Position numbers and translations under genes: made by a program. This document shows, one piece after another, positions 1 through 64,000 of a stretch of 64,000 nt of DNA. Numbering within the stretch: the first letter of the stretch is position 1; each line of letters begins with the position of its first letter. The stretch is from the NCBI RefSeq assembly GCF_030143245.1, contig NZ_JARJNS010000006.1, positions 310,001 to 374,000 on the forward strand. The letters run 5' to 3'. This DNA comes from Rhabdaerophilum sp. SD176 (lineage in GTDB: Bacteria > Pseudomonadota > Alphaproteobacteria > Rhizobiales > Beijerinckiaceae). The notes beneath the pieces were generated by a model that saw only the letters and a list, made by a program, of their open reading frames with translations, was not told the DNA's origin and made no database searches.

Positions 1-1298
1 TCGAGCGGCTCGATCGGACCGTCGGCAGCATCCGCAACCGGTGCTGTGGCGACCATGGCGGGCATGACCGGCGTGGCAACCGGGCCCGATGTCAACACCG
101 TCATCGGGCGCGGCGCGGACCAGGAAGGCAGCACCTCGCGCGGAAGATCCGACAGCTCCACGCCCGGACCCTGGCTGAGCACCACGATGTTCCGGATCAC
201 ATTCTGGAGCTGCCGGACATTGCCGGGCCACGAATAGTTCCGGAAGGCCAGTTCAACTTCCGGGCTGAAGCCGGTGAAGACCTTGCCATCTTCCCTGGCG
301 AAGCGGGCGAGGAAATCGCGCGCGATGAGCAGGACGTCATCCTCGCGCTCACGCAGAGGCGGCAATTCGACCGGCACGACATGCAGCCGGTAGAACAGGT
401 CCTCGCGGAAGCGTCCGGCGGCGACTTCGGCCTGCGGATCACGGTTCGTGGCGCAGACGATCCGTATATCCACCGGCCGGACCTGATCCTCGCCCACCCG
501 CTGGACCGTCATGGTCTGCAGGAAGCGCAGCATCTTGGCCTGGAGCGAAAGGTCCATCTCGCAGATCTCGTCCAGGAAAAGGGTGCCGCCATTGGCCTGC
601 AGGACCGCGCCCTTGCGATCCGCGATGGCGCCGGTAAAGGCGCCCTTGGCATGGCCGAAAATCTCGCTTTCCAGCATGTCGCGCGGGATGGCGGCACAGT
701 TGATCGCGACGAACGGGGCTTTGGCGCGCCGGCTCAGCCGGTGGAGTGCATCGGCGCAGAGTTCCTTCCCGGTGCCGCTTTCCCCGGTCACGAAGACCGT
801 TGCGTTGGACGAGGCGGCGCTCTGGATGATGCGGTAGGTCGCCTGCATCGGCAGCGAGCGGCCGATAAAGCTGGCGAAGCGCTCGCGATCGAAGGATTCC
901 GAAATGGCGGCAATGGTATTGGCGAGGCTGCGCCGCTCATGCGCGTTCCGCACCGTCACGCGGAGGCGATCGGGCGAGAAGGGCTTCATGACGAAATCGA
1001 AAGCGCCCTGCCGCATCGCCTCGACGGCGAGCTGGACGGAGCCCTGCGCCGTCATCATCACCACTTCGACCGGCATCTGCCTCTGCCGGACATGCTGGAG
1101 GATCTCGAGGCCGTTGCGGTCCGGCAGATTTACATCGACGAGCAGGACGGTGGGCAGGAATCCCTCGAGCCGGGCCAGTGCCTCGTCCGCCCGGGTGACG
1201 AGTTCAACCTGATGGTCATCGCCCAGCAGCATGGCCTTGTAGGCCTCGCCGAGAGAGGTTGAATCCTCGACGATCAGGACCTTCGCATTTTTCGACAA
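1..1298 (-). CDS. Sigma-54-dependent response regulator, LuxO/NtrC type (C-terminus outside window)
   Basis: A cytoplasmic enhancer-binding activator that is phosphorylated by a partner kinase and drives RNA polymerase-sigma54. I place the start at a TTG at 1298 because AGGAGAGGG lies 6 bases upstream and the protein then begins SKNAKVLIVEDS, a receiver start; the nearby ATG is out of frame. The receiver spans about residues 1-120 with phospho-acceptor D55 in LLVDVNLPD. The AAA+ domain follows, with Walker A GESGTGKE, the sigma54 contact loop GAFTGA, and Walker B GGTLFLDEI. A Pro/Ala/Val-rich linker then reaches the window edge, so the Fis-type DNA-binding helix is not visible. It lies just downstream of a hybrid kinase with an Hpt domain on the same strand, which is presumably its phosphodonor. 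The LuxO resemblance is inferred from architecture. Confidence 0.9.
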   Translation of the reverse strand, partial: MSKNAKVLIVEDSTSLGEAYKAMLLGDDHQVELVTRADEALARLEGFLPTVLLVDVNLPDRNGLEILQHVRQRQMPVEVVMMTAQGSVQLAVEAMRQGAFDFVMKPFSPDRLRVTVRNAHERRSLANTIAAISESFDRERFASFIGRSLPMQATYRIIQSAASSNATVFVTGESGTGKELCADALHRLSRRAKAPFVAINCAAIPRDMLESEIFGHAKGAFTGAIADRKGAVLQANGGTLFLDEICEMDLSLQAKMLRFLQTMTVQRVGEDQVRPVDIRIVCATNRDPQAEVAAGRFREDLFYRLHVVPVELPPLREREDDVLLIARDFLARFAREDGKVFTGFSPEVELAFRNYSWPGNVRQLQNVIRNIVVLSQGPGVELSDLPREVLPSWSAPRPMTVLTSGPVATPVMPAMVATAPVADAADGPIEPL

Positions 1299-1391
1299 GA
1301 CCCGCCCTCTCCTCGCAATCACAGCCCTGTCTAGGACAAAAAGCTTGTGATTCCGTTGTCTGGGTCACCGCAATCCAGCACTGTCAGACGA

Positions 1392-1410
1392 GGCCTGCTT
1401 AAGGCAAGCC
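1392..1410 (-). terminator. Hairpin just after the hybrid kinase stop
   Basis: A 7-bp stem (GGCTTGC / GCAGGCC, one G-U pair) with a 5-base loop begins two bases after the kinase stop codon. There is no U-run after it, so it may only attenuate or protect the mRNA before the response regulator gene. Confidence 0.3.
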
Positions 1411-1411
1411 C

Positions 1412-4400
1412 TCAGGCGGCGAGGCGGTTCAGGCGTTCCTCGAGACCGACGAGGACCGCGCGGTTGACAGCTTCGAGTGCAGCGAGTTTTGCTTCCAGCT
1501 CGGCGGCCTCGGCAATCTCGACGGCGCTGGCGACCTGGCCGGCGCGGTAACTGTGATACTGACCGAGAATGCCGACCAGCTTGTGCGCGGCGCGGCGCAG
1601 CAGGACGTCATCTCCGGAAGCCCGGGCTGCCGCGATCCGCTCTGCTTCCTCGCGGATATTCTCGATCGCCGTTTCCAGCAACGGGCGAAAGACATCGGGC
1701 GTGCAGAGTGATTCCAGCTCGCCGAGCGGATCATGTTCGTCGTCATGCCAATCGATCGGCAGATGTGCCGGCGACGGAGCGACCAAAGTGGCCTCCTCCT
1801 CGGGCTCAGCCTCGCCCGCCTGGCGGCCGACAAGGCCCTGCGCAACGCGCTCCAGCAGGTCGTTCAGTTCGGCCGGCCGGATCGGCTTGGCCAGGTGATC
1901 GTCGAACCCTGCCTCGAAGGCTTTTTGCCGGTCGGTCTGGAAGGCCTGGGCAGAGAGCGCGACAGCGGGGATGCGGCCTGCCGGCTTGGGTAGCTCGCGC
2001 AGCCGGGCAACCGCTTCGTAGCCAGTCATCCCCGGCATCTGGATATCGAACAGGGCGAGGTCAAACCCGCCCTTTCCAGCCTCGACCAGCGCCATGCAGC
2101 CATCCTCGGTGGCGACGACCTCATGGCCGCGTTTTTCCAGCATGGTCCGGATGACAAGTCGGCTCGCCGGCGTATCCTCTGCGACGAGGATCCGCATCCG
2201 GCGCTGGGACGTGGCAGAAGCGCCCCGGTCAGTTCGCCGAACCTCGCTGCGGGCCGGCGCCTCGACAACCGGGACCGTGAGATCGAACGCAAATGTCGTT
2301 CCACCCTGCTCTTGCGGCAGCAGGCGGATCTCGCCCCCCATTTCCGCGACGAGCCGCTGGGTGATGGCAAGGCCGAGGCCGGTGCCGGCCGCCTTCTGGC
2401 TTTCGGGCAGGCGGGCCCGTTCGAAGGGCTCGAAGATGGTCGGTTGCAGCGACTCGGGGATGCCGATCCCTGTATCGGAGACGCGAAAATGCAGCATGGC
2501 AGAGCCTGCCTGCCCGGATGGCCGGGCCTCGACCTGCAGGCGGACGGACCCGGACGGCGTGAACTTGATGGCATTGCCCATCAGGTTGATCAGGACCTGA
2601 CGGAGATGTCCCGGATCCAGCAGGACATGTTGTGGCACGTCCTCTGCCAATGTGGCAGAGAGATCCAGCCCCTTGTTGCGGGCCAGCACGCCGAGCATCT
2701 GTTCGACAGCACGGATTGCGCTGCGGATCTCGCACGGCACCGGAGCCATCTCGACCTTGCCCGCCTCGAGCCGCGAGAAATCGAGGATATTATTGATCAG
2801 CTCGAGCAGATGGGCACCGGATTCGCCGATGCCATCGACGAAACGGGATTGCTCCGGATCGAGCCGGGTTTCCTCGAGCAGGCTCGACAGGCCGAGAATG
2901 GCATTCATCGGCGTCCGGATCTCGTGGCTGATCATGGCCAGGAAGTCCGATTTCGCGCGGTTGGCGGCCTCGGCAACCTCCATGAGCGAGCGCATGCGCT
3001 CGGCCTGCGCCTCGAAATCGGCCCGGGCCGCCATCAGTGCAAGCTCGCGCGATTTCAGCTCTGTAATATCGTTGAAGACGGTCACGACACCCAGCGAAGC
3101 GGTCAAGCGGTTGGAAACCTGCAGCCAGCGGCCATCGCCCAGCTTCTCGACAAAGGTGGCCTCTTTGCGCTGGCGCCGCCGCTTCTTGCGGAGGTGGATC
3201 GCCTCCTCGACATCGCCTTCGGCCGGCAATGCGCCGGTCTGGAAGGCCTTGCGCAGGAAATCGTCGAAGAGGAGCCCCTTGCGGATGGCAGGCGCGACCT
3301 CGCTGAAGAAGGAGCGGTAGCGGGAATTGCACATGACCAGCCGGTCATCGGCATCGTAAAGGACAAAGCCCTCGCCGATGCTCTCGATCGCATCGCGCAG
3401 CACTTCGCGCGCCCTTCTGCTTTCCTCGGCCAGATCGGCCATCCGCTCCGCTTGCCGGCGCATGCTTTCACGCGCCGTCTCGAGATCGGCAAGGTGCTTC
3501 TTGAGATCGGTGATGTCGGTCCGAATGCCGACCCGCGCGCCGTTGCCGGTGATGCGGTCAGAAACCATCAGCCAGCGCCCGTCGCCGAGGGCCTGCTCAA
3601 ATGGCGCAGAGGGATTGCGATGCCGGTCCAGACGTTCGGCGATCCAGCTTTCCGGATCGGCTTCCGCCAACGGAATCTGTCCCTTCTGTACACCAAAGCG
3701 CAAGATCTCCTCGAAGGGCACGCCCGGGCGAAGCTTCTCGGCGGACAGGGCATAAAGCTCCCGATATTTCCGGTTGCAGCGAACGAGCCGGTCCTCGGAA
3801 TCGTAGATGACGAACCCCTCGTTGATGCTCTCGATGGCCTCGTCCAGCTGCCACCAAGCGGCATCGGCTTCCTTGCGGGCGGCCACGGCCTGCCGCAGCA
3901 GCTGGTTGGCCCGACGCTCGGCGCGCATGAGGTAGATGACGACGCCGCCAATCGTCATCAGGAAGCCCGCGACCAGCAGGCCCAGTTCCCCCTTGATGGA
4001 AGCCTGCGACGCGACGATTTCCTGCCGCTCGAGCCTGTCTGACTCCAAAGCAGCGGTCGTGATGTCGCGGATGGGCGCGACATGCTGCTGCATCCTTCCC
4101 CGAATGGCGCGGATTGACTCCGGATCCAACGGTTTCTGCAATTCGGGATCTGTCGTGACCAGATCAGCCTTGAGCCGGGCCACCGTTTCACGCAAGTTCG
4201 GGCGCTTGTCGAGCGTTCTGGCCAATACGCCGGCCTGATAGAGATCAACGCGGCTCCAGAGCAGGTCGAACCGCTCTTCGAGCTTCGCCTTTGCAGCCGG
4301 ATCGGGCCGGTCTGCCATTTCCGTCAGGGCACTCAGAAAATGGTGCAGCTCGATCTCGGTCTGGGCTGCCGCCCAGAGAACGTTTTCGGAAATGGCATAG

Positions 4401-4525
4401 TCCAGCCGCCGCTCGATGCTGTGGTAGCGCGAGACGGCCAGACCCGTCATGACGATGATGGCCGCCACAAGCGCGGCGACCAGCACGCGAACCCTACGGT
4501 TCGAACGGGGTGGATCGAGGACCAT
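1412..4525 (-). CDS. Hybrid sensor histidine kinase with two PAS domains, receiver and Hpt
   Basis: An inner-membrane phosphorelay kinase of 1037 residues. Membrane segments lie near residues 13-31 and 182-200 and bracket a roughly 150-residue periplasmic sensor region. PAS domains follow at about 230-340 and 375-490, then the HisKA dimerisation helix with phospho-His534 in MISHEIRTPM. An HATPase domain (DTGIGIPE, GTGLGLAIT), a receiver (ALFDIQMPG) and a C-terminal Hpt domain (AAHKLVG) complete it. Carrying all four phosphorelay modules in one chain is typical of ArcB/TorS-type kinases and fits handover to the response regulator downstream. The gene upstream encodes a secreted molybdopterin-fold protein, a plausible ligand- or redox-sensing partner for the periplasmic domain, although that link is inferred. 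Confidence 0.93.
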   Translation of the reverse strand: MVLDPPRSNRRVRVLVAALVAAIIVMTGLAVSRYHSIERRLDYAISENVLWAAAQTEIELHHFLSALTEMADRPDPAAKAKLEERFDLLWSRVDLYQAGVLARTLDKRPNLRETVARLKADLVTTDPELQKPLDPESIRAIRGRMQQHVAPIRDITTAALESDRLERQEIVASQASIKGELGLLVAGFLMTIGGVVIYLMRAERRANQLLRQAVAARKEADAAWWQLDEAIESINEGFVIYDSEDRLVRCNRKYRELYALSAEKLRPGVPFEEILRFGVQKGQIPLAEADPESWIAERLDRHRNPSAPFEQALGDGRWLMVSDRITGNGARVGIRTDITDLKKHLADLETARESMRRQAERMADLAEESRRAREVLRDAIESIGEGFVLYDADDRLVMCNSRYRSFFSEVAPAIRKGLLFDDFLRKAFQTGALPAEGDVEEAIHLRKKRRRQRKEATFVEKLGDGRWLQVSNRLTASLGVVTVFNDITELKSRELALMAARADFEAQAERMRSLMEVAEAANRAKSDFLAMISHEIRTPMNAILGLSSLLEETRLDPEQSRFVDGIGESGAHLLELINNILDFSRLEAGKVEMAPVPCEIRSAIRAVEQMLGVLARNKGLDLSATLAEDVPQHVLLDPGHLRQVLINLMGNAIKFTPSGSVRLQVEARPSGQAGSAMLHFRVSDTGIGIPESLQPTIFEPFERARLPESQKAAGTGLGLAITQRLVAEMGGEIRLLPQEQGGTTFAFDLTVPVVEAPARSEVRRTDRGASATSQRRMRILVAEDTPASRLVIRTMLEKRGHEVVATEDGCMALVEAGKGGFDLALFDIQMPGMTGYEAVARLRELPKPAGRIPAVALSAQAFQTDRQKAFEAGFDDHLAKPIRPAELNDLLERVAQGLVGRQAGEAEPEEEATLVAPSPAHLPIDWHDDEHDPLGELESLCTPDVFRPLLETAIENIREEAERIAAARASGDDVLLRRAAHKLVGILGQYHSYRAGQVASAVEIAEAAELEAKLAALEAVNRAVLVGLEERLNRLAA

Positions 4526-4559
4526 GCCGAAAGTCTAACCGGAAGGCGAAAAGGAAGCC

Positions 4560-5066
4560 TTACTGGATCTCGAGGTTCCGAAGCTGCCAGATCCACTTGA
4601 AATTGTGCTTCTCATCGGCCAGTTCCGGGAAGCTGTCGCGCGGGTAGACCACCCAGAGCGGGCCTCGGTCCCGGCGACGCAACTCCTGGCCATCCGCCTT
4701 CATGGCGAGAATGACCGGGTACTTCCGGATTTCTGCCACATCAAGCTCGACGGCGTAGTTGTTGATGGCGACCGCGCGGATTTTTGTGCCCTGCGCACCC
4801 ACGGCATCAAGAACAGCGGCAAGGGGAACGCCCTCGAACGTCGTAACGCCATCCGCCCAGGAATGGCGGGTCTTTATCTGCCGGACGCCGAGCGCGACGA
4901 GCATGTCGCGGTCGAAATCGGCACGTCCGGCCTGGTTGGTCGTCTTCACCTTGCCGGCCACCGACAGGATCACCTCGCCCTTGGGCGCGGTTAGGCCCTG
5001 AGCCTGAGCCATCCCAAGGCCCGTCACCATCATTCCCAACACGATAAGGGCCTTCAGAATGCGCAT
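4560..5066 (-). CDS. Secreted molybdopterin-binding-fold (sulfite-oxidase-like) protein
   Basis: A 168-residue protein with a Sec signal peptide (MRILKALIVLGMMVTGLGMAQA) followed by a short oxidoreductase molybdopterin-binding fold. Visible pieces are VTTFEGVPLAAVLDAVGA, NNYAVELDVAEI and GPLWVVYPRD. The cofactor-ligating cysteine of true sulfite oxidases is not seen, so this is more likely a binding or sensor protein than an enzyme. Such proteins are often found beside sensor kinases. It lies 34 bases upstream of the hybrid kinase and is probably the first gene of its operon. A strong ribosome site (AGGAGG) precedes the ATG. Confidence 0.8.
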   Translation of the reverse strand: MRILKALIVLGMMVTGLGMAQAQGLTAPKGEVILSVAGKVKTTNQAGRADFDRDMLVALGVRQIKTRHSWADGVTTFEGVPLAAVLDAVGAQGTKIRAVAINNYAVELDVAEIRKYPVILAMKADGQELRRRDRGPLWVVYPRDSFPELADEKHNFKWIWQLRNLEIQ

Positions 5067-5101
5067 CTTGTACCTCCTGCGTCACAATGCCCCGATCCCT
5101 T

Positions 5102-5118
5102 TGCAAGAACCGGGCAAG
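5102..5118 (-). promoter_or_regulatory. Candidate sigma-54 promoter of the kinase/regulator operon
   Basis: On the minus strand CTTGCCCG-GTTC-TTGCA matches the -24/-12 pattern. The -12 box TTGCA is perfect, 5 of 7 positions fit at -24, and the spacing between the dinucleotides is the required 10 bases. Transcription would start about 25 bases before the ATG at 5066. It suits an operon that itself encodes a sigma-54 activator. Confidence 0.4.
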
Positions 5119-5167
5119 GCCGGATGCCATGATGCGCGCGAGAAAACGCCGCCAAACGCGTCCCGAT

Positions 5168-5202
5168 TTGCAAATCGCAAAGATAGCGATTGCAATTCGC
5201 GA
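5168..5202. promoter_or_regulatory. Two TTGCA-based near-palindromes, candidate activator sites
   Basis: TTGCAAATCGCAA (5168-5180) and TTGCAATTCGCGA (5190-5202) are near-palindromes with centres 22 bases apart, about two helical turns. They lie some 60-95 bases upstream of the candidate sigma-54 promoter. They resemble the TTGCA-N3-TGCAA type site known for LuxO-family activators. Binding by the product of the gene at 1-1298 is inferred. Confidence 0.35.
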
Positions 5203-5258
5203 CGCTGAGTCATGCTTTTTGCAATCCGCCAGTGCCATCAGACGGTGCTCTCGGACTG

Positions 5259-5895
5259 GTGCTGTCAGACGAGCCTAAAACGTCTCGGAATGTCCCCCAC
5301 CCCGACATGGATCAGGCCGCGCAAAGCTGGCGCCACTCAGCAAGAGCGGCGGCGCGGCGATCCTTGAACGCTGGCCTGGATGAGAGGTGCCGCTCCTGGT
5401 TGAAGTGGTTGTGGACGGAGCCGTGCACCGCGGCGAATTTCTGCAAACTTCGCGGCCTGGACCTGCGGTTCAATGCTGCCTTCTTGTCGCGGCGCTTTAT
5501 GGCGAAGCTTTCGGGCACTTCGCCCTCGTGATCGACGGCGCGCCAAAGATAGTGTTTCACCCCCTTGATCTTCACGAAAACCTCGTCGAGATGCCATCGC
5601 CGATGCCGGAAAGACCGCATCGCCTGGACCCGACTCCGCCGGATCTCGGACGCAAAAATCGTCCCGAACCGGTTCCTCCAGAACCGCACCGTCTTATGCG
5701 TGATGTCGATGCCGCGCTCGTGCAGCAGGTCCTCGACGTTCCGGAGCGAAAGCGGGTAGCGCACATACAGCATCACCGCGAGGCGAATGATCTCGGGGCT
5801 CGTTTTGAAATACCGGAAAATGCGGGCGTTGCTCATCCGGTCCGGCTGGCAGCCCTCCCCGTCCGCGGCAAGCCGATTTTCCTCTGACAGTGCCC
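5259..5895 (-). mobile_element. IS6-family relic 1 (internally deleted)
   Basis: Terminal inverted repeats are visible: GGTGCTGTCAGAC at the left, and the complement of GGGCACTGTCAG at the right (5884-5895). About 637 bp lies between them, against roughly 0.8 kb for a full IS6-type element. No 8-bp target duplication is seen. A second, weaker copy of the right end (CCGATTTTTCTCTG) follows at once at about 5895-5917. Relics of the same family recur six more times in the window, all in this orientation. Confidence 0.85.
5312..5836 (-). pseudogene. IS6-family transposase with internal deletion
   Basis: The reading frame is open for 174 residues and keeps the N-terminal half (MSNARIFRYFKTSPEIIRLA, HRRWHLDEVFVKI, WRAVDHEGE). 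It jumps from RDKKAALN to LQKFAAVHGS and ends normally in NQERHLSSR...EWRQLCAA. Roughly 60 residues are missing, including the region that carries the second catalytic Asp and the Glu of the DDE triad (an RRRERAM-type segment is preserved in the relic at 29.7 kb). The product therefore cannot be an active transposase. The relic at 61.1 kb has the same junction. Confidence 0.85.
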
Positions 5896-6027
5896 CGATT
5901 TTTCTCTGAAAATGCGCCAAGTGGCATTCTGCATTTTGGATACAATGTGCCTATTTTTTAGTCAGTTATTAAACGCAACATTCTAGGCTTGGTTGAACAA
6001 TTGGCCGCAAGGTAGCGCGACATTGGG

Positions 6028-8280
6028 GTGGGGAATATGTGTGCGTTTCGAATCCAGAGCCTGAAAATCCAGTATGCAGCAGCAGCGGCATTCGTTTTCG
6101 CGGCTGGCTTCGCAGTTGCCACAACAATATCGACGTCGGTGGTCGATGATGCTGCGAGATCGGAGCATGCAGCGGAAGCAGCATCGGCTGTCCGCGAAGC
6201 CACCAGAGCGATAGAGGCGATTCAGACCCGTTCCTCGATCTACGCGGATCTGATTTCCCGGAAGCGGGACTTCGCGGTTCTGATGCAGAAGGGTGAGGAC
6301 AATGAGCGGCTCAATGCCATCATCATGGAATTCGAGGAGCTGAAAAAGAGAGATCCTGCGGTCTCGACATTCGAGGTGACCAACGCGGCCGGGATCATTC
6401 TCGGACGGGGCCACAACCCGGGCGTGAAAGGCGACGACAAGAGCAAGCTCAAGGACATAAAGGCCGCGACAGACGGGAAACTGGTTTCCGGTCTGGTTGT
6501 TTCACCGACATCGGGCGACGCGACAATTGGTGCTGTCGCACCGGTCAAGACCGGATCTGGCGTGATCGGCACATTGCGGGTTGGCTCGCGCCCGACCCGG
6601 GCAATCGTTGCCGAGATCAAGGCGCGAACGGGTGCGGATATCGCCTTGTATTTCAAGCGAAAAGCCACAGCTTCGACCTTTGAAGAAAGCCAGGTACCTG
6701 TCCTTTCCGAGTCAGACTATGCCCGCGCGATGGCTGGAGAAGCTGACCTGGTTGCGGTCCCGATCAGCGATCGGATGTATCTGTCGCGGCTGCATCATCT
6801 GCCGAGCGATCTCGGCGAGGGATTGGTGCTGGCCGTTTTCGTCGATGGCGCTCCCTTTGCTGCCCGGATTGCAGAGTTCCGGCAGTCCATGGTGCTCTAT
6901 GGGCTTATCGCTCTGCCCTTTGTCATTCTTCTCGGCTTCCTGACAGGTCGTTGGTTTGCTCGGCCGCTGGTGAAAACCGCTGGCGCCATGGACCGCCTGA
7001 CAGCAGGGCGGGATGCCACGCTCACCTCACTGGCGCGACGCGGTGACGAAGTTGGCGATATTGCCCGGTCATTCGGAATGCTGGCCATCGAGGTCGAGAA
7101 TGCCGTCCGGCTGCACCAGACTGTAGCCGGCATGCCGACGGGGCTTTTGACCATTCATCGCGGCAAGGGATGGGTGATTGACTACGTCAATCCGGCACTC
7201 ATCGGGGTTCTTGGCGCGGTCGGAAAACTCCTGCCCGCAGCGCCAGATCAACTGGAAGGGATGAAGGCAGATGTCCTTTTTGGAAGCGTCGGGCTGACAA
7301 ATGCCACCCTCGAGACTTTGCCTGAGGACGGCTTGCGGCACCGCGCCAGCTTCGGTCATCTGACCTTCCTGCTCACGCTGGCCAATATTCGTTCGAAACA
7401 GGGCGAGAAGGTTGGCGTCATGGTGGCGTGGGAGAACATGACCGATCGGCAGGAACTGGCGGCGAATTTTGAGTCGGCCGTGCTGTCCCTGGCTGGGTCC
7501 GTCGAAGTCGCCGCGATTACGCTGCGTGAGCGCATCGATGAGGTTCGCACGAGCGCCTCTACCACCCAGATACAGGCGGAAGCGGTCGCAAGGGCCTCGG
7601 AAGAAAGTTCGGCTTCTGTGACCACGGTGGCTTCCGCTGCCGAGCAATTGCGCGCATCAATTGGCGACATTGGCCACCATATCGAAGCATCCTCCGCGAT
7701 TGCCGGTCAGGCGACGAAGGATTCGCAGCATCTTGTCGGCGTGGTCCGCGACTTGTCCATCGCTTCTGAAAAAATCGGGGCGATCGTGCAGGTCATTGGC
7801 ACAATCGCAAGCCAGACCAATCTACTGGCTCTCAACGCCACAATTGAGGCCGCCCGTGCAGGCGAAGCCGGGCGCGGTTTTGCCGTAGTTGCCTCGGAGG
7901 TGAAAGCGCTCGCCAGCCAGACCACGCGCGCCGCCGATCAGGTCGTCGCGCAGATCGGTTCAATCCAGCAAAAAACAGGTGAAGTGGTCAACGCTCTCCA
8001 ATCGGTGGCGTCAACGATCGAGGCGATTGGCGGCAATGCGAGCGGGGTGTCGGCCTCGGTCGAGCAACAGCGATCCGCGACCGAGGATATTGTCGCGAGT
8101 GCCCAGCAGACAGCGGCCAGCACAAACGAAGTGGCGACCAGCATGACCGAGGTCTCTGTCGCCACAAGCAGGACCGAGCATGCGACCGAGAGCATGCTGG
8201 CCCAAGCCGACGTGCTGAAGGCTGATGTTGCCCGGCTGCGTCAAGAGGTGAACCGTTTCCTGAAATCGCTCGCAGCCTGA
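6028..8280 (+). CDS. Methyl-accepting chemotaxis protein
   Basis: A transmembrane chemoreceptor of about 750 residues that would signal to CheA/CheW. A first membrane helix (about 14-35) is followed by a periplasmic cache-like sensor up to about 285, a second helix ([17 protein letters not shown]), and a HAMP linker ([13 protein letters not shown]). A PAS-like stretch spans about 365-485. The cytoplasmic signalling hairpin carries the hallmark tip [20 protein letters not shown] followed by [11 protein letters not shown]. No other chemotaxis genes are nearby, so it is an orphan receptor. The start is either the GTG at 6028 or the ATG at 6037; neither has a clear ribosome site. Confidence 0.92.
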
Positions 8281-8373
8281 ACAAGGCCAGGAGGCAGCCC
8301 TTCTCCGCGGGTCGCCCATCGGCAAGGGATCGGGCTTTACGCCAGCCGCTCTTCGTTTGAGGTGAACATCTGA

Positions 8374-8400
8374 GGCGGGCGACCGTTATGGTCACCCGCC
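8374..8400. terminator. Hairpin between convergent genes
   Basis: GGCGGG-c-GACC, loop GTTAT, GGTC-a-CCCGCC forms a 10-bp stem with one mismatch. It lies between the convergent chemoreceptor and anchor-protein genes, starting 12 bases beyond the stop of the latter. No U-run follows on either strand, so termination is plausible but not typical. Confidence 0.45.
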
Positions 8401-8412
8401 AGGACTTCCATC

Positions 8413-9072
8413 TCAAACTTTCTTGAGGTCAGTGTAGTCGCCGTTGACCTTCAGCTTGATCGTGACTGTTTCCTTGTCGCGATTGCGCCAGAACCAGCCA
8501 TGCGTGCCGTCGAACTTCGCTTCGAGCACACCGGTATCGCCGGCAACGCCGCGATCCTTCTTGTAGCTCTGCTCCTTGCCGCTTCGCGGGGTGCCATGCA
8601 TGTCATAGTTGACCTTGCCGCCGGTCACTTCCCAGGCATAATTCACCTTGGCGCCCGACTTCATCGGCATCTTGTATTCGATGCCTTCGCCGGGCTTGAG
8701 CGAGATGGTCAGCTCGTCCGAGCGTGAAGCCGCCTGCGCGACCTTGAGCTCCTGCGCCTGTGCCGAGCCGATGAACAGGCTCGCAAGCATGGAGCCGAGG
8801 CCAGACTTCTTCTCCGGCTGCTGTTTCTGGCGTTCCAGTTCCTGATCCTTGATCCGATCCGCTTCAGCTTCTGCCGCAAGCTGCTTCTTGATCTCGCCCA
8901 TCTCGGTGAGCTTCAGCATTTTGCCGATGCCGGTGGGATCGATCGCATGTTCGGCCGGCAGCACGACCGTGAAGAGCAGGACGATCGCGACGACAAACGC
9001 GATGATCGTCGATTTGATGAGCTGGGCCGTGCTCGGCAGTTCGGCGCGGCTGGGAATGTCTGAATTGTACAT
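8413..9072 (-). CDS. Single-pass transmembrane anchor protein of the HupE locus
   Basis: A 219-residue protein with one N-terminal membrane helix (STIIAFVVAIVLLFTVVLP), then a charged, probably coiled segment (MGEIKKQLAAEAEADRIKDQ). The C-terminal domain contains ISLKPGEGIEYKMPMKSGAKV and GTHGWFWRNRDKETVTI. This matches what is usually called 'transmembrane anchor protein', found next to HupE/UreJ proteins; no biochemical role is established. It lies 11 bases after the HupE gene on the same strand and is probably co-transcribed and membrane-located with it. Confidence 0.75.
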   Translation of the reverse strand: MYNSDIPSRAELPSTAQLIKSTIIAFVVAIVLLFTVVLPAEHAIDPTGIGKMLKLTEMGEIKKQLAAEAEADRIKDQELERQKQQPEKKSGLGSMLASLFIGSAQAQELKVAQAASRSDELTISLKPGEGIEYKMPMKSGAKVNYAWEVTGGKVNYDMHGTPRSGKEQSYKKDRGVAGDTGVLEAKFDGTHGWFWRNRDKETVTIKLKVNGDYTDLKKV

Positions 9073-9083
9073 GGGTCAGGTCC

Positions 9084-9815
9084 TCAAGCGAGAGACTTGA
9101 TGTAGCCGGCGATGTGCATGCCCATCAGGATGAAGCCGGCAGACATCATCGCGACATTGGCGGTGTAGGCGTGGCGCCAGAAGCCTTCCGAACGACGCCA
9201 GTAGCTCATGGCTATCAGGATCGCGCCCAGCGCCAGCAATTGCCCGAGCTCGACGCCAAGATTGAAGGCAATGAGGTTCGTGAGCAGGCCATCCTGCGCG
9301 ATCTGATATTCCTGCACCTTGGCTGCGAGGCCAAAGCCATGGAACAGGCCGAAGATGAAGGTCGCCGCCTTGGTATTCGGCTGGAACCCGAACCAGCGCT
9401 GGTAGGCGCCCATATTGTCGAGCGCCTTGTAGACGACCGACAGGCCGATGATTGCGTCAATGATGTAGGCGCTGATCGCGATGTTGTAATAGACGCCGAG
9501 GATCATCGTGGTCGAATGACCGATGGCGAACAGCGTCACATAGATCGCGATGTGATTGAGCCGGTAGAGGAAGAAGATCACACCGGCCAGAATAAGCAGG
9601 TGATCATAACCGGTCATCATGTGCTTCGCCCCGAGATACATGAACAGGATGAAGTGGATGCCGGTGATCTCCTGGATATAGCCCTTGTCGCCCTCCGCGA
9701 CGGCATGCGCGAGGGCATGGCCGGGCAAGGCAACAAGGCTCAGCGCGATGAGCGCCAGGGCGAGAACGGCATTCCGGCCAAGCCGGAAGCCTGCCCTCGG
9801 GACAGTCTCTTGCAT
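9084..9815 (-). CDS. HupE/UreJ family membrane protein
   Basis: A polytopic inner-membrane protein of 243 residues, with a likely signal sequence (ALALIALSLVALPGHALAHA) and about six further helices. The family motif is seen as MMTGYDHLLILAGV, with a second histidine motif in IFGLFHGFGLAAKVQEY. HupE/UreJ proteins are tied to nickel or cobalt uptake. The ATG at 9815 is chosen over the upstream extension because AGGAG lies 7 bases before it and the signal peptide then starts correctly. The neighbours (anchor protein, His-rich protein, RcnR-type repressor, MFS exporter) support metal homeostasis. Confidence 0.85.
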   Translation of the reverse strand: MQETVPRAGFRLGRNAVLALALIALSLVALPGHALAHAVAEGDKGYIQEITGIHFILFMYLGAKHMMTGYDHLLILAGVIFFLYRLNHIAIYVTLFAIGHSTTMILGVYYNIAISAYIIDAIIGLSVVYKALDNMGAYQRWFGFQPNTKAATFIFGLFHGFGLAAKVQEYQIAQDGLLTNLIAFNLGVELGQLLALGAILIAMSYWRRSEGFWRHAYTANVAMMSAGFILMGMHIAGYIKSLA

Positions 9816-9870
9816 GGAAAAACTCCTGATGAAGGGAAAACGCGGGCGCGGGGTAATCCGCGCCGGTTCA

Positions 9871-10234
9871 TCAGGCCTGCCGAGGCGGTCGCTCCAGCCG
9901 GAAATGGGTCTGGTTGATCCCGTCCATGGTCTTAACAATGAGAATTGTCCGCGGAACCGGCCCCATCATGGGGGTGACCAACCCGGCGGCCACGGCAGAT
10001 TCATGGCTGTGATCGCCGGGATTATGCGGCTTGTGGCTGGTGCCCCGGCTCGTCATCATCATGGGAATGCCCATGATCGTGGTGGGCATGGCTGTGATCG
10101 TGTTGTGCGTCGCCATCTAGCGCGGCGATATCCGCCGCCGGGACGTAATGGAGATTAAACTGCGCGCGCAAGGGCGGCGCCAGCAGCAAGGCCAGCGTGA
10201 CCAACCCGAACAGAAGCGCTCGAACCGTCTTCAT
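9871..10234 (-). pseudogene. Secreted His-rich metal-binding protein, apparently frameshifted
   Basis: From 10234 a frame encodes a hydrophobic signal (TVRALLFGLVTLALLLAPPL) and the His/Asp run HDHSHAHHDHGHSHDDD, then stops at 10022. A second frame overlaps it, continues the His-rich theme (PGDHSHESA) and ends at 9871 with a protein-like tail (GPVPRTILIVKTMDGINQTH). Together they look like one protein of about 120 residues split by a one-base shift between 10022 and 10116. It may be a decayed gene, a sequencing error or a frameshifting gene. It probably bound Ni, Co or Zn in the periplasm. Confidence 0.5.
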
Positions 10235-10321
10235 GCGTCCTTATCTGGGCAAAACTGGCAGTTGCGCAAGCCAGACAGCTCCTGTTGAAACCATGAATGC
10301 GGTCAAACCTTGATTGCTGTA

Positions 10322-10341
10322 ACCTATCGGGGGGGATAGGT
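10322..10341. promoter_or_regulatory. RcnR/CsoR-type operator (G-tract with inverted flanks)
   Basis: ACCTATC-GGGGGG-GATAGGT is a perfect inverted repeat around a G-tract, the architecture of RcnR/DmeR-type operators. It lies in the divergent gap, 34 bases before the repressor gene start and about 90 bases before the His-rich gene, so it could control both directions. Confidence 0.7.
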
Positions 10342-10375
10342 ATCTGTCTTCGCTTTCGGCTGGAGACGCACTTCC

Positions 10376-10645
10376 ATGTTCACCCACCAATCCCATCCCG
10401 ACATCATCATGCGGCTGAAGCGCGCCGAGGGGCATCTCCACTCGATCATCGGGATGATCGAGGCCGGGCGCCCTTGCCTCGATCTCGCCCAGCAGCTGCA
10501 CGCGGTCGAAAAGGCCGTGGCGGAAGCGAAGAAGACTTTGATCCGCGATCACCTCGATCATTGCCTTGATGATGTGGCCGGCGCGCTCTCGCGGGACCAG
10601 CGCCATGTCATCGACGAGTTCAAAGCCATCACCAAATATCTGTGA
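10376..10645 (+). CDS. Metal-sensing repressor, CsoR/RcnR family
   Basis: An 89-residue all-helical DNA-binding repressor of the DUF156 family. It keeps the pattern expected of a nickel/cobalt sensor: an N-terminal His (THQSHPDI), a Cys in helix 2 (GRPCLDLAQQLHAVEKAV) and histidines in IRDHLDHCLDD. The preceding RLKRAEGHLHSIIGMIE is the usual DNA-binding helix. Metal binding would release the G-tract operator just upstream. It is translationally coupled to the exporter that follows (GTGA overlap). Copper or formaldehyde sensing by other CsoR branches is less likely given the His-rich site and the HupE neighbour. Confidence 0.85.
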   Translation: MFTHQSHPDIIMRLKRAEGHLHSIIGMIEAGRPCLDLAQQLHAVEKAVAEAKKTLIRDHLDHCLDDVAGALSRDQRHVIDEFKAITKYL

Positions 10646-11841
10646 GCCCCATGCTTGGCGTGCTAGCGAACCGCACCTACCGGCACCTGTTCCTCGCGCA
10701 GGTCGTGGCATTGATTGGAACGGGCCTTGCCACGGTCGCCTTGGGCCTGCTCGCTTTCTCGCTGGCGGGAGAGAATGCCGGCGCGGTGCTGGGCACTGCC
10801 TTGGCGATCAAGATGGTCGCCTATGTCGGCGTGGCGCCGGTCGCGGTGGCCTTCGCGGAGCGCGTGCCGCGGCGGGCAATGCTCGTGGCGCTTGATCTCG
10901 TGCGGGCCGGGGTCGCGGTGTTCCTGCCTTTCGTCACCGAGATCTGGCAGGTCTATCTCCTGATTTTCGTGCTGCAATCCGCCTCAGCGGCCTTCACTCC
11001 GACCTTCCAGGCCACAATTCCCGATGTGCTGCCGGATGAAGCGGAATACACCCGCGCACTTTCGCTTTCGCGCCTGGCCTATGATCTCGAAAGCCTGCTG
11101 AGCCCGATGCTGGCAGCCTTCCTGCTCACGGTGATCAGCTTTCACACGCTCTTTGGTGGCACGGTGATCGGCTTTCTGGCATCCGCTGCGCTCGTGCTGT
11201 CCGTGGCCCTGCTAAGTCCCAAACCCACGATCTTGCGCGGAATCTATGACCGGACCACGCGCGGTATCCGGCTTTATCTCGCGACCCCAAGGCTTCGAGG
11301 GCTTCTGGCGATCAGCCTGGCTGTCGCCGCCGGCGGCGCACTGGTTATCGTGAACACGGTTGTCTTCGTGAAGGCGAAGTTCGGGATGACGCAAGCCGAT
11401 ACCGCCCTGGCGCTTGCGGCCTTTGGCGCCGGGTCGATGACGATCGCTCTCGCCTTGCCGAGACTTCTCGACCGGCTGCCCGACCGGCCCGTGATGCTGA
11501 TGGGGGCAAGCCTTGTCGGCCTTGGCACGGCGCTGGCGGCGCTGCTACCCAACTATCTTTGGCTGTTGCCGCTCTGGTTCCTGATTGGTGCGGGCTATTC
11601 GATGGCGCAGACGCCATCGGGACGCCTGCTCCGCCGGTCGTCGGCGGCGGAGGATCGGCCGGCTTTGTTCGCGGCGCAGTTTGCGCTCAGCCATGCCTGC
11701 TGGCTCATCACCTATCCGCTTGCTGGATGGGCGGGCGCCCGGTTTGGATTGCCGGTCGCCGCGCTTCTGCTGGCGATTATCGCGGCTGGCGGGGTGTTGG
11801 CGGCAATTCGCCTTTGGCCTCCCGAGGCACCGCTGGAATGA
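10642..11841 (+). CDS. MFS transporter, NreB-like metal exporter
   Basis: An inner-membrane major facilitator of about 399 residues with roughly 12 helices. Visible pieces are NRTYRHLFLAQVVALIGTGL at the start, an internal DLESLLSPMLAAFLL, and the second-half repeat DRLPDRPVMLMGASLVGLG. It resembles NreB-type nickel-resistance exporters, although the usual His-rich C-terminus is absent; the separate His-rich protein nearby may take that role. It starts at a GTG overlapping the repressor stop (GTGA), with an ATG nine bases later as the alternative. Regulation by the adjacent RcnR-type repressor is expected. The substrate is inferred from context. Confidence 0.75.
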   Translation: MSPMLGVLANRTYRHLFLAQVVALIGTGLATVALGLLAFSLAGENAGAVLGTALAIKMVAYVGVAPVAVAFAERVPRRAMLVALDLVRAGVAVFLPFVTEIWQVYLLIFVLQSASAAFTPTFQATIPDVLPDEAEYTRALSLSRLAYDLESLLSPMLAAFLLTVISFHTLFGGTVIGFLASAALVLSVALLSPKPTILRGIYDRTTRGIRLYLATPRLRGLLAISLAVAAGGALVIVNTVVFVKAKFGMTQADTALALAAFGAGSMTIALALPRLLDRLPDRPVMLMGASLVGLGTALAALLPNYLWLLPLWFLIGAGYSMAQTPSGRLLRRSSAAEDRPALFAAQFALSHACWLITYPLAGWAGARFGLPVAALLLAIIAAGGVLAAIRLWPPEAPLE

Positions 11842-12041
11842 GCGATAGGCGCCAAGGTACATGGACAGCTTCTCGCCCTCTCTTGCGATCGCCCGCGCTG
11901 CGAGCGACGGATGCCAAAACCGGATGTTTTGGGCGGCAGGAAAACCGTGCCGCTCTTGATCGGGGCCTGAAGCCACCCCGAGAGCCTCCGTAACCTCGAT
12001 TAGACTTGGCCAGCTCTCAGCAAGCCCTCGATTTTTCACAA
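11842..12041. other. Non-coding spacer, possible eroded gene on the minus strand
   Basis: No convincing gene. One minus-strand frame gives a fragment with protein-like composition (LIEVTEALGVASGPDQERHG) that I cannot assign. The stretch runs straight into the IS6 relic at 12042. Confidence 0.3.
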
Positions 12042-12230
12042 TGACAGCGAAAAGCGAACGTGAATCATCACCGCCAGGCGGATGATCTCACGGCTTGTTT
12101 CAAAAATGCCGAAAAATGCGGGCTTTGCTGATGCTCCCCGGCTGGCCGCCCTCCCCTTCAGCGGCGAGCCGATGTTCCTCTGACAGTACCCCGCTCCGGC
12201 GGCAACCCGATTTTTGGTCTGACACTGCCC
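12042..12230 (-). mobile_element. IS6-family relic 2 (transposase N-terminus and two tandem right ends)
   Basis: Only the first 25 or so transposase residues survive (FETSREIIRLAVMIHVRFSLSL against FKTSPEIIRLAVMLYVRYPLSL in relic 1). One right terminus (TTCCTCTGACAGTACCCC, to about 12191) is followed by a second (TTTTTGGTCTGACACTGCCC, ending at 12230). Two right ends in tandem imply that one copy inserted next to another before both decayed. The relic separates the metal island from the ptx operon. Confidence 0.75.
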
Positions 12231-12296
12231 ACTGCCTGCCACGGCTGTCACACGAACGTTGCAGTCAGATCGTATCGGATATCGAACGAGACATTA

Positions 12297-12317
12297 GTTT
12301 GTTCGGAATTTCCAAAC
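12297..12317. promoter_or_regulatory. T-N11-A type inverted repeat upstream of ptxA
   Basis: GTTTG-(11 bases)-CAAAC is a perfect inverted repeat of LysR-regulator form, ending 16 bases before the ptxA ATG. PtxE, encoded at the end of the operon, is the natural candidate. The closeness to the start codon is unusual for an activator site. A weak partial Pho-like CTGTCAC lies at about 12245. Confidence 0.35.
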
Positions 12318-12333
12318 AGATACGAGGCTCTGA

Positions 12334-13095
12334 ATGCTATCGGCCCGCGACGTTTCTGTTGTCTATGCGAACGGGGTTGGGGCACTTGAATCGGCGAACA
12401 TCCAGATTCAACGCGGTCAATTTGTTGTTCTGCTTGGGAAATCCGGTGCGGGTAAGTCGACGCTGCTGAGATGTTTGAATGGCCTTGTTAAGCCAACGTC
12501 GGGCGACATCCATGTCGAGGCGTTCGGGTCAATATTCGAGAGCTGCACCAAGTTGCGTGAACATCGCCGGCGGACGGGAATGGTGTTTCAACAGCACCAC
12601 CTCATCGGCCGCCTCACGGCGCTTGAGAACGTACTCATGGGCCGCCTGTCCCGATATGGCGGGTTACGGACTCTGCTACCGTTCGGCCGTTCGGACCGCC
12701 TCGCCGCCCTGGAAATACTGGATCGGGTCGGCCTCGCCGATCGTGCGCTTGCGCGCGCCGATCAGCTTTCCGGCGGGCAGCAACAGCGCGTCGGGATTGC
12801 TCGGGCCATGGCTCAGCAGCCGACGCTGATGCTCGCGGACGAACCTGTGGCCAGTCTTGATCCCGCAACCGCCGTCCAGGTGCTCGGCGATCTGCACAGA
12901 ATATGCCGGGAAGACGGCATCACGACGGTTGTGAGCCTCCATCAACTCGATCTTGCTCGTCGTTTCGCCGATCGGATTGTCGGGCTCGCCGGTGGGCGCG
13001 TTGTCTTTTCCGCGGCGCCGGGCGAACTCGTCACTGAGTCAATCGACACGATCTATGCCCAGCCGGCCGCGACGCTTCCGGTCGCCGCAGAGTAA
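12334..13095 (+). CDS. ptxA: Phosphite/phosphonate ABC transporter ATP-binding protein
   Basis: A 253-residue cytoplasmic ATPase of the PhnC/PtxA branch. Walker A is GKSGAGKSTLL, the Q-loop is in TGMVFQQHHLI, the signature is LSGGQQQRVGIARA, Walker B is PTLMLADEPVASLDP, and the switch His is in VVSLHQLD. The phrase LIGRLTALENVLMGRL is typical of phosphonate importers. It heads a five-gene operon whose fourth gene is a phosphite dehydrogenase, which is why I name it ptxA rather than phnC. The gap to ptxB is 24 bases. Confidence 0.85.
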   Translation: MLSARDVSVVYANGVGALESANIQIQRGQFVVLLGKSGAGKSTLLRCLNGLVKPTSGDIHVEAFGSIFESCTKLREHRRRTGMVFQQHHLIGRLTALENVLMGRLSRYGGLRTLLPFGRSDRLAALEILDRVGLADRALARADQLSGGQQQRVGIARAMAQQPTLMLADEPVASLDPATAVQVLGDLHRICREDGITTVVSLHQLDLARRFADRIVGLAGGRVVFSAAPGELVTESIDTIYAQPAATLPVAAE

Positions 13096-13119
13096 ATTCG
13101 ACCATCAAAGGAGCTTTCC

Positions 13120-13989
13120 ATGGACCGCCGAACCTTCCTTGTCACTTCCGCCAGTGCAGCCATGTTGGCTGGTATTCATCCGGCTCGCGCCGACAAGACC
13201 AATCCGGACAAGCTTCGTGTAGCGCTCCTGCCGGATGAGAATGCATCCACCATCATCCAGAACGCGCAACCCCTGAAGGCGCATCTCGAGAAGGTGCTTG
13301 CGAAGAGTGTCGAGATCATCGTGACCACCGATTATTCCTCGATGATCGAGGCCATGCGTTTCGGGCGGATCGAGGTCGCGTATTTTGGTCCTTTCTCCTA
13401 TGTTCTCGCCAAATCGAAAGCGCCGGAAATCGAACCGTTCGCGGTGGGTGTGGAACGCGGCAAGCCGAATTATCAATCAATCCTGATCGCCAATGCCAAT
13501 GGGCCGGTCAAGACCATCGCCGACGTGCGCGGCAAGCCATTTGCCTTCGGCGATCAGGCCTCGACCTCGAGCCATCTTGCGCCGCGCGCGTTTCTCGCCA
13601 AAGCGGGTCTGATCGGAGACAAGGACTACAAGGTCGTTCATCTCGGCAAGCATGATGCTGTTGCCCGTGCTGTTGCCGCCGGGCAGGTGCCTGCTGGCGC
13701 CTTGTCCGAACCGATTTTCCGAACCCTCGTCGATGGCAAGAAAGTTGACGCCACCAAGGTCATCCAGCTTGGCCTTTCGGATCCGATCCCGAACTACCCC
13801 ATGACCTTGCAGGGCTACCTCAAGCCCGAACTCAAGGCTGCAATCCGAAGCGCTTTCCTCGACATGAAGGATCCGGTCATCCTGAAGCTGTTCCGCGTCG
13901 ATGGTCTCGCTGCCGCAACGGACAAGGATTACGACGTCCTGCGCGATATGGCGAAGATCCTTGAACTCGATATTGCCAAGCTGGGTTGA
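13120..13989 (+). CDS. ptxB: Phosphite/phosphonate ABC transporter substrate-binding protein
   Basis: A 289-residue periplasmic binding protein of the PhnD family. The N-terminus is Tat-like (MDRRTFLVTSASAAMLAG, ending ARA-D). It shows the family's LRVALLPDENASTIIQNAQPL, TTDYSSMIEAMRFGRIEVAY and FGPFSYVLA segments, then DQASTSSHLAPRAFLAKAG. A good ribosome site (AAAGGAG) precedes the ATG. In this operon the likely ligand is phosphite, with phosphonates or hypophosphite as possibilities that sequence alone cannot separate. Confidence 0.87.
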   Translation: MDRRTFLVTSASAAMLAGIHPARADKTNPDKLRVALLPDENASTIIQNAQPLKAHLEKVLAKSVEIIVTTDYSSMIEAMRFGRIEVAYFGPFSYVLAKSKAPEIEPFAVGVERGKPNYQSILIANANGPVKTIADVRGKPFAFGDQASTSSHLAPRAFLAKAGLIGDKDYKVVHLGKHDAVARAVAAGQVPAGALSEPIFRTLVDGKKVDATKVIQLGLSDPIPNYPMTLQGYLKPELKAAIRSAFLDMKDPVILKLFRVDGLAAATDKDYDVLRDMAKILELDIAKLG

Positions 13990-13993
13990 TCCG

Positions 13994-14797
13994 ATGAGCC
14001 GCGCCGCATTCTACGAAACAGTTCTGGTTTCCGAGCGCAAGGCGGCACGGCGCAGCTCTGTCATTGTTGGGGCGATCATGGTCGCCTCGATTGCCGCGCT
14101 GGCGACTACCGGTTTTTTTGACGCCCAGCGCTTCGCCGAGGCGGGGCCGGCCATCCGGCAGCTTGCCTCGGAAATGGTGCCGCCGGATTTTGGCCGCTGG
14201 CAATCCTGGCTGAGACCACTTTTTGATACGCTGGCCATGTCAATCGCGGGTACGGTGCTCGCCGTCATACTCTCGCTGCCGCTGGCGCTTCTCGCCGCAC
14301 CGAATACGAGCCCGCACGCTACCGTCTATTTCATCACGCGGACCCTTCTTGCGTTCTTGCGCTCGGTACCGGAAATCATCCTCGGTGTCCTGTTTGTTGC
14401 AGCGGTCGGCTTTGGTGCCCTGCCTGGCGTGCTGGCGCTGGCGTTGCATTCGGTTGGAATGGTCGGGAAATTCTATGCGGAAGCTATCGAGCATGTAGAC
14501 CCGAAGCCGCTTGAAGCGGCGCGAGCAGCAGGTGCCAGCCCGTTTCAGGTGATCACGCATGCTGTGCTGCCGCAGGTCCTGCCGCAGCTGACCGACGTGA
14601 CGATCTATCGCTGGGAGTATCATTTCCGGGCTTCGGCGGTCCTGGGCATTGTGGGGGCTGGCGGGATCGGCTTCGAGCTGATGGCGGCCTTGCGCCTTCT
14701 CAACTACGATCAGGTCTCTGCGATCCTGCTTTCGATCCTTGCCTGCGTCCTTGTCGTCGACTCCATTGGCGCATTCCTCCGCAAGTCACTGAAGTGA
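13994..14797 (+). CDS. ptxC: Phosphite/phosphonate ABC transporter permease
   Basis: A 267-residue inner-membrane permease of the PhnE family. About six helices are seen, including the first in VGAIMVASIAALATTGFF. The cytoplasmic EAA loop reads EAARAAGASPFQVITHAVLPQVLPQ, here broken only by its normal sequence, and the C-terminus has VGAGGIGFELMAALRLLNYDQ. I start it at the ATG at 13994, four bases after the ptxB stop, not at an upstream in-frame ATG inside ptxB. It completes the ABC importer with ptxA and ptxB. Confidence 0.87.
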   Translation: MSRAAFYETVLVSERKAARRSSVIVGAIMVASIAALATTGFFDAQRFAEAGPAIRQLASEMVPPDFGRWQSWLRPLFDTLAMSIAGTVLAVILSLPLALLAAPNTSPHATVYFITRTLLAFLRSVPEIILGVLFVAAVGFGALPGVLALALHSVGMVGKFYAEAIEHVDPKPLEAARAAGASPFQVITHAVLPQVLPQLTDVTIYRWEYHFRASAVLGIVGAGGIGFELMAALRLLNYDQVSAILLSILACVLVVDSIGAFLRKSLK

Positions 14798-14821
14798 TGG
14801 GCATTCGGAACTGGACCCACT

Positions 14822-15832
14822 GTGATGGCTGATTTGCCGCTGGTTGTTCTGACAAACCGGACGTTTCCCGAGACCCGCGCGATGTTCGAAGGCCGTGCCC
14901 ATGTTGTTGCCAATGATGGCATCGAACCTTGGCCGCGTGCCCGGCTTCTGGAAGAAGTCAGGAAAGCCAGTGGTCTGATGGCTTTCATGACGGAACAGAT
15001 TGATGCTGAATTCCTTGAGGCTTGTCCGGAATTGCGAATCATCGGTGCAGCACTCAAGGGATATGACAACATTGACGTCGAGGCTGCGCGGCAGCGCGGC
15101 GTGATGGTGACAATCGTTCCCGATCTCCTGACCGAGCCGACTGCCGAACTCGCGATTGGCCTTGCGATTGCTCTGGGGCGCCGCGTTCTCGAAGGAGATG
15201 CGCTGGTCCGCGGAGGAGACTTTGCTGGCTGGCGCCCGCGCCTTTACGGCAGAGGGCTGCACGGCTCTACCGTTGGCATCCTCGGCTTCGGGAAGGTAGG
15301 ACAGGTCATCGCACGGCAGCTCGAAGGGTTTGGTTGCCGCATCCTTGCCAGCGACTTGAGCCCGGTTGCAGCAGTGGCAACAAGTGTCGAATTTGCCACG
15401 CCAGAGCATTTGCTCGAAGTATCGGATTTCGTTTTCCTCGCTCTTCCGCTGGCTGACGCAACAGTCGGGATGATCGGCGCCAGCGAACTGGCACGAATGA
15501 AACCGGGCGCATTCCTGATCAACCCGGCGCGGGGATCGCTTGTCGATGAAAGCGCAGTTGCCGATGCGCTCGAAGCTGGACGTCTTGGCGGCTACGCTGC
15601 CGATGTCTTTGCTTTCGAAGATTGGGCGCGCGACGACCGGCCCTTGCGGATTGACCAACGCCTGAGCCAGCCGGGCGCACGCACCGTCTTGACCCCTCAT
15701 ATCGGATCAGCGACGGTATCAGCGCGCCGGATGATCGAGGCTGCCGCGGCACGAAGCATCGTCCAGGGTCTGGCTGGAGAGATCCCCGACGGGCTGGTCA
15801 CACCGCTCGAACAACTGGGCAAGACATGCTGA
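14822..15832 (+). CDS. ptxD: NAD-dependent phosphite dehydrogenase
   Basis: A 336-residue cytoplasmic D-2-hydroxyacid-dehydrogenase-fold enzyme that oxidises phosphite to phosphate with NAD+. It carries segments close to the known Pseudomonas stutzeri enzyme and not to generic family members: ALKGYDNIDVEA, VPDLLTEPTAELAIGLAIAL, FAGWRPRLYGRGL and VFAFEDWARDDRPLRID. The Rossmann motif is GFGKVGQVIARQL. The catalytic Arg (NPARGSLVDE), Glu (FEDWA) and His (TPHIGSA) are all present. It follows the importer genes by 24 bases and overlaps ptxE by 7 bases. Confidence 0.92.
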   Translation: MMADLPLVVLTNRTFPETRAMFEGRAHVVANDGIEPWPRARLLEEVRKASGLMAFMTEQIDAEFLEACPELRIIGAALKGYDNIDVEAARQRGVMVTIVPDLLTEPTAELAIGLAIALGRRVLEGDALVRGGDFAGWRPRLYGRGLHGSTVGILGFGKVGQVIARQLEGFGCRILASDLSPVAAVATSVEFATPEHLLEVSDFVFLALPLADATVGMIGASELARMKPGAFLINPARGSLVDESAVADALEAGRLGGYAADVFAFEDWARDDRPLRIDQRLSQPGARTVLTPHIGSATVSARRMIEAAAARSIVQGLAGEIPDGLVTPLEQLGKTC

Positions 15833-16692
15833 ATCTCATTCATGTCCGCTCCTTTGTTGCCGTTTGCGACCTTGGCAGCTACCGGTCGGCCGGCCGGGAA
15901 CTTGGGGTCTCTCCCTCGACGATCCTGGATCATGTTCGCCAACTGGAAGAGGCCGTTGCAGCACCGCTCCTCGCACGCAGATCCGCAAGAACCCTCCCCA
16001 CTCGGCAAGGCGAAAAACTTCTGCCACTTGGTCGCGCACTTCTGGCAACCGCAATGCGCGCCTGTGCCGCAGTCTCCGGCGACGGTCTGAAGATTGCCTC
16101 GGCGAGCAATATAGGCATCTACATGTTGCAGGAACCGATCTCGGCCTTCGAAAGCGCAACAGGGATCGGCGTCGAGACGTGGATCGGACCCAACCATGAA
16201 GCCCTTGACCGGCTTGAGCGGGGCGAGGCGGATCTGGCGGCATTGGAATGGTGGGACAATCGACCCGGCTTCGAGGCAGTCGCTTGGCGTCGGGAGGAAC
16301 TGGTTGTCATCACATCGCCTTTCCATCAATGGGCAACGCGCGAGGCTATTGATGTTCAGGAGCTATTGGCCGAGCCGCTTCTCGGAGGGGAGCGCGGAAG
16401 TGGTACGGCTCGCGTACTCCGGCAGGCGGTTGGATCAATCGCAGATCAGCTGCGGGTATCTGAGCATCTTGGAAGCACAGAGGCTGTCAAGATGGCAGTA
16501 CGCGCCGGCCGCGGTGTATCAATCGTTATGAAATCAGCTGTTCTTGACGAAATCGAGCAAGGACATCTTGTAGCACTGCATATTGCTCATGCCAAATTAT
16601 ATAAAGATATTTGGCTTGTTACGCATGAGCGCCTGCCAAAGACGGCGCCAGCTGCAGCTTGCTTGTCGGCAATTTCGCAAGCATTGGGTTAA
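15826..16692 (+). CDS. ptxE: LysR-family regulator of the ptx operon
   Basis: A 288-residue LysR-type regulator. The winged helix occupies about residues 1-60 (LIHVRSFVAVCDLGSYRSAG, STILDHVRQLEEAV). An effector-binding domain follows (ISAFESATGIGVETWIGPNH, EAVKMAVRAGRGVSIVM). Its ATG lies within the last codons of ptxD (7-base overlap), so it is translationally coupled, as in known ptxABCDE operons. Its own target may be the GTTTG-N11-CAAAC repeat before ptxA. Base composition is slightly lower in GC at its 3' end. Confidence 0.85.
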   Translation: MLNLIHVRSFVAVCDLGSYRSAGRELGVSPSTILDHVRQLEEAVAAPLLARRSARTLPTRQGEKLLPLGRALLATAMRACAAVSGDGLKIASASNIGIYMLQEPISAFESATGIGVETWIGPNHEALDRLERGEADLAALEWWDNRPGFEAVAWRREELVVITSPFHQWATREAIDVQELLAEPLLGGERGSGTARVLRQAVGSIADQLRVSEHLGSTEAVKMAVRAGRGVSIVMKSAVLDEIEQGHLVALHIAHAKLYKDIWLVTHERLPKTAPAAACLSAISQALG

Positions 16693-16913
16693 AGACATCG
16701 TCTTGATCATCAGTTGACAATGTGCCGGAGGCAAGCATTCGAGCCTACGGTGATCGCATGACCTGACAGGAGCCACTCTACCTCCGGCTCCAGACTCGCT
16801 GAAGCGGGCCCAACAACACTTTCGCCGTGCAAATAGATAGGCTTTAGGCCGCACGCACTTCTGTCATGAAAGCAGAGCAGATCGGCGAGGCGCGTGGTCA
16901 TTGACGCGTTTGC

Positions 16914-17732
16914 TTATGGTTCCAGGCTCCCGGCCTTGCGGAAGGGCTGGAGCAGCATCTGATCGATGCGCAGGTCCCTGCGGGACCGGAACCGGTCAAT
17001 GCCGATCGCCATTCGCTCATGGCCCCCGGCCGGATCGGCCCTGTAGGTCCCCAGCAGCCGGTCCCACCAGGAAAGGCTGAAGCCGAAATTGCTGTTGGTC
17101 TCGGACGGGATCACCGAGTGATGGATGCGGTGCATGTCGGGCGTGACAACAATCTTGCGCAACAGACGGTCGGCCCCCAGCGGCAGCCGGATATTCGAAT
17201 GATTGAACATCGAGGTCGCATTCAGCAGGATCTCGAAGATCAGGACCGCAACGGCGGGCGGGCCAAGGACAGCGACAATGCCGAGTTTGATGGCCATTGA
17301 GAGCAGGATCTCGATCGGATGGAACCGCAATCCTGTCGTGACATCGAAGTCAAGGTCGGCGTGATGCATCCTGTGCAGCCGCCACAGGGCCGGAACAGCA
17401 TGGAACACGACATGCTGAAGGTAGATCGAGAAGTCGAGGACCAGGATCGCGAGGATGATGGCCAGCCATTCAGGGAGAGGAATCAGGTTGAGCAGCCCCC
17501 AACCGCGTTGATCCCACAGCACGGCGAGGCCAACCGCAGCAATCGGGAACGTCATTCGCACCAGAAGCGTGTCGATCACAACGATCGCGAGGTTGTTTGA
17601 CCAGCGGAGCAGCCGCGGGATCTCGAGGCGCCTGCAAGGCGCCGCCATTTCCCAAATCGCCATCCCCAGCAGGATGGCGAGAAAGAATGCCAGCCGTATG
17701 GCGGGTTCGTGGGCCAGGAGGAGTTCACTCAT
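16914..17732 (-). CDS. Sterol desaturase / fatty acid hydroxylase family membrane protein
   Basis: A 272-residue di-iron membrane enzyme. Four or so helices surround the family's histidine boxes: LQHVVFHAVP, LWRLHRMHHADL, SMFNHSNIRLP and MHRIHHSV, followed by SNFGFSLSWWDRLLGTY. Members hydroxylate or desaturate lipids or small alcohols, and the substrate cannot be read from sequence. I prefer the ATG at 17732 (MSELLLAHEPAIRL), which matches how relatives begin, over the one at 17750. It stands alone between the ptx operon and the next Pho-controlled operon and has no evident link to phosphorus use. Confidence 0.85.
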   Translation of the reverse strand: MSELLLAHEPAIRLAFFLAILLGMAIWEMAAPCRRLEIPRLLRWSNNLAIVVIDTLLVRMTFPIAAVGLAVLWDQRGWGLLNLIPLPEWLAIILAILVLDFSIYLQHVVFHAVPALWRLHRMHHADLDFDVTTGLRFHPIEILLSMAIKLGIVAVLGPPAVAVLIFEILLNATSMFNHSNIRLPLGADRLLRKIVVTPDMHRIHHSVIPSETNSNFGFSLSWWDRLLGTYRADPAGGHERMAIGIDRFRSRRDLRIDQMLLQPFRKAGSLEP

Positions 17733-17750
17733 GGTTTTGCTCGGCGGCAT

Positions 17751-18104
17751 GCCGCGGCCGACTCCGTTTCCACATCGGTTTTTTCGCGGAGTTGGGTTGT
17801 TGGTCCCGTCTTCGATCCGCGATCAGAGCAAGCCCGACGCTCGGAGTCGAGTCGTGAATGCCGATTCATTGCAACAACGGCTTTGCTGTACGGCGCGCCG
17901 GAAAGCCGCATCTCCGTATACGGCGGATCAAAACGACTGCCCAATCACGGGCATTTCAGTATTTCAAATCGTAGGCATCGAAGTGATTGGGTCACGATCT
18001 TCTGACCGAAGAGGTTCCTGGCGCAGGGGGCACAGCAGACAGCACCAGAAACCTTGCAAGGATCGATGAGATCATCGGGCAACAGATCATCCATTTTGCC
18101 AGCT
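17751..18104. other. Intergenic stretch without a recognised gene
   Basis: Several short frames exist, but none has a ribosome site or recognisable domain. A minus-strand frame at 17729-17944 gives PPYTEMRLSGAPYSKAVVAM, which may be a fragment of an eroded gene. Confidence 0.3.
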
Positions 18105-18122
18105 TCGTCACAGGGCTGTCAG
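18105..18122 (+). promoter_or_regulatory. Pho box upstream of the first ABC operon
   Basis: TCGTCAC-AGGG-CTGTCAG shows two 7-base direct repeats with the 11-base period of PhoB sites (consensus CTGTCAT-N4-CTGTCAT; 5 of 7 and 6 of 7 match). A weak -10 (TACCAAT) follows about 10 bases later. It lies about 110 bases before the GTG start at 18231. Confidence 0.6.
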
Positions 18123-18230
18123 CGGGGCAGCTTACCAATACTTAATGTGAGGGCGTGGTTGATCCTCCCTGCAGCCAAGGGCCGCAGGATGTTCCGAGAT
18201 CGTCGCTTTTGTATCGAAAAGGAGATCATA

Positions 18231-19865
18231 GTGGTCAATCTGTCACGCCGTACAGCTCTTGGCGCAGGGGCTTCACTTCTGGGCATTACTGCCATTCCGC
18301 GTTTTGCGATTGGCCAGGCGGATAACCGGCCAACGATCACGGTCGCGGTACAGAAGGTTGTGAACTCCAACACACTTGATGTGCTGCGCGAACAATCCAA
18401 CGTGGGAGAGCGCGTTTTCTTCACGTCACTTTGGGAGCCGCTGATCTCCAAGGAATGGCTTGGGAATCTGTCCCCTCGTCCCGGCCTTGCGACAGAGTGG
18501 AAGCGCATCGACGACCAGACGGTTGAGCTGAAGCTGCGCCAGGGGGTGAAGTTTCACAACGGCGAAGAAATGACGGCGGAAGATGTTGTTTTCACGTTCT
18601 CGCGCGAACGTATGTTCGGCAACAGCGAGGCCAAGAACCGGACAACGCTCAAGGCTTTCGAGAAAATCCCGACGCCCCGCCCCGGCAAGGAACTGCCCCC
18701 CGAGATCATTGCGGTGGCGCGCCGGGCCTGGCCCGATCTGCTTCGCGTTGAAGCCGTCGACAAGTACACTGTCCGCTTTTTCAATGCGACACCGGACGTA
18801 ACCCTTGAGGGGCGCCTTGCGCGCTATGGCTCGGACATCATGAGCCGGAAGGGTTGGGAAGATGCCGCTTCCTACCTCGATTGGGCACGCAAGCCGATCA
18901 CGACCGGCCCGTACAAGGTTGTGGAGTTCCGCCCAGACAATATGCTCGTCTTGGAAGCCCATGACGAATATTGGGGTGGGCGCCCTCCCATCAAGCGCAT
19001 TCGTTTTATCGAAGTGCCGGAAGTTCCGAGCCGGATCGCCGGTCTTCTTTCCGGCCAATACCAGTTTGCCTGCGATATTCCGCCGGACCAGATCAGCCAG
19101 ATCGAGAAGAATGCAGCTTTTGAAGTGCAGGGCGGCACGATCCTCAATCATCGCCTGATCACGTTTGATAAGAACCACGCGCAACTCCAGAACCCGCTTG
19201 TGCGCCGCGCTTTCACCCATGCGATTGATCGCCAGGCTATCGTCGACAGCCTGTGGGCCGGGCGCACCAAGGTACCGGCCGGCCTGCAGTGGGAATACTA
19301 TGGCGATATGTTTCACGCTGATTGGCGCGTCCCGGAATACAACCCGAAACTGGCCCAGGATCTGTTGAAACAGGCTGGGTACAAGGGCGACCCGATCCCG
19401 TATCGCCTGCTCAACAATTACTACACAAATCAGAACGCGACTGCGCAGATCCTCATTGAGATGTGGCGCACGGTTGGCCTGAACGTTGAGATCAACTCGA
19501 AGGAAAACTGGACCCAGATCATGGAAAGGGGCAGCCAGCGCGCTGTGCGGGACTGGTCGAATTCGGCACCGTTCTCTGATCCTGTCTCCTCGATTGTCAA
19601 TCAGCATGGTCCCAACGGCCAGCAACAACAGATCGGCGAATGGACCAACGCCGAGATGAACCAGCTCTGTGAAGTGCTCGAGACGTCGACCGACCGGGCG
19701 AAGCGGCGGCTCGCGTTTCGTCGAATGCTGGAAATCTGCGAGCGCGAAGACCCTGCCTATACCGTCCTGCACCAGAATGCGACGTTCACGGCCAAGCCAA
19801 AATCCCTGAAATGGCAGGCTTCGCCAGCCTTCGCGATGGACTTCCGGCCTGGCAACTATGTCTGA
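18231..19865 (+). CDS. Peptide-type ABC transporter substrate-binding protein (SBP_bac_5)
   Basis: A 544-residue periplasmic binding protein. I start it at the GTG at 18231, because AAAAGGAG sits 6 bases before it and a twin-arginine signal then follows (LSRRTALGAGASLLGITA). Longer in-frame starts upstream would put the signal mid-protein. Family features are GLATEWKRIDDQTVELKLRQ, GVKFHNGEEMTAEDVVFTF and YWGGRPPIKRI. It is a clear paralogue of the binding protein at 26045-27604: both have EVPE..., RIAGL.SG and PPDQ in the same order. The Pho box upstream and phosphodiesterase downstream suggest a phosphorus-containing ligand, not a simple peptide. Confidence 0.88.
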   Translation: MVNLSRRTALGAGASLLGITAIPRFAIGQADNRPTITVAVQKVVNSNTLDVLREQSNVGERVFFTSLWEPLISKEWLGNLSPRPGLATEWKRIDDQTVELKLRQGVKFHNGEEMTAEDVVFTFSRERMFGNSEAKNRTTLKAFEKIPTPRPGKELPPEIIAVARRAWPDLLRVEAVDKYTVRFFNATPDVTLEGRLARYGSDIMSRKGWEDAASYLDWARKPITTGPYKVVEFRPDNMLVLEAHDEYWGGRPPIKRIRFIEVPEVPSRIAGLLSGQYQFACDIPPDQISQIEKNAAFEVQGGTILNHRLITFDKNHAQLQNPLVRRAFTHAIDRQAIVDSLWAGRTKVPAGLQWEYYGDMFHADWRVPEYNPKLAQDLLKQAGYKGDPIPYRLLNNYYTNQNATAQILIEMWRTVGLNVEINSKENWTQIMERGSQRAVRDWSNSAPFSDPVSSIVNQHGPNGQQQQIGEWTNAEMNQLCEVLETSTDRAKRRLAFRRMLEICEREDPAYTVLHQNATFTAKPKSLKWQASPAFAMDFRPGNYV

Positions 19866-20859
19866 TCGTGAGAGCCATTTTGTCGCGCTGGACGAGCTGA
19901 CCGTCAGCTTCGATGGCGTGCGCGTATTGCATGGCATCAACCTGACGGTTTCGCGCGGCGAAGCCGTTGGTCTGGTTGGCGAGTCCGGTTCGGGGAAGTC
20001 CGTCACTTGGTTGGCGGCGCTCGGACTCTTGCCTGGAAAGGCGCGAATTGGCGGTTCCGCAACGCTCGAGGGGGTGGAATTGATCGGGGCCCCGCCCTCC
20101 ACGCTCGATCGTGTGCGGGGAGGGCGAATCGCCATGATCAGCCAGGATCCAGCAAGCGCGCTCAATCCGGTGATCTCGATCGGCAAACAGATTGGCGAAA
20201 CTCTTGCACTGCATCGCGGTCTTTCTGGGATCGCTGGCAGGGCAGAGACACTCCGACTTCTTGATCTCGTTGGTATTCCCGATGCCGCCCGTCGTATTCA
20301 CGCCTATCCGCATGAGTTTTCCGGCGGACAGAACCAGCGCGTCATGATTGCTATGGCGTTGGCCGGGCAGCCTGATCTGCTTGTTGCAGATGAACCGACG
20401 ACCGCATTGGATGTGACGATCCAGGCGCAGATCCTTGATCTGATCCAGACCATCCGCCGCGAGCTGGGCATGGCGCTGGTTCTGATCAGCCATGACCTCG
20501 GCGTGATCGCCGAAACATGTGATCGCGTAGCCGTGATGTATGCCGGACGCATTGTCGAGGAAGGAACGACCGGGGCCCTGTTTGATGACCCCCGCCACCC
20601 TTATGCTCAGGGATTGCTGGGATCGCTGCCGCCGCTGTCCGGGCCTCGCCGTCGCCTCGTGTCCATTCCAGGTGTCGTCCCTGATCCGAGACTTCTTCCA
20701 GCCGGTTGTGCCTTTGCACCGCGATGCCCGAAACGGGTGTCAACATGCGATTCAGCCATTCCCACGCTAGGGGTCTCACATCCGGGGCATCGTGTGGCTT
20801 GTTTTGCTGAAGAAGCCGTCGTTCAGGAACAGGCTCGATCGCACGGGTATGCAGCATGA
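19858..20859 (+). CDS. ABC transporter ATP-binding protein (DppD type)
   Basis: A 333-residue cytoplasmic ATPase. Walker A is GESGSGKSVTWLAAL, the signature FSGGQNQRVMIAMAL, Walker B PDLLVADEPTTALDVT, and the switch His is in LISHDLGVIAE. A C-terminal oligopeptide-transporter extension (HPYAQGLLGSLP, PRLLPAGCAFAPRCPKR) follows. The Cys residues of this tail resemble the iron-sulfur-binding region of DppD-like ATPases. It overlaps the preceding gene by 8 bases and the next by 4. With the DppF-type ATPase it would energise this importer, and possibly also the second set at 26-29.5 kb, which lacks ATPases. Confidence 0.9.
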   Translation: MSDRESHFVALDELTVSFDGVRVLHGINLTVSRGEAVGLVGESGSGKSVTWLAALGLLPGKARIGGSATLEGVELIGAPPSTLDRVRGGRIAMISQDPASALNPVISIGKQIGETLALHRGLSGIAGRAETLRLLDLVGIPDAARRIHAYPHEFSGGQNQRVMIAMALAGQPDLLVADEPTTALDVTIQAQILDLIQTIRRELGMALVLISHDLGVIAETCDRVAVMYAGRIVEEGTTGALFDDPRHPYAQGLLGSLPPLSGPRRRLVSIPGVVPDPRLLPAGCAFAPRCPKRVSTCDSAIPTLGVSHPGHRVACFAEEAVVQEQARSHGYAA

Positions 20860-21863
20860 CGTCGGCAAACGCTGAACCGCTGCTGTTGGCCCGCAATCTC
20901 CGGCGGGTCTATCAATCTCGTCGAGGCATGTTCGGCGCGCCGAGCCTCGTTCGGGCTGTCGATGATGTCAGTTTTGATATCCTGCCGGGAGAAACCCTTG
21001 GCATTGTAGGCGAATCCGGCTCGGGCAAGTCAACGATGGGGCGTCTTGCCCTGGGGCTCGAAACCCCCGACCGCGGCTCCGTTCGCTTCCGTGGCAGCCC
21101 GATGCCGATGCCATCCACGGCTGAATGGCGAACCCTGCGACAGCGCATGCAGATGATCTACCAGGATCCGCTGGGTGCACTTGACCGTCGTCTCCCGGTG
21201 CTCACGCAGATCCGCGAACCGCTGGATATTCACCATCCACGGGAGCATCACGGCAATCAGGTCAAGGCGGCAGAGATGCTGGCGCGGGTCGGACTTTCGC
21301 GCGAACAGGGCGCGCGCTACCCGCATGAATTGTCCGGCGGGCAGCGCCAGCGCGTCGTTCTTGCGCGGGCCCTGATGACTGGCCCCGATTTTCTCGTATG
21401 TGACGAGCCGGTTTCAGCGCTCGACGTGTCCATCCAGGCGCAGGTGGTCAATCTACTGATCGACCTGCAGACCGAACTGGGTCTCGCGATGATGTTCATC
21501 AGCCATGATCTTCGGGTGGTTCGACAGATTTCGAAGCGTGTGGCGGTGATGTATCTCGGAGGCTTTGTCGAGGAGGGAGATGCGGATGATCTGTTCGCAT
21601 CGCCGCTCCATCCCTACACAAAGGCCCTTGTCTCTGCCGCGCCGCAAGCCCGCTCGACCAACCGCCATGAACGTATCGTCCTGACCGGGGAGCCGCCCAA
21701 CCCGGCGAACCGGCCGACAGGCTGCGCGTTTCATCCCCGATGCGGAGCCGCGATGCCCCGGTGCAAGGAGGAGGCCCCGGCGCTCGTTCCTGTGGGCAGG
21801 GAACGCCGCGTTGCCTGCCATCTCTACCCTGCCGCGACCTCTGACCAGACGCGAGCCGCCTGA
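20856..21863 (+). CDS. ABC transporter ATP-binding protein (DppF type)
   Basis: A 335-residue cytoplasmic ATPase. Walker A is GESGSGKSTMGRLAL, the signature LSGGQRQRVVLARAL, Walker B PDFLVCDEPVSALDVS, and the switch is FISHDLRVVRQ. A C-terminal extension with HPYTKALVSAAP and GCAFHPRCGAAMPRC follows. The insertion LGALDRRLPVLTQIREPLDI is characteristic of the DppF/OppF partner subunit. ATGA overlaps link it to the gene on each side, and it pairs with the DppD-type subunit as a heterodimer. Confidence 0.9.
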   Translation: MTSANAEPLLLARNLRRVYQSRRGMFGAPSLVRAVDDVSFDILPGETLGIVGESGSGKSTMGRLALGLETPDRGSVRFRGSPMPMPSTAEWRTLRQRMQMIYQDPLGALDRRLPVLTQIREPLDIHHPREHHGNQVKAAEMLARVGLSREQGARYPHELSGGQRQRVVLARALMTGPDFLVCDEPVSALDVSIQAQVVNLLIDLQTELGLAMMFISHDLRVVRQISKRVAVMYLGGFVEEGDADDLFASPLHPYTKALVSAAPQARSTNRHERIVLTGEPPNPANRPTGCAFHPRCGAAMPRCKEEAPALVPVGRERRVACHLYPAATSDQTRAA

Positions 21864-22810
21864 TGGGGCGCTTCATCATTCTCCGCGTTGGCCGGGCGCT
21901 GATCACGATCGCCCTTGTCGTGACATTTGCCTTCATCGTGCTGCGGCTTTCCGGAGATCCAGCCCAGATCATCCTCGGGCCGGAAGCACCGCCCGAAGTG
22001 CTCGCCGCCTTTCGTCGAGCCTGGGGCCTCGATGATCCGATATGGCTCCAGTATCTTCACTATTTCGGGGCGATTGCCCAGGGCGAACTGGGCCGGTCCA
22101 TGCGCGATGGCCGGTCGGCGATCGAGATTGTCGCCGAACGCATCCCGATCACCCTGGCGCTGACGGTCCCTGCCCTGGTCCTCAAGCTCGGCATCGGCAT
22201 TCCGGCCGGGGTCTATGCCGCCCTGCACCGTGGCAGCCTCACAGACCGCATTGTAATGATCGTTTCGGTTGCCGGATTCACGATCCCAAGCTTTGTTCTT
22301 GGCCTGACACTGGTGCTGGTCTTCGCAGTTCAGCTCGGCTGGCTCCCCTCGGGTGGGCAGGACAGCTGGCGCCATGCAATTCTTCCGATCCTGACGCTGG
22401 GGATCGGCGGTGCCGCGATCCTTGCCCGCTTCACACGATCCGCCATGCTCGAGGTGCTCGGCCAACCCTTCATCCGGGCCGCCAGCGCAAAGGGTGTACC
22501 CTGGCAGGATGTGATCACGCGCCATGCCTTGCCGAACGCGGCAATTCCGACGGTGACGATCATTGGTTTCATGGTTGGCACCCTGATCGCGGGGGCGGTG
22601 GTTGTCGAAAGCGTGTTTTCGTGGCCCGGAGTCGGGCGCCTGCTTGTCGTGGCCGTGGCCAACCGTGACCTTGCGGTCGTGCAGTGCATTCTGCTCCTGG
22701 TTGCGGCAACGATGGTGATCTCAAACCTGATCGTTGACTTCCTCTACGGCTTTCTGGACCCGCGACTGCGTAGTGCGAAGGGTCAAAAGGCAGCGGGAGG
22801 GCAGCCATGA
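21863..22810 (+). CDS. ABC transporter permease (DppB type)
   Basis: A 315-residue inner-membrane permease with about six helices. The N-terminal RLSGDPAQIILGPEAPPEVL and the EAA-loop region IRAASAKGVPWQDVITRHAL are diagnostic of DppB/OppB subunits. The C-terminal VESVFSWPGVGRLLVVAVANRD is also typical. One base is shared with the preceding ATPase gene, and 4 bases with the next permease. It is a paralogue of the permease at 28541-29479, which has the matching RLSGDPTDILLPED start. Confidence 0.9.
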   Translation: MGRFIILRVGRALITIALVVTFAFIVLRLSGDPAQIILGPEAPPEVLAAFRRAWGLDDPIWLQYLHYFGAIAQGELGRSMRDGRSAIEIVAERIPITLALTVPALVLKLGIGIPAGVYAALHRGSLTDRIVMIVSVAGFTIPSFVLGLTLVLVFAVQLGWLPSGGQDSWRHAILPILTLGIGGAAILARFTRSAMLEVLGQPFIRAASAKGVPWQDVITRHALPNAAIPTVTIIGFMVGTLIAGAVVVESVFSWPGVGRLLVVAVANRDLAVVQCILLLVAATMVISNLIVDFLYGFLDPRLRSAKGQKAAGGQP

Positions 22811-23679
22811 CCGATCATGCCCTGGCATCGGCAAAGCCGGCGCCCAAATCCTTGGATCACACACGATCGCGATCGGTTCCGATCGCCGTTTATCTTGCCC
22901 TGGCATGGCTGATCGGGATGGTTGTCATTGCCCTGCTTGCCGATGTCCTTTCGCCCTATCGCTTCACTGCGCCTGACTTGCGCAATCGCCTTTCACCGCC
23001 GGGCAATCCGTTGCATTGGCTCGGCACCGATGAGCTGGGCCGTGATGTGATGTCGCGGCTTTTTGTGTCGATCCGGATTTCCCTGTTGATCGCCTTCGGC
23101 GCGGCCCTGATTTCTGCCTTTTTGGGCACCGTCCTTGGGTTCGTGGCCGCGTATTTTCGTGGTGTTGCTGAACAACTCGTCCTGATGCTGGCCGATTTTC
23201 AAGCCAGCATGCCGTTTCTGATCCTCGCATTGTCGGTTCTTGCCTTCTTTGGCAATTCCCTGCCGCTTCTGATCGGGCTGATGGGACTGTTCGGCTGGGA
23301 ACGCTATGCGCGCATTGCGCGTGGCCTGGCCATTTCGGCCAGCGCGCAAGGATACGCATCGGCGATCCATCAGTTAGGTGCTCGGCCCGTCCGGGTCTAT
23401 CTTCGGCACATTCTTCCAAACATCGCGTCGACGCTGATCGTGATGATGACACTGGTTTTCCCGGAGGTCATCCTGCTGGAAAGCTCGCTTTCATTCCTTG
23501 GCCTTGGGGTACAGCCCCCGATGACCAGCCTTGGCAACATGGTGGGTTTTGGCCGCGAATACATCACCCGGGCTCCCTGGATCATGCTTGCACCAGCGGT
23601 GACCATCATCCTGACAACCCTTGCCGTTTCGGTTCTGGGCGACTGGCTGCGCGACCGGCTCGATCCCACCTTGAGGTAG
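22807..23679 (+). CDS. ABC transporter permease (DppC type)
   Basis: A 290-residue permease with the N-terminal OppC-like segment (RLSPPGNPLHWLGTDELGRD) and about six helices. The EAA loop reads SAIHQLGARPVRVYLRHILP and the C-terminal motif ESSLSFLGLGVQPPMTSLGN, ending GDWLRDRLDPTLR. It forms the heterodimeric channel with the DppB-type subunit. The phosphodiesterase gene starts only 3 bases after its stop, so the enzyme is tightly coupled to the importer. Confidence 0.9.
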   Translation: MTDHALASAKPAPKSLDHTRSRSVPIAVYLALAWLIGMVVIALLADVLSPYRFTAPDLRNRLSPPGNPLHWLGTDELGRDVMSRLFVSIRISLLIAFGAALISAFLGTVLGFVAAYFRGVAEQLVLMLADFQASMPFLILALSVLAFFGNSLPLLIGLMGLFGWERYARIARGLAISASAQGYASAIHQLGARPVRVYLRHILPNIASTLIVMMTLVFPEVILLESSLSFLGLGVQPPMTSLGNMVGFGREYITRAPWIMLAPAVTIILTTLAVSVLGDWLRDRLDPTLR

Positions 23680-23682
23680 ACC

Positions 23683-25146
23683 ATGCAAGAAACATCGAAG
23701 ATCGTCGTTGTCGTGTTTGACGGATTGCGGCCGGATATGGTCACGCCGATCCTCATGCCCAATCTGCACGCCTATTCCGTGGCAAATTCCTGGTTCCGGG
23801 AAGCCCGGTCTGTATTCCCTTCCATGACGCGCGTCGCAACCAGTTCGATGGCAACGGGAGCGATGCCGGTCATCCATGGCATTGTCGGCAACGCCTTCTA
23901 CTATCCGGAGGTAAGCCGCGATTTCGTGCTGGACGTCTCGCTTGCCAGCGATATCGCGCTCGCTGAAGCCACGCTCAATGGGCGCTTCATCACGGCAACA
24001 ACCTTCGGGGATGTCCTGGCTGCGCACGGCAGGAACCTCGCGGTCGTGCATTCCGGTTCGCCGGGATCGACCTACGCCATCAATCCGGGTGCGGCGATCA
24101 ACAACCACTGGACGTTTTCGGTATTGGGGGAGGCCCATACGAAGACGCCACATGCCGTCCGGGAAATGGTGGCCCGCTTTGGCCCCTTGCCGCCACGCAA
24201 TCTGCCGCGGTTCGAGGAAATCGATTATGCAACCCGTGTCTTGACGGAGCATGTTCTGCCGGACATCAACCCCGATGTCGCGCTGATCTGGTTCAACGAG
24301 CCTGACACGTCCTTCCACTACAAGTTTCTGGGTTCTGAAGAGACGCTGGCCGTACTAGCCCATGTCGATGCAGCCTTCCAGCGCATTCTTGACACCATTG
24401 CCGCCCGCTCGGACGCACAGGACATTGCCCTGATCATCGCCTCGGATCATGGGCAGATCTCGAGTTCAGGCCAGGTTGACATTACCGAACTCCTCACCGG
24501 AGCCGGTCACCCGGCGGCGAAAGCATCCGCGCGGGCTCTTGATGGAGCAGCCCTGGCGGTCACCGGGGGCAACATGGGCGAGATCCGCGTTCTCGATGGT
24601 GATCTTGATCGCCGCGATGCCGTGGCCCGCTGGCTGATGGCGCAGGAATTCACCGGGATGGTCTTCACACCATCCGATGATCCCATTCTGGGCAGTGTCC
24701 CGGGAACCTTCTCGACGCGGTTGGTCGAGCTTCACCATCCGCGCTCGCCGGAGCTTGTTTATGTCCTGCGCTCCGACACCAGCAGGGACGCCCATGGCTT
24801 GCCCGGGCTCGGATTGATCACGGGGAGCGTGCCGGTCGGTGGCGGCATGCATGGTGGCCTCAACCGGCACGAATTGAATACGTTGCTTGTTCTCGGCGGT
24901 TCAGCAGCGAATGGCAGCGCGATCACGGATGTTCCTGCCGGGATCATCGATATCGGGCCGACCATCCTCGATCTGCTCGGCCTTCCGCAGCCCGTCAGCA
25001 TGCAGGGCCACACGCTGCGGAGTGCAGCGGACCACGCCGTCGAACGGCACGCGTTCACGGCTTCAACCGGCGGCTTTGTACAAAGCCTCGCCATCGCAAG
25101 TCGGGGCGGGGCGACCTTTCTTGTGCATGGCGAGCGTCAGGGCTGA
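23683..25146 (+). CDS. Cytoplasmic alkaline-phosphatase-superfamily phosphodiesterase
   Basis: A 487-residue enzyme of the nucleotide pyrophosphatase/phosphodiesterase branch. It starts straight into the fold (KIVVVVFDGLRPDMV) with the first metal Asp and no signal peptide, so it acts in the cytoplasm. The catalytic Thr is in FPSMTRVATSSMATG. Further metal ligands appear in FNEPDTSFHYKFLG, IIASDHGQISSSG and GGGMHGGLNRHE. Being the last gene of a Pho-box operon, it probably hydrolyses the imported compound (a phosphodiester or phosphonate ester) to free phosphorus. Phosphonoacetate-hydrolase-like activity is an alternative. Confidence 0.85.
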   Translation: MQETSKIVVVVFDGLRPDMVTPILMPNLHAYSVANSWFREARSVFPSMTRVATSSMATGAMPVIHGIVGNAFYYPEVSRDFVLDVSLASDIALAEATLNGRFITATTFGDVLAAHGRNLAVVHSGSPGSTYAINPGAAINNHWTFSVLGEAHTKTPHAVREMVARFGPLPPRNLPRFEEIDYATRVLTEHVLPDINPDVALIWFNEPDTSFHYKFLGSEETLAVLAHVDAAFQRILDTIAARSDAQDIALIIASDHGQISSSGQVDITELLTGAGHPAAKASARALDGAALAVTGGNMGEIRVLDGDLDRRDAVARWLMAQEFTGMVFTPSDDPILGSVPGTFSTRLVELHHPRSPELVYVLRSDTSRDAHGLPGLGLITGSVPVGGGMHGGLNRHELNTLLVLGGSAANGSAITDVPAGIIDIGPTILDLLGLPQPVSMQGHTLRSAADHAVERHAFTASTGGFVQSLAIASRGGATFLVHGERQG

Positions 25147-25164
25147 CACCGCCATCGGTCATGA

Positions 25165-26031
25165 CTAGGCATTCCGGACCAGAGGACGTGGCGGCATGTT
25201 CGTTGTTGTGCCGCCAATTTCGGTCCAGCGCGTCGTATCCAGCCCGATCATGAGCCTCGGCTCAACCAGTTCATGGCGGATCCTGCTGCCCTCAAGATGC
25301 CAGACTAGATAGCCCGGCCGCGTCCACCGCCGCCATTGCATCCACTGGTGTTTCGGATTGACCATGGCCGTCGTCGGTGCCCAGACGATTTGCATCCCCT
25401 GGTATCGCAGCGTGCGATAGACGTGCAGGTGGCCACAGGTCATGACCTTTACGCCTCCGTCCCGGCAACGAGACAGCAATTCACCGCGCACGCCGAACGG
25501 AATGGCGGATGTCGTGAAGACCGGGTCTTCGGCATCGCGGTAGAAAGGCGGCATATGCATGAATACCATGGCCGGGCGGGTCCCCCGCGAAGCGAGTACT
25601 CCCACAAGGAATTCGTTTTGCTCGTCTTCTTCTGGTCTGCCGGAACCCATCAACGCTGTATCGAGACCGATCAGGCGCCAGGCACCGATATCCTCGTGCC
25701 ACCAAAGCGGACCAACATGATCACGCCACGCCTTGATGCGCGCGTCATTCAGGGGCTGGTCGAGGCGGGAATGGCCCGGGGCCTCACCGACATCATGGTT
25801 GCCCGCGAGGACGCGGAGCGGCGCTTGCAGCCGGCGGAGCTGGGACGCCGCAAACACCAGGTCATCCGGGCGGGCAGGCCCGTTGAAGGAAATATCCCCC
25901 GTATGGACAATGAGATCAGGCTTCAGCCTGGCCATTTCCTCTTCGAATACACGGTAGTTATCGATGAAGTAGGCGTGGGTTTCGGACAGATGGGTGTCCG
26001 AAACCTGCACGATCGTGATCGAACGCGTCAT
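25165..26031 (-). CDS. Calcineurin-like metallophosphoesterase
   Basis: A 288-residue cytoplasmic enzyme with the complete metal-site set in order: QVSDTHLSETHAYF, VHTGDISFNG, AGNHDVGEAPGHS, VFMHMPPFY and TCGHLHVYR. It resembles class III cyclic-nucleotide or glycerophosphodiester phosphodiesterases. I start it at the ATG at 26031 (MTRSITIVQVSD), 13 bases after the stop of the binding-protein gene, since the upstream TTG overlaps that gene. It closes the second importer operon, mirroring the phosphodiesterase that closes the first. The two operons converge with 18 bases between stops. Confidence 0.85.
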   Translation of the reverse strand: MTRSITIVQVSDTHLSETHAYFIDNYRVFEEEMARLKPDLIVHTGDISFNGPARPDDLVFAASQLRRLQAPLRVLAGNHDVGEAPGHSRLDQPLNDARIKAWRDHVGPLWWHEDIGAWRLIGLDTALMGSGRPEEDEQNEFLVGVLASRGTRPAMVFMHMPPFYRDAEDPVFTTSAIPFGVRGELLSRCRDGGVKVMTCGHLHVYRTLRYQGMQIVWAPTTAMVNPKHQWMQWRRWTRPGYLVWHLEGSRIRHELVEPRLMIGLDTTRWTEIGGTTTNMPPRPLVRNA

Positions 26032-26044
26032 GGACTGTCCCGTA

Positions 26045-27604
26045 TCAGGCAAAGGACAGATTGTCCGGCCGCAGGTCCATGAAGAAGAAGCTGTAGGGCT
26101 TCCAGCTGATCTTCTTCTTCACGCCATAGCTCTCGAAGGGCTGGTAGAGAATCGTGGCGGGACACGCATCTTCCCAAGCGTCCAGCATGCTCGCGAACAA
26201 GGCTTTCCGCTTGGCGGGATCGGTCTCGGATTCGAGTGCCTTCCCAAGCGTGTTGAACGCGGCAGCGTCGCCCGGGTCAAAGGCCTTTGACCGCTGGAAC
26301 TCCGAATTCGGGCCCCAGGAGATCCACAGCGCTCCGAGAGGATCGGGGAAGCGGGTCGAATTCGAGGTGTTGCCGACCTGCTGGCCTGCACTCTGCATCT
26401 GCGCGAAGCTTTCAACAACCTGAAGCTGCGCGTTGATGCCGACGGCCTTCCACATCTCCACGATGATCTGGGCGGCATCGAGAGCGGCCGTATAGTAGTT
26501 TGGCATCGTGCGATAGGTGATCGGTTCGCCTTTGTACCCGGCGTCCTTCAGAAGCGCTTTCGCCTTCGTCGGGTCAAAGGACAACGCGCGTCCCGGCAAG
26601 AACATGTCGCCAAATTCGGGGTAATTATGGGAAGCCGGGATAGCAGCCTTGCCGAGCCAGAGCGAGTCGACAAGCTTCTTGCGATCGATGGCAAGGCCGA
26701 GGGCTTGCCGGATGCGCCTGTCGTTGGTCTGCGGAGAACGGGCGTCGAAGGTCAGGAGGTGGCTGTTCGCCAGCACGACCGACCGGGCATCGACATCCTT
26801 GTACCCCTGCAACACGGTGAGCTGGTCTGGCGGGACGTTGGTGATCAGATCGAACTCGCCGGAGACCAGCCCGGCAATACGGGTCGAGAGTTCCGGCACC
26901 TCGCGGAATGTCACGCGGCGCGCATTCGGGCGGCCCATCCAATAGGCGTCATGCGCCTCGAATTCCATGAATTCATTGGCCCGTGCCCGCGAGAACCGGA
27001 AGGGGCCTGTTCCGATCGGGTTCTTCCCGAAGCCCTCGATCCCGACCTGCTCGTAATGGCGCTTGCTGACGATCCAGGAGCACCAGGAGGCCAGTCTTTG
27101 CTCGAGGAGCACATCGGGAATGCGGGTCTTGAAGCGCACGGTGTTCCGGTCAACGGCTTCAACCTCCGACAGCGTTCCGAAGAAGGCGCGGCCACCCGGG
27201 ATCGCTGCCTTTTCCCCCCAGAGCCGGCCATTGCGGAACGTGTAGGCAACATCCTCGGCGGTCATTTTCGCGCCATCGTGAAACATCACGTCGTCACGGA
27301 AACTGACCAGCAGGGATTGGCTGCTCTCGCGCTTCCAGGACGTCGCCAGATGGGGCAGCAGGGCCGACCCGCCGCCATCCGGCGAGCCCTTGAAGTCACG
27401 ACGGATGACCGTATCAAATACCGAATACGTGACCCGCGTCCCGACATTGTTCAACTCGAGTGCCGGCTCGAGCACCTTAGGCAGCTGCGCAACGGCCACC
27501 GTCAAGGTCGGTCGACGATCTGTCTGGGCAAAAGCATGGGGCGTCGTGACAACGAAGGGGGCGGCGACGAGGCCTTGTGAAAACCGGCGGCGGGTCACAG
27601 ACAT
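26045..27604 (-). CDS. Peptide-type ABC transporter substrate-binding protein, paralogue
   Basis: A 519-residue periplasmic binding protein (SBP_bac_5). Its Tat-like start is MSVTRRRFSQGLVAAPFVV, ending AFAQ. The family core is ATSWKRESSQSLLVSFRDDV and FHDGAKMTAEDVAYTFRNG. The shared EVPE...RIAGL.SG...PPDQ block shows it arose from the same ancestor as the 18231-19865 protein. The ATG at 27604 is preferred over the upstream start because it opens directly on the signal peptide, with TGGAG 9 bases before. A related but distinct ligand is likely. Confidence 0.88.
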   Translation of the reverse strand: MSVTRRRFSQGLVAAPFVVTTPHAFAQTDRRPTLTVAVAQLPKVLEPALELNNVGTRVTYSVFDTVIRRDFKGSPDGGGSALLPHLATSWKRESSQSLLVSFRDDVMFHDGAKMTAEDVAYTFRNGRLWGEKAAIPGGRAFFGTLSEVEAVDRNTVRFKTRIPDVLLEQRLASWCSWIVSKRHYEQVGIEGFGKNPIGTGPFRFSRARANEFMEFEAHDAYWMGRPNARRVTFREVPELSTRIAGLVSGEFDLITNVPPDQLTVLQGYKDVDARSVVLANSHLLTFDARSPQTNDRRIRQALGLAIDRKKLVDSLWLGKAAIPASHNYPEFGDMFLPGRALSFDPTKAKALLKDAGYKGEPITYRTMPNYYTAALDAAQIIVEMWKAVGINAQLQVVESFAQMQSAGQQVGNTSNSTRFPDPLGALWISWGPNSEFQRSKAFDPGDAAAFNTLGKALESETDPAKRKALFASMLDAWEDACPATILYQPFESYGVKKKISWKPYSFFFMDLRPDNLSFA

Positions 27605-27677
27605 GAGGCAAATCTCCAGTTGGCGCTGCCCGGTTCGTACGGAGGAGTTGCAACATGCGAGTGACAACGGCGTGCCG

Positions 27678-28544
27678 TTAGGAAGGCTCTTCCAATGTCG
27701 GATCCAGCCTGTCCCGGAGCCAGTCGCCAACGAGGCTCATCGCCATGGTGGTGAGGAAGATCGTCATGCCGGGCAGGACGGCAATCCACCACGCCTGGAG
27801 CAGATAGTTCCGGCCCGATCCGAGCATCTGCCCCAACGATGTACCGGGTGGTTGGATACCGAGCCCGAGGAAGGAGAGCGAGGTCTCGAGAAGGATGACC
27901 CATGGAAAGGTAATGCTCATCTGGACAACAAGGGATGCTGCGATGTTCGGGAGGACATGCCGGATATCGACACGTGCCGCGCTCGCTCCGAGGGCCTTCA
28001 CGGCAAGGATGTATCCCGATGCCTGCTGGGAAAGCACGAGCCCTCGAACGAGGCGGGTATACCGTTCCCAGCCTTCCAGGCTTACAAGGACGATGAAGAT
28101 CAGAAGGTTCGATCCCATCAGCGCGATGCAGGCGATGGCAATGAAGAAGGCCGGCAAGGCTGCCTGCACATCCACCATCATCATGATGATCTCCTCGACG
28201 AGACCACGCCGGCGGGTCGCCAGATAACCCAGCAGCGAACCGAAGACAGCCCCGATGAGCGTGCCTGCCATCGCGACGGCGATGGATGTCCGGACGCCAT
28301 AAATGAGCCGGCTCAGGATATCGCGGCCCAGATTGTCCGTTCCCAGCGGATAGGCCCAATCGCCCCCCCAGAAAACCGGAGGTCGCAGCCGCCTGAGAAG
28401 ATTCTGCTGGGCAAAATCATAGGGGGCGATCAACGGCGCGATCAGCGCGATCACGGCCATGCTGGCCAGAAAGGCCAACGCGAGACGGATCGATAGGGGC
28501 ATCGACCGCCGGGCAGGAGAAAATGTCTCCACCTGGACACTCAT
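27678..28544 (-). CDS. ABC transporter permease (DppC type), second operon
   Basis: A 288-residue permease with the OppC pattern: NLLRRLRPPVFWGGDWAYPL, then GTDNLGRDILSRLIYGVRTS, the EAA loop AVKALGASAARVDIRHVLP and ETSLSFLGLGIQPPGTSLGQ. The end is GDWLRDRLDPTLEEPS. It overlaps the DppB-type gene by 4 bases. The binding-protein gene follows 73 bases downstream. No ATP-binding subunit is encoded in this operon. Confidence 0.9.
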   Translation of the reverse strand: MSVQVETFSPARRSMPLSIRLALAFLASMAVIALIAPLIAPYDFAQQNLLRRLRPPVFWGGDWAYPLGTDNLGRDILSRLIYGVRTSIAVAMAGTLIGAVFGSLLGYLATRRRGLVEEIIMMMVDVQAALPAFFIAIACIALMGSNLLIFIVLVSLEGWERYTRLVRGLVLSQQASGYILAVKALGASAARVDIRHVLPNIAASLVVQMSITFPWVILLETSLSFLGLGIQPPGTSLGQMLGSGRNYLLQAWWIAVLPGMTIFLTTMAMSLVGDWLRDRLDPTLEEPS

Positions 28545-29479
28545 GAGCGGGAATGCTTCGTGCCGAAGGCGTCGATCCGAGGGTCAACCATCGCGTGAAT
28601 AAGATCGACGGCCAGGTTCGACAGGACGATGATCGCGGCAACGAAAAGGATCGCTGCCTGGACCACGGGAAGATCGCGGGACGCCGCTGCAGAGACCAAC
28701 AGGCGCCCGATACCCGGCCAGGCGAAAATCGTTTCCGTGACGACGGCGCCAGCCAGAACCAGACCGATTTCGATCCCGAGAAACATCAGGAGTGGAACAG
28801 CGGCATTCGGGAAAACATGACCCAGAAGGACGCCGAGGCGAGGTACACCTTTTCCGCGTGCCGTCCGGACATAGGGTTGGCTCAGCACCTCGAGCAGCGA
28901 TGTTCGGGTAAACCTTGCGGTCTTGCCGAGAAGACCTGACGCCAGGGTTATTGTTGGCAGGAGGAGGTGAAGCCAGGTTTCCGTCCCGGACGATGGCAGC
29001 CATCTCAGCGTCAGTGCGAAAAGAAGGATGAGCAAAATGGCAAGAAAGAAAGTCGGCAGCGAAAAGCCAAGGACGGCCAACGACATGATTGTCCGATCAA
29101 GGGGCGTGTTGCGGTGCTGAGCCGCCAGAATGCCCAGCGGAATACCCACTGCCAGCGCCAGGATAATCGCGGAGCTTCCGAGAATGAGCGTATTCGGGAT
29201 GGCCTCGAGGATGACCGTGATGGCCGGCCGACCATCGGCGAAGGACAGCCCCAAATCTCCTCGCAGCACACTGGCGAGATAGCGAAAATACTGTTCGGGA
29301 ATTGTCCGGTCGAGTCCCCAACGCGTGCGATATTCCGCGCGGGTATCTGCCGACGCATCCTCGGGGAGCAGGATATCCGTCGGGTCCCCAGAAAGGCGGA
29401 GAACAACAAAGGCGGCGCTCACGCAAAGAAGAAGCGTGAGAACGGCTCTCACGAAACGGGTTGCGAGATAGCGGGTCAT
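28541..29479 (-). CDS. ABC transporter permease (DppB type), second operon
   Basis: A 312-residue permease. I take the ATG at 29479 (MTRYLATRFVRAVLTLLLCV), since the longer frame upstream has no membrane-protein character and would cover the Pho box. The RLSGDPTDILLPED stretch, the loop VRTARGKGVPRLGVLLGHVF and TETIFAWPGIGRLLVSAAAS are typical of DppB. It heads the second importer operon, about 75 bases after a Pho box, and would need ATPases from elsewhere, most simply the pair at 19858-21863. Confidence 0.9.
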   Translation of the reverse strand: MTRYLATRFVRAVLTLLLCVSAAFVVLRLSGDPTDILLPEDASADTRAEYRTRWGLDRTIPEQYFRYLASVLRGDLGLSFADGRPAITVILEAIPNTLILGSSAIILALAVGIPLGILAAQHRNTPLDRTIMSLAVLGFSLPTFFLAILLILLFALTLRWLPSSGTETWLHLLLPTITLASGLLGKTARFTRTSLLEVLSQPYVRTARGKGVPRLGVLLGHVFPNAAVPLLMFLGIEIGLVLAGAVVTETIFAWPGIGRLLVSAAASRDLPVVQAAILFVAAIIVLSNLAVDLIHAMVDPRIDAFGTKHSRS

Positions 29480-29553
29480 CTGACCAATCCAGTGTCGGGA
29501 GCGGGATCGAATGCGCTGCGAACCGCACGAGCCGTGGTGGTTATTGGCTCGCC

Positions 29554-29571
29554 ATGACAAGGTCATGACGT
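29554..29571 (-). promoter_or_regulatory. Pho box upstream of the second ABC operon
   Basis: On the minus strand ACGTCAT-GACC-TTGTCAT has two 7-base direct repeats with 11-base period, matching CTGTCAT at 5 and 6 of 7 positions. It is 75 bases before the DppB-type start at 29479. Both importer operons thus carry the same control element. Confidence 0.65.
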
Positions 29572-29690
29572 GAGAGGGTCTCGCTGCAGCCACTCAAGCG
29601 CTGGATCAGCCGAACCGCGCCCGATGGCATGCGCCATGATCGAAAGGAGGCCTGCATGAGCAGCAGCATCCACAGATGAGCCCGCCTGCG

Positions 29691-30160
29691 GGTGCTGTCA
29701 GACTAACCAAAAAAGTCTCGGAAAGCACCCTGTCCCGGCATGGATCAGGCCGCACAAAGCTGGCGCCACGCGGTGAGAGCAGCGGCGCGGCGTTCCTTGA
29801 ATGCTGGCCTCGATGAGAGGTGTCGTTCCTGGTTGAAGTGATTGTAAATGGAGCCTTGGACCGCGGCGAATTTCTGCAGAATTTGCTTAGCGGACCTTCG
29901 GTTGGCATCCGCCGGAAGCAGAGCATCGCCCGCTCTCGTCGTCGGAATTGAACCGACTCCGGCGGATCTCCGCCGCAAAAATCGAGACCAAGAAGGTCGG
30001 GCATTTCCAACCATGTCGGGAGTTCTCCCAGGAAGCGGCCCGAAACGGTTCGAAAAGGCGAGCCAGCCATCTCCGGGCCGGTCTTGAAGTGCCAGAAAAC
30101 GCGATCGCTCCTCATCCGCTCCGGCTGCCCATACTGCCGGTCAGCGGGCGCGGGTTTTCA
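29691..30160 (-). mobile_element. IS6-family relic 3 (multiply deleted and frameshifted)
   Basis: The left terminus GGTGCTGTCAGAC is intact, and the adjoining 130 bp encode the normal transposase tail (LQKFAAVQGSIYNHFNQERH ... EWRQLC in an alternative frame). Further in are a catalytic-Glu fragment (FRRRERAMLCFRRM), a TIFAAEIRR-like piece and an N-terminal piece (RVFWHFKTGPE), in different frames and separated by deletions. The right end is degenerate. The 738-base gap between the genes at 29479 and 30218 holds the Pho box, this relic and nothing else I can support. Confidence 0.75.
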
Positions 30161-30217
30161 CCTTAACGCAATCCATGCAGGCTCGCCGCAGCGGTGGGCA
30201 GGACCGTACCAGGCTTG

Positions 30218-31171
30218 TCAGGCGGATGGAGGCATGGATGACAAGGTGACGGGCGGCCCGGCGATCGGGATCGTCAGTTTGTCGAGGGCGCCCCGCAGGC
30301 GCGGCGTTGCGAAATCCACAAAGGCCCTGACTTTGGGCGAGATCAGTCTGTTCTGCGGGTAAACGAGGTTAACGGGAACGGCTGGCGGCGTGAAGTCATC
30401 GAGAACCGGCACCAGACGCCCGTCGAGGATCTTGTCTGCGACCATGTAGGACAAAGCGATGGTGATGCCGTCGCCCATCTCCGCCGCTCCAATCGCCGCC
30501 ACCGAATCGTTGATTTCGAGGCGCGGGGTGAAGGCGACGCTCTGACCGCTTCTGCCATCCATGAAGCGCCATTCGCGGTTCGGCATCAGCCCTGTGAAGG
30601 CAATCATCGAATGCAGGCGAAGGTCGGCCGGCGAAAGCGGCGTTCCCCGGCGTGACAGGTAATCAGGACTCGCCACCAGGATCCGGCGGACCATGCCCAC
30701 CTTCTTCGCGACAAGGTTTGAATCCGGCAAGGGGCCAATCCGCACGGCCAGGTCGATACCCTCCTCGATGAGGTTGGTCAGGCGATCGAGCAAAATGACC
30801 GAGACGGACACACGAGGGTTCTGGTTGAGGAAGGCACAGACGATCGGCGTCAAGGCGGAACGACCGAATGTGACTGACGCCGTAACGGTCAAATGACCGT
30901 GCGGGACAGCCGTTTCGCCAACGGCTTCCTTTTCGGCCGTGTCCAGATCGGTCAGGATCCGGCGCGCATTCTCAAGGAAGCGCTGGCCTACTTCCGTGAT
31001 TGTGAGGCTGCGCGTCGTGCGTTGGAAGACACGGGCCCCAAGCCGGTCTTCCAATGCGGAGATGGCTCGCGTCACAGCCGGTGGCGAAAGGCGCAGGCGC
31101 GTGCCGGCCTTGGCGAAGCTACCCGCATCCGCCACCGCAACGAAAACCTCGAGCTCGTGCAGACGATCCAT
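30218..31171 (-). CDS. LysR-family transcriptional regulator
   Basis: A 317-residue regulator of the common CrgA/DhcR-like branch. The winged helix is in LEVFVAVADAGSFAKAGTRL and SPPAVTRAISALEDRLGARV, followed by FQRTTRSLTITEVGQRF. The effector domain has VRIGPLPDSNLVAKKVG. The ATG at 31171 is preferred, with GAGGGGA about 7 bases upstream. It is divergent from the AhpD-like/NTF2-like/FMN operon starting at 31298, its likely target. Confidence 0.9.
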   Translation of the reverse strand: MDRLHELEVFVAVADAGSFAKAGTRLRLSPPAVTRAISALEDRLGARVFQRTTRSLTITEVGQRFLENARRILTDLDTAEKEAVGETAVPHGHLTVTASVTFGRSALTPIVCAFLNQNPRVSVSVILLDRLTNLIEEGIDLAVRIGPLPDSNLVAKKVGMVRRILVASPDYLSRRGTPLSPADLRLHSMIAFTGLMPNREWRFMDGRSGQSVAFTPRLEINDSVAAIGAAEMGDGITIALSYMVADKILDGRLVPVLDDFTPPAVPVNLVYPQNRLISPKVRAFVDFATPRLRGALDKLTIPIAGPPVTLSSMPPSA

Positions 31172-31297
31172 TTCTATTCCCCTCAGAGGAATAATGAATT
31201 TCATATATCGCGTATTCTTTCAATCTGGATAAGGAGCCATTTTCTTCCGGAGCGCGACCGGGACGGTCCGTCGCATCAATTGAAAGAGGATAGAAAC

Positions 31298-31843
31298 ATG
31301 GCTCGTGTTGCCGTCATTGATCCCCAAACCGCCACCGGCGAAGCGAAACAGCTTCTGGACGCCGTCCAGTCCGGTCTTGGCATGGTTCCCAACTTCATCC
31401 GCGTGTTGGCGAATTCGCCCGCCGCCTTAAGCGCCTTCCTCGGCATTCACGGGATTGCCGGCGCCGGCCAGCTTGACCCGAAGACGCGCGAACGGATCGC
31501 TCTGGCGGTCGCCGAGCAGAATGCCTGCCAGTACTGCGTGTCGGCGCATACGGCGATCGGGCGGAAAGCCGGGCTCGACAACCAGGAAATGCTCGCGAAC
31601 CGGATGGGCCGTTCGGCCGATGCCAAGGCGGAAGCCGCGCTCGTCTTCGCGCGGGCACTGGTCGAGCATACCGGTCAGGTGAGCAAGGCCGAATTCGATG
31701 CCGTGCGGGCTGCGGGCCATTCCGATGCCGAGGTCATCGAGATCATCACCCATGTGGCGATGAACATCTTCACGAACCTGCTCGGCAAGGCGACGCAGGT
31801 CGAGATCGACTTCCCGAAGATCGATCTGAACAAGGCCGCCTGA
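31298..31843 (+). CDS. Carboxymuconolactone decarboxylase / AhpD-like protein
   Basis: A 181-residue cytoplasmic protein of the AhpD-like fold. The redox CXXC and following His are in EQNACQYCVSAHTAIGRKAG, and the preceding GMVPNFIRVLANSPA is typical of the peroxidase-related subgroup. I start it at the ATG at 31298, with AAAGAGGA 7 bases before, and not in the long upstream frame that crosses the LysR gene. Likely a thiol-based hydroperoxidase or a partner in one. A similar protein is encoded at 62535-63086, also opposite a LysR gene. Confidence 0.88.
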   Translation: MARVAVIDPQTATGEAKQLLDAVQSGLGMVPNFIRVLANSPAALSAFLGIHGIAGAGQLDPKTRERIALAVAEQNACQYCVSAHTAIGRKAGLDNQEMLANRMGRSADAKAEAALVFARALVEHTGQVSKAEFDAVRAAGHSDAEVIEIITHVAMNIFTNLLGKATQVEIDFPKIDLNKAA

Positions 31844-32014
31844 ACCCAAAAGGCGCTTCAGAGCACCGTGAAGCGAACGATCAGGCCGCGGGCGACATCT
31901 ACTCGGTCGCGCTGGTGCATTATCTGTGGCGGAGTGGGTCCGAGCCCTCTGACACCGTGTTCAGGCGCAGGATTGTCCTGCGCTCGACACATCCCGCAAG
32001 CAAAGGAGATTGCC

Positions 32015-32503
32015 ATGACGCCGCCAAATGCCGCTTCAGGCGCACGGCCGCCCCTGCCACCCTTCACCCGCGAGACGGCCATCCAGAAGGTGCGGATGGC
32101 CGAGGATGCCTGGAATGCGCGCGACCCGGAACGCGTCTCCCTCGCCTATACCGAGGACAGCCGCTGGCGAAACCGGGCGGAGTTTCCGGTCGGCCGCGCC
32201 GAGATCGTGCAATTTCTGGTTCGGAAATGGTCGCGCGAGCTCGACTACCGCCTCGTCAAGGAACTCTGGGCCTTCGCCGAGAACCGGATCGCGGTGCGCT
32301 TTGCTTACGAATGGCGCGACGATGCGGGGAACTGGTTCCGTAGCCACGGCAACGAGAACTGGGAGTTCGACGAGCGGGGGCTTATGCGCCTGCGCTTCGC
32401 GAGCATCAACGATCAACCGATCCGCGAGAGCGACCGGAAGTTCCGGTGGCCGCAAGGCCCGCGCCCGCAGGATCACCCGGGGTTGTCTGACCTGGGACTT
32501 TAA
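32015..32503 (+). CDS. DUF1348 NTF2-like protein
   Basis: A 162-residue cytoplasmic protein of the NTF2/SnoaL cone fold. The characteristic segments are [57 protein letters not shown] and [17 protein letters not shown]. Function is unknown; relatives accompany oxidative-stress and flavin enzymes. An AAAGGAGA ribosome site sits 8 bases before the ATG at 32015. It follows the AhpD-like gene by about 170 bases. Confidence 0.85.
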
Positions 32504-32536
32504 CAGCAAGGGCCGGATGGCCCTGAGGAGACCGTC

Positions 32537-33160
32537 ATGTCGCACAAATTCGCGGACATTGCCTTCACCCCGACGGTGAAGAAGATACAGGAGGATCTGG
32601 GGAGCCGGATGGCCTATGCCCGGATGGAGGGTGTTCCGGAAGCGATGAACCATGCGCTGACCAGCGCCGAGGCCGGCTTCATCGCGGCACGGGATTCGCT
32701 GTACATGGCGACCGTCAGCGAGACGGGTTGGCCCTACATCCAGCATCGGGGAGGCCCTGCGGGCTTCGTGCGGGTGCTTGACGAACACACGATCGGTTTC
32801 GCGGATTTCCGCGGTAACCGGCAATATGTCAGCGTCGGCAACCTGATGACGGACGCCCGCGTGTCGCTGTTCTTCATGGATTATCCGAACAAGACGCGCC
32901 TCAAGCTCTTTGGTCGTGCCCGGATCGTCGGGCTCGACGACCAGGCGACGCTCAGCCGGCTCGAACTGCCTGATTATCGGGCCCGGGTCGAACGCGGGTT
33001 TCTCATCACCGTCGAGGGGTTCGATTGGAACTGCCCGCAGCACATCACCGAGCGGTTCACGCTCGATGAGATCCGCGCGATGACCGCGCCGCTCACCACC
33101 CGGATCGCCGAACTCGAGGCGGAACTCGCCCGTCGTCCGGCCTTGCTTCCCACAGAATGA
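32537..33160 (+). CDS. Pyridoxamine-5'-phosphate-oxidase-like FMN-binding protein
   Basis: A 207-residue split-barrel flavoprotein. The FMN-site region is DSLYMATVSETGWPYIQHRG with GFADFRGNRQYVSVGNL, and the strand VSLFFMDYPNKTRLKLFGRA follows. The tail NCPQHITERFTLDEI is typical of the pyridoxamine-oxidase-related subgroup with unknown substrate. It lies 34 bases after the NTF2-like gene and probably belongs to the same LysR-controlled operon. Confidence 0.87.
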   Translation: MSHKFADIAFTPTVKKIQEDLGSRMAYARMEGVPEAMNHALTSAEAGFIAARDSLYMATVSETGWPYIQHRGGPAGFVRVLDEHTIGFADFRGNRQYVSVGNLMTDARVSLFFMDYPNKTRLKLFGRARIVGLDDQATLSRLELPDYRARVERGFLITVEGFDWNCPQHITERFTLDEIRAMTAPLTTRIAELEAELARRPALLPTE

Positions 33161-33168
33161 GGTGCGCC

Positions 33169-33396
33169 ATGCCGGAGAGAACCGAACGTCGGAGCCGTCA
33201 CCGGGAATGCCTCGAACTCGAGGCGCAATACGGCCAGTTCATTTCATGCGAAGGGTATGCGCATCCGGATGATCTCGAGCGCAATCGGTGGTCGCCCGGA
33301 AGGGGCACCGTCGCCTCCCCGATGATGACAGCTCTGCTCGACGGATTCCGCGCATTGCGCGAGGCGCTCCGCGGGCGCTGTCAGACTCAACAATAA
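33169..33396 (+). CDS. Small hypothetical protein whose end lies in an IS6 relic
   Basis: About 75 residues, starting at an ATG with GAGG 6 bases upstream (an ATG at 33157 overlapping the previous stop is the alternative). Charged, with RTERRSRHRECLELEAQYGQ and no recognised domain. The last few residues (CQTQQ) are encoded by the terminal repeat of the relic that begins at 33374, so the natural C-terminus was probably lost. Confidence 0.45.
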   Translation: MPERTERRSRHRECLELEAQYGQFISCEGYAHPDDLERNRWSPGRGTVASPMMTALLDGFRALREALRGRCQTQQ

Positions 33397-33643
33397 AGTC
33401 TTGGAATGTCCCCTGCCCCGGTCTGGATCAGGCCACGCAAAGCTGACGCCATTCACTGAGAGCGGCGGCGGGACGTTCCTTGAATGTTGACCTGGATGAG
33501 AGGTGTCGCTCCTGATTGCGGTGCTTGCGGATCGAGCCTTGCACCCAAGCAAATGTCAGGTCACGGAAGACGCGCATCGCATTTCCGGTCCGGCCAGCCG
33601 CCTTCCCCATCAGCGGCAAGCCGGTTTTCCTCCGACAGTGCCC
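33374..33643 (-). mobile_element. IS6-family relic 4, MITE-sized with both ends
   Basis: Both termini remain: GGCGCTGTCAGAC at the left, and the complement of GGGCACTGTCGG at the right. Only about 270 bp lies between them. It joins the transposase C-terminus (NQERHLSSRSTFKERPAAAL) almost directly to the region before the transposase start. There is no 8-bp target duplication. It separates a truncated small ORF from a truncated M16 peptidase fragment. Confidence 0.75.
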
Positions 33644-33873
33644 AGCAGAGTATGCGGCGCGCACCTTATGTCGCCCGCATCACGCGCAATGCGATGCTTG
33701 AAGGACTGCCAGCCGATCATGTAGAGACCTATGAAAAGCGTATCGCAGCCATCACGCCCGAACGCGTGAACAGGGCGATCCGCGAAAATCTCGACAATCG
33801 CCCGCTGGCGACAATCATCGTGGCACCCGATGCCGCCAGCTTCACGGTGGACTGTGTGGTCAAATCGGCGTAG
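33644..33873 (+). pseudogene. C-terminal fragment of an M16-family zinc peptidase
   Basis: The frame reads APYVARITRNAMLEGLPADH, then VETYEKRIAAITPERVNRAI, and RPLATIIVAPDAA, the pattern of the last 70 residues of M16 (insulinase/PqqL-like) peptidases. The zinc-binding HXXEH part and everything N-terminal is gone; the break coincides with the right end of the IS6 relic. The long frame visible from 33484 is an accidental read-through of the relic. Confidence 0.65.
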
Positions 33874-34064
33874 GAGGCGGAGGCCTGTCGTTGAGCCTGG
33901 CCTTACACCGGGAGGGAGAGCGCGGCCCGCAACAACCGCTTCGCTCCCGCTTTTCAGTCGTTCAGCGTTGCATCATCGATCTCCGAAACCGGACCTTCAT
34001 CGGTATCCAGGAAAATAGGCGCTCTTCCGTTCATGCAGCCGGCAGCAGGCCAGATTTGTTATCG

Positions 34065-35351
34065 TCATGGCGGTGAGGCCGGAACACTTGAGGCCATAGA
34101 AGCATCAAGAACTTCGGCGGTGATGCTCACGTTTTCCGCTGTGAAACCGGCATCCATCAATTCACCTTCGACCAAGCGCTTGGCAAGCGCGTCGGCCTGC
34201 TGGGCCCGACCGGCATCAATCTGGAAGACCGCTGAAATCTGCTGATCACGGCCCTCAGGCTGCAACGGGCTACTTGTGATCTGGATATCGCCAACAAGTC
34301 CGGCCTGCAGCGGCTTTTCGCTTTGCAGAGCATGGCCGATGGCGAGCGCGAGGGTTGTGATCTGATCCGGTTCCACAGATCTGTGAAAATCGACCGTTAT
34401 CCGGCATAACATCAAACGTCGGCTGTGGTTGGTAATAGCGCCTAGATCACCAAATGGGATCGTGTGGACCCGCCCGGTCTCGTCACGCAGGCGAACAGAG
34501 CGCGTCCCTATGGCCTCGAGGCGACCTTGCCTTCCGCTTGACTCGATCGTCTCTCCGAGCCGGAAGACATCCTCGAACATGTAAAACAGGCCGGACACAA
34601 TATCCTTGGCCAACGTTTGTGAACCGAGACTGATCGCAAGGCCCACGATGCCGGCTCCTGCCATCAATGGCGTGATGTCGATGCCGATGATCGAAAGCGC
34701 CATAAGTGCAACCACCAGCATGATGATTGTTATCGCGCCGAAGCGGACAATCGGTAGCACAGTGGCAAAGCGCGCGCGCAGTGCCGTGTTCTCCTGGCCG
34801 GCGGGGCCATTTCCACCCGGAAGCAAGCGCGCCTCGACCCAGACGTGAATGAGCGCCGACACCCAGAGGCCCAGAATGAACAGAACCGACGCGAGCGAAA
34901 AACGGCGGGCAAAATCCGACCAACCCGGCGGACCGAAAAGGCCCGGAAAGCCACTGAACCAAAACTCGATCAGAATGCGCAGGATCAGCGCGACAGCAAC
35001 TGCATCGACCAGCGCACGAACGACAAAGAGCCGCCGCATAACCGCTGGCCGGCGCGAGGCACGAATACTCAAAGCAAGAACGCGATCGATGACCAAGGCC
35101 AGGACCATGATGGAGAGCGAGCCAATCGCACCGCGGAACAAATTGGTCTCGCCAACAAAAGCACCCCAGATCCACAAGCCCGTGAGCACGGCGATGATGC
35201 TGCATGCCAGCATCATCGGTACGGATCCCAGACCATGCGCGCGCAATCGATGGAAGGTGTGAAAACCCGCAATCATCATCATCATGACGACAAGAACGCT
35301 CAGTGCGCGGGCCTTCTCTACCGACAACCCATCCCTCAGCGGTACCGGCAA
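34065..35351 (-). CDS. MscS-family mechanosensitive ion channel
   Basis: About 428 residues: four or more N-terminal membrane helices, then the pore helix and beta domain in VALMALSIIGIDITPLMAGA, GIVGLAISLGSQTLAKDIVS and GETIESSGRQGRLEAIG. The mechanosensitive-channel core is intact (SVRLRDETGRVHTIPFGDLG) and a cytoplasmic C-domain follows. It would release solutes on osmotic downshock. The start is uncertain: TTG at 35351 or 35327. The frame runs open further upstream into a damaged porin gene, so the original 5' end may have been lost in the same deletion. Confidence 0.75.
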   Translation of the reverse strand: MPVPLRDGLSVEKARALSVLVVMMMMIAGFHTFHRLRAHGLGSVPMMLACSIIAVLTGLWIWGAFVGETNLFRGAIGSLSIMVLALVIDRVLALSIRASRRPAVMRRLFVVRALVDAVAVALILRILIEFWFSGFPGLFGPPGWSDFARRFSLASVLFILGLWVSALIHVWVEARLLPGGNGPAGQENTALRARFATVLPIVRFGAITIIMLVVALMALSIIGIDITPLMAGAGIVGLAISLGSQTLAKDIVSGLFYMFEDVFRLGETIESSGRQGRLEAIGTRSVRLRDETGRVHTIPFGDLGAITNHSRRLMLCRITVDFHRSVEPDQITTLALAIGHALQSEKPLQAGLVGDIQITSSPLQPEGRDQQISAVFQIDAGRAQQADALAKRLVEGELMDAGFTAENVSITAEVLDASMASSVPASPP

Positions 35352-35390
35352 AGCCGAAGCGTTGTATCGAAGTGGGCTGAACGAGGCTGA

Positions 35391-36266
35391 GCGCGCGGAA
35401 GGCCATCCCCAGATGCAGCGTCGTGCCATCGACATCATGACGCCAGCGTGTAACAAGATCCGGCAGCGAATTTCTGGAGTATCCGGCATCGCTCAACCAG
35501 CGTGCATACTGGGCCTCGGCGCTAACCGTCAGTGTGCCTGACTCGCTGAGGCGGAAGGCCAACGAGGCCAAGACCGTGCTTGCAGAAGGCGCAGTTGCCT
35601 TGAAGCCAAATTCGTCTCCGGCCCAATCGTCAAAATTCGATCCCTTCACCCGAAGGTCAAAGGGCCGGCACTCGCCCAGATTGAACTGACGGACGCAGTG
35701 GTTTCGCCATCGATCCGGTTCAATTCCAGCTCGAAGGTGGTCCGCACCCGGCCGATTTCTGTGTCTTCGAGGCTTTGAAGACCGATCGTTGCACGGATTT
35801 CACTCTGCAAGGATTGGCGTCCATCGGGGTTGAAACGCCCCGAACTCGCCGTCCCGTCGTTCAGTGTGACGGATGACGCAATGCCGCCGGAAACGCGATA
35901 GCACGGCCCGCGCTGAAATTTGGTCGCATGGATCGCGATAAAGTTTCGCACAGGCGGATCGGCATCGTCGTCATCATCGGCATCGTCCTCATCATCCTTC
36001 GAGGCCTTGGACGACGTCGATTTCAACGGCGTGGCGGGAGCTGCGCGATCCGGCATGGGCAATCCGACGCGCGAAGGAATTGGGAAGAAAGCGTCTGAAT
36101 CAGGAGCAAAACGGCAGACAGCCAAGTTCGGCATACCCGCAGGGCGCGTCCTGGCCCCGGGATATGTCTGGGCCGACGCAAAGCCCGAAAATTCTCCCCC
36201 GAGAATGATAATGAGCAGAGCAACCATCGGGACAAAGCTGGTCGTGAATATCCTCACACCTGTCAC
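35391..36266 (-). pseudogene. Porin remnant, frameshifted and truncated
   Basis: A signal-like N-terminus (VPMVALLIIILGGEFSGFAS) and an Asp-rich linker are followed by porin-like segments (GPCYRVSGGIASSVTLNDG, SEIRATIGLQSLEDTEIG). The frame stops at 35646 after GPLTFG, but the next frame continues directly with VKGSNFDDWAGDEFGF and WRHDVDGTTLHLGMAF, so a one-base deletion broke the gene. Homology fades at about 35391, giving about 290 residues where such porins usually exceed 350. The pattern is that of alphaproteobacterial outer-membrane porins. Confidence 0.65.
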
Positions 36267-36358
36267 AAGAGGTTCCTTTCACACACGGGCGGCTTGCCGG
36301 CGACGCCTGGCGCAGGGCATCATCAGTTCACCGAGGAAAATACTAACCTCCGAAGCGT

Positions 36359-37057
36359 TCACACAGGCGCGTGACGAGAGTTCACGATCCGGCCGTCCTC
36401 CAAGGTCACGACGCGATCCGCCAGATCCAGGATGCGCGGGTCGTGCGTGACCATCACGGTGGTGGTGCCCCGGGCGCGTCCGAGATCCTTGAACAGCTGG
36501 ACGGCCGCAAGGCCACTGACTGCGTCGAGCGCCGCCGTGGGCTCGTCAGCAAAAATGATGTCCGGGTTCGAGACCAGCGCCCTCGCAATGGCGACGCGCT
36601 GCTTCTGCCCCCCTGAGAGGTTCGCCGGAAGATAGTCCAGTCGCTCCCCAAGCCCGAGGCGCTGGAGCACATGATCGACAGCAAGGGCCTGCCTCGTCGG
36701 ATCGCCACGGCCATGGACCTGCAAGCCCATCATCACATTCTGCCGTGCCGTCAGGCTGTCGTGCAGGTTGTGAGCCTGGAAGATGAAGCCGAGGCGCCGA
36801 CGCATGTCGATCCGAAGGGATTCATCCGATGACGACAATTCCCGGTCCAGCAAGCGGATGCTGCCGGCCTGCACCGCGCGGAGACACCCCATGAGGGTCA
36901 GGAGCGTGGTCTTTCCCGAACCGGATGGCCCCATCAGGATGGTCAGCGACCCCCGCGCGACCTCGAGATTGACTTCGAACAAGGCCTGCTTGCGGGCTTC
37001 ACCCTCGCCGAAGAAATGATCGAGACCTGAAACAGAGATCGCTGCGTCTGTCATCAA
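36359..37057 (-). CDS. devA: DevA-type ABC exporter ATP-binding protein
   Basis: A 232-residue ATPase of the MacB/LolD-like DevA branch. Walker A is MGPSGSGKTTLLTLMGCL, the signature LSGGQKQRVAIARAL, Walker B PDIIFADEPTAALDAV, and the switch is MVTHDPRILDLADRVV. RRRLGFIFQAHNLHDSLTA is typical of DevA. Four bases separate it from devC. With devB and devC it would form a periplasm-spanning exporter, known from cyanobacteria for glycolipid export; the cargo here is unknown. Confidence 0.87.
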   Translation of the reverse strand: MMTDAAISVSGLDHFFGEGEARKQALFEVNLEVARGSLTILMGPSGSGKTTLLTLMGCLRAVQAGSIRLLDRELSSSDESLRIDMRRRLGFIFQAHNLHDSLTARQNVMMGLQVHGRGDPTRQALAVDHVLQRLGLGERLDYLPANLSGGQKQRVAIARALVSNPDIIFADEPTAALDAVSGLAAVQLFKDLGRARGTTTVMVTHDPRILDLADRVVTLEDGRIVNSRHAPV

Positions 37058-37061
37058 GCGC

Positions 37062-38240
37062 TCAGAACAGTTCGGCCGGCTCGGCCGCGGCGAGCTTTCG
37101 CATGGCCAGAAGGCCGGATACGGAGCAAGCGATGATCGTCCCGAAGAAGACGGCGACAGCCCGCTCCGGCGTCATGAAGATCGGGATGTTCGTCAACGAC
37201 GCCAGGGTCGTATAGAAAAGATGTGAAAAGGCCAGCCCGGGCCAGAAGCCGATTGCCGCAAGAATGATCGCTTCCTCCAGGATAATGCTGACGAAAAACC
37301 GTTGGCGGAACCCCATGGCCTTGAAGGTTGCATATTCGCGGACATGGTCAGCGACATCAGCCGACAGGACCTGATAAGCGATCACGATGCCCACAATGAC
37401 TCCAATCAGCACGCCAAAGGCGAAGACGAGACCGGTTGGGCGTTTGGTCATCTGGTGGCGGATTTCCTGTCCTGTCGCCTGAGTGACAGTACGGATCCGG
37501 ACCGTATCCGGCGGGAAGGCACGCGCGAGTTCAGCCGCGACCCGCGTTGGATCAGCGCCCGGAGCGAGCGCCAGAAGGATATGGCTGGGCGTGGCAGAAC
37601 TGCGTTTGGGAAACAGACGGAAGAAAGTCTGGTCCGAGACCAGAAAAACGCCGTCGCCACCGAACCCGCCGCCGATCGAAACCGTTCCGACGGCACCAAG
37701 CTGGCGATTCTGGAACTCGAAGGGCACTGGCGCCTCGGGATGCGCCTTCGCATAGCTTTGCATGTCGACAAAACGGGTCAACGTGTCGACGAGTGCCGTA
37801 TCCGGCAGGGACAGGCTGACAAGGGGCGCGGCGAGCGCGTCCTGGAAGAACGGCGTGGCATCCGGCGCCAGGCCGAAGAACTGGATGGACGAGGACGCAT
37901 TCCGGCCCGAGATCCAGGTCGCACGGGCCATATAGATGGATGTGCCGCCCTTGATGTCCGGGTGTACCATCGCCTGGTACAGCCTTTGCCTCGGAAGCGT
38001 TGCCGCATCGGACAACACCTCCGATTCGGCGGGCGACACGAGCAGAAGATCGGGCTTAAAAAGTCGGTAGGGAATGGCGACAGATTCAGCCATCGCGCCG
38101 GCAAGGCCCAGCTGAACGAAGACAAGGACGTTCGCGAAGGCAACACCGGCCAATGCGGCCAGCAGCCTGCCCCGGTTATGCGTGAGCTGCAGATACCCGA
38201 CAGGCAATCGGCCGAAGAGGCGCGTAAGGAAGGCTGTCAT
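37062..38240 (-). CDS. devC: DevC-type ABC exporter permease
   Basis: A 392-residue permease of the FtsX/MacB fold. One N-terminal helix (GRLLAALAGVAFANVLVFVQ) is followed by a large periplasmic domain (PYRLFKPDLLLVSPAESEV, FFGLAPDATPFFQDAL). Three C-terminal helices include FAFGVLIGVIVGIVIAYQVL and ADHVREYATFKAMGFRQRFF, the DevC hallmark. Overlaps devB by 4 bases and precedes devA. Confidence 0.88.
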   Translation of the reverse strand: MTAFLTRLFGRLPVGYLQLTHNRGRLLAALAGVAFANVLVFVQLGLAGAMAESVAIPYRLFKPDLLLVSPAESEVLSDAATLPRQRLYQAMVHPDIKGGTSIYMARATWISGRNASSSIQFFGLAPDATPFFQDALAAPLVSLSLPDTALVDTLTRFVDMQSYAKAHPEAPVPFEFQNRQLGAVGTVSIGGGFGGDGVFLVSDQTFFRLFPKRSSATPSHILLALAPGADPTRVAAELARAFPPDTVRIRTVTQATGQEIRHQMTKRPTGLVFAFGVLIGVIVGIVIAYQVLSADVADHVREYATFKAMGFRQRFFVSIILEEAIILAAIGFWPGLAFSHLFYTTLASLTNIPIFMTPERAVAVFFGTIIACSVSGLLAMRKLAAAEPAELF

Positions 38241-39478
38241 GGGCCGGTTGCTCCAGCCGCCATGTCGGCCGCAATGGCGATCCGTGCGACAACCTCGAGG
38301 TTGATATAGCGCGCAGCACGTTTGCTCGACGCTTCCTCCAGGGCAACCGTAACAAGAAGAACACGTGCATCTGTGTTGGCCGCGGGATCGTCCGCCGTGA
38401 CATTCTGCCGTCCGACAAGCGTACCGATGCGCGAAACTGTTCCCGTCAGCGGCAACGTGCCCAGTACAGGGGAGACGAGCGAAACACGCTGCCCGACCCT
38501 GACCTGCGGAACCATGGTCTGGAAGACTTCCAGTTCCGCTTCCATCCGGGCCGTATCGCCCATCTGCAAGAGTCCGCCGGAAGGAGAGCGCTCGCCCGCG
38601 CGCGCAGCCACCTTGATGATCGTGCCGTCCTGAGGCGCAAGGACCTTGGCGCGGTCGAGATCACTCTTGGCCTGCGCAACCGCTGCTTCGGCTGCCGAGA
38701 GATTGGCGAGTGCGACCGCGATATCCACCGGCTGGCCGTCCGGCCCGGGCTGATAGCGCGTCAGCGAGGCTTGCAGCCGCTCGAGATCGGCCCGGGCTGT
38801 ATTGGATGACCGCTCGGCATTCTCAAGAATGGCCTGGGTCGTTGCTCCGCGGTCCAGCAGGCTGGTCATCCGCTCCAGTTCGCGCTCGGCCTTTGCAAGC
38901 GTCGCTTCCGCGCCGCGGATCTGCGCGCGAAGCTCGGCTTCCGTCGCCACGACCTGAACCCTTGCCTGCGCAAGTGTCGCGCGTCTGATTTCGAGGGTAC
39001 TTTCGGCACTTGTCAGGGCAGACTGATAGAGCGCGAGACTGTCCAGGACAGCAAACACGTCGCCCTTGGCCACCATGTCGCCCTCTGCGACGAGGATCCG
39101 GTCGATGCGAGCATCGCCAGCGCCCTGCGGCAGAGCGACAGAGACGATTCCGCCCGCAGGTTGCAGTCTCCCGAGAGCGACCACATCGCCGGCCGTCATC
39201 GGGCCAACCTGTTCCCTGGAAGGCGCCCGTACCGCACGGGATCCGTTTCCCGGCTTGGGCCCGGTCCAGTCCAGGGCGACGCGCATGACGGGCCCCTGGA
39301 CATTGAGGCCGATGACGCCACCGAGAAGGAGGGCACAAACGAGCGCGAGGATGCGCATTGGCCAAAGCAGCCGCCTGCGGGGCGCTTGCTCCGAGGAAGA
39401 CCGGTCCTTGCCGTTGTCAAGCAACGGCAAGGCCTCGGACGTGTCTGCTTCCCCGAGGGTTCGATTGCGTGTCATCAT
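38237..39478 (-). CDS. devB: DevB-type (HlyD family) membrane-fusion protein
   Basis: A 413-residue periplasmic adaptor anchored by one N-terminal helix (MRILALVCALLLGGVIGL). The biotinyl-lipoyl halves are recognisable in GRLQPAGGIVSVALPQG / RIDRILVAEGDMVAKGDVF and KVLAPQDGTIIKVAARAGE. A long coiled-coil hairpin lies between (about 175-285). The ATG overlaps the stop of the EF-hand gene upstream by 4 bases, so the two are translationally coupled. It links the DevAC pump to an outer-membrane channel that is not encoded here. Confidence 0.87.
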   Translation of the reverse strand: MMTRNRTLGEADTSEALPLLDNGKDRSSSEQAPRRRLLWPMRILALVCALLLGGVIGLNVQGPVMRVALDWTGPKPGNGSRAVRAPSREQVGPMTAGDVVALGRLQPAGGIVSVALPQGAGDARIDRILVAEGDMVAKGDVFAVLDSLALYQSALTSAESTLEIRRATLAQARVQVVATEAELRAQIRGAEATLAKAERELERMTSLLDRGATTQAILENAERSSNTARADLERLQASLTRYQPGPDGQPVDIAVALANLSAAEAAVAQAKSDLDRAKVLAPQDGTIIKVAARAGERSPSGGLLQMGDTARMEAELEVFQTMVPQVRVGQRVSLVSPVLGTLPLTGTVSRIGTLVGRQNVTADDPAANTDARVLLVTVALEEASSKRAARYINLEVVARIAIAADMAAGATGP

Positions 39479-39789
39479 TTCGCAAGGGCTTGCAACTCTT
39501 GTGGGGTCAACAAGCCGTTCCGATCTGCATCGACCCGGTTGAAGGCCATGTCATAGCGGCCAAACCTGACGATCTGCGCCGCTTGACCAAGATTGGCCTG
39601 AGCGTTCAACTGGATCAGCTTTTCGAATTCGCCGCGGGTCAGCATCCCGTCGCCATTGGCATCGGCCTTTTTAAAGTTTTCTGCCACTTTCTGTCTGTTT
39701 GCATCAGATGCTTGCTGAGCATTGACGCCAAAAGTCGACAAGACAGCGATTGTAGCTAGCGTCAATACTATGATGAGGCTCTTTTTCAT
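39475..39789 (-). CDS. Secreted EF-hand protein
   Basis: A 104-residue protein with a signal peptide (LIIVLTLATIAVLSTFGVNA) and two EF-hand calcium loops, DANGDGMLTRGEFE and DADRNGLLTPQELQ. The second has Arg in place of the usual Gly/Asp at loop position 4. It is coupled by an ATGA overlap to devB, which suggests a calcium-linked role in that exporter's function or expression. The ATG at 39789 begins the signal peptide; upstream in-frame sequence is not protein-like. Confidence 0.78.
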   Translation of the reverse strand: MKKSLIIVLTLATIAVLSTFGVNAQQASDANRQKVAENFKKADANGDGMLTRGEFEKLIQLNAQANLGQAAQIVRFGRYDMAFNRVDADRNGLLTPQELQALAK

Positions 39790-39985
39790 GTCACTATCAT
39801 CCCGTGATATTGGGTTCCCTGTGAAAGAAGCAGTAAGATCTGCTCCTCGTTTTTGTGCATTCAAGCGAGGACGCATGGAGGAGTTGGAAATGCGTTCTTG
39901 CTTGAGGACCATCTCAGTCTGCGCTTGTCCGAAAGGTTGCCTGACCGATGCCGTGCGGGTGGTGCAGCGGCATCGGCACGCCAGG

Positions 39986-40336
39986 TCAGAAGCGGCCGAC
40001 GCGGTTGACCGGGCCGCCACGGTTGCCCGGGACCCCCGGTGCAACGCCAACCCCACGCGCTCCCCGGTCAACACAGCCAACGGGGTATCCCGGTCGCGTG
40101 CAATAGATCACCCGGGCGCGCGTCGCCGGTCGTGCGACACAGCCGACAGGAACGCCAGGGCTTGTGCAGTAGATCACCCTGGCACGGGCCGCCGGGCGCA
40201 CAACGCAGCCGACGGGAACACCCGGGCCGGTGCAGTAGACGACAGCCTGCGCCTGTGCAGATGGGGCGGATGACAACGTTGCCCCGATGATGGTGATGGC
40301 GCCAAGGAGCGCCGATGAGAAAATCGTCCGAACCAT
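39986..40336 (-). CDS. Small secreted Cys-repeat protein
   Basis: About 116 residues with a signal peptide (ALLGAITIIGATLSSAPSAQAQ), then three near-identical units of 18-19 residues, each with the core VIYCTxPGVPVGCVxRP (first unit VVYC), ending in a Gly/Arg/Pro-rich tail. Each unit has two cysteines that could form a disulfide. AAAGGAGAG lies 6 bases before the ATG at 40336. No function is known; it is probably an envelope or surface protein. Between it and the EF-hand gene lie 196 bases without a gene. Confidence 0.6.
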   Translation of the reverse strand: MVRTIFSSALLGAITIIGATLSSAPSAQAQAVVYCTGPGVPVGCVVRPAARARVIYCTSPGVPVGCVARPATRARVIYCTRPGYPVGCVDRGARGVGVAPGVPGNRGGPVNRVGRF

Positions 40337-40451
40337 GTTTTTCTCTCCTTTTTTCTGTCTCTGATAGGTTTTCAAAGCATCAGATCACGATTTTTTCTGA
40401 CAAAATAGGAATAGGACCGCACATCCCTGTTTCCTTTTATTCTTCATGACT

Positions 40452-41129
40452 TCATCGGTTAAAGACCCGCGTCCGGGTTGCTGTGCCGCCAAAGGGGCCA
40501 GAGCGCGTCAGGGAGCAGGAGCGGTCGCCGGCGCTGCAGGAGCGGACGCGGGAAGCGGAGTAGCCGTAGCGCCCTGTTGTCTCACGCGTTGCGGTGCATT
40601 CACCGCCTGCGCAATTGCGGGTCTGGATGGTCGAGCCGCCGTAGATTCCTGTTGCCGCGCGTGTACCGCTGCAAACGCCATCGACGCAGGCCGCATCGAC
40701 GCTTCGTGAATTCAGCCTTGGGGCCCCGGGAAGATAAGGCCGATAATAGGCTGCCCACGACCCGTACCACGGCTGTGCCGGGTAGTAGGTGTCCCAATAG
40801 ACGCGATTGAAGTCCACCACGGTGAGCCCGACGACAGGAGCAAGCGCGGGTGTCAACACGACGGGCCTGCCCGCGTAGACCACCTGAAGATAGCTGGCCG
40901 ACACCCAGCCCCGGTAATTCCCGAAGGCGACATCGCACCAGGTATAGTCGGCAGCGCAACCATGCGTGAAGATCCGGGCGCCTTGAGGCACAACCGTCAC
41001 GACGGGGTACGTGGTCGATGGTCCGGCACGCAGGTTCACCTTCGCCGTTGCAACCGATACAGTCGCGGCGGAAGCTGCCGATCCCCCGGAGGCCAGGATG
41101 GCCAAAGCGACAAGAATTCTCTTCAGCAT
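40452..41129 (-). CDS. Secreted SH3-domain protein
   Basis: A 225-residue periplasmic or surface protein. After the signal peptide (LVALAILASGGSAASA) comes a bacterial SH3 domain (KVNLRAGPSTTYPVVTVVPQ ... WCDVAFGNYRGWVSASYLQ), which usually binds peptidoglycan. A Tyr/Pro-rich linker (TYYPAQPWYGSWAAYYRPYL) and a Cys/Thr/Arg-rich repeat tail (TRNCAGGECTATRETTG) follow. It is divergent from the two-component system at 41315, with a 9-bp inverted repeat between them. Confidence 0.78.
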   Translation of the reverse strand: MLKRILVALAILASGGSAASAATVSVATAKVNLRAGPSTTYPVVTVVPQGARIFTHGCAADYTWCDVAFGNYRGWVSASYLQVVYAGRPVVLTPALAPVVGLTVVDFNRVYWDTYYPAQPWYGSWAAYYRPYLPGAPRLNSRSVDAACVDGVCSGTRAATGIYGGSTIQTRNCAGGECTATRETTGRYGYSASRVRSCSAGDRSCSLTRSGPFGGTATRTRVFNR

Positions 41130-41231
41130 GGGTCACTCCCCGTCGGACGAACCAGTTCGTTCGCCGTGTGAGCCTGGGTTTGAAGGGGCGGAATTTCACG
41201 AGTATTACGAAAATGGAGTAAGTTGTGATGA

Positions 41232-41261
41232 GATGTTACAGGCCTATTGAATTGTAACATC
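41232..41261. promoter_or_regulatory. Perfect 9-bp inverted repeat between divergent genes
   Basis: GATGTTACA-(12 bases)-TGTAACATC lies 54 bases before the response-regulator ATG and about 100 bases before the SH3 gene start. TGTAACA is followed 10 bases on by TGAAACA, a direct repeat of the sort bound by OmpR-family regulators. A likely site for the adjacent response regulator. Confidence 0.5.
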
Positions 41262-41314
41262 CTGAAACAACTCGGCATTGCGCGCGAATTCGCAACCGTG
41301 ACAGGGTCGCCGTC

Positions 41315-42022
41315 ATGAGTGGCAAACCAGACAGAGTGATCGTCGTAGACGACGACGCCGAGCTCCGCGCATTGCTGCGTCGGTTCTTGACCGAACATGG
41401 CTTCGAGACCCGCGCCGTGGATGGTGGCGCCGCGCTCGACAGGGAGATTTCGCGCAATCCCGCCGATGCCATCGTGTTGGATCTCATGATGTCGGGCGAA
41501 GATGGTCTCGCCATTTGCCGCCGCTTGAGGTCCTCGGGCGACATGACGCCGATCATCATGCTGACGGCGCGAGGCAATCCGATCGACCGCATCATCGGGC
41601 TGGAAAACGGTGCGGATGACTACCTGGCAAAACCTTTCGAACCACGTGAACTGGTTGCACGTCTCGCAGCCGTGCTGCGTCGTACGCGCGGCAGAAACGA
41701 TGGCTCCGTCGACGATATCGTGGCTGCCGGTTCGCTGGAGATCAATCTTTCGACCAGAACGGTGACCCGCGACGGCGCGTTGCTCAAGCTTTCAAGCCGT
41801 GAATTTGACCTGCTCGCCGCCTTCGCGCGCAGCCGAGGGCGCCCGCTCAGCCGGGCCCAGCTGATCGAGCGTGCGCTCGGGCGCGATGCCGATGTCACGG
41901 ACCGCGCGGTCGATGTCCAGGTGACACGGCTCCGGCGCGCGATCGGGGACAAGGCTGATGATCCCGAGTTGATCAAAACCGTCTGGGGCGTTGGCTACGT
42001 TTTGGTGGCCGACCGTGCTTGA
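41315..42022 (+). CDS. OmpR-family response regulator
   Basis: A 235-residue regulator. The receiver (about 1-120) has the acidic pocket VDDDAE, phospho-acceptor Asp in AIVLDLMMSGEDG, the switch Thr in IIMLTARG and Lys in DDYLAKPFEPREL. The winged-helix DNA-binding domain has SSREFDLLAAFARSRGRPLS, VDVQVTRLRRAIGDKADDPE and VWGVGYVLVADR. It overlaps the sensor kinase gene by 8 bases and is its cognate partner. The inverted repeat just upstream suggests autoregulation and control of the divergent SH3 gene. Confidence 0.93.
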   Translation: MSGKPDRVIVVDDDAELRALLRRFLTEHGFETRAVDGGAALDREISRNPADAIVLDLMMSGEDGLAICRRLRSSGDMTPIIMLTARGNPIDRIIGLENGADDYLAKPFEPRELVARLAAVLRRTRGRNDGSVDDIVAAGSLEINLSTRTVTRDGALLKLSSREFDLLAAFARSRGRPLSRAQLIERALGRDADVTDRAVDVQVTRLRRAIGDKADDPELIKTVWGVGYVLVADRA

Positions 42023-43340
42023 TTCACTCTTCAAGCAGAGCATCGCGGTTCTCGCCGCCGCCACACTCGGCGCCTTGTTGATGTCCCTCCTGTTGATTGC
42101 GGCCTTTGTCATTCGACCCCAAATCGAACGGTCGGCGGCGGACACGGCACGGATGACACGAAGCCTGGAGTACTCCTTCAGGCAGATGGATCCTTCGCAG
42201 CAAAAGCACTTTGCGGAGGCGCTGCGCGCGAGCGCATCGCCGGATGTGCAGGCCGACGATACGGAGTCCGACGAATCCGATTTCCAGCGGGCCTGGTTTT
42301 CTCACTATTTTCTCCGAGTGCTCTCGGACAAACACGGCATTTCGGGGTCTGATGTCACGGTTGACCCCGAGGGGCGTGTCTGGGTCCGGATCGTCGCTGC
42401 GGACCAGCCCTATTGGCTGTCGCTCAGGACCTTGCCGGCGACCGACCCGGTTATCGGCCTGGTCCTCGCATCCGCGATAGCCTTGCTCGCCGCCCTTGCG
42501 GGCGGCATCGCGCTGCAACGACGGATAGCCCGGCCGTTGAAGCGGCTCGAGGAAGCGGTTGGCCAGCTGTCCAGCCCGTCCGATGTCTATGACAATGATG
42601 TCCAGCGGCCACGGGAGATCGCTGCCGTTTCTCGGGCGCTCAAGGACATGTCGGAGCGGTTGCGCGCGGCCGAGGCCGACCGGGCGCTGATGCTCGCCGG
42701 TGTCAGCCACGATCTGCGAACCCCCCTGACCAAGCTGCGCCTGTCTCTCGCGATGCTGAAAGATGCCGATGCCGATCTTGTTGCGGGGGCGGAACGCAAT
42801 GTGATCCGGATCGAGAGCATGCTCGGCCAGTTTCTGGATTTCGCCCGCGGGTTCGAGGCCGAAGAGACGAGAGCAGTTCCGCTGCATCCGCTTTTGCAAC
42901 AGGTGATCGAGGCCTGCGATCGGTCCGAGGCCATTCTCCTCGAAGCACCGGCGGATTCTCTTGTCCGCGTGAAAGAGGCCGCCCTCCTTCGTGCGGTCGA
43001 GAACCTGCTTTCCAATGCTCTCCGGTATGGCCAGCCCCCGATCAAGGTCAGCGCCGGCATCAAGGAGGGCACTCTCACGATAGAAGTGCAGGATTCCGGA
43101 GCCGGCATCTCGCCCGACGCCGCAAGGGAACTCCTGCGCCCGTTTGCACGGGGGGATTCCGCACGCGCCGGCGAGGGTACCGGGCTGGGGCTGGCGATCG
43201 TCGATCAGGTGGCCAAGGCCCATGGCGGCTTTGTCGAGTTCGAACAAGCCTCTGGGACCTTCAAAGCCCGACTTCGCATCCCGCAAGCGCGTACCGTCAG
43301 TCAAACCAGGACAGGCTCTGAAGTGCATGCGGAATGCTGA
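42015..43340 (+). CDS. Sensor histidine kinase
   Basis: A 441-residue inner-membrane kinase of the EnvZ class. I start it at the GTG at 42015 (LDSLFKQSIAVLAAATLGAL), overlapping the regulator stop. Two helices bracket a periplasmic domain of about 110 residues. A HAMP linker (RRIARPLKRLEEAVGQLS) and HisKA with MLAGVSHDLRTPLTKLRL follow. The ATPase has ENLLSNALRYG, DSGAGISPD and GTGLGLAIVDQ. The sensed signal is unknown. Confidence 0.92.
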   Translation: MLDSLFKQSIAVLAAATLGALLMSLLLIAAFVIRPQIERSAADTARMTRSLEYSFRQMDPSQQKHFAEALRASASPDVQADDTESDESDFQRAWFSHYFLRVLSDKHGISGSDVTVDPEGRVWVRIVAADQPYWLSLRTLPATDPVIGLVLASAIALLAALAGGIALQRRIARPLKRLEEAVGQLSSPSDVYDNDVQRPREIAAVSRALKDMSERLRAAEADRALMLAGVSHDLRTPLTKLRLSLAMLKDADADLVAGAERNVIRIESMLGQFLDFARGFEAEETRAVPLHPLLQQVIEACDRSEAILLEAPADSLVRVKEAALLRAVENLLSNALRYGQPPIKVSAGIKEGTLTIEVQDSGAGISPDAARELLRPFARGDSARAGEGTGLGLAIVDQVAKAHGGFVEFEQASGTFKARLRIPQARTVSQTRTGSEVHAEC

Positions 43341-43400
43341 CAATCCACCCGGACCATTCGGCAGGGTCCGAACAGCCCGGAAGGAGGGCGTGCCTCCACA

Positions 43401-44051
43401 ATGAAGGCCCCGCAGGATCCTGGAAACCCGAGTGAATCCGGTTACTCCGGCCATGCGCGCGACCGTATTCTTCGCGCGGCGGCTGCGGCGTTTTCGCAAC
43501 GCGGCTTTCATGGTGTCACAGTGCGTGACCTGGCACAGCAGGCGCGGGTCAACCTCGCTGCGGTCAACTACCATTTCCGATCGAAGGAGGAGCTTTACTC
43601 CGCGGTTATCGACAGCGCGCTTCAATCCTGGCTTGCCGAGACTGTCGTGCTCGATGACCTTCCCGGAACGGTTACCCTTCCTGATGTGATCCGCTTGCTG
43701 GTCTCGGCTTTGGTCGCACCGGTCATCGAGCGCGAGGAAGCGCCGTTGCTGCCTCGTCTGATTGCCTGGGACCTCTTGCAGGGAGCACGGCAGACGCGCA
43801 TTGGAGCGTCGCCTGCAATCGCTGCGAGGATCCGCGCCCGGTTGGCACGCCACATGCCAGAGTCAATGGACCCCATGATGCTGGATCTGATTGCAGACTG
43901 GCTTGTGTCCCAGTGCCTGCTCCTGACGCCAGCCTTTCGTTCGCCGCTGACCGGAACGCTTCAAGATTACGCTGCTCTGCAAGGTCTGGCGGAACAGATC
44001 AGCGTTCTTGCACTCAATGGTTTGTCCGGTCTCGCAAAGAGCCAAAACTGA
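43401..44051 (+). CDS. TetR/AcrR-family regulator
   Basis: A 216-residue repressor. The N-terminal helix-turn-helix is RDRILRAAAAAFSQRGFHGV, TVRDLAQQARVNLAAVNYHF and RSKEELYSAVI, followed by an all-helical ligand domain with a conserved-type ADWLVSQCLLLTPAFRSPL. It follows the kinase gene by 60 bases on the same strand. Similar regulators with this C-terminal domain often control efflux or fatty-acid genes; the devBCA exporter nearby is a possible target, by proximity only. Confidence 0.88.
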   Translation: MKAPQDPGNPSESGYSGHARDRILRAAAAAFSQRGFHGVTVRDLAQQARVNLAAVNYHFRSKEELYSAVIDSALQSWLAETVVLDDLPGTVTLPDVIRLLVSALVAPVIEREEAPLLPRLIAWDLLQGARQTRIGASPAIAARIRARLARHMPESMDPMMLDLIADWLVSQCLLLTPAFRSPLTGTLQDYAALQGLAEQISVLALNGLSGLAKSQN

Positions 44052-44090
44052 GCCGGACCGGGGTGCCTCTGCCCCCCGGTCCGAACAGGC

Positions 44091-44588
44091 TCAGGCCCCG
44101 GGCGTGCTCGCATTCTTTTCCGCTGCGGCGCCGCCATCGAGCATGTCGAGCAAACTGGACATCATGTCGGACGCTGACTTGCCCGTGACGCTTTTGCCGT
44201 AGGCATTCATGCCGTGCAACAGCGTGTCCTTACCGTGATCGCTCTCAGCCTTGTCGAACATCGCAGCCAGGCCGAGGCCGCCACCGCCCATCATTTCCTG
44301 CATCTTCATCATCATCGACTGCATCTTGCTCGACATCTTGTCGCCAAGCGCGCCCATCTCGTCCTTGGAAAGCGAGCCGTTCCCGTCCTTGTCCAGCTTC
44401 CCGAACGCTTCTGCCGCTCTCGAACCATCGCCACCCTTGCCGATCGGCATTTTCTTACCGGCAGACTGGAACTCCTCCAGCGAAATGCCGCTGTCGCCGT
44501 TCGCATCCACCTTCTGAAACATCCTGTCGCGCATCGCCGATACGTTCGGCATGCCACCGCTAACACCCATCAAGCCGCTGATATTCAT
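44091..44588 (-). CDS. EF-hand protein
   Basis: A 165-residue protein with two clear EF-hand loops, DANGDSGISLEEFQ and DKDGNGSLSKDEMG. A Met-rich segment follows (MSSKMQSMMMKMQEMMGGGG) with an Ala/Gly-rich tail. No signal peptide is evident, and the start MNISGLMGVSGGMPN is unusual. The first loop carries Ser at position 6, where Gly is usual. A calcium-binding role is likely but its partner is unknown. Confidence 0.72.
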   Translation of the reverse strand: MNISGLMGVSGGMPNVSAMRDRMFQKVDANGDSGISLEEFQSAGKKMPIGKGGDGSRAAEAFGKLDKDGNGSLSKDEMGALGDKMSSKMQSMMMKMQEMMGGGGLGLAAMFDKAESDHGKDTLLHGMNAYGKSVTGKSASDMMSSLLDMLDGGAAAEKNASTPGA

Positions 44589-44848
44589 AGGAACTGTCCC
44601 TTGTGCTCCTTGACGCGGGCCATCTGGCCACGCGGACTCCCATCGGGGGTCACGGATTGACAGTGCAGCGGATGGACCAAGCCCGTTTCAAACAGGTGTT
44701 CGGATTCAGCATCAGGCGACGCCAAGTTTGTCTCTCGACCGGCGCAATCCGATGTGAACGGCTCCATTGATCTGGCCGGTGAGAACGCTGGATGGGGACA
44801 CTGAGATCGCTGGCCGAACGACAGCTTCCCCCCAATATCTCGGCGAGA

Positions 44849-44972
44849 GGGGCTGTCAGACTAACCAAAAAAGTCTCGGCATGTCCCCTAGCCCGGCATG
44901 GATCAGGCCGCACAGAGTTGACGCCACTCGGTGAGTACGGCGGCGCGGCGTTCCTTGAATGCTGGTCTGGAC
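44849..44972 (-). mobile_element. IS6-family relic 5 (left end only)
   Basis: The terminus GGGGCTGTCAGAC and about 110 adjoining bases encoding the transposase C-terminus (KERRAAVL-like) are kept; homology stops at about 44972. The full gap 44589-45082 otherwise holds no gene I can support: its left part is the likely promoter region of the EF-hand gene, and its right part follows rtcA. Confidence 0.75.
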
Positions 44973-45082
44973 GCGTATTTTTTGATCAAGGAGGGAGCGC
45001 CGTGCGAAGAGCGCCCCCACGCCATGCGTGAGCCAGCCGCGAAATGCCTCCTCGGGACGCTGTGTCCCAAAGAGGCCAGCCC

Positions 45083-46105
45083 TCATGACGCGGCAAGCAA
45101 CTCTACAGCGCACCCCTCTGCCAGAGAATGCGTCCGGATCGGCACATCCAGAAATCGCTGGATTGTCGTGATGTTGGTGCGCGTATGGTCACTCAGTGGC
45201 CCGGTCGTGAAACGACCACCCGCGCCGAGCGCCATCGGCAGAAGGAGTTGGTCCGCGAGATGCAGGCCGATCGCATGAGCCCCGGCGAGGTAGTCGCGCG
45301 CCTCCCTTGCGGCACTGGCTGCGACCGCTTCCGCGGAGACACCCTGCCGGCCGAAGCCGGTGAAAACCTCGGTCACCGCTTCATGCTCGACCTCGATCAG
45401 CACGACATTCCCGGTGCTCGGCGCGCCATCGATCTGGCAGGGGGCGAGTTCCGCATCCGCCCAGCCGAGCATCTCCTTGGCATGGACAACCTCGCGCCTT
45501 GCGATCGCGAAGGGCAGGTTCGCAACCTGCGCCTCGATGCGACGACGGACGAGCGCGCCGCGTGTCTCCAGTATGAGCGGCTCCAGCTTCGCCGACGGTT
45601 CGATCTCGACCACAATCTCCCCGCCTCCGGCCGGGAAGAAACCCGGTCGGGTCAGCCGGATGCTCACGCGGAAGCCAATCCTTGCCTGCAGGGGCAAGAA
45701 GGCGCGTGCGACGAATTCGAAGGGCGGTGCGGCGAGGTTGTGCGTTCCACCCTGAATGACAAGGCGCGAGGGAGCATCGGCGAGCGCCAGCGGCAGAAGC
45801 AGCGTCTGCAACACCAGTGACGTCGAACCGGCAGAACCGATATTGAAGACATGCGCACCCGCAGCGATGCGGCCGGGTTCAAAGACAAGCCGCGTCGAGC
45901 CTATTTCGGCATGGCGCGTTTCCGCCCCGCAGATCGCCGCAGCCGCCTTCACGGCCGTCAGATGCTGGCGCATCAGGCCGGGCTTTTCGCGGCCCGCGCG
46001 AATGTTCTCGATGGCGAAGGGCTTCCCCGTGACCATCGACAATGTGAGCGAGGAGCGCAGGATCTGCCCGCCACCCTCACCAAGGGAACCATCGATGATC
46101 ATCAT
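45083..46105 (-). CDS. rtcA: RNA 3'-terminal phosphate cyclase
   Basis: A 340-residue enzyme that uses ATP to turn RNA 3'-phosphate ends into 2',3'-cyclic phosphate through a covalent His-AMP intermediate. The family start is MIIDGSLGEGGGQILRSSLTL. Further marks are NIRAGREKPGLMRQHLTAVK, RPGFFPAGGGEIVVEIEP, HLADQLLLPMALGAGGRF and the catalytic His in GPLSDHTRTNITTIQ. It is the last gene of the RNA-repair operon, 54 bases after rtcB. Cyclic ends are substrates for RtcB, so the two act in sequence. Confidence 0.95.
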   Translation of the reverse strand: MMIIDGSLGEGGGQILRSSLTLSMVTGKPFAIENIRAGREKPGLMRQHLTAVKAAAAICGAETRHAEIGSTRLVFEPGRIAAGAHVFNIGSAGSTSLVLQTLLLPLALADAPSRLVIQGGTHNLAAPPFEFVARAFLPLQARIGFRVSIRLTRPGFFPAGGGEIVVEIEPSAKLEPLILETRGALVRRRIEAQVANLPFAIARREVVHAKEMLGWADAELAPCQIDGAPSTGNVVLIEVEHEAVTEVFTGFGRQGVSAEAVAASAAREARDYLAGAHAIGLHLADQLLLPMALGAGGRFTTGPLSDHTRTNITTIQRFLDVPIRTHSLAEGCAVELLAAS

Positions 46106-46159
46106 CGTTCTGGACTTTCTAAAGAATTCGGGTTTGCCGGGGCAGCGCGCGCCCCGGCT

Positions 46160-47404
<1,245 letters not shown>

Positions 47405-47455
47405 GGTCCATTCCTTCACAAAAGCCTGCCCGTTGGGCAGAAAGACAGAATTCGG

Positions 47456-47590
47456 CGTCGTGAGGGGCGTGGCGACAAGTTTTGGTGAGACACCTCTCCA
47501 GGGCATCGCGGCCCAAGAGGGAGGAGTCGAACCTCAAGCCTATGGCCTTACCGATGTAGTCCCACCGGCATTCGCCATGCCCTCACGACG
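47456..47590 (-). ncRNA. Y-RNA-like gene 4 (nearest rtcB)
   Basis: A 135-base RNA with a long terminal stem: CGTCGTGAGGG pairs with CCCTCACGACG, extended by ATGGCGA with TCGCCAC (one mismatch). The shared 5' motif GGCGAATGCC...GGGACTACATC and the shared 3' motif CTTGTCGCC are present. Between them a T-arm-like hairpin (GAGG-TTCGACT-CCTC) is followed by an extended acceptor-like stem (CCTCT ... AGAGG with GGGC/GCCC) closed by the loop CGCGAT. The D-arm part is degenerate. Together with the rsr-rtcB location this identifies a YrlA-type RNA bound by the Ro protein. Confidence 0.75.
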
Positions 47591-47603
47591 AAGGCAGAAA
47601 GGG

Positions 47604-47736
47604 GTGCGGCGACGAGGGTTCGCGAGACGGTTTATTGAGCTACTGACGCCTTGCGGCGCAGGGTGGATTTGAACCACCGACCGCTTCCCCTAGGGAAAGT
47701 GCTCTACCGATGGAGTCCCGCTGGCATTCGCCGCGC
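47604..47736 (-). ncRNA. Y-RNA-like gene 3, circularly permuted tRNA mimic opened in the D-loop
   Basis: The terminal stem GCGCGGCGA / TCGCCGCAC has 8 of 9 pairs. Motifs GGCGAATGCC and CTCGTCGCC are at the ends. Inside, reading 5' to 3', are the 3' half of a D-arm (GGTAGAGCA), an anticodon-arm-like hairpin (CTTTCC-CTAG-GGGAAG), a T-arm (GGTGG-TTCAAAT-CCACC), and the acceptor 3' strand CTGCGCC. A GCAA loop follows, then the acceptor 5' strand GGCGTCAG (one bulge), then TA and the D-stem 5' strand GCTC. The tRNA is thus complete but cut in the D-loop, where the Y stem emerges. Confidence 0.8.
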
Positions 47737-47747
47737 GAAGGGAAAAC

Positions 47748-47882
47748 CGTGACGACAAGGGATCGACGAAACATTCCTGCTCTACCTGGCTGAGCTACAG
47801 GCCCCCAGTGATGGACCTGACGGGATTCGAACCCGCGACCCGGATCGTAAAAAGCGATGTAGTTCCGTCTGCATTCGTCACG
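47748..47882 (-). ncRNA. Y-RNA-like gene 2, circularly permuted tRNA mimic opened between D and anticodon arms
   Basis: The terminal stem CGTGACGA / TCGTCACG is perfect and covaries with the other copies. Next come an anticodon-arm-like hairpin (ATCG-CTTTTTA-CGAT), a T-arm GCGGG-TTCGAAT-CCCGT (47836-47820), and the acceptor 3' strand CAGGTCC. The loop is ATCACTGG, then the acceptor 5' strand GGGCCTG (7 pairs, one G-U), TA, and a full D-arm GCTC-AGCCAGGTA-GAGC (47795-47779). Its end is CCTTGTCG, matching the shared 3' motif. A tRNA finder would see two tRNA halves here in the wrong order. Confidence 0.85.
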
Positions 47883-47913
47883 CTATCCCGCATTCTTCCT
47901 TTCCTGTTCAGGG

Positions 47914-48023
47914 CCATGGCGACAAGAGGGACGAGACCGGCTCCGGATAACGATGAGTCCGGTGGCGGTTTCCTTGCCGCCGCGCCTTGGTGGTGGATGT
48001 AGTCCCGTCGGCATTCGCCATGG
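47914..48023 (-). ncRNA. Y-RNA-like gene 1 (nearest rsr), without tRNA-like part
   Basis: A 110-base RNA with a perfect 9-bp terminal stem CCATGGCGA / TCGCCATGG. The shared motifs are GGCGAATGCCGACGGGACTA at the 5' end and CTCTTGTCGCC at the 3' end, and GGGAC can also pair with GTCCC. The interior has two plain hairpins (GGCGG/CCGCC and CCGGA/TCCGG) and no T-loop or D-arm, so it looks like the Ro-binding module with a different insert. It starts about 50 bases after the rsr stop. Confidence 0.72.
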
Positions 48024-48071
48024 TGTTGGGTTGGCCCGGGGCGCGGCCCAAGCCACGTCCCGAAGCCTTGT

Positions 48072-49634
48072 TCATTCGGCGAGCGCGATCTTCTCGATCT
48101 CGCCAACCCAGTGGTCGGGCGTGAGTTCACCGCGATGAAACGCGCCGATCACCTCGAACACCGCATCGGAGAAACCCCCGATATTGAGGATATCCGGCCG
48201 CTCCACCGCCTGTGTGGTGGTGGAAGGCTGGATGTTGATGCAGACCAGCTTCGCCTTCGGGTTGCGCACCTTCAGCTTCTGCCAGCTCTGCATCATCGCG
48301 GTTCCGCGATAACCATTCGGATCGGCATCCATCCAGGACTCGTTGTCCGAGACGAACACGACCAGATCGACCTTCGCCTTCTCGGCCACCAGCTTTTCGA
48401 GCGGGGCCGAGCAGTTGGTTCCGCCGCCTCCGATCGAAGCGAGCTTCGCTGCGTTGGTCAGCACCGTATCGCGCGGGTTGAGGTCGATCTTGACCACATC
48501 CTGCTCGAACGGGATGACCCGCGCCTCGCGGTTCGCCCTGAGGAAGGCCGCCGCGACAAGGCCCGCGACATCGATGCAGCGCACCGCTGTCGTTCCGCCA
48601 CGACGGAAGCCTGTGACCGGGTACGACATCGAGCCCGAAACATCCGGGCAGATGACGACCTTGCCGTCGACCGTCGGAACATTGCTGACCGCGATTTCCA
48701 TCGTATCCTGCAAGGCCTCCCGGACGGGCGCGGGCACGTTCGACGCCATCGCATGCGCCACCATCAGCTGGTACGGGAAGACCTTCGCCTTCCGGATCGC
48801 CGTCTCGTCCCGCAGGCGCTCGGCCACGTGGCGAACGAACCCCTCATCCTCGAACGCCTTGTGACGCGCGAAGGTGTTGAGGTTCATCCTCAGCATGTGC
48901 CAGCGCGCCTTGCGGCCGATGGCGATCCAGTGCTCCCGCGTGAGCGGCAGCGCCGTCAGCATCTGGAACGGCACATCCGGCACCTCGCGGGACGGATCTG
49001 CCTTGAACGCCTCGAATTCCCGCACGATCTCCGGCAGGGCCGAGACATCATGCGGCTTCCCGATCAGGTAGCCATAGAGCGCCGCCCGCGCCGCGGAACG
49101 CGGCCTGGGATGAACCATCTTGATCACATCGGCCAGCGAGGGGTCGTTTCCCACCGCCGCCCGCATGATCTCGCTGTCCGAGGCGTTCTCCAGCCAGAGC
49201 TGGACAAGGCGCTTGGGCCGGGTGCCGAGGGACTTTCGCCCCGTGGCACCCGAACGGAGGATCTGCACAACGTTGCGCAGCATCTTGCCGTTATCGACCA
49301 CGCGGTTGAACGCGAGGCTGAAATGCTCGGTCTGCATCATGGAGAGATAGGCCAGCAGCAGGGCCGGCATATCCTTCATGAAGCCCTTCTCGCGGGCATA
49401 GATGGCCGTCTTCGCCATGAATTCCGGCTCGATTTCCGGAAGCAGGCGGGTGATTTCGTCCAGCTGCTCCCGCGCCTCCGCGTAGAAGGTGCGGTTGAGC
49501 GTGCCTGTGGCCGCGAGCTGCGCCAGCTTGTGGCGCGGCGTGAGGCTGTAGGCCGGAGCCCCCTCGTGGTTCTTCCCATCGGGGCGCGGGAGCAGCTTTC
49601 CAACGATCGATGCAAACACGGATTTGTTTGCCAT
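48072..49634 (-). CDS. rsr: Ro60-like TROVE/VWA RNA-binding protein (Rsr)
   Basis: A 520-residue ring-shaped RNA-binding protein. The TROVE HEAT-like domain covers about 1-340 (TPRHKLAQLAATGTLNRTFY, MKDMPALLLAYLSM, RMNLNTFARHKAFED). A von Willebrand A domain with intact metal site follows (CPDVSGSMSYP, GGGTNCSAP, VVFVSDNESW). Ro proteins bind Y RNAs on the outside and misfolded RNA in the ring. I start it at the ATG at 49634 with AGAAGGA upstream; the longer frame to 49667 would overlap the promoter. It is the first gene of the operon rsr-Y RNAs-rtcB-rtcA. Confidence 0.93.
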   Translation of the reverse strand: MANKSVFASIVGKLLPRPDGKNHEGAPAYSLTPRHKLAQLAATGTLNRTFYAEAREQLDEITRLLPEIEPEFMAKTAIYAREKGFMKDMPALLLAYLSMMQTEHFSLAFNRVVDNGKMLRNVVQILRSGATGRKSLGTRPKRLVQLWLENASDSEIMRAAVGNDPSLADVIKMVHPRPRSAARAALYGYLIGKPHDVSALPEIVREFEAFKADPSREVPDVPFQMLTALPLTREHWIAIGRKARWHMLRMNLNTFARHKAFEDEGFVRHVAERLRDETAIRKAKVFPYQLMVAHAMASNVPAPVREALQDTMEIAVSNVPTVDGKVVICPDVSGSMSYPVTGFRRGGTTAVRCIDVAGLVAAAFLRANREARVIPFEQDVVKIDLNPRDTVLTNAAKLASIGGGGTNCSAPLEKLVAEKAKVDLVVFVSDNESWMDADPNGYRGTAMMQSWQKLKVRNPKAKLVCINIQPSTTTQAVERPDILNIGGFSDAVFEVIGAFHRGELTPDHWVGEIEKIALAE

Positions 49635-49666
49635 TGCTCTCATCCTTCTTTTGACAACAGACCTCA

Positions 49667-49684
49667 TTGCCAGGTTCGTGCCAA
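49667..49684 (-). promoter_or_regulatory. Sigma-54 promoter of the rsr-rtcBA operon
   Basis: On the minus strand TTGGCACGAACCTGGCAA fits YTGGCACGN4TTGCW with one mismatch and the required 10 bases between GG and GC. Transcription would start about 20 bases before the rsr ATG. It lies in the gap divergent from rtcR, which encodes the matching sigma-54 activator. A palindrome ACCCGCGGGT follows at 49697-49706. Confidence 0.75.
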
Positions 49685-49834
49685 AGCCCCGGCGGCACCC
49701 GCGGGTTCTCTAAAAAACATTTATTTTCAATATATTGAGATGGAAACGACGTTAGCAGATGGAGATCGGCGTCGATTGCGTGCGCCCGTAAACTAATCTA
49801 AAGATATCGAAACTTATTTTTTGGGATAAGCGCA

Positions 49835-51430
49835 ATGACCAAGCGTCGCGTCGTCATCGGCTTTCTCGGCACTTCGCTTGATGCCGGCAAGCACAATCGC
49901 TGGGAACGCTGGCGGCCTACGGTCGCGGTCTGCCAGCATGAGGATATGGTCGTCGACCGGATCGAGATCATCCACGACAACCATGCCGAGACGCTCGCCC
50001 AGCGCATCACGGCGGATATCGCCCAGGTCTCGCCCGAGACCGAGGCGCGTTGCCATGTGATGAACCTCAAGAACCCTTGGGATTTCGGCGAGGTCTACGC
50101 CGCGATGCATGATTTCGCGCGCGCCTATCCGTTCGACACAGACAACGAGGAATATCTCGTCAACATCACGACCGGCACGCATGTCGCACAGATCTGCTGG
50201 TTCCTGCTGATCGAGGCGCATTACATTCCCGCGCAGATGCTTCAGCTTACTCCGCCGCGGCGCTGGCAGGATGGTGGCCCGGGCAAATACGACATCATCG
50301 ACATCAACCTTGCGCGCTATGACCATATCGCAACCCGCTTCAAGGCAGAGCAGGTGGAGGGGTCATCCTTCCTCAAATCCGGCATTGCCACGCGGAATGC
50401 GGCCTTCAACCGGATGATCGACCGCATCGAGCAAGTCGCGATCCGCTCGCGCGCGCCGTTGCTGCTGACAGGCCCGACCGGTGCGGGAAAATCGCAGCTT
50501 GCACAGAGGATCTATGCGCTGAAAAAGGCGCGCCATCAGGTACGCGGAGACTTCGTCGAGGTGAATTGCGCTACCCTGCGGGGTGATGGCGCGATGTCGA
50601 CCCTCTTCGGCCATGCGAAAGGGGCGTTCACCGGCGCTTTGCAGGATCGTGCGGGCCTCCTGCGCAAGGCGGATGGCGGCATTCTCTTTCTCGACGAGAT
50701 CGGCGAACTCGGCATCGACGAGCAGGCAATGATCCTGCGCGCCATTGAGGAGAAGCGCTTCCTGCCAATGGGCGCTGACAAGGAGGTGGCGAGCGATTTC
50801 CAGTTGATCGCCGGCACCAATCGCGATCTCTCGCAGGATGTGCAAAAGGGCAAATTTCGCGAGGATCTGCTGGCCCGACTCAATCTCTGGACCTTTGAAT
50901 TGCCGGGGCTTGCGGATCGTCGCGAGGATATCGAGCCCAATCTCGATTTCGAACTGCGCAACTTCGCTGTGCGTGAAAACGAGCTGATCACCTTCAACCG
51001 TGAGGCTCGGGCCCGTTATCTCGCCTTTGCGACATCGCCCGAGGCAAGCTGGAACGCGAATTTCCGTGATCTCGGCGCATCGGTCACACGCATGGCGACG
51101 TTTGCGCCCTCGGGCCGCATCACCGAGGATGTGGTCATCGAGGAGATTGCCTGCCTTAAGCGCAGCTGGTCACGCGCGGGAGCCAATGACGGGCAAGCCT
51201 TGCTTGCAACTCTCCTCGGCGAGGAGGTCCTTCAGGCCATCGACCTGTTTGATCAGATCCAGCTCGCTTCCGTAATCCGCGTCTGCCGCGAACATTCGAG
51301 CCTCAGCGCGGCTGGCCGAACCCTCTTCGCCGCGTCACGAGTGCAGAAGGCCAGCGCCAATGACGCAGACCGCCTGCGCAAGTACCTCGCTCGGTTCGGC
51401 CTCGACTGGCAGGCGGTGAGCCGGGCATAG
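49835..51430 (+). CDS. rtcR: RNA-repair operon activator RtcR (CARF plus AAA+)
   Basis: A 531-residue sigma-54 activator. The N-terminal CARF ligand domain (about 1-180) has FLGTSLDAGKHNRWERWRP and the ligand motif EYLVNITTGTHVAQICWFLL. The AAA+ core has Walker A TGPTGAGKSQLA, the sigma-54 loop KGAFTGALQD and Walker B GGILFLDEIGELG. A C-terminal helix-turn-helix is seen in IRVCREHSSLSAAGRTLFAA. In studied bacteria RtcR is switched on by RNA ends with 2',3'-cyclic phosphate from damaged tRNA. It is divergent from rsr and controls the promoter at 49667. Confidence 0.95.
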   Translation: MTKRRVVIGFLGTSLDAGKHNRWERWRPTVAVCQHEDMVVDRIEIIHDNHAETLAQRITADIAQVSPETEARCHVMNLKNPWDFGEVYAAMHDFARAYPFDTDNEEYLVNITTGTHVAQICWFLLIEAHYIPAQMLQLTPPRRWQDGGPGKYDIIDINLARYDHIATRFKAEQVEGSSFLKSGIATRNAAFNRMIDRIEQVAIRSRAPLLLTGPTGAGKSQLAQRIYALKKARHQVRGDFVEVNCATLRGDGAMSTLFGHAKGAFTGALQDRAGLLRKADGGILFLDEIGELGIDEQAMILRAIEEKRFLPMGADKEVASDFQLIAGTNRDLSQDVQKGKFREDLLARLNLWTFELPGLADRREDIEPNLDFELRNFAVRENELITFNREARARYLAFATSPEASWNANFRDLGASVTRMATFAPSGRITEDVVIEEIACLKRSWSRAGANDGQALLATLLGEEVLQAIDLFDQIQLASVIRVCREHSSLSAAGRTLFAASRVQKASANDADRLRKYLARFGLDWQAVSRA

Positions 51431-51630
51431 CGCTTGGGACGCCGGGTCGTTCGGTGCGGCAAGAATGCGCCCCCCTATCGACCGTCACATCGACTTCGTG
51501 GCTAAACCCATATCGGTCATCTCTAAGCCATGACCAATATGCGTGCGAGTTGCCGATCCGGGTGCCAGTCGAGAGATCATCACGAACTGGAGGCGGTGCC
51601 GACCAGGTTTCCAAAGGCGGCACCACAGGC

Positions 51631-52302
51631 TCAGAACGAGTGTGACTGTCGCGTCAGAATCACACCATCATGCTTCTCGAGAAAGCGCATCAGGCGCTCC
51701 GGGTAGTCCGGTACGACCGCACCTGCTACCGAGGGGCGGGCGGAGAGAGCCTTCCGCCAACCCAGCACTTTCGGTAGCCCCGCAAAGACGCCGAGATCAC
51801 CGATACGGTCGAACACATCGAAATAACGGAAGACCGGGGCGAAGGCCGCATCGACAAGGCTGAAACCGCTTCCGGCAAAGAAGGGGCCCTCACCAAGCAC
51901 CAGTTCGAGGCGGGCGAACTTCTCTTTCAGCAGCGCAGCTTTTGCGTCGAATGCCCCGGCATCCTTTGTGGTTTCAACTACCCAGATATCCGCCAGGATG
52001 GTCGAGCCAAACTCGATCCACGCCCGATGGCGCGCCTTTTCCAGCGGATCAGCCGGATGCAGCGCCGGCCCATGTGTTTCCTCAAGGTACTCGGCGATGA
52101 CCGCGCTCTCGAAGAGCACGTTCTCGCCCACCTTCAACAGCGGTACCTTGCCGAGCGGCGAGATCGCCTTGAACCAGTCTGGCTTGTTGGAGAGGTCAAT
52201 ATCGATCCGCTGATGCGGTACATTCTTCTCGCGGAGCACGATTGCCGCGCGCTGCACGTAAGGGCAGAGATCGAAGGAAACGAGGGTCAGGGGCTGAGTC
52301 AT
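51631..52302 (-). CDS. Glutathione S-transferase family protein
   Basis: A 223-residue cytoplasmic enzyme. The thioredoxin-like N-domain has SFDLCPYVQRAAIVLREKNV and the glutathione site VPLLKVGENVLFESAVIAEY. The helical C-domain has GSGFSLVDAAFAPVFRYFDV. The CPYVQ motif suggests a Cys-type active site of the omega/DHAR kind. The ATG at 52302 overlaps the stop of the DoxX gene by 4 bases, so the two form an operon, probably repressed by the divergent MarR protein. Confidence 0.88.
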   Translation of the reverse strand: MTQPLTLVSFDLCPYVQRAAIVLREKNVPHQRIDIDLSNKPDWFKAISPLGKVPLLKVGENVLFESAVIAEYLEETHGPALHPADPLEKARHRAWIEFGSTILADIWVVETTKDAGAFDAKAALLKEKFARLELVLGEGPFFAGSGFSLVDAAFAPVFRYFDVFDRIGDLGVFAGLPKVLGWRKALSARPSVAGAVVPDYPERLMRFLEKHDGVILTRQSHSF

Positions 52303-52724
52303 GACACGCTCCCGAGAACGAGGGGCCGGGTCTTCTGCAGGGCATAGGCGCCTTCCCCGAGAAGCACCTGAACACCGGCAAGAAGCGTGAGATAAAGCGG
52401 ATACTCCCAGCCGCCGTTGGGGTAGCCGAACATCCAGCCATTGCCCCAATGCGCCCAGGTCGCCCCGGCGAGGATTGGGACGAGCATAGCCGCAACCAGC
52501 CGGACCTGCACCCCGAGGATGAGCAGCACCCCGCCTATCGCTTCCAGCGCGAAGACCATGTAGGCGGACCATTCCGGCAGGCCAATGGAACCGAAGAACT
52601 TCGCCGTTCCCGGCAGAGTGAAGACGAACAGCTTGAGAATGAGACTATGCGCGATGAACATGGCGCCAAGCGCAATCCGAAGCAGGAAGGCGGCTAGCGC
52701 GGTGGAACGATCATGATCTGTCAT
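52299..52724 (-). CDS. DoxX-family membrane protein
   Basis: A 141-residue inner-membrane protein with four helices (ALAAFLLRIALGAMFIAHSL, VFALEAIGGVLLILGVQV, LVAAMLVPILAGATWAHWG and the last near LYLTLLAGVQVLLGEG). Its start and GWEYPL tail are typical of DoxX-like proteins linked to thiol and redox stress. It heads the operon with the glutathione transferase. A sigma-70-like promoter (TTGACA at 52777-52782, GATATA at 52754-52759, 17-base spacer) faces it and is covered by the ATGCA repeats. Confidence 0.83.
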   Translation of the reverse strand: MTDHDRSTALAAFLLRIALGAMFIAHSLILKLFVFTLPGTAKFFGSIGLPEWSAYMVFALEAIGGVLLILGVQVRLVAAMLVPILAGATWAHWGNGWMFGYPNGGWEYPLYLTLLAGVQVLLGEGAYALQKTRPLVLGSVS

Positions 52725-52740
52725 GGAGGCTTCCTTTTTA

Positions 52741-52799
52741 ATGCAGATGCATCTATATCAATGCACATGCATCAAATGTCAATTTCCATGCAGATGCAT
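52741..52799. promoter_or_regulatory. Three ATGCANATGCAT repeats, MarR operators and promoter
   Basis: ATGCAGATGCAT (52741), ATGCACATGCAT (52761) and ATGCAGATGCAT (52788) fill the divergent gap between DoxX and the MarR gene. Spacings are 20 and 27 bases. They overlap the -35 and -10 of the minus-strand promoter, as expected for repression by the adjacent MarR-family protein. Confidence 0.6.
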
Positions 52800-52824
52800 T
52801 TAATTCACGCTTTTGAGAGGTGTC

Positions 52825-53265
52825 ATGTCTGACCCACACATCCCGACTGACGGCGTCGTCCAAGCCTGGGTGGCGCTGATCCGCGCGCAAAGGTTGGTGC
52901 TCGCGCGGGTCGAGGCGGATCTGAAGGCGGCTGGCCTGCCCCCGCTCGGCTGGTATGATGCCTTGCTGGAATTGCGGCGGGCGGGTTCGTCAGGCTTGCG
53001 ACCTGTGGAGCTGGAGGGCCGGCTGCTTCTCGAACAGCACAACATTTCCCGCCTCGTGGATCGGCTGGAAGCGGCAGGCTACCTCGCGCGCAAGCCCTGT
53101 CCCGATGACCGGCGCGGCCAGATGCTCGTGCTGACCGAGACCGGCGGGGAATTGCTGCTCCGGATGTGGCCGGTCTATCGCACGGCGATCCAGCAGCATG
53201 TCGGAAGAAAGCTTGCCGATGGCGACGCGGATCAGCTGGCGACCCTGCTGAAATGGCTCTTTTGA
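52825..53265 (+). CDS. MarR-family transcriptional regulator
   Basis: A 146-residue winged-helix repressor: RLVLARVEADLKAAGLPPL, GWYDALLELRRAGSSGLRPV and EGRLLLEQHNISRLVDRLEA, the wing ARKPCPDDRRGQMLVLTETG, and the C-terminal dimer helix. A Cys lies in the wing, a possible oxidant sensor. The ATG at 52825 (MSDPHIPTDG) has GAGAGGT upstream. It is divergent from the DoxX-glutathione transferase operon with shared operators, so an oxidative or electrophile response is likely. Confidence 0.88.
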   Translation: MSDPHIPTDGVVQAWVALIRAQRLVLARVEADLKAAGLPPLGWYDALLELRRAGSSGLRPVELEGRLLLEQHNISRLVDRLEAAGYLARKPCPDDRRGQMLVLTETGGELLLRMWPVYRTAIQQHVGRKLADGDADQLATLLKWLF

Positions 53266-53292
53266 TCGCGGTAAGGTCCAGCTCGCCGAAAA

Positions 53293-53532
53293 GGTGCTGT
53301 CAGACAAACCAAACAGTCTCGGAAAGTCCCCTACCCCGGCATGGATCAGGCCGCACAAAGCTGACGCCACTCGGAGAGTGCGGCGGCGCGGCGATCCTTG
53401 AAACTCTGTCGGCTGATGAGGGCGCATTCCTGATTGAAGTAGTTGTGGACCGAGTCGTGCCTACGAAGCGATTTTCTCAAGAATCTCAATGCTGCCTTCT
53501 TGTCCCGACGCTTTGTGACAAAGCACTTCACT
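53293..53532 (-). mobile_element. IS6-family relic 6 (left end and rearranged interior)
   Basis: The terminus GGTGCTGTCAGAC and the transposase tail (NQECALISRQSFKDRRAAAL) are joined to an internal piece (VTKRRDKKAALRFLRKSLRR), which keeps the stretch lost in relics 1 and 7. No right end is seen; the relic stops about 40 bases before the SWIM-protein start. The gap 53266-53572 holds only this element. Confidence 0.75.
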
Positions 53533-53572
53533 GTGCCTTGACGGTCTCCGGCGGCATGCGAAATTGAACCAG

Positions 53573-54976
53573 ATGCACCTGATTCCTTTTGCAAAGATCG
53601 AGCAGATTGCCCCGGATCAAGGTTCGCTTGATGCGGCTCGCAAGCTCCTGAAGCCCGCGATCTGGCCGACGCTGGCCACTGATGACGCTGGCATGGTCTG
53701 GGGAGAATGTCAGGGATCCGGCTCTTCGCCCTATCGCGTCGTGATTTCGGAAGAAGATGCGGGGTATAAATGCTCCTGTCCGAGCCGAAAATTTCCCTGC
53801 AAGCACTGCCTCGCCCTGATGTGGATGCGCGCGGAGGGCAAGACGGCTTTCTCCACCGGAACACCCCCGGATTGGGTGGCGGATTGGCTGTCCCGGCGCC
53901 GCGCATCGGGGTCCAAGCCCGCCGAGACGGATGAGAGGCGCCCGCAGGCCTCGATCCGGGCCACGGATGCCATCGCTGAGGAAGACATCGACCCGAAGGC
54001 CGAAGCGCGGGCGGCCGCGCAGCGCGAGCGGATCCGGATCGAGCGGGAAGCCTCCATCCTGATGGGTCTTGATGAACTCGATCTTTGGCTGTCGGACCAG
54101 CTGAGCCAGGGGCTTGTCAGCTTTCCCGCTGTCGCCATAGAACGATGCCGGATGGTAGCCCGACGCTTGGTCGATGCGAAGGCCGGCGGGCTCGCCAGCC
54201 GAGTCGAAGCGTTGATGGCGGATCTCTTCACCGTGCCGGATCAGGAACGCGCGGAATGGCTGATGACCGCGTTTGGACAGCTGCATCTCATCGCCGAAGC
54301 CTATCGTCGCCAGGACTTTCTGCCGGAGGATCTGCGGGCCGATGTCCGGCAAGCAACGGGCTGGACGCTCGCCCGGGAGGCCCTGCTGGCCAACCCGCAG
54401 GCGCCGAGGGTCACGGGGCGCTGGCTTGTCCTCGCCGCGACGCAGGTGGTGCAGCCGGACAAGGTGCGCCGCATGGAAACCTGGCTGGCCCGCTGCACGC
54501 CGGGCGACGGTCCGGCTTTCGCCCTGCTGATGGATTTCATTCCGCTCTCGGCCGGCGCGGTCGGCAAGAGCTACGCCGTGGGCGAGAATGTCGAGGCGGA
54601 GCTCGTCTTCTATCCGTCGGCGGCGCCTCTGCGCGCGCTGATCGGCACACAGACGAGCGCGCTGAATGTCGAGCCGGTTCCCTGGATACCACCCCATGAC
54701 CTTGCCGCCGCGATCGAGGCCTTCGAACGGGCAATGGCCCGCCGACCCTGGCTCGACATGGCCCCGTTCGGCGTCTCGGATGCTGTTGTGCGGACGCATG
54801 GCGAGGCGTTCTGGCTGACTGACCCTGCCGGAAAGGCGGGTGTCAGACTGAAGGGCGGCGCGTTTGAGCAGCCACTTACCGAGACCACGATCGATGCTGC
54901 CTTCGGGCTTTTTGACGGTCGGGAACTTCGCCTGAAATACGCGGCAACGCCAATCGGCACCTGGATCGCCACATGA
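53573..54976 (+). CDS. SWIM zinc-finger protein
   Basis: A 467-residue protein. The N-terminal zinc finger is YKCSCPSRKFPCKHCLALMW (about residues 60-80), the CXCX(n)CXH pattern of SWIM domains, which bind DNA or protein. The rest is largely helical (LMGLDELDLWLSDQLSQGLV, LASRVEALMADLF) without a known catalytic motif. The start is uncertain, because an IS6 relic ends just upstream: ATG at 53573, or TTG at 53564. It opens a five-gene operon joined by 4-base overlaps, in which it may supply target recognition. Confidence 0.83.
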   Translation: MHLIPFAKIEQIAPDQGSLDAARKLLKPAIWPTLATDDAGMVWGECQGSGSSPYRVVISEEDAGYKCSCPSRKFPCKHCLALMWMRAEGKTAFSTGTPPDWVADWLSRRRASGSKPAETDERRPQASIRATDAIAEEDIDPKAEARAAAQRERIRIEREASILMGLDELDLWLSDQLSQGLVSFPAVAIERCRMVARRLVDAKAGGLASRVEALMADLFTVPDQERAEWLMTAFGQLHLIAEAYRRQDFLPEDLRADVRQATGWTLAREALLANPQAPRVTGRWLVLAATQVVQPDKVRRMETWLARCTPGDGPAFALLMDFIPLSAGAVGKSYAVGENVEAELVFYPSAAPLRALIGTQTSALNVEPVPWIPPHDLAAAIEAFERAMARRPWLDMAPFGVSDAVVRTHGEAFWLTDPAGKAGVRLKGGAFEQPLTETTIDAAFGLFDGRELRLKYAATPIGTWIAT

Positions 54977-56406
54977 TCGTGGATAAGGGCTTTGTTCAGC
55001 GCGCCACCCATCACCTGTCCCTCGGGCTTGCGCGGGCCCCCCTGCCGGCCGAGGGAGCCGGCCCGGTGGCGGCCGATGCGCCGCTGGCCCTTCTGGCGAT
55101 GGCCGGCCAGGCCCGACGCTTCATCCGGTCAGCCCTGCCGGACCGCTTCGACCCGCCCCAGGAAAGCCGGGATGACCGGCCCCTTGTGTCGGATGCGGCC
55201 CGCGGGCTCCTGCAGGCGATCAAGCCGACGACCGGGACAACCGAACTCGCCATTGCCGATCTGATGGAGAAGCGGCGGCTTCGCCTGCATCCGTTCGATC
55301 TTCCCGCTCTGGCCAGCTTCGTGAAGGCCTATGCCGAGCAGCTTGGAGAGAGCGCCATCGCCTTCGCCTCGAGTGAAGGCGAGAAGGAACCGCAGACGAA
55401 CGATTTTTTCGACGCCAGCGTCATCGACGAAACCAACTGGATCGCCGCATCGCCGGCCCGAAAGTCCACCTTCATCCGGACGCTTCGGACGCAGGATCCG
55501 GCCCGCGCGCGGGACATCGTGCAGGCCGGCTTTGCCGGCCAGCAGGCGCCGGCGCGGGTCAAAGTGCTGCAGGCCTTTGCCGTCGGGCTTGCCCGCGACG
55601 ACATCCCGTTCCTGGAATCCCTTGCAGGAGACCGTGCGCCCAGCGTCAGAACGCTGGCCGAACAGCTGCTCAGCCGCCTGCCCGGCACGCCAGCTTACGC
55701 CGCGCGCCTGACCGACGTGATGTCGCGCCTCACGCTCGTCTATAGCGGCTTGCTGAGACGGCGGGCGGAGATCAGGATCGAGTATCCGGCGACGATCAAC
55801 GAATGGCAGCGACCGGGCTGGCTTTTCGAGATTCTGGAGGGCCTGCCTCTTGACGGGCTTGCCAAGGGGCTTGGCATTTCCGTCGACGAGATGGCGGCGG
55901 CCGCCCAGAAGGCCGACAGACTGTCGATCGCGCTGGCGCGCCAGGCTATTGTCGAACAGCGGTTTTCCCTCGCCGCCAGCCTTCTCGCCACCGATGGCGA
56001 GGACCTTGAGCTGCTGCTCTCCAGCGAGGGGCCGGATCTCGATCTGCTCGCCGATCCGGCTATCGGGGGCTGCTTTGCCGAAGCCGTGCTCCGCCCGGAA
56101 ACATGGCAGACCCTGCCTCAGGCTGGCTTCTTTGACCGGCTCTATCGCCGGCTGCGGCGCCCGTTGCCGGAAACAACTCTGGCGGGACTCGCGCGTCTGC
56201 CGGTCTGGCAGGTGCCGGTCCCAGCCACGCGGGCCGATGACGCGGCAGCGATCCTGCTGGCGCTGGTCCCACTGGTCACGCCGGGCTACCGGCCCCTGCT
56301 GCGCCAGGCGCTCGCCGGGTTGCCCCTTGCGTCCAGCCACCGCCCAAAACTCGTTGTCGATCTTTTCGACGAACTCGCCCCCCCCGTGAAACCAGAGGCT
56401 ACATAA
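54973..56406 (+). CDS. DUF5691-family protein
   Basis: A 477-residue, mostly helical protein without enzymatic motifs. HEAT-like character is suggested by segments such as FIRTLRTQDPARARDIVQAG and ESLAGDRAPSVRTLAEQLLS. The family is known only from the operons it shares with SWIM, MoxR, DUF5682 and VWA proteins, which fits the neighbours here. Its ATG overlaps the SWIM stop by 4 bases, and its stop shares one base with the MoxR start. It may act as a scaffold for the ATPase system (inference). Confidence 0.72.
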   Translation: MIVDKGFVQRATHHLSLGLARAPLPAEGAGPVAADAPLALLAMAGQARRFIRSALPDRFDPPQESRDDRPLVSDAARGLLQAIKPTTGTTELAIADLMEKRRLRLHPFDLPALASFVKAYAEQLGESAIAFASSEGEKEPQTNDFFDASVIDETNWIAASPARKSTFIRTLRTQDPARARDIVQAGFAGQQAPARVKVLQAFAVGLARDDIPFLESLAGDRAPSVRTLAEQLLSRLPGTPAYAARLTDVMSRLTLVYSGLLRRRAEIRIEYPATINEWQRPGWLFEILEGLPLDGLAKGLGISVDEMAAAAQKADRLSIALARQAIVEQRFSLAASLLATDGEDLELLLSSEGPDLDLLADPAIGGCFAEAVLRPETWQTLPQAGFFDRLYRRLRRPLPETTLAGLARLPVWQVPVPATRADDAAAILLALVPLVTPGYRPLLRQALAGLPLASSHRPKLVVDLFDELAPPVKPEAT

Positions 56407-57488
56407 TGTCCGGACGAGATTTGCGACAGGGCGCGGAAGAAACCTATGCGGCCGAACTGGCGGCACTCGCATCGGGCGATGACCGCCCGCGACCGGACAA
56501 CTGGCGGCTGTCTCCTCAGGCGGTCGTGACCTATCTGGTTGGAGGCAAGGCGCGGGATGGCACCACGATCACGGCGAAATATGTCGGCAATCGCCGTCTG
56601 ATCGAAACGGCGGTCGCAACCCTGGCCACGGATCGCGCCCTGCTGCTTCTCGGCCTGCCCGGCACTGCCAAGTCCTGGGTATCGGAGCATATGGCCGCGG
56701 CGATTTCGGGGACATCGCGGCGCATCGTGCAATGCACGGCCGGCACCGACGAAACGCAGATCCGGTATGGCTGGAACTACGCGCAGCTTCTGGCCAAGGG
56801 ACCATCCCGCGAGGCGCTGGTGCCAACGCCGCTGATGCGCGCGATGGAGGACGGCACGCTCGTACGGTTCGAGGAACTTACCCGCATGGGCTCAGATGTC
56901 CAGGACACGCTGATCACGGTGCTGTCCGAAAAGACCATGCCGATCCCGGAACTGAATTCGGCCGTCGAGGCGAGGCGCGGGTTCAATGTGATCGCCACGG
57001 CCAACAACCGCGACAAAGGGGTCAATGAACTGTCTTCCGCGCTGAAGCGGCGCTTCAACGTGGTCGTGCTGCCTTTGCCGGCAACGCTGGAGGAAGAGAC
57101 CGCGATCGTGGTCAAGCGGGTGCAGGAGATTGGGACCGGCCTCGCGCTGCCGCCGATCAAGCCTGCAGACCAGGAGATTGCACGGATTGTCGTGATGTTC
57201 CGCGAGCTTCGCGAAGGGCAGACGCTGAATGGCAAGACGAAGCTGAAGACCTCGACCGGCTCGCTCTCGACCGCGGAGGCGATTTCCGTCGGCATCGGCG
57301 CCTGGGCCGAGGCGGGTCATTTCGGGAATGGCCAGCTGGATGCCCAGGCCATGGCGGCCAATCTCGTCGGGGCCGTGGTCAAGGACCCGGTGCAAGACCG
57401 GGTAGCCCTGCAGGAATATCTCGAAACGGTGGTCCGCAACCGGGATGGCTGGTCGGATCTCTACTCGGCCATCCGGGAGGTGATGTAG
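56406..57488 (+). CDS. MoxR-type AAA+ ATPase
   Basis: A 360-residue ATPase. Walker A is LLGLPGTAKSWVSEHM, the acidic Walker B region is LVRFEELTRMGSDVQDTL, and sensor 1 is FNVIATANNRDKGVNELSSA with the Arg finger in LKRRFNVVVLPLP. MoxR proteins act as chaperones that load metals or remodel partners with VWA proteins. The VWA partner is the last gene of this operon. Only a few bases separate it from the genes on either side. Confidence 0.9.
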   Translation: MSGRDLRQGAEETYAAELAALASGDDRPRPDNWRLSPQAVVTYLVGGKARDGTTITAKYVGNRRLIETAVATLATDRALLLLGLPGTAKSWVSEHMAAAISGTSRRIVQCTAGTDETQIRYGWNYAQLLAKGPSREALVPTPLMRAMEDGTLVRFEELTRMGSDVQDTLITVLSEKTMPIPELNSAVEARRGFNVIATANNRDKGVNELSSALKRRFNVVVLPLPATLEEETAIVVKRVQEIGTGLALPPIKPADQEIARIVVMFRELREGQTLNGKTKLKTSTGSLSTAEAISVGIGAWAEAGHFGNGQLDAQAMAANLVGAVVKDPVQDRVALQEYLETVVRNRDGWSDLYSAIREVM

Positions 57489-57492
57489 GCCT

Positions 57493-59841
57493 GTGGACAC
57501 GCGCCTTCACCTTCTCGGTATCCGCCATCACGGCCCGGGTTCGGCCGCCAGCGTCCTCCAGGCGCTGGATCTGATCGACCCCGATATCGTGCTGATCGAG
57601 GGCGTGCCCGAGGCGGACGACCTGATCCACTACGCGGCGCTGCCGGGAATGCAGCCGCCCCTGGCGCTACTGGTCCATGGCGTCGAGGATCCGTCGCTGG
57701 CGATTTTCCTGCCTTATGCCGAGTTCTCGCCCGAATGGCAGGCCATGCTCTGGGCAATCCGCAAGCAGCGCCCGGTGCGCTTCATCGACCTTCCAGCAGC
57801 GGTATCACTGGCGTTGCTGGCGCAGGAGCGCGATTTCGTTCTCCCCGTAACCGACGCTGACGGGCTGGAATCGACCGATACGGAGACATCCGGACCGGAG
57901 ACCTCCGCCGACGCGGCCCGGCCGGATGATGATCATTTCTCCCCTACCGGCCCGGTCGATCCGCTCGATCGGCTCGCGGAACTCACGGGCTATCCGGACG
58001 GGGAATCATGGTGGAACGCGCTGGTCGAAACGCGCGGCGCCTCGACGGAGCTGTTCCGGTCCATCGAGGATGCAATGACGGCGCTGCGCGGCGCGGAGCC
58101 CGACCGTTTCGCCGATGATCCCGCCCGAAGGCTGCGCGAAGAGCGGCGCGAGGCGCAGATGCGGCTCGCGATCCGGGACGCGCTGAAACAGAGCCCCGGC
58201 TCCGTCGCCGTCATCTGCGGTGCCTGGCACGTTCCCGCGCTGCGCCAGCCTGTTCCGGTCACCACCGACAAGGCCGTGCTGCGCGACCTGCCCAGGATCA
58301 AGGTCAATGCGACCTGGATTCCCTGGACGGATGAGCGGCTCGCGGCCCAATCCGGCTATGGTGCCGGGGTGATCTCGCCGGGCTGGTACCGGCATCTCTG
58401 GACGACCTATGGCGGAACGGGCCTGGCCTCGGCCGAGGCCTTTGCGGCGGGCTGGCAGACCAAGGTCGCGCAGGCGCTGCGGGATGCCGGGCATTCCGGC
58501 GCCACCGCCTCGGCCATCGATGCGGCGCGGCTGTCCATCAGTCTTGCCGCGCTGCGCGGCCATGCGACGCCGGGGCTCGACGAAATGCGCGACGCCACGC
58601 TGGCCGCGCTCTGCCACGGTGACGAGATCCCCTACCGGCTCGTCGAACGCCGACTCTTCATCGGCGAGAGCATCGGCTCGATCGACGAGAGCACCCCGCA
58701 AATGCCGCTGGCGGCGGATCTTGCCCGCTGGCAGAAGCGGCTCCGCCTGAAACCGCAGGCCCTCGGGGAGCAGATTTCCCTTGATCTGCGCAGTGAGGCG
58801 GGCCTGCAGAAATCGACGCTTCTGCACCGGCTGTTGATCATCGCCGTTCCCTGGGGGGTGCTCGTCGATGCCGGCAGGCAACGTGGCACCTTCCGGGAAG
58901 TCTGGACCCTGTCCTGGGCACCGGAACTCTCGGTCAAGCTGGCCGAAGCGCTTGTTTTCGGCGTGACGATCGAGCAGGCCGCCGCGAACCGTTCGGTCGC
59001 GCTGGCGAAGGAGCGGCGATCGGTGGGCGAACTGGCCGGCATTGTCCGGCAATGCCTCCTTGCCGACCTTCCGGAGGCAGCTGAACTCTGCATCGGGGCG
59101 CTCCAGGCTGCTGCCGTCAACGCCGGTGACATAGCCGGATTGATGCAGGCGGTGCCACCGCTTGTCTCCGTCCTGCGTTACGGGACAGCGCGCCCCTATC
59201 CCGAATCCGAGCTCAGGGCGCTGGTTTCCGCGCTATGCGTCGAGGTGAATGCCGGGCTGTTCGGGGCAACCCAGAACCTGGCCGATGATGCGGCACGGAA
59301 CATCCACGCGGCGATCCGGGCCTATGACGAGGCGCTGCAGCTTCTGGGCGACAGCCTCTTCACGGAGGCCTTCCTGCTTGAACTGGAAAGGATCGCCCAC
59401 GGCGCGTCAACGGTTGCACTCCTCGCGGGCTTTGCCCTGCGTCGGCTGCATGATCGTGGCGCCCTCACCGGCGGCATGACGGCTTCCCTCTTCTCGCGCC
59501 GGCTTTCGCCGAGTGTCCCGCCCAAGGAATGCGCGGACTTCCTGGAGGGATTCCTTGATGGCGCAGCCCAGATCATGGCGCAGGACCGCACCCTGCTTGG
59601 CCTTGTCGATGAATGGCTGATGGCGCAGGACGAAGCAGCCTTTGTCGAGATCCTGCCGATGCTTCGGCGTTCCTTCTCCAGCGTCGAGGCCGCCGGTCGC
59701 CGCCTTCTGCTGCAGGCCCTCGATGCGCCGGCAGCCGGCACGGCAAAGGGCGCGCCCGAGGGTGCACTCTCCCCGGTATTCGACGAGGCCCTGCCCTTGC
59801 TTCTGACCATTCTGGGACTCGACGGAAAGGGGCCAGCATGA
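57493..59841 (+). CDS. DUF5682-family protein
   Basis: A 782-residue protein starting at a GTG 4 bases after the MoxR stop. The N-terminal 300 residues carry LHLLGIRHHGPGSAASVLQA, DPDIVLIEGVPEADDLI and SVAVICGAWHVPALRQP. The His-plus-Glu spacing recalls the TraB/EreA-like hydrolase fold, so an enzymatic site is possible (inference). An acidic insert (TDTETSGPETSADAARPDDD) and a large helical C-terminal region (LADDAARNIHAAIRAYDEAL) follow. It is probably the effector or substrate-handling part of the five-gene system. Confidence 0.72.
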   Translation: MDTRLHLLGIRHHGPGSAASVLQALDLIDPDIVLIEGVPEADDLIHYAALPGMQPPLALLVHGVEDPSLAIFLPYAEFSPEWQAMLWAIRKQRPVRFIDLPAAVSLALLAQERDFVLPVTDADGLESTDTETSGPETSADAARPDDDHFSPTGPVDPLDRLAELTGYPDGESWWNALVETRGASTELFRSIEDAMTALRGAEPDRFADDPARRLREERREAQMRLAIRDALKQSPGSVAVICGAWHVPALRQPVPVTTDKAVLRDLPRIKVNATWIPWTDERLAAQSGYGAGVISPGWYRHLWTTYGGTGLASAEAFAAGWQTKVAQALRDAGHSGATASAIDAARLSISLAALRGHATPGLDEMRDATLAALCHGDEIPYRLVERRLFIGESIGSIDESTPQMPLAADLARWQKRLRLKPQALGEQISLDLRSEAGLQKSTLLHRLLIIAVPWGVLVDAGRQRGTFREVWTLSWAPELSVKLAEALVFGVTIEQAAANRSVALAKERRSVGELAGIVRQCLLADLPEAAELCIGALQAAAVNAGDIAGLMQAVPPLVSVLRYGTARPYPESELRALVSALCVEVNAGLFGATQNLADDAARNIHAAIRAYDEALQLLGDSLFTEAFLLELERIAHGASTVALLAGFALRRLHDRGALTGGMTASLFSRRLSPSVPPKECADFLEGFLDGAAQIMAQDRTLLGLVDEWLMAQDEAAFVEILPMLRRSFSSVEAAGRRLLLQALDAPAAGTAKGAPEGALSPVFDEALPLLLTILGLDGKGPA

Positions 59842-61031
59842 CCACGGACACCCCTTTTCCAACCGTTGACGAGCGCAGACGGCGCTGGCTCCTGGCGCTG
59901 GGCGCGGATGACCGTTCCGGACTTTCGCCGCGCGACATGCGGATCGATGCGGCCCTTTCCGCGCTCTACGGGCGCGGAGACGGCGGGGAAAAGGAAAGCG
60001 GCAATCGTAGGGGCGGGCTAAATGCATCGGCGCCGCGGGTTGCAAAATGGCTTGGCGATATCCGGGAGTTCTTCCCGACACCGGTGGTCCAGGTCATCCA
60101 GCGCGATGCTTTCGAGCGGTTGAATCTCAAGGCCATGATGCTGGAGCCGGAATTCCTGGCGACGCTGGAGGCCGATGTCCATCTCGTGGCCGATCTCATC
60201 AGCCTCCGGTCGGCGATCCCGGAAAAGGCCAAGGACACCGCCCGGACCGTCGTCAGGACTGTGGTCGCGGCCCTGATGGAACGGCTCGCCCATCGAACCG
60301 CCGAAACCATCCGCGGCGCCGTCAACCGCTCAAAGCGGACATCGCGGCCGCGTTTTGCCGACATTGACTGGCCCAGGACCCTTCGCGCCAATCTGAGCCA
60401 CTGGCAGGAGGAGTATCGCACCGTAGTGCCGGAAAGGCTGGTGGGAGCAGCGCGCCATTCCCGGACCAAGGCGGATCTCGATCATGTCATCCTGTGTGTC
60501 GACCAATCCGGCTCGATGGCCACCTCGGTTGTCTATTCGTCGATCTTTGCCGCCGTCATGGCGTCGCTGCCGGTGATCGAAACCCGACTTGTCTGTTTCG
60601 ATACCGCGATAGTCGATCTCTCCGAGGAGCTGAAAGATCCCGTCGAGGTGCTGTTTGGTATCCAGCTCGGCGGCGGAACCGATATCAACGCGGCCCTCAC
60701 TTATTGCCAGACCCTCGTTCAGCAGCCGGCCAAGACCCATCTTGTCCTGATCACCGACCTCTATGAAGGCGGCAATGCGGAGGAAATGTTGGCGCGTGCG
60801 GCGGCGATGGTTGCCTCCGGGGTCAATGTCATCGTGTTGCTCGCCCTCTCCGATGAAGGGCGGCCGGGCTATGACGATGCCCATGCCCGCGTGCTCGCGA
60901 CCTTGGGCTGTCCGGTTTTTGCCTGCACGCCGGACCAGTTCCCCGACCTCATGGCTGCTGCGCTGAAGCGGGAAGATATCCATTCCTGGGCCGCCGCCCG
61001 CGACATCCAGACGATCCGCGGCGGGGCCTGA
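59838..61031 (+). CDS. VWA-domain protein (CoxE-like partner of MoxR)
   Basis: A 397-residue protein. A helical N-terminal region of about 215 residues is followed by a von Willebrand A domain with a complete metal-ion site: ILCVDQSGSMATSVV, IQLGGGTDINAAL and VLITDLYEGGN. This pairs with the MoxR ATPase in the manner of CoxD/CoxE or MoxR/VWA systems. I start it at the ATG at 59838, overlapping the DUF5682 stop by 4 bases, not in the longer upstream frame. It is the last gene of the operon; an IS6 relic begins 37 bases later. Confidence 0.88.
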   Translation: MTTDTPFPTVDERRRRWLLALGADDRSGLSPRDMRIDAALSALYGRGDGGEKESGNRRGGLNASAPRVAKWLGDIREFFPTPVVQVIQRDAFERLNLKAMMLEPEFLATLEADVHLVADLISLRSAIPEKAKDTARTVVRTVVAALMERLAHRTAETIRGAVNRSKRTSRPRFADIDWPRTLRANLSHWQEEYRTVVPERLVGAARHSRTKADLDHVILCVDQSGSMATSVVYSSIFAAVMASLPVIETRLVCFDTAIVDLSEELKDPVEVLFGIQLGGGTDINAALTYCQTLVQQPAKTHLVLITDLYEGGNAEEMLARAAAMVASGVNVIVLLALSDEGRPGYDDAHARVLATLGCPVFACTPDQFPDLMAAALKREDIHSWAAARDIQTIRGGA

Positions 61032-61068
61032 GCGGCGAGAGAAACAGGTGAAACCGCTCCCCCCGGTT

Positions 61069-61696
61069 GTGTTGTCAGACAAACCAAAATGGTCTCGGAA
61101 AGCACCCTACCCCGCCATGGATCAGGCCGCGCCGCCACTCGGTGAGAGCGGCGGCGCGGCGTTCTTTGAATGTTGGCATGGATGAGAGGTGTCGTTCCTG
61201 GTTGAAGCGGTTGTGAACGGAGCCGTGAACCACGGCGAATTTCTGCAAAATTCGCGGCCCGGACCTGTGGTTCAATGCCGCCTTCTTGTCGCGACGCTTC
61301 GTGACGAAGCGTTCGAGCACCTCGCCCTCGTGATCGACAGCGCGCCAGAGATCGTGCTTCACCCCGTTGATCTTGACGAAAACCTCGTCGAGGTGCCATC
61401 GCCGATGCCGGAAGGACCGCATCGCCTGGACCCGACTCCGGCGGATTTCGGCCGCGAAAATCGTCCCGAACCGGCTCCACCAGAACCGCACCGTCTCATG
61501 CGTGATGTCGATGCCGCGCTCGTGCAGAAGGTTCTCGACGTTACGGAGCGAGAGCGGGTACCGGACAAACATCATCACCGCCAGGCGGATGATTTCGGGC
61601 GAGGTCTTGAAGTACCGGAAAATGCGGGCGTTGCTCATGCCATCGAGGGTAGCCGCGTACGCTCAGGCGGCAACCCGGCTTTTGTCTGACAGTGCC
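61069..61696 (-). mobile_element. IS6-family relic 7 (internally deleted)
   Basis: Left end GTGTTGTCAGAC, right end TTGTCTGACAGTGCC, about 628 bp. It shares with relic 1 the same internal deletion, plus a further 8-base loss near the left end (GGCCGCGCCGCC where others have GGCCGCACAAAGCTGACGCC) that shifts the frame. The gap 61032-61709 holds nothing else. Confidence 0.85.
61075..61638 (-). pseudogene. IS6-family transposase, internally deleted and C-terminally frameshifted
   Basis: The N-terminal half is intact (MSNARIFRYFKTSPEIIRLA, VRFWWSRFGTIFAAEIRRSR, HLDEVFVKINGVK), then RDKKAALN jumps to LQKFAVVHGS as in relic 1. The last residues read RRGLIHGGVGCFPRPFWFV instead of RQLCAA because of a small deletion, running into the terminal repeat. 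It is inactive for lack of the central catalytic region. It differs from relic 1 at many positions, so the two are not recent duplicates. Confidence 0.85.
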
Positions 61697-61709
61697 ATGC
61701 TGTGAGCTT

Positions 61710-62375
61710 TCAGGCGGCGTTGGCCTGAACAATGTTCTGCAAGGCAATGATGGCCTCGCGCGGATCGAGCCGCTTGCGATAATCCGGTTCGATGAAGGCG
61801 GCAGCGATGCGCCCGCCCTGCCCGATCACGAAGGTTGCCGGCATGGGCAAGGCCCATTCGCCATCGCCATTGCGTAGGGGCAGAGCGTGGCCGGCTTTTT
61901 CATAGAACGGCTTTACCGCCTCGGAGAGCGGGAACCGAATTCCAAGCTTCGCAGCAAGCGCTCCGCCGACATCCGACAGAACCGGGAAAGCCAGGTCATT
62001 CTTCTGGGCTGTTGTCAGCGAATGGTCCGGCGTTTCGGGCGAGAGGGCCACCAATTCGGCACCGAGTTCATGGATCCGAACGAGTTGTGCCTGGAATGCC
62101 CGCAGTTCGAGGTTGCAATACGGGCACCAGCCACCGCGATAGACCGTCAGCACCACGGGCTTCTGACGGATCAGCGCGTCGAGATCGAAAGGTTGGCCAA
62201 GGGCATCGACAAGGTGGTGCGTGAGCGGCCAGAGGTCGCCGCGCTTGGCGGCGCTGTCGAGAATTCCGCTGCTCCGCAATCCTTCGATGTCGCCAACGAT
62301 CAGTGCGGCAATCGCCTCACCGACGCGCAACTCCCAGCTTGCGCGAAAGGCATCGAGTTCGTTCTGGAGGGGCAT
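61710..62375 (-). CDS. Peroxiredoxin-like (AhpC/TSA) protein
   Basis: A 221-residue thioredoxin-fold protein with VVLTVYRGGWCPYCNLELRA. This peroxiredoxin-like subgroup has a CPYC pair where typical peroxiredoxins have PVCT. Further features are LVALSPETPDHSLTTAQKND, FPVLSDVGGALAAKLGI and MPATFVIGQGGRIAAAFIEP. It probably reduces hydroperoxides. AAGAGGA lies about 6 bases before the ATG. It is the last gene of an operon with a micro-ORF and an AhpD-like protein. Confidence 0.88.
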   Translation of the reverse strand: MPLQNELDAFRASWELRVGEAIAALIVGDIEGLRSSGILDSAAKRGDLWPLTHHLVDALGQPFDLDALIRQKPVVLTVYRGGWCPYCNLELRAFQAQLVRIHELGAELVALSPETPDHSLTTAQKNDLAFPVLSDVGGALAAKLGIRFPLSEAVKPFYEKAGHALPLRNGDGEWALPMPATFVIGQGGRIAAAFIEPDYRKRLDPREAIIALQNIVQANAA

Positions 62376-62393
62376 GACATTCCTCTTGCACTT

Positions 62394-62480
62394 CTAGAAA
62401 CCCAGGATGATCCAGCAGGCGGCAATCTCCGCTGTGACCAAACCCGAGAGAAGGGACACGAATTTCAGAAAGATCGGCAT
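62394..62480 (-). CDS. Possible 28-residue membrane peptide
   Basis: An ATG at 62480 opens 28 codons (MPIFLKFVSLLSGLVTAEIA, then ACWIILGF), one hydrophobic helix with a Cys. CAGGA lies about 10 bases upstream. It fills the gap between the AhpD-like gene and the peroxiredoxin gene on the same strand, which would otherwise be an unexplained spacer. No family is recognised. Confidence 0.4.
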   Translation of the reverse strand: MPIFLKFVSLLSGLVTAEIAACWIILGF

Positions 62481-62534
62481 GGCGTCATTCCTGCTGCAGG
62501 GAGAACGGCCGGCCGCGCGGGCCGGCCAGTGGCG

Positions 62535-63086
62535 TCAGGCGGCGAGGCCGATCGTAAGCTTCGGGGCCGCGGGGAAATCCACAGGCACGCGGGTGGTGGC
62601 ATGGAGATAGTTCGTCACCGTCTTGTCGCCGATGATCACGATGGCATCGATGAGGTTTTCCTTCGTCCAGCCGGCGGTGAAGAACGCATCGACGAGGGCC
62701 GGCTCGCCATGGCCGCGGTTCGTGGCAATCGAGCGGACGAGACGTGCCAATGCATCGAGCTTCGCATCGAAGCTCGCCCGGCCGCTGCGGATCTCGAGGA
62801 TCTGGGCCGGGGAGAAGCCCACCATGCCGCCGATCACGGTGTGTGCGGCAAGGCAATATTCGCAGTCATTGACCTGGCTGACGACGAGGTTGATCACCTC
62901 GCGGGCCTTGCCGGTGATCGAGGACTTGCCATTCTGGAAGGCGAGGTAATTGGCGAGCGCATGTTCGGAATGCGCAAGCGTCGCATAAAGGTTCGGCACC
63001 ATGCCGAGCTTGCTCTTGAGCTGGTCGAAGATCGCCTGGTTGGCGGGTGTTACGTCATCGCGGCTGGGAACGGGAATCAGGGTCAT
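62535..63086 (-). CDS. Carboxymuconolactone decarboxylase / AhpD-like protein
   Basis: A 183-residue protein of the peroxidase-related AhpD-like family, with QVNDCEYCLAAHTVIGGMVG holding the CXXC and the catalytic His, preceded by KLGMVPNLYATLAHSEHALA. The C-terminal NYLHATTRVPVDFPAAP is typical. The ATG at 63086 has GGAGAC 8 bases upstream; the longer frame crosses the divergent promoter region. It probably works with the downstream peroxiredoxin in thiol-based peroxide removal, under the divergent LysR regulator. Confidence 0.88.
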   Translation of the reverse strand: MTLIPVPSRDDVTPANQAIFDQLKSKLGMVPNLYATLAHSEHALANYLAFQNGKSSITGKAREVINLVVSQVNDCEYCLAAHTVIGGMVGFSPAQILEIRSGRASFDAKLDALARLVRSIATNRGHGEPALVDAFFTAGWTKENLIDAIVIIGDKTVTNYLHATTRVPVDFPAAPKLTIGLAA

Positions 63087-63143
63087 GGTCGGGTCTCCTC
63101 TTGTGCAGCGGGTCTGCCGAGCTGCGTGAGGAGAACCATCATG

Positions 63144-63198
63144 CATTCTACAGGCGGCGATAAGTCTGCTTGATTGCAGAACATTCATTTGTAGAATG
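63144..63198. promoter_or_regulatory. Separated inverted repeat CATTCTACA / TGTAGAATG
   Basis: Two perfect 9-base half-sites lie 37 bases apart in the divergent gap, the second ending 5 bases before the LysR ATG. The spacing allows two regulator dimers or looping; a site for the adjacent LysR protein is likely. Confidence 0.4.
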
Positions 63199-63203
63199 TA
63201 TGA

Positions 63204-64000
63204 ATGAGCGATCTCCTCACCCTGTTTCGGACCTTCACGCGCGCGGTCGAAGCGGGCTCCTTCACGGCTGTGGCACGGGAGATGAATGCGACGCAGCCCA
63301 CGGTGTCACGGCAAATCGCCGTACTTGAGGATCATCTGGGCTGCCTGCTTTTCCAGCGGACAACACGGACGCTGACCCTCACGGATGATGGCCGCGTGTT
63401 CTATGAGCGAGCGCGGCAAACCCTGGAGGCCGTGGCTGAAGCCGAGAGCTCGGTCGGCAAGCGTCGGGGCAAGCCGAGCGGACGCCTGAAACTCGCCTGT
63501 TCCGGCGTGTTCGGCCGTTTGCATGTTATCCCGCGATTGCCGCGCTTCCGGGCCCGCTATCCCGATATCGAAATCGCGCTGGTGATGAGCGACAGCTTTG
63601 CGGATCTCGTCGAGGAAGGAATTGATCTGGCCATCCGGATCGGTGAGCCACGCGACAGCGGTCTCATTGCGCGCCGCATAGGAACCACCCGCCGGGTTGT
63701 TGTGGCGTCTCCGGCCTATCTCAAGGACCGGCCGCCTCCTGAGCAGCCAGAAGATCTCTCGCAGCATGCCTGCATCGTCTATGACCGCCTTCTGACCGGT
63801 GCGAGCTGGACCTTCTCCACCCCCGAGGGCCCAAGGGTCATTCCTGTCGAAGGGCCCATCCATGTCAACAACACCGAGGCGGTCCGCTCCTGCATTCTCG
63901 AAGGGCTCGGTATCGGCTACGTGCCGAGCTGGCATTTCGTGGATGGCGAGATCGAGGATGGCCGCCTCGTGGTGCTGCTGCGGGAATTCGAGGCGCCGAT
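63204..64000 (+). CDS. LysR-family regulator (C-terminus outside window)
   Basis: At least 265 residues. The winged helix is in LLTLFRTFTRAVEAGSFTAV and QPTVSRQIAVLEDHLGCLLF, then QRTTRTLTLTDDGRVFYERA. The effector domain has LKLACSGVFGRLHVIPRLPR, IDLAIRIGEPRDSGLIARRI and RSCILEGLGIGYVPSWH. The ATG at 63204 is used; an overlapping ATG at 63200 is out of frame. It is divergent from the AhpD-like/peroxiredoxin operon, its likely target. Only the last 30-40 residues are missing. Confidence 0.9.
   Translation, partial: MSDLLTLFRTFTRAVEAGSFTAVAREMNATQPTVSRQIAVLEDHLGCLLFQRTTRTLTLTDDGRVFYERARQTLEAVAEAESSVGKRRGKPSGRLKLACSGVFGRLHVIPRLPRFRARYPDIEIALVMSDSFADLVEEGIDLAIRIGEPRDSGLIARRIGTTRRVVVASPAYLKDRPPPEQPEDLSQHACIVYDRLLTGASWTFSTPEGPRVIPVEGPIHVNNTEAVRSCILEGLGIGYVPSWHFVDGEIEDGRLVVLLREFEAP

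Follow-up and report, generated by a model that had tools for sequence, protein, structure and literature searches.

Four Y-RNA-like units with a common stem and different heads between rsr and rtcB in Rhabdaerophilum sp. SD176

Well-studied bacterial genomes carry one or two Y RNAs each. The window analysed here, a stretch of 64,000 nucleotides from Rhabdaerophilum sp. SD176, holds four Y-RNA-like units in the gap between rsr and rtcB, and the question raised by this locus is whether they are copies of one RNA or different RNAs built on one plan, and what such differences would serve.

YrlA is a circular permutation of a tRNA (PMC11472068; this and the other PMC sources are represented here by excerpts), in which the stem holds Rsr and the tRNA-like head holds PNPase (PMC8394870), and both Rsr and YrlA bind PNPase (PMC9879122). 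Two Y RNAs are described in Salmonella (PMC9879122), where the operon rsr-yrlBA-rtcBA is induced through RtcR by tRNA fragments with a cyclic phosphate (PMC7790460). As to the role of the tRNA-like part of bacterial Y RNAs, the excerpt of the latter source only lists possibilities.

The locus and its four units

The array occupies positions 48021-47469 of the minus strand, in the gap from rsr to rtcB, and its first unit starts 50 nt past the rsr stop codon. The longest ORF of rsr, the gene of a Ro60 orthologue, spans 48072..49667 on the minus strand (Pfam vWA_Ro60 E 8.7e-18, TROVE E 7.9e-7), the likely start being the ATG at 49634 (MANKS...). On the other side of the array, the same strand encodes the RNA ligase RtcB (46160..47404, start ATG at 47404; Pfam RtcB E 1.3e-131) and the RNA 3'-phosphate cyclase RtcA (45083..46105; Pfam RTC E 3e-76). 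The divergent gene rtcR (49835..51430, plus strand) encodes a sigma-54 activator with an RtcR domain (Pfam RtcR E 7.8e-80, Sigma54_activat E 1.3e-49). In the rtcR-rsr gap, upstream of rsr, a sigma-54-like -24/-12 element, TGGCACG-N4-TGGCA, was detected by consensus match (49668..49683, minus strand); it has one mismatch to TGGCACGN4TTGCW and is the sole match in the window with fewer than two, 18 matches with up to two mismatches being found against 12.6 expected.

Between unit 4 and rtcB, a terminator-type scan gave a weak signal for a hairpin followed by a T-rich tail (47426..47440, minus strand), a possible terminator or attenuator that is identical in the congener G012 and has a similar form in G014. 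Lying directly upstream of rtcB, with this hairpin in between, the segment might be a cis-acting leader of rtcB, an RNA switch or attenuator that yields no separate RNAs. However, the one terminator-like hairpin found by the scan is not above chance (2.3 expected), and in the arrays L080, L082 and L087 the units stand upstream of rsr instead. We regard a cis-acting leader as very improbable.

All four units that the first-pass annotation had placed on the minus strand of this gap are present, with lengths of 106-133 nt, slightly off the 110-135 given there, and the terminal pairings that it had quoted, ATGGCGA/TCGCCAT, GTGACGA/TCGTCAC, GCGGCGA/TCGCCGC and TGGCGA/TCGCCA, are correct. All four have the same handle, in which a conserved internal loop (AAUGC / CUUG or CUCG) lies between the terminal stem and an inner stem, and the 3' motif reads CTTGTCGCC in units 1 and 4, CTTGTCGTC in unit 2 and CTCGTCGCC in unit 3. 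All four units have the long stem of paired 5' and 3' ends with a conserved internal-loop motif by which a Y RNA is recognized, and they are encoded beside rsr.

The heads differ in kind (all coordinates on the minus strand). Unit 1 (48021-47916, 106 nt) carries on its Rsr-type stem two hairpins (47964-47981 and 47943-47962, from folds and comparison with congeners) and no tRNA part. Unit 2 (47881-47749, 133 nt) resembles YrlA in that its tRNA is circularly permuted, with the opening at the anticodon, and is the sole unit of the window with the YrlA-type head order of T arm (47820-47836), acceptor (3' strand 47813-47819, loop ATCACTGG 47805-47812, 5' strand 47798-47804) and D arm (47779-47795). 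Unit 3 (47734-47606, 129 nt) is a circularly permuted tRNA as well, but with the opening in the D loop and, unlike unit 2 with its whole D arm, with D-arm halves at its two ends: the D 3' half (47696-47708), an anticodon-arm-like hairpin CTTTCC-CTAG-GGGAAG (47684-47699), the T arm (47662-47678), an acceptor hairpin (47643-47661) and the D 5' half (47629-47642). Unit 4 (47578-47469, 110 nt) contains T-arm and variable-arm-like sequences and no whole D arm, in the order variable-arm-like hairpin (47538-47547), T-arm sequence (47521-47535) and acceptor-like hairpin (47493-47520).

The Rfam YrlA model (RF02553) matched all four units, none of them at the curated gathering cut-off of 69 bits. Unit 2 reached 68.9 bits (E 1.4e-14), short by 0.1 bit, followed by unit 4 (43.7 bits, E 2.6e-7), unit 3 (26.6 bits, E 0.02, marginal) and unit 1 (22.1 bits, E 0.47, non-significant). 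Because all of them score below 69 bits, no unit of the window is filed strictly as an RF02553 member; the unit 2 of a congener (L072) scored 69.4 bits, above the cut-off. Fold z-scores were modest for units 1 and 2 (-1.95 and -1.12). The minimum-energy fold of unit 2 is without the T arm, which its centroid contains, that of unit 3 has all arms except the D stem, and that of unit 4 has the variable-arm-like hairpin, with the T-arm strands and the inner stem paired otherwise.

The units were also matched with the 41 distinct tRNAs of the genome, an incomplete set with no tRNA-Ile, and with 100 plain shuffles per unit. The best match of unit 2 was Ala(CGC) in permuted form (score 53 vs 39 unpermuted), the next tRNA being Pro with 45 and the shuffle maximum 27. 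Unit 3 reached 32 against a shuffle maximum of 26, with Thr and Ala in a tie that leaves the isotype not clear. The best match of unit 4 among the 41 tRNAs, Leu(CAG) with 28, was not significant (shuffle maximum 35), and unit 1 matched none of them.

Ordinary tRNA or tmRNA genes, or debris of a tRNA array, could in principle give such resemblances: RF00023 and RF04321 matched unit 2 weakly, with 24.8 and 26.1 bits at a cut-off of 47, and YrlA-model matches in ordinary genomes form overlapping series, as tandem tRNA genes would give. However, ARAGORN called no tRNA or tmRNA in the window, the alphaproteobacterial tmRNA of this genome is encoded on another contig (297 bits), and to our knowledge Rsr-type stems are not a feature of tRNAs. 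This reading is extremely improbable and, for practical purposes, refuted; by the same scores and the ARAGORN result for the window, unit 2 does not qualify as a tmRNA.

The claim that these Y-RNA-like genes beside rsr have covarying ends was upheld by the YrlA-model matches, by a test of end pairing and by the alignment described below. In the test, which covered 42 arrays with 127 units, the window's included, the ends were set by sequence motif alone, and the 4 bp outside the motif were fully paired in 90/127 cognate ends, against 52/296 for ends swapped within the same arrays. A wrong 3' end was chosen for some units, unit 3 of the window among them, so that the cognate figure is an underestimate and the contrast is weakened, not created, by these errors.

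Conservation of the units and the D-loop-opened head

When the rsr-rtcB gap was compared with that of congeners, the units were 75-87% identical to those of G005 and the spacers 43-57%. Against G014 the figures were 75-87% for the units and 49-83% for the spacers, with 78-83% for the spacers after unit 2, and against G012 they were 84-98% and 85-100%. The contrast between units and spacers is clear only for G005, because it is weak for G014, where the conservation of some spacers equals that of the units, and G012 is too close to tell.

The head order, abbreviated N-A-B-T for none, A, B and T arm, is the same in the window, G012, G014 and G005. In G014 and G005 an extra N unit stands in front of it, which makes five units each; the extra unit before the others in G014, G005 and G001 has a GGGGGG end and is absent in the window and G012. 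The second hairpin of unit 1 is identical in the window and three congeners. Orthologues of unit 4, the most divergent unit (75-84% identity), are also found in three congeners, and in G014 unit 2 has lost its acceptor tip, the unit itself being kept.

Unit 3 belongs to a class of heads, class B, with the order D-arm 3' half, anticodon-position hairpin, T arm, acceptor and D-arm 5' half. When 12 class B sequences, hand-chosen from the units then known, were aligned and analysed by RNAalifold with no structure given, the program recovered both the outer and the inner stem, the anticodon and T arms and a long-range D stem, whose halves are paired across about 80 columns, and 14/28 pairs showed both-sided changes in at least one sequence. 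In the class B structure proposed here, 91.5% of cells are paired and both-sided changes occur at 20/34 pairs, compared to a mean of 11.3 in shuffled controls and to 6-9 in slid versions. The terminal stem (helix 1) is 97.6% paired, and the acceptor helix (helix 7), with 65% of cells paired, is the weak part of the alignment. The orthologue from G542 (L136) folded without constraint into a complete permuted cloverleaf (z -4.9), and B-type heads were also found in the Verrucomicrobia-labelled MAGs L074, L076 and L078. As the stem enters through the D loop, a class B head would face its partners differently oriented from the head of YrlA.

These results bear on the possibility that the array arose by tandem duplication followed by drift, with only unit 2 functional and the other, redundant copies decaying. 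The tandem order and the motifs common to the units would fit such a history, as would the divergence of unit 4 among the congeners and the case of G014, with its conserved spacers and its truncated unit 2. Against it stand the difference between units and spacers in the comparison with G005, the class B stems that keep pairing through both-sided changes and the presence of B-type heads in the Verrucomicrobia-labelled MAGs, and we consider redundancy quite unlikely.

The main rival concerns the anticodon position. The hairpin at this position in unit 3 carries a loop of 4 nt, CTAG, on six pairs, and such a short loop cannot decode. Mimics in which the anticodon loop is missing or shortened could act as decoys, that is, as uncleavable competitors of the anticodon nucleases whose products induce the operon, and different heads would then cover nucleases with different tRNA preferences. 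In favour of this proposal, an automatic search gave loops of 4 nt in 11 and 3 nt in 3 of the 18 class B units, with 5 nt in one, 7 nt in two and 9 nt in one, although the search maximises the stem, the 3-4-nt loops of L045, L124 and one L094 unit can be read as 7-8 nt on a 6-bp stem, and L044 and L132 were mis-paired. It also agrees with Salmonella, in which cleavage of tRNAs was accompanied by no detected fragments of YrlA, the authors proposing in the excerpt that YrlA may be a competitive inhibitor of the nuclease (PMC7790460). However, decoys would leave unit 1 and the attached Ro-binding stem unexplained, and we hold this proposal to be possible but tentative.

Arrays in other genomes and the alanine signature of unit 2

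Other arrays were collected from pattern surveys, from a search for Rsr homologues (17 loci) and from YrlA-model searches. The pattern used in the census, that of the Rsr-type 5' end, CGAATGCN{4,7}RACTACA, misses ACTCCA units such as unit 3. It matched in 30/298 genomes of the window's family, where 55 matches were listed against 18 for a control read backwards; as single matches may thus arise by chance, only clusters of at least two parsed units were counted as arrays. The pattern matched in 24/337 genomes of the class, in 15/179 and 19/169 genomes of two other phyla, in 51/288 genomes of the phylum of a Verrucomicrobia-labelled MAG, many of them with single matches like those of the control, and in 8/9 genomes in which an Rsr homologue had been found before. 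A genome search with RF02553 was dropped as a census tool, with matches in E. coli and others and one search missing units 1 and 3. The overlapping series of matches in ordinary genomes reach down to about E 1e-9 and would represent junctions of tandem tRNA genes, and a YrlA-model match alone is no evidence of a Y RNA.

The 46 arrays, which include that of the window and are not all independent (L244 and L259 come from one genome), comprise 12 with two units, 12 with three, 17 with four, 4 with five and 1 with six. At least four units were found in 22/46 arrays by a parser that undercounts, L074 having six units by eye and four by the parser. Therefore, the suggestion of the first-pass annotation that four is a larger set than usual has to be withdrawn, the more so with five units each in G014 and G005. 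In 44/46 arrays rsr was located on the same strand within the fetched stretch; the exceptions, L213 and L259, cover only short segments of G1376 and G1640, and in the longer stretches of these genomes, L262 and L263, an Rsr-like ORF can be made out by eye.

The heads of the 154 units in these arrays were assigned to class A in 72 cases, class B in 18, a T arm only in 37 and no T arm found in 27, class A being the known YrlA form opened at the anticodon, with T arm, acceptor and whole D arm. Class A occurs in 44/46 arrays and class B in 17/46, so that class B is not needed everywhere. The first-pass annotation had further suggested that specialised RNAs gate a single Ro protein for different substrates. 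Anatomically, the specialisation stands, since heads differ in kind and 41/46 arrays combine class A with another class. Gating of substrates would be one role for it, but it may just as well concern the partner of the head, rather than what enters the ring.

Several features were noted in individual arrays. The units at L045 1961-2113, L117 2020-2147, L124 1645-1797 (minus strand) and L090 2342-2479 (minus strand) resemble by eye permuted tRNAs of class II (Leu/Ser type), the long variable arm included. The unconstrained fold of the L117 unit contains the D stem, anticodon hairpin, variable arm, T arm and acceptor, and that of the L090 unit only part of them; a count of class II units by regular expression found none, though these four had been read by eye. 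Units without a T arm in L178, L180, L216 and L082 show by eye a common hairpin with the loop CNTGATAA, followed by a second hairpin. Upstream of rsr in L263 (G1640, minus strand, about 2600-7300), Y-RNA units are interleaved by eye with about 20 tRNA-like genes, which suggests a common origin of Y-RNA heads and tRNA arrays. HNH endonuclease ORFs lie in or just after the arrays of L263 (2993-3595, minus strand) and L084 (2744-3160), with Pfam HNH_5 matches of E 8.6e-18 and 6e-15; a similar-looking ORF in L261, detected by eye, had no Pfam match. Beside the arrays L074-L076, L078, L079 and L178-L181, RtcB is 25-27% identical to that of the window and Rsr 58-61%, so a different RtcB branch seems to be paired there with the same Rsr/Y-RNA cassette.

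The acceptor of unit 2, GGGCCTG / CAGGTCC followed by A, is a 7-bp stem with G2:C71, G3:U70 and A73. The bacterial tRNA-Ala identity set comprises A73, G2-C71, G3.U70, G4-C69 and G20 (PMC9976931, table); unit 2 has the first three of these and departs from the other two, with C4:G69 and, in our own numbering, U at 20. In this genome G3:U70 is confined to tRNA-Ala genes, 2/41 distinct tRNAs in the set with no tRNA-Ile. The acceptor loop of unit 2 has 8 nt, starts with ATCA and is closed as encoded.

For comparison, 77 class A units were parsed, and the 55 in which all 7 acceptor pairs form and the loop has 4 nt or more were kept, the 22 set aside including the unit 2 of G014 with its shortened acceptor. 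Pair 3:70 is G:U or U:G in 26/55 units, 25 of them as G3:U70, compared to 5, 2, 2, 6, 5 and 2 units at pairs 1, 2, 4, 5, 6 and 7, in a test that counts units and takes no tree into account; the remaining 30/55 units are without G3:U70. A73 is present in 22/25 G3:U70 units vs 13/30 others, and a loop of the form NNCA in 22/25 vs 10/30. Among the G3:U70 units, G1:C72 and G2:C71 occur in 24/25 each, and the pairs from 4:69 to 7:66 show 2-4 pair types.

When the units were clustered at 80% identity, G3:U70 was kept in 13/30 clusters vs 1-4 with G:U at each other pair, and the association with A73 was no longer significant (p 0.07, 30 clusters); single linkage at 70% merges the set into two clusters and is uninformative on G3:U70. 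The units with G3:U70 are down to 47% identical to each other and also occur in Verrucomicrobia-labelled MAGs beside an Rsr 58-61% identical to that of the window, which makes recent transfer an unsuitable explanation. As an alternative to selection for G3:U70, the units may have inherited the pair from a common tRNA-Ala ancestor; the 30/55 units that are without it and the persistence of unit 2 in G014 after loss of the acceptor tip also count against selection.

A bolder proposal, which we consider unlikely, is that many such Y RNAs, unit 2 among them, are alanine-tRNA mimics under selection, with AlaRS reading G3:U70. Their acceptor loop might be opened by tRNA-processing enzymes as in permuted tmRNA, giving a two-piece, alanine-carrying RNA on the Rsr ring. 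Sister units would then display further types of tRNA, namely class I opened in the D loop and class II with its long variable arm, and the array would be a panel addressing the tRNA machinery type by type.

A probable panel of Y RNAs and its known relatives

As judged from sequence comparison, the window probably encodes a panel of four Y RNAs with one common Rsr handle and different heads, three of them tRNA-mimicking, polycistronic with rsr-rtcB-rtcA. The observed anatomy of the units, its conservation, the compensatory changes and the linkage to rsr are combined here with a predicted course of transcription, processing, Rsr binding and partner choice. An RtcR/sigma-54 promoter would transcribe rsr, the four-unit array, rtcB and rtcA together, and the array transcript would be cut into separate RNAs, all four of which Rsr would hold by the terminal stem, internal loop and inner stem. 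The heads presented in this way would be the two hairpins of unit 1, the tRNA-Ala-like permuted tRNA of unit 2 opened at the anticodon, the permuted tRNA of unit 3 opened in the D loop with its non-decoding anticodon arm, and the T-arm/variable-arm head of unit 4. Upon induction of the operon by broken tRNAs, a single Rsr ring could thus be coupled to partners that read different tRNA faces; these might include PNPase, the known partner of YrlA, as well as AlaRS, tRNA-modifying enzymes and anticodon nucleases.

The head diversity, the D-loop-opened class and the alanine signature seem to be the new parts of this proposal, and the number of units is unsurprising. Neither D-loop-opened nor alanine-type Y RNAs were found in the literature searched, which reached neither the main bacterial Y-RNA papers (Chen 2014, Sim and Wolin 2018, Wang 2018) nor most subscription journals. 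One handle with several tRNA faces would allow direct tests of the role of the tRNA-like head, for instance whether AlaRS, RNase P or a given anticodon nuclease binds one unit but not its sister. The alanine determinant merits attention as one kept across diverged units while neighbouring pairs change, and the analysis by classes makes it possible to detect mimics of the D-loop-opened and variable-arm kinds whose scores do not reach the current Rfam cut-off.

Permuted tRNA genes, with a circular permutation joined through the acceptor end, are present in algae and archaea. The window units share this kind of permutation and, unlike those genes, are closed by a Ro-binding-type stem, with the anticodon missing or degenerate. 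Alphaproteobacterial tmRNA (RF01849) has a permuted, two-piece form. Unit 2 is similar to it in its permuted order around an acceptor stem with alanine identity, alanine being the amino acid taken by tmRNA (PMC3985003), and differs from it in that an mRNA-like domain is absent, a D arm is present and the acceptor loop is closed and 8 nt long.

The bacterial Y RNAs of the YrlA type (RF02553; Salmonella yrlBA; structure 6CU1) are likewise encoded beside rsr in an rtcBA/RtcR operon and have the terminal and inner stems, and unit 2 shares with them the permuted tRNA head opened at the anticodon. In contrast to them, the array of the window has four units, of which unit 2 has a 7-bp acceptor with alanine-type pairs, unit 3 retains a hairpin of the anticodon arm and has its opening in the D loop, and units 1 and 4 carry other heads.
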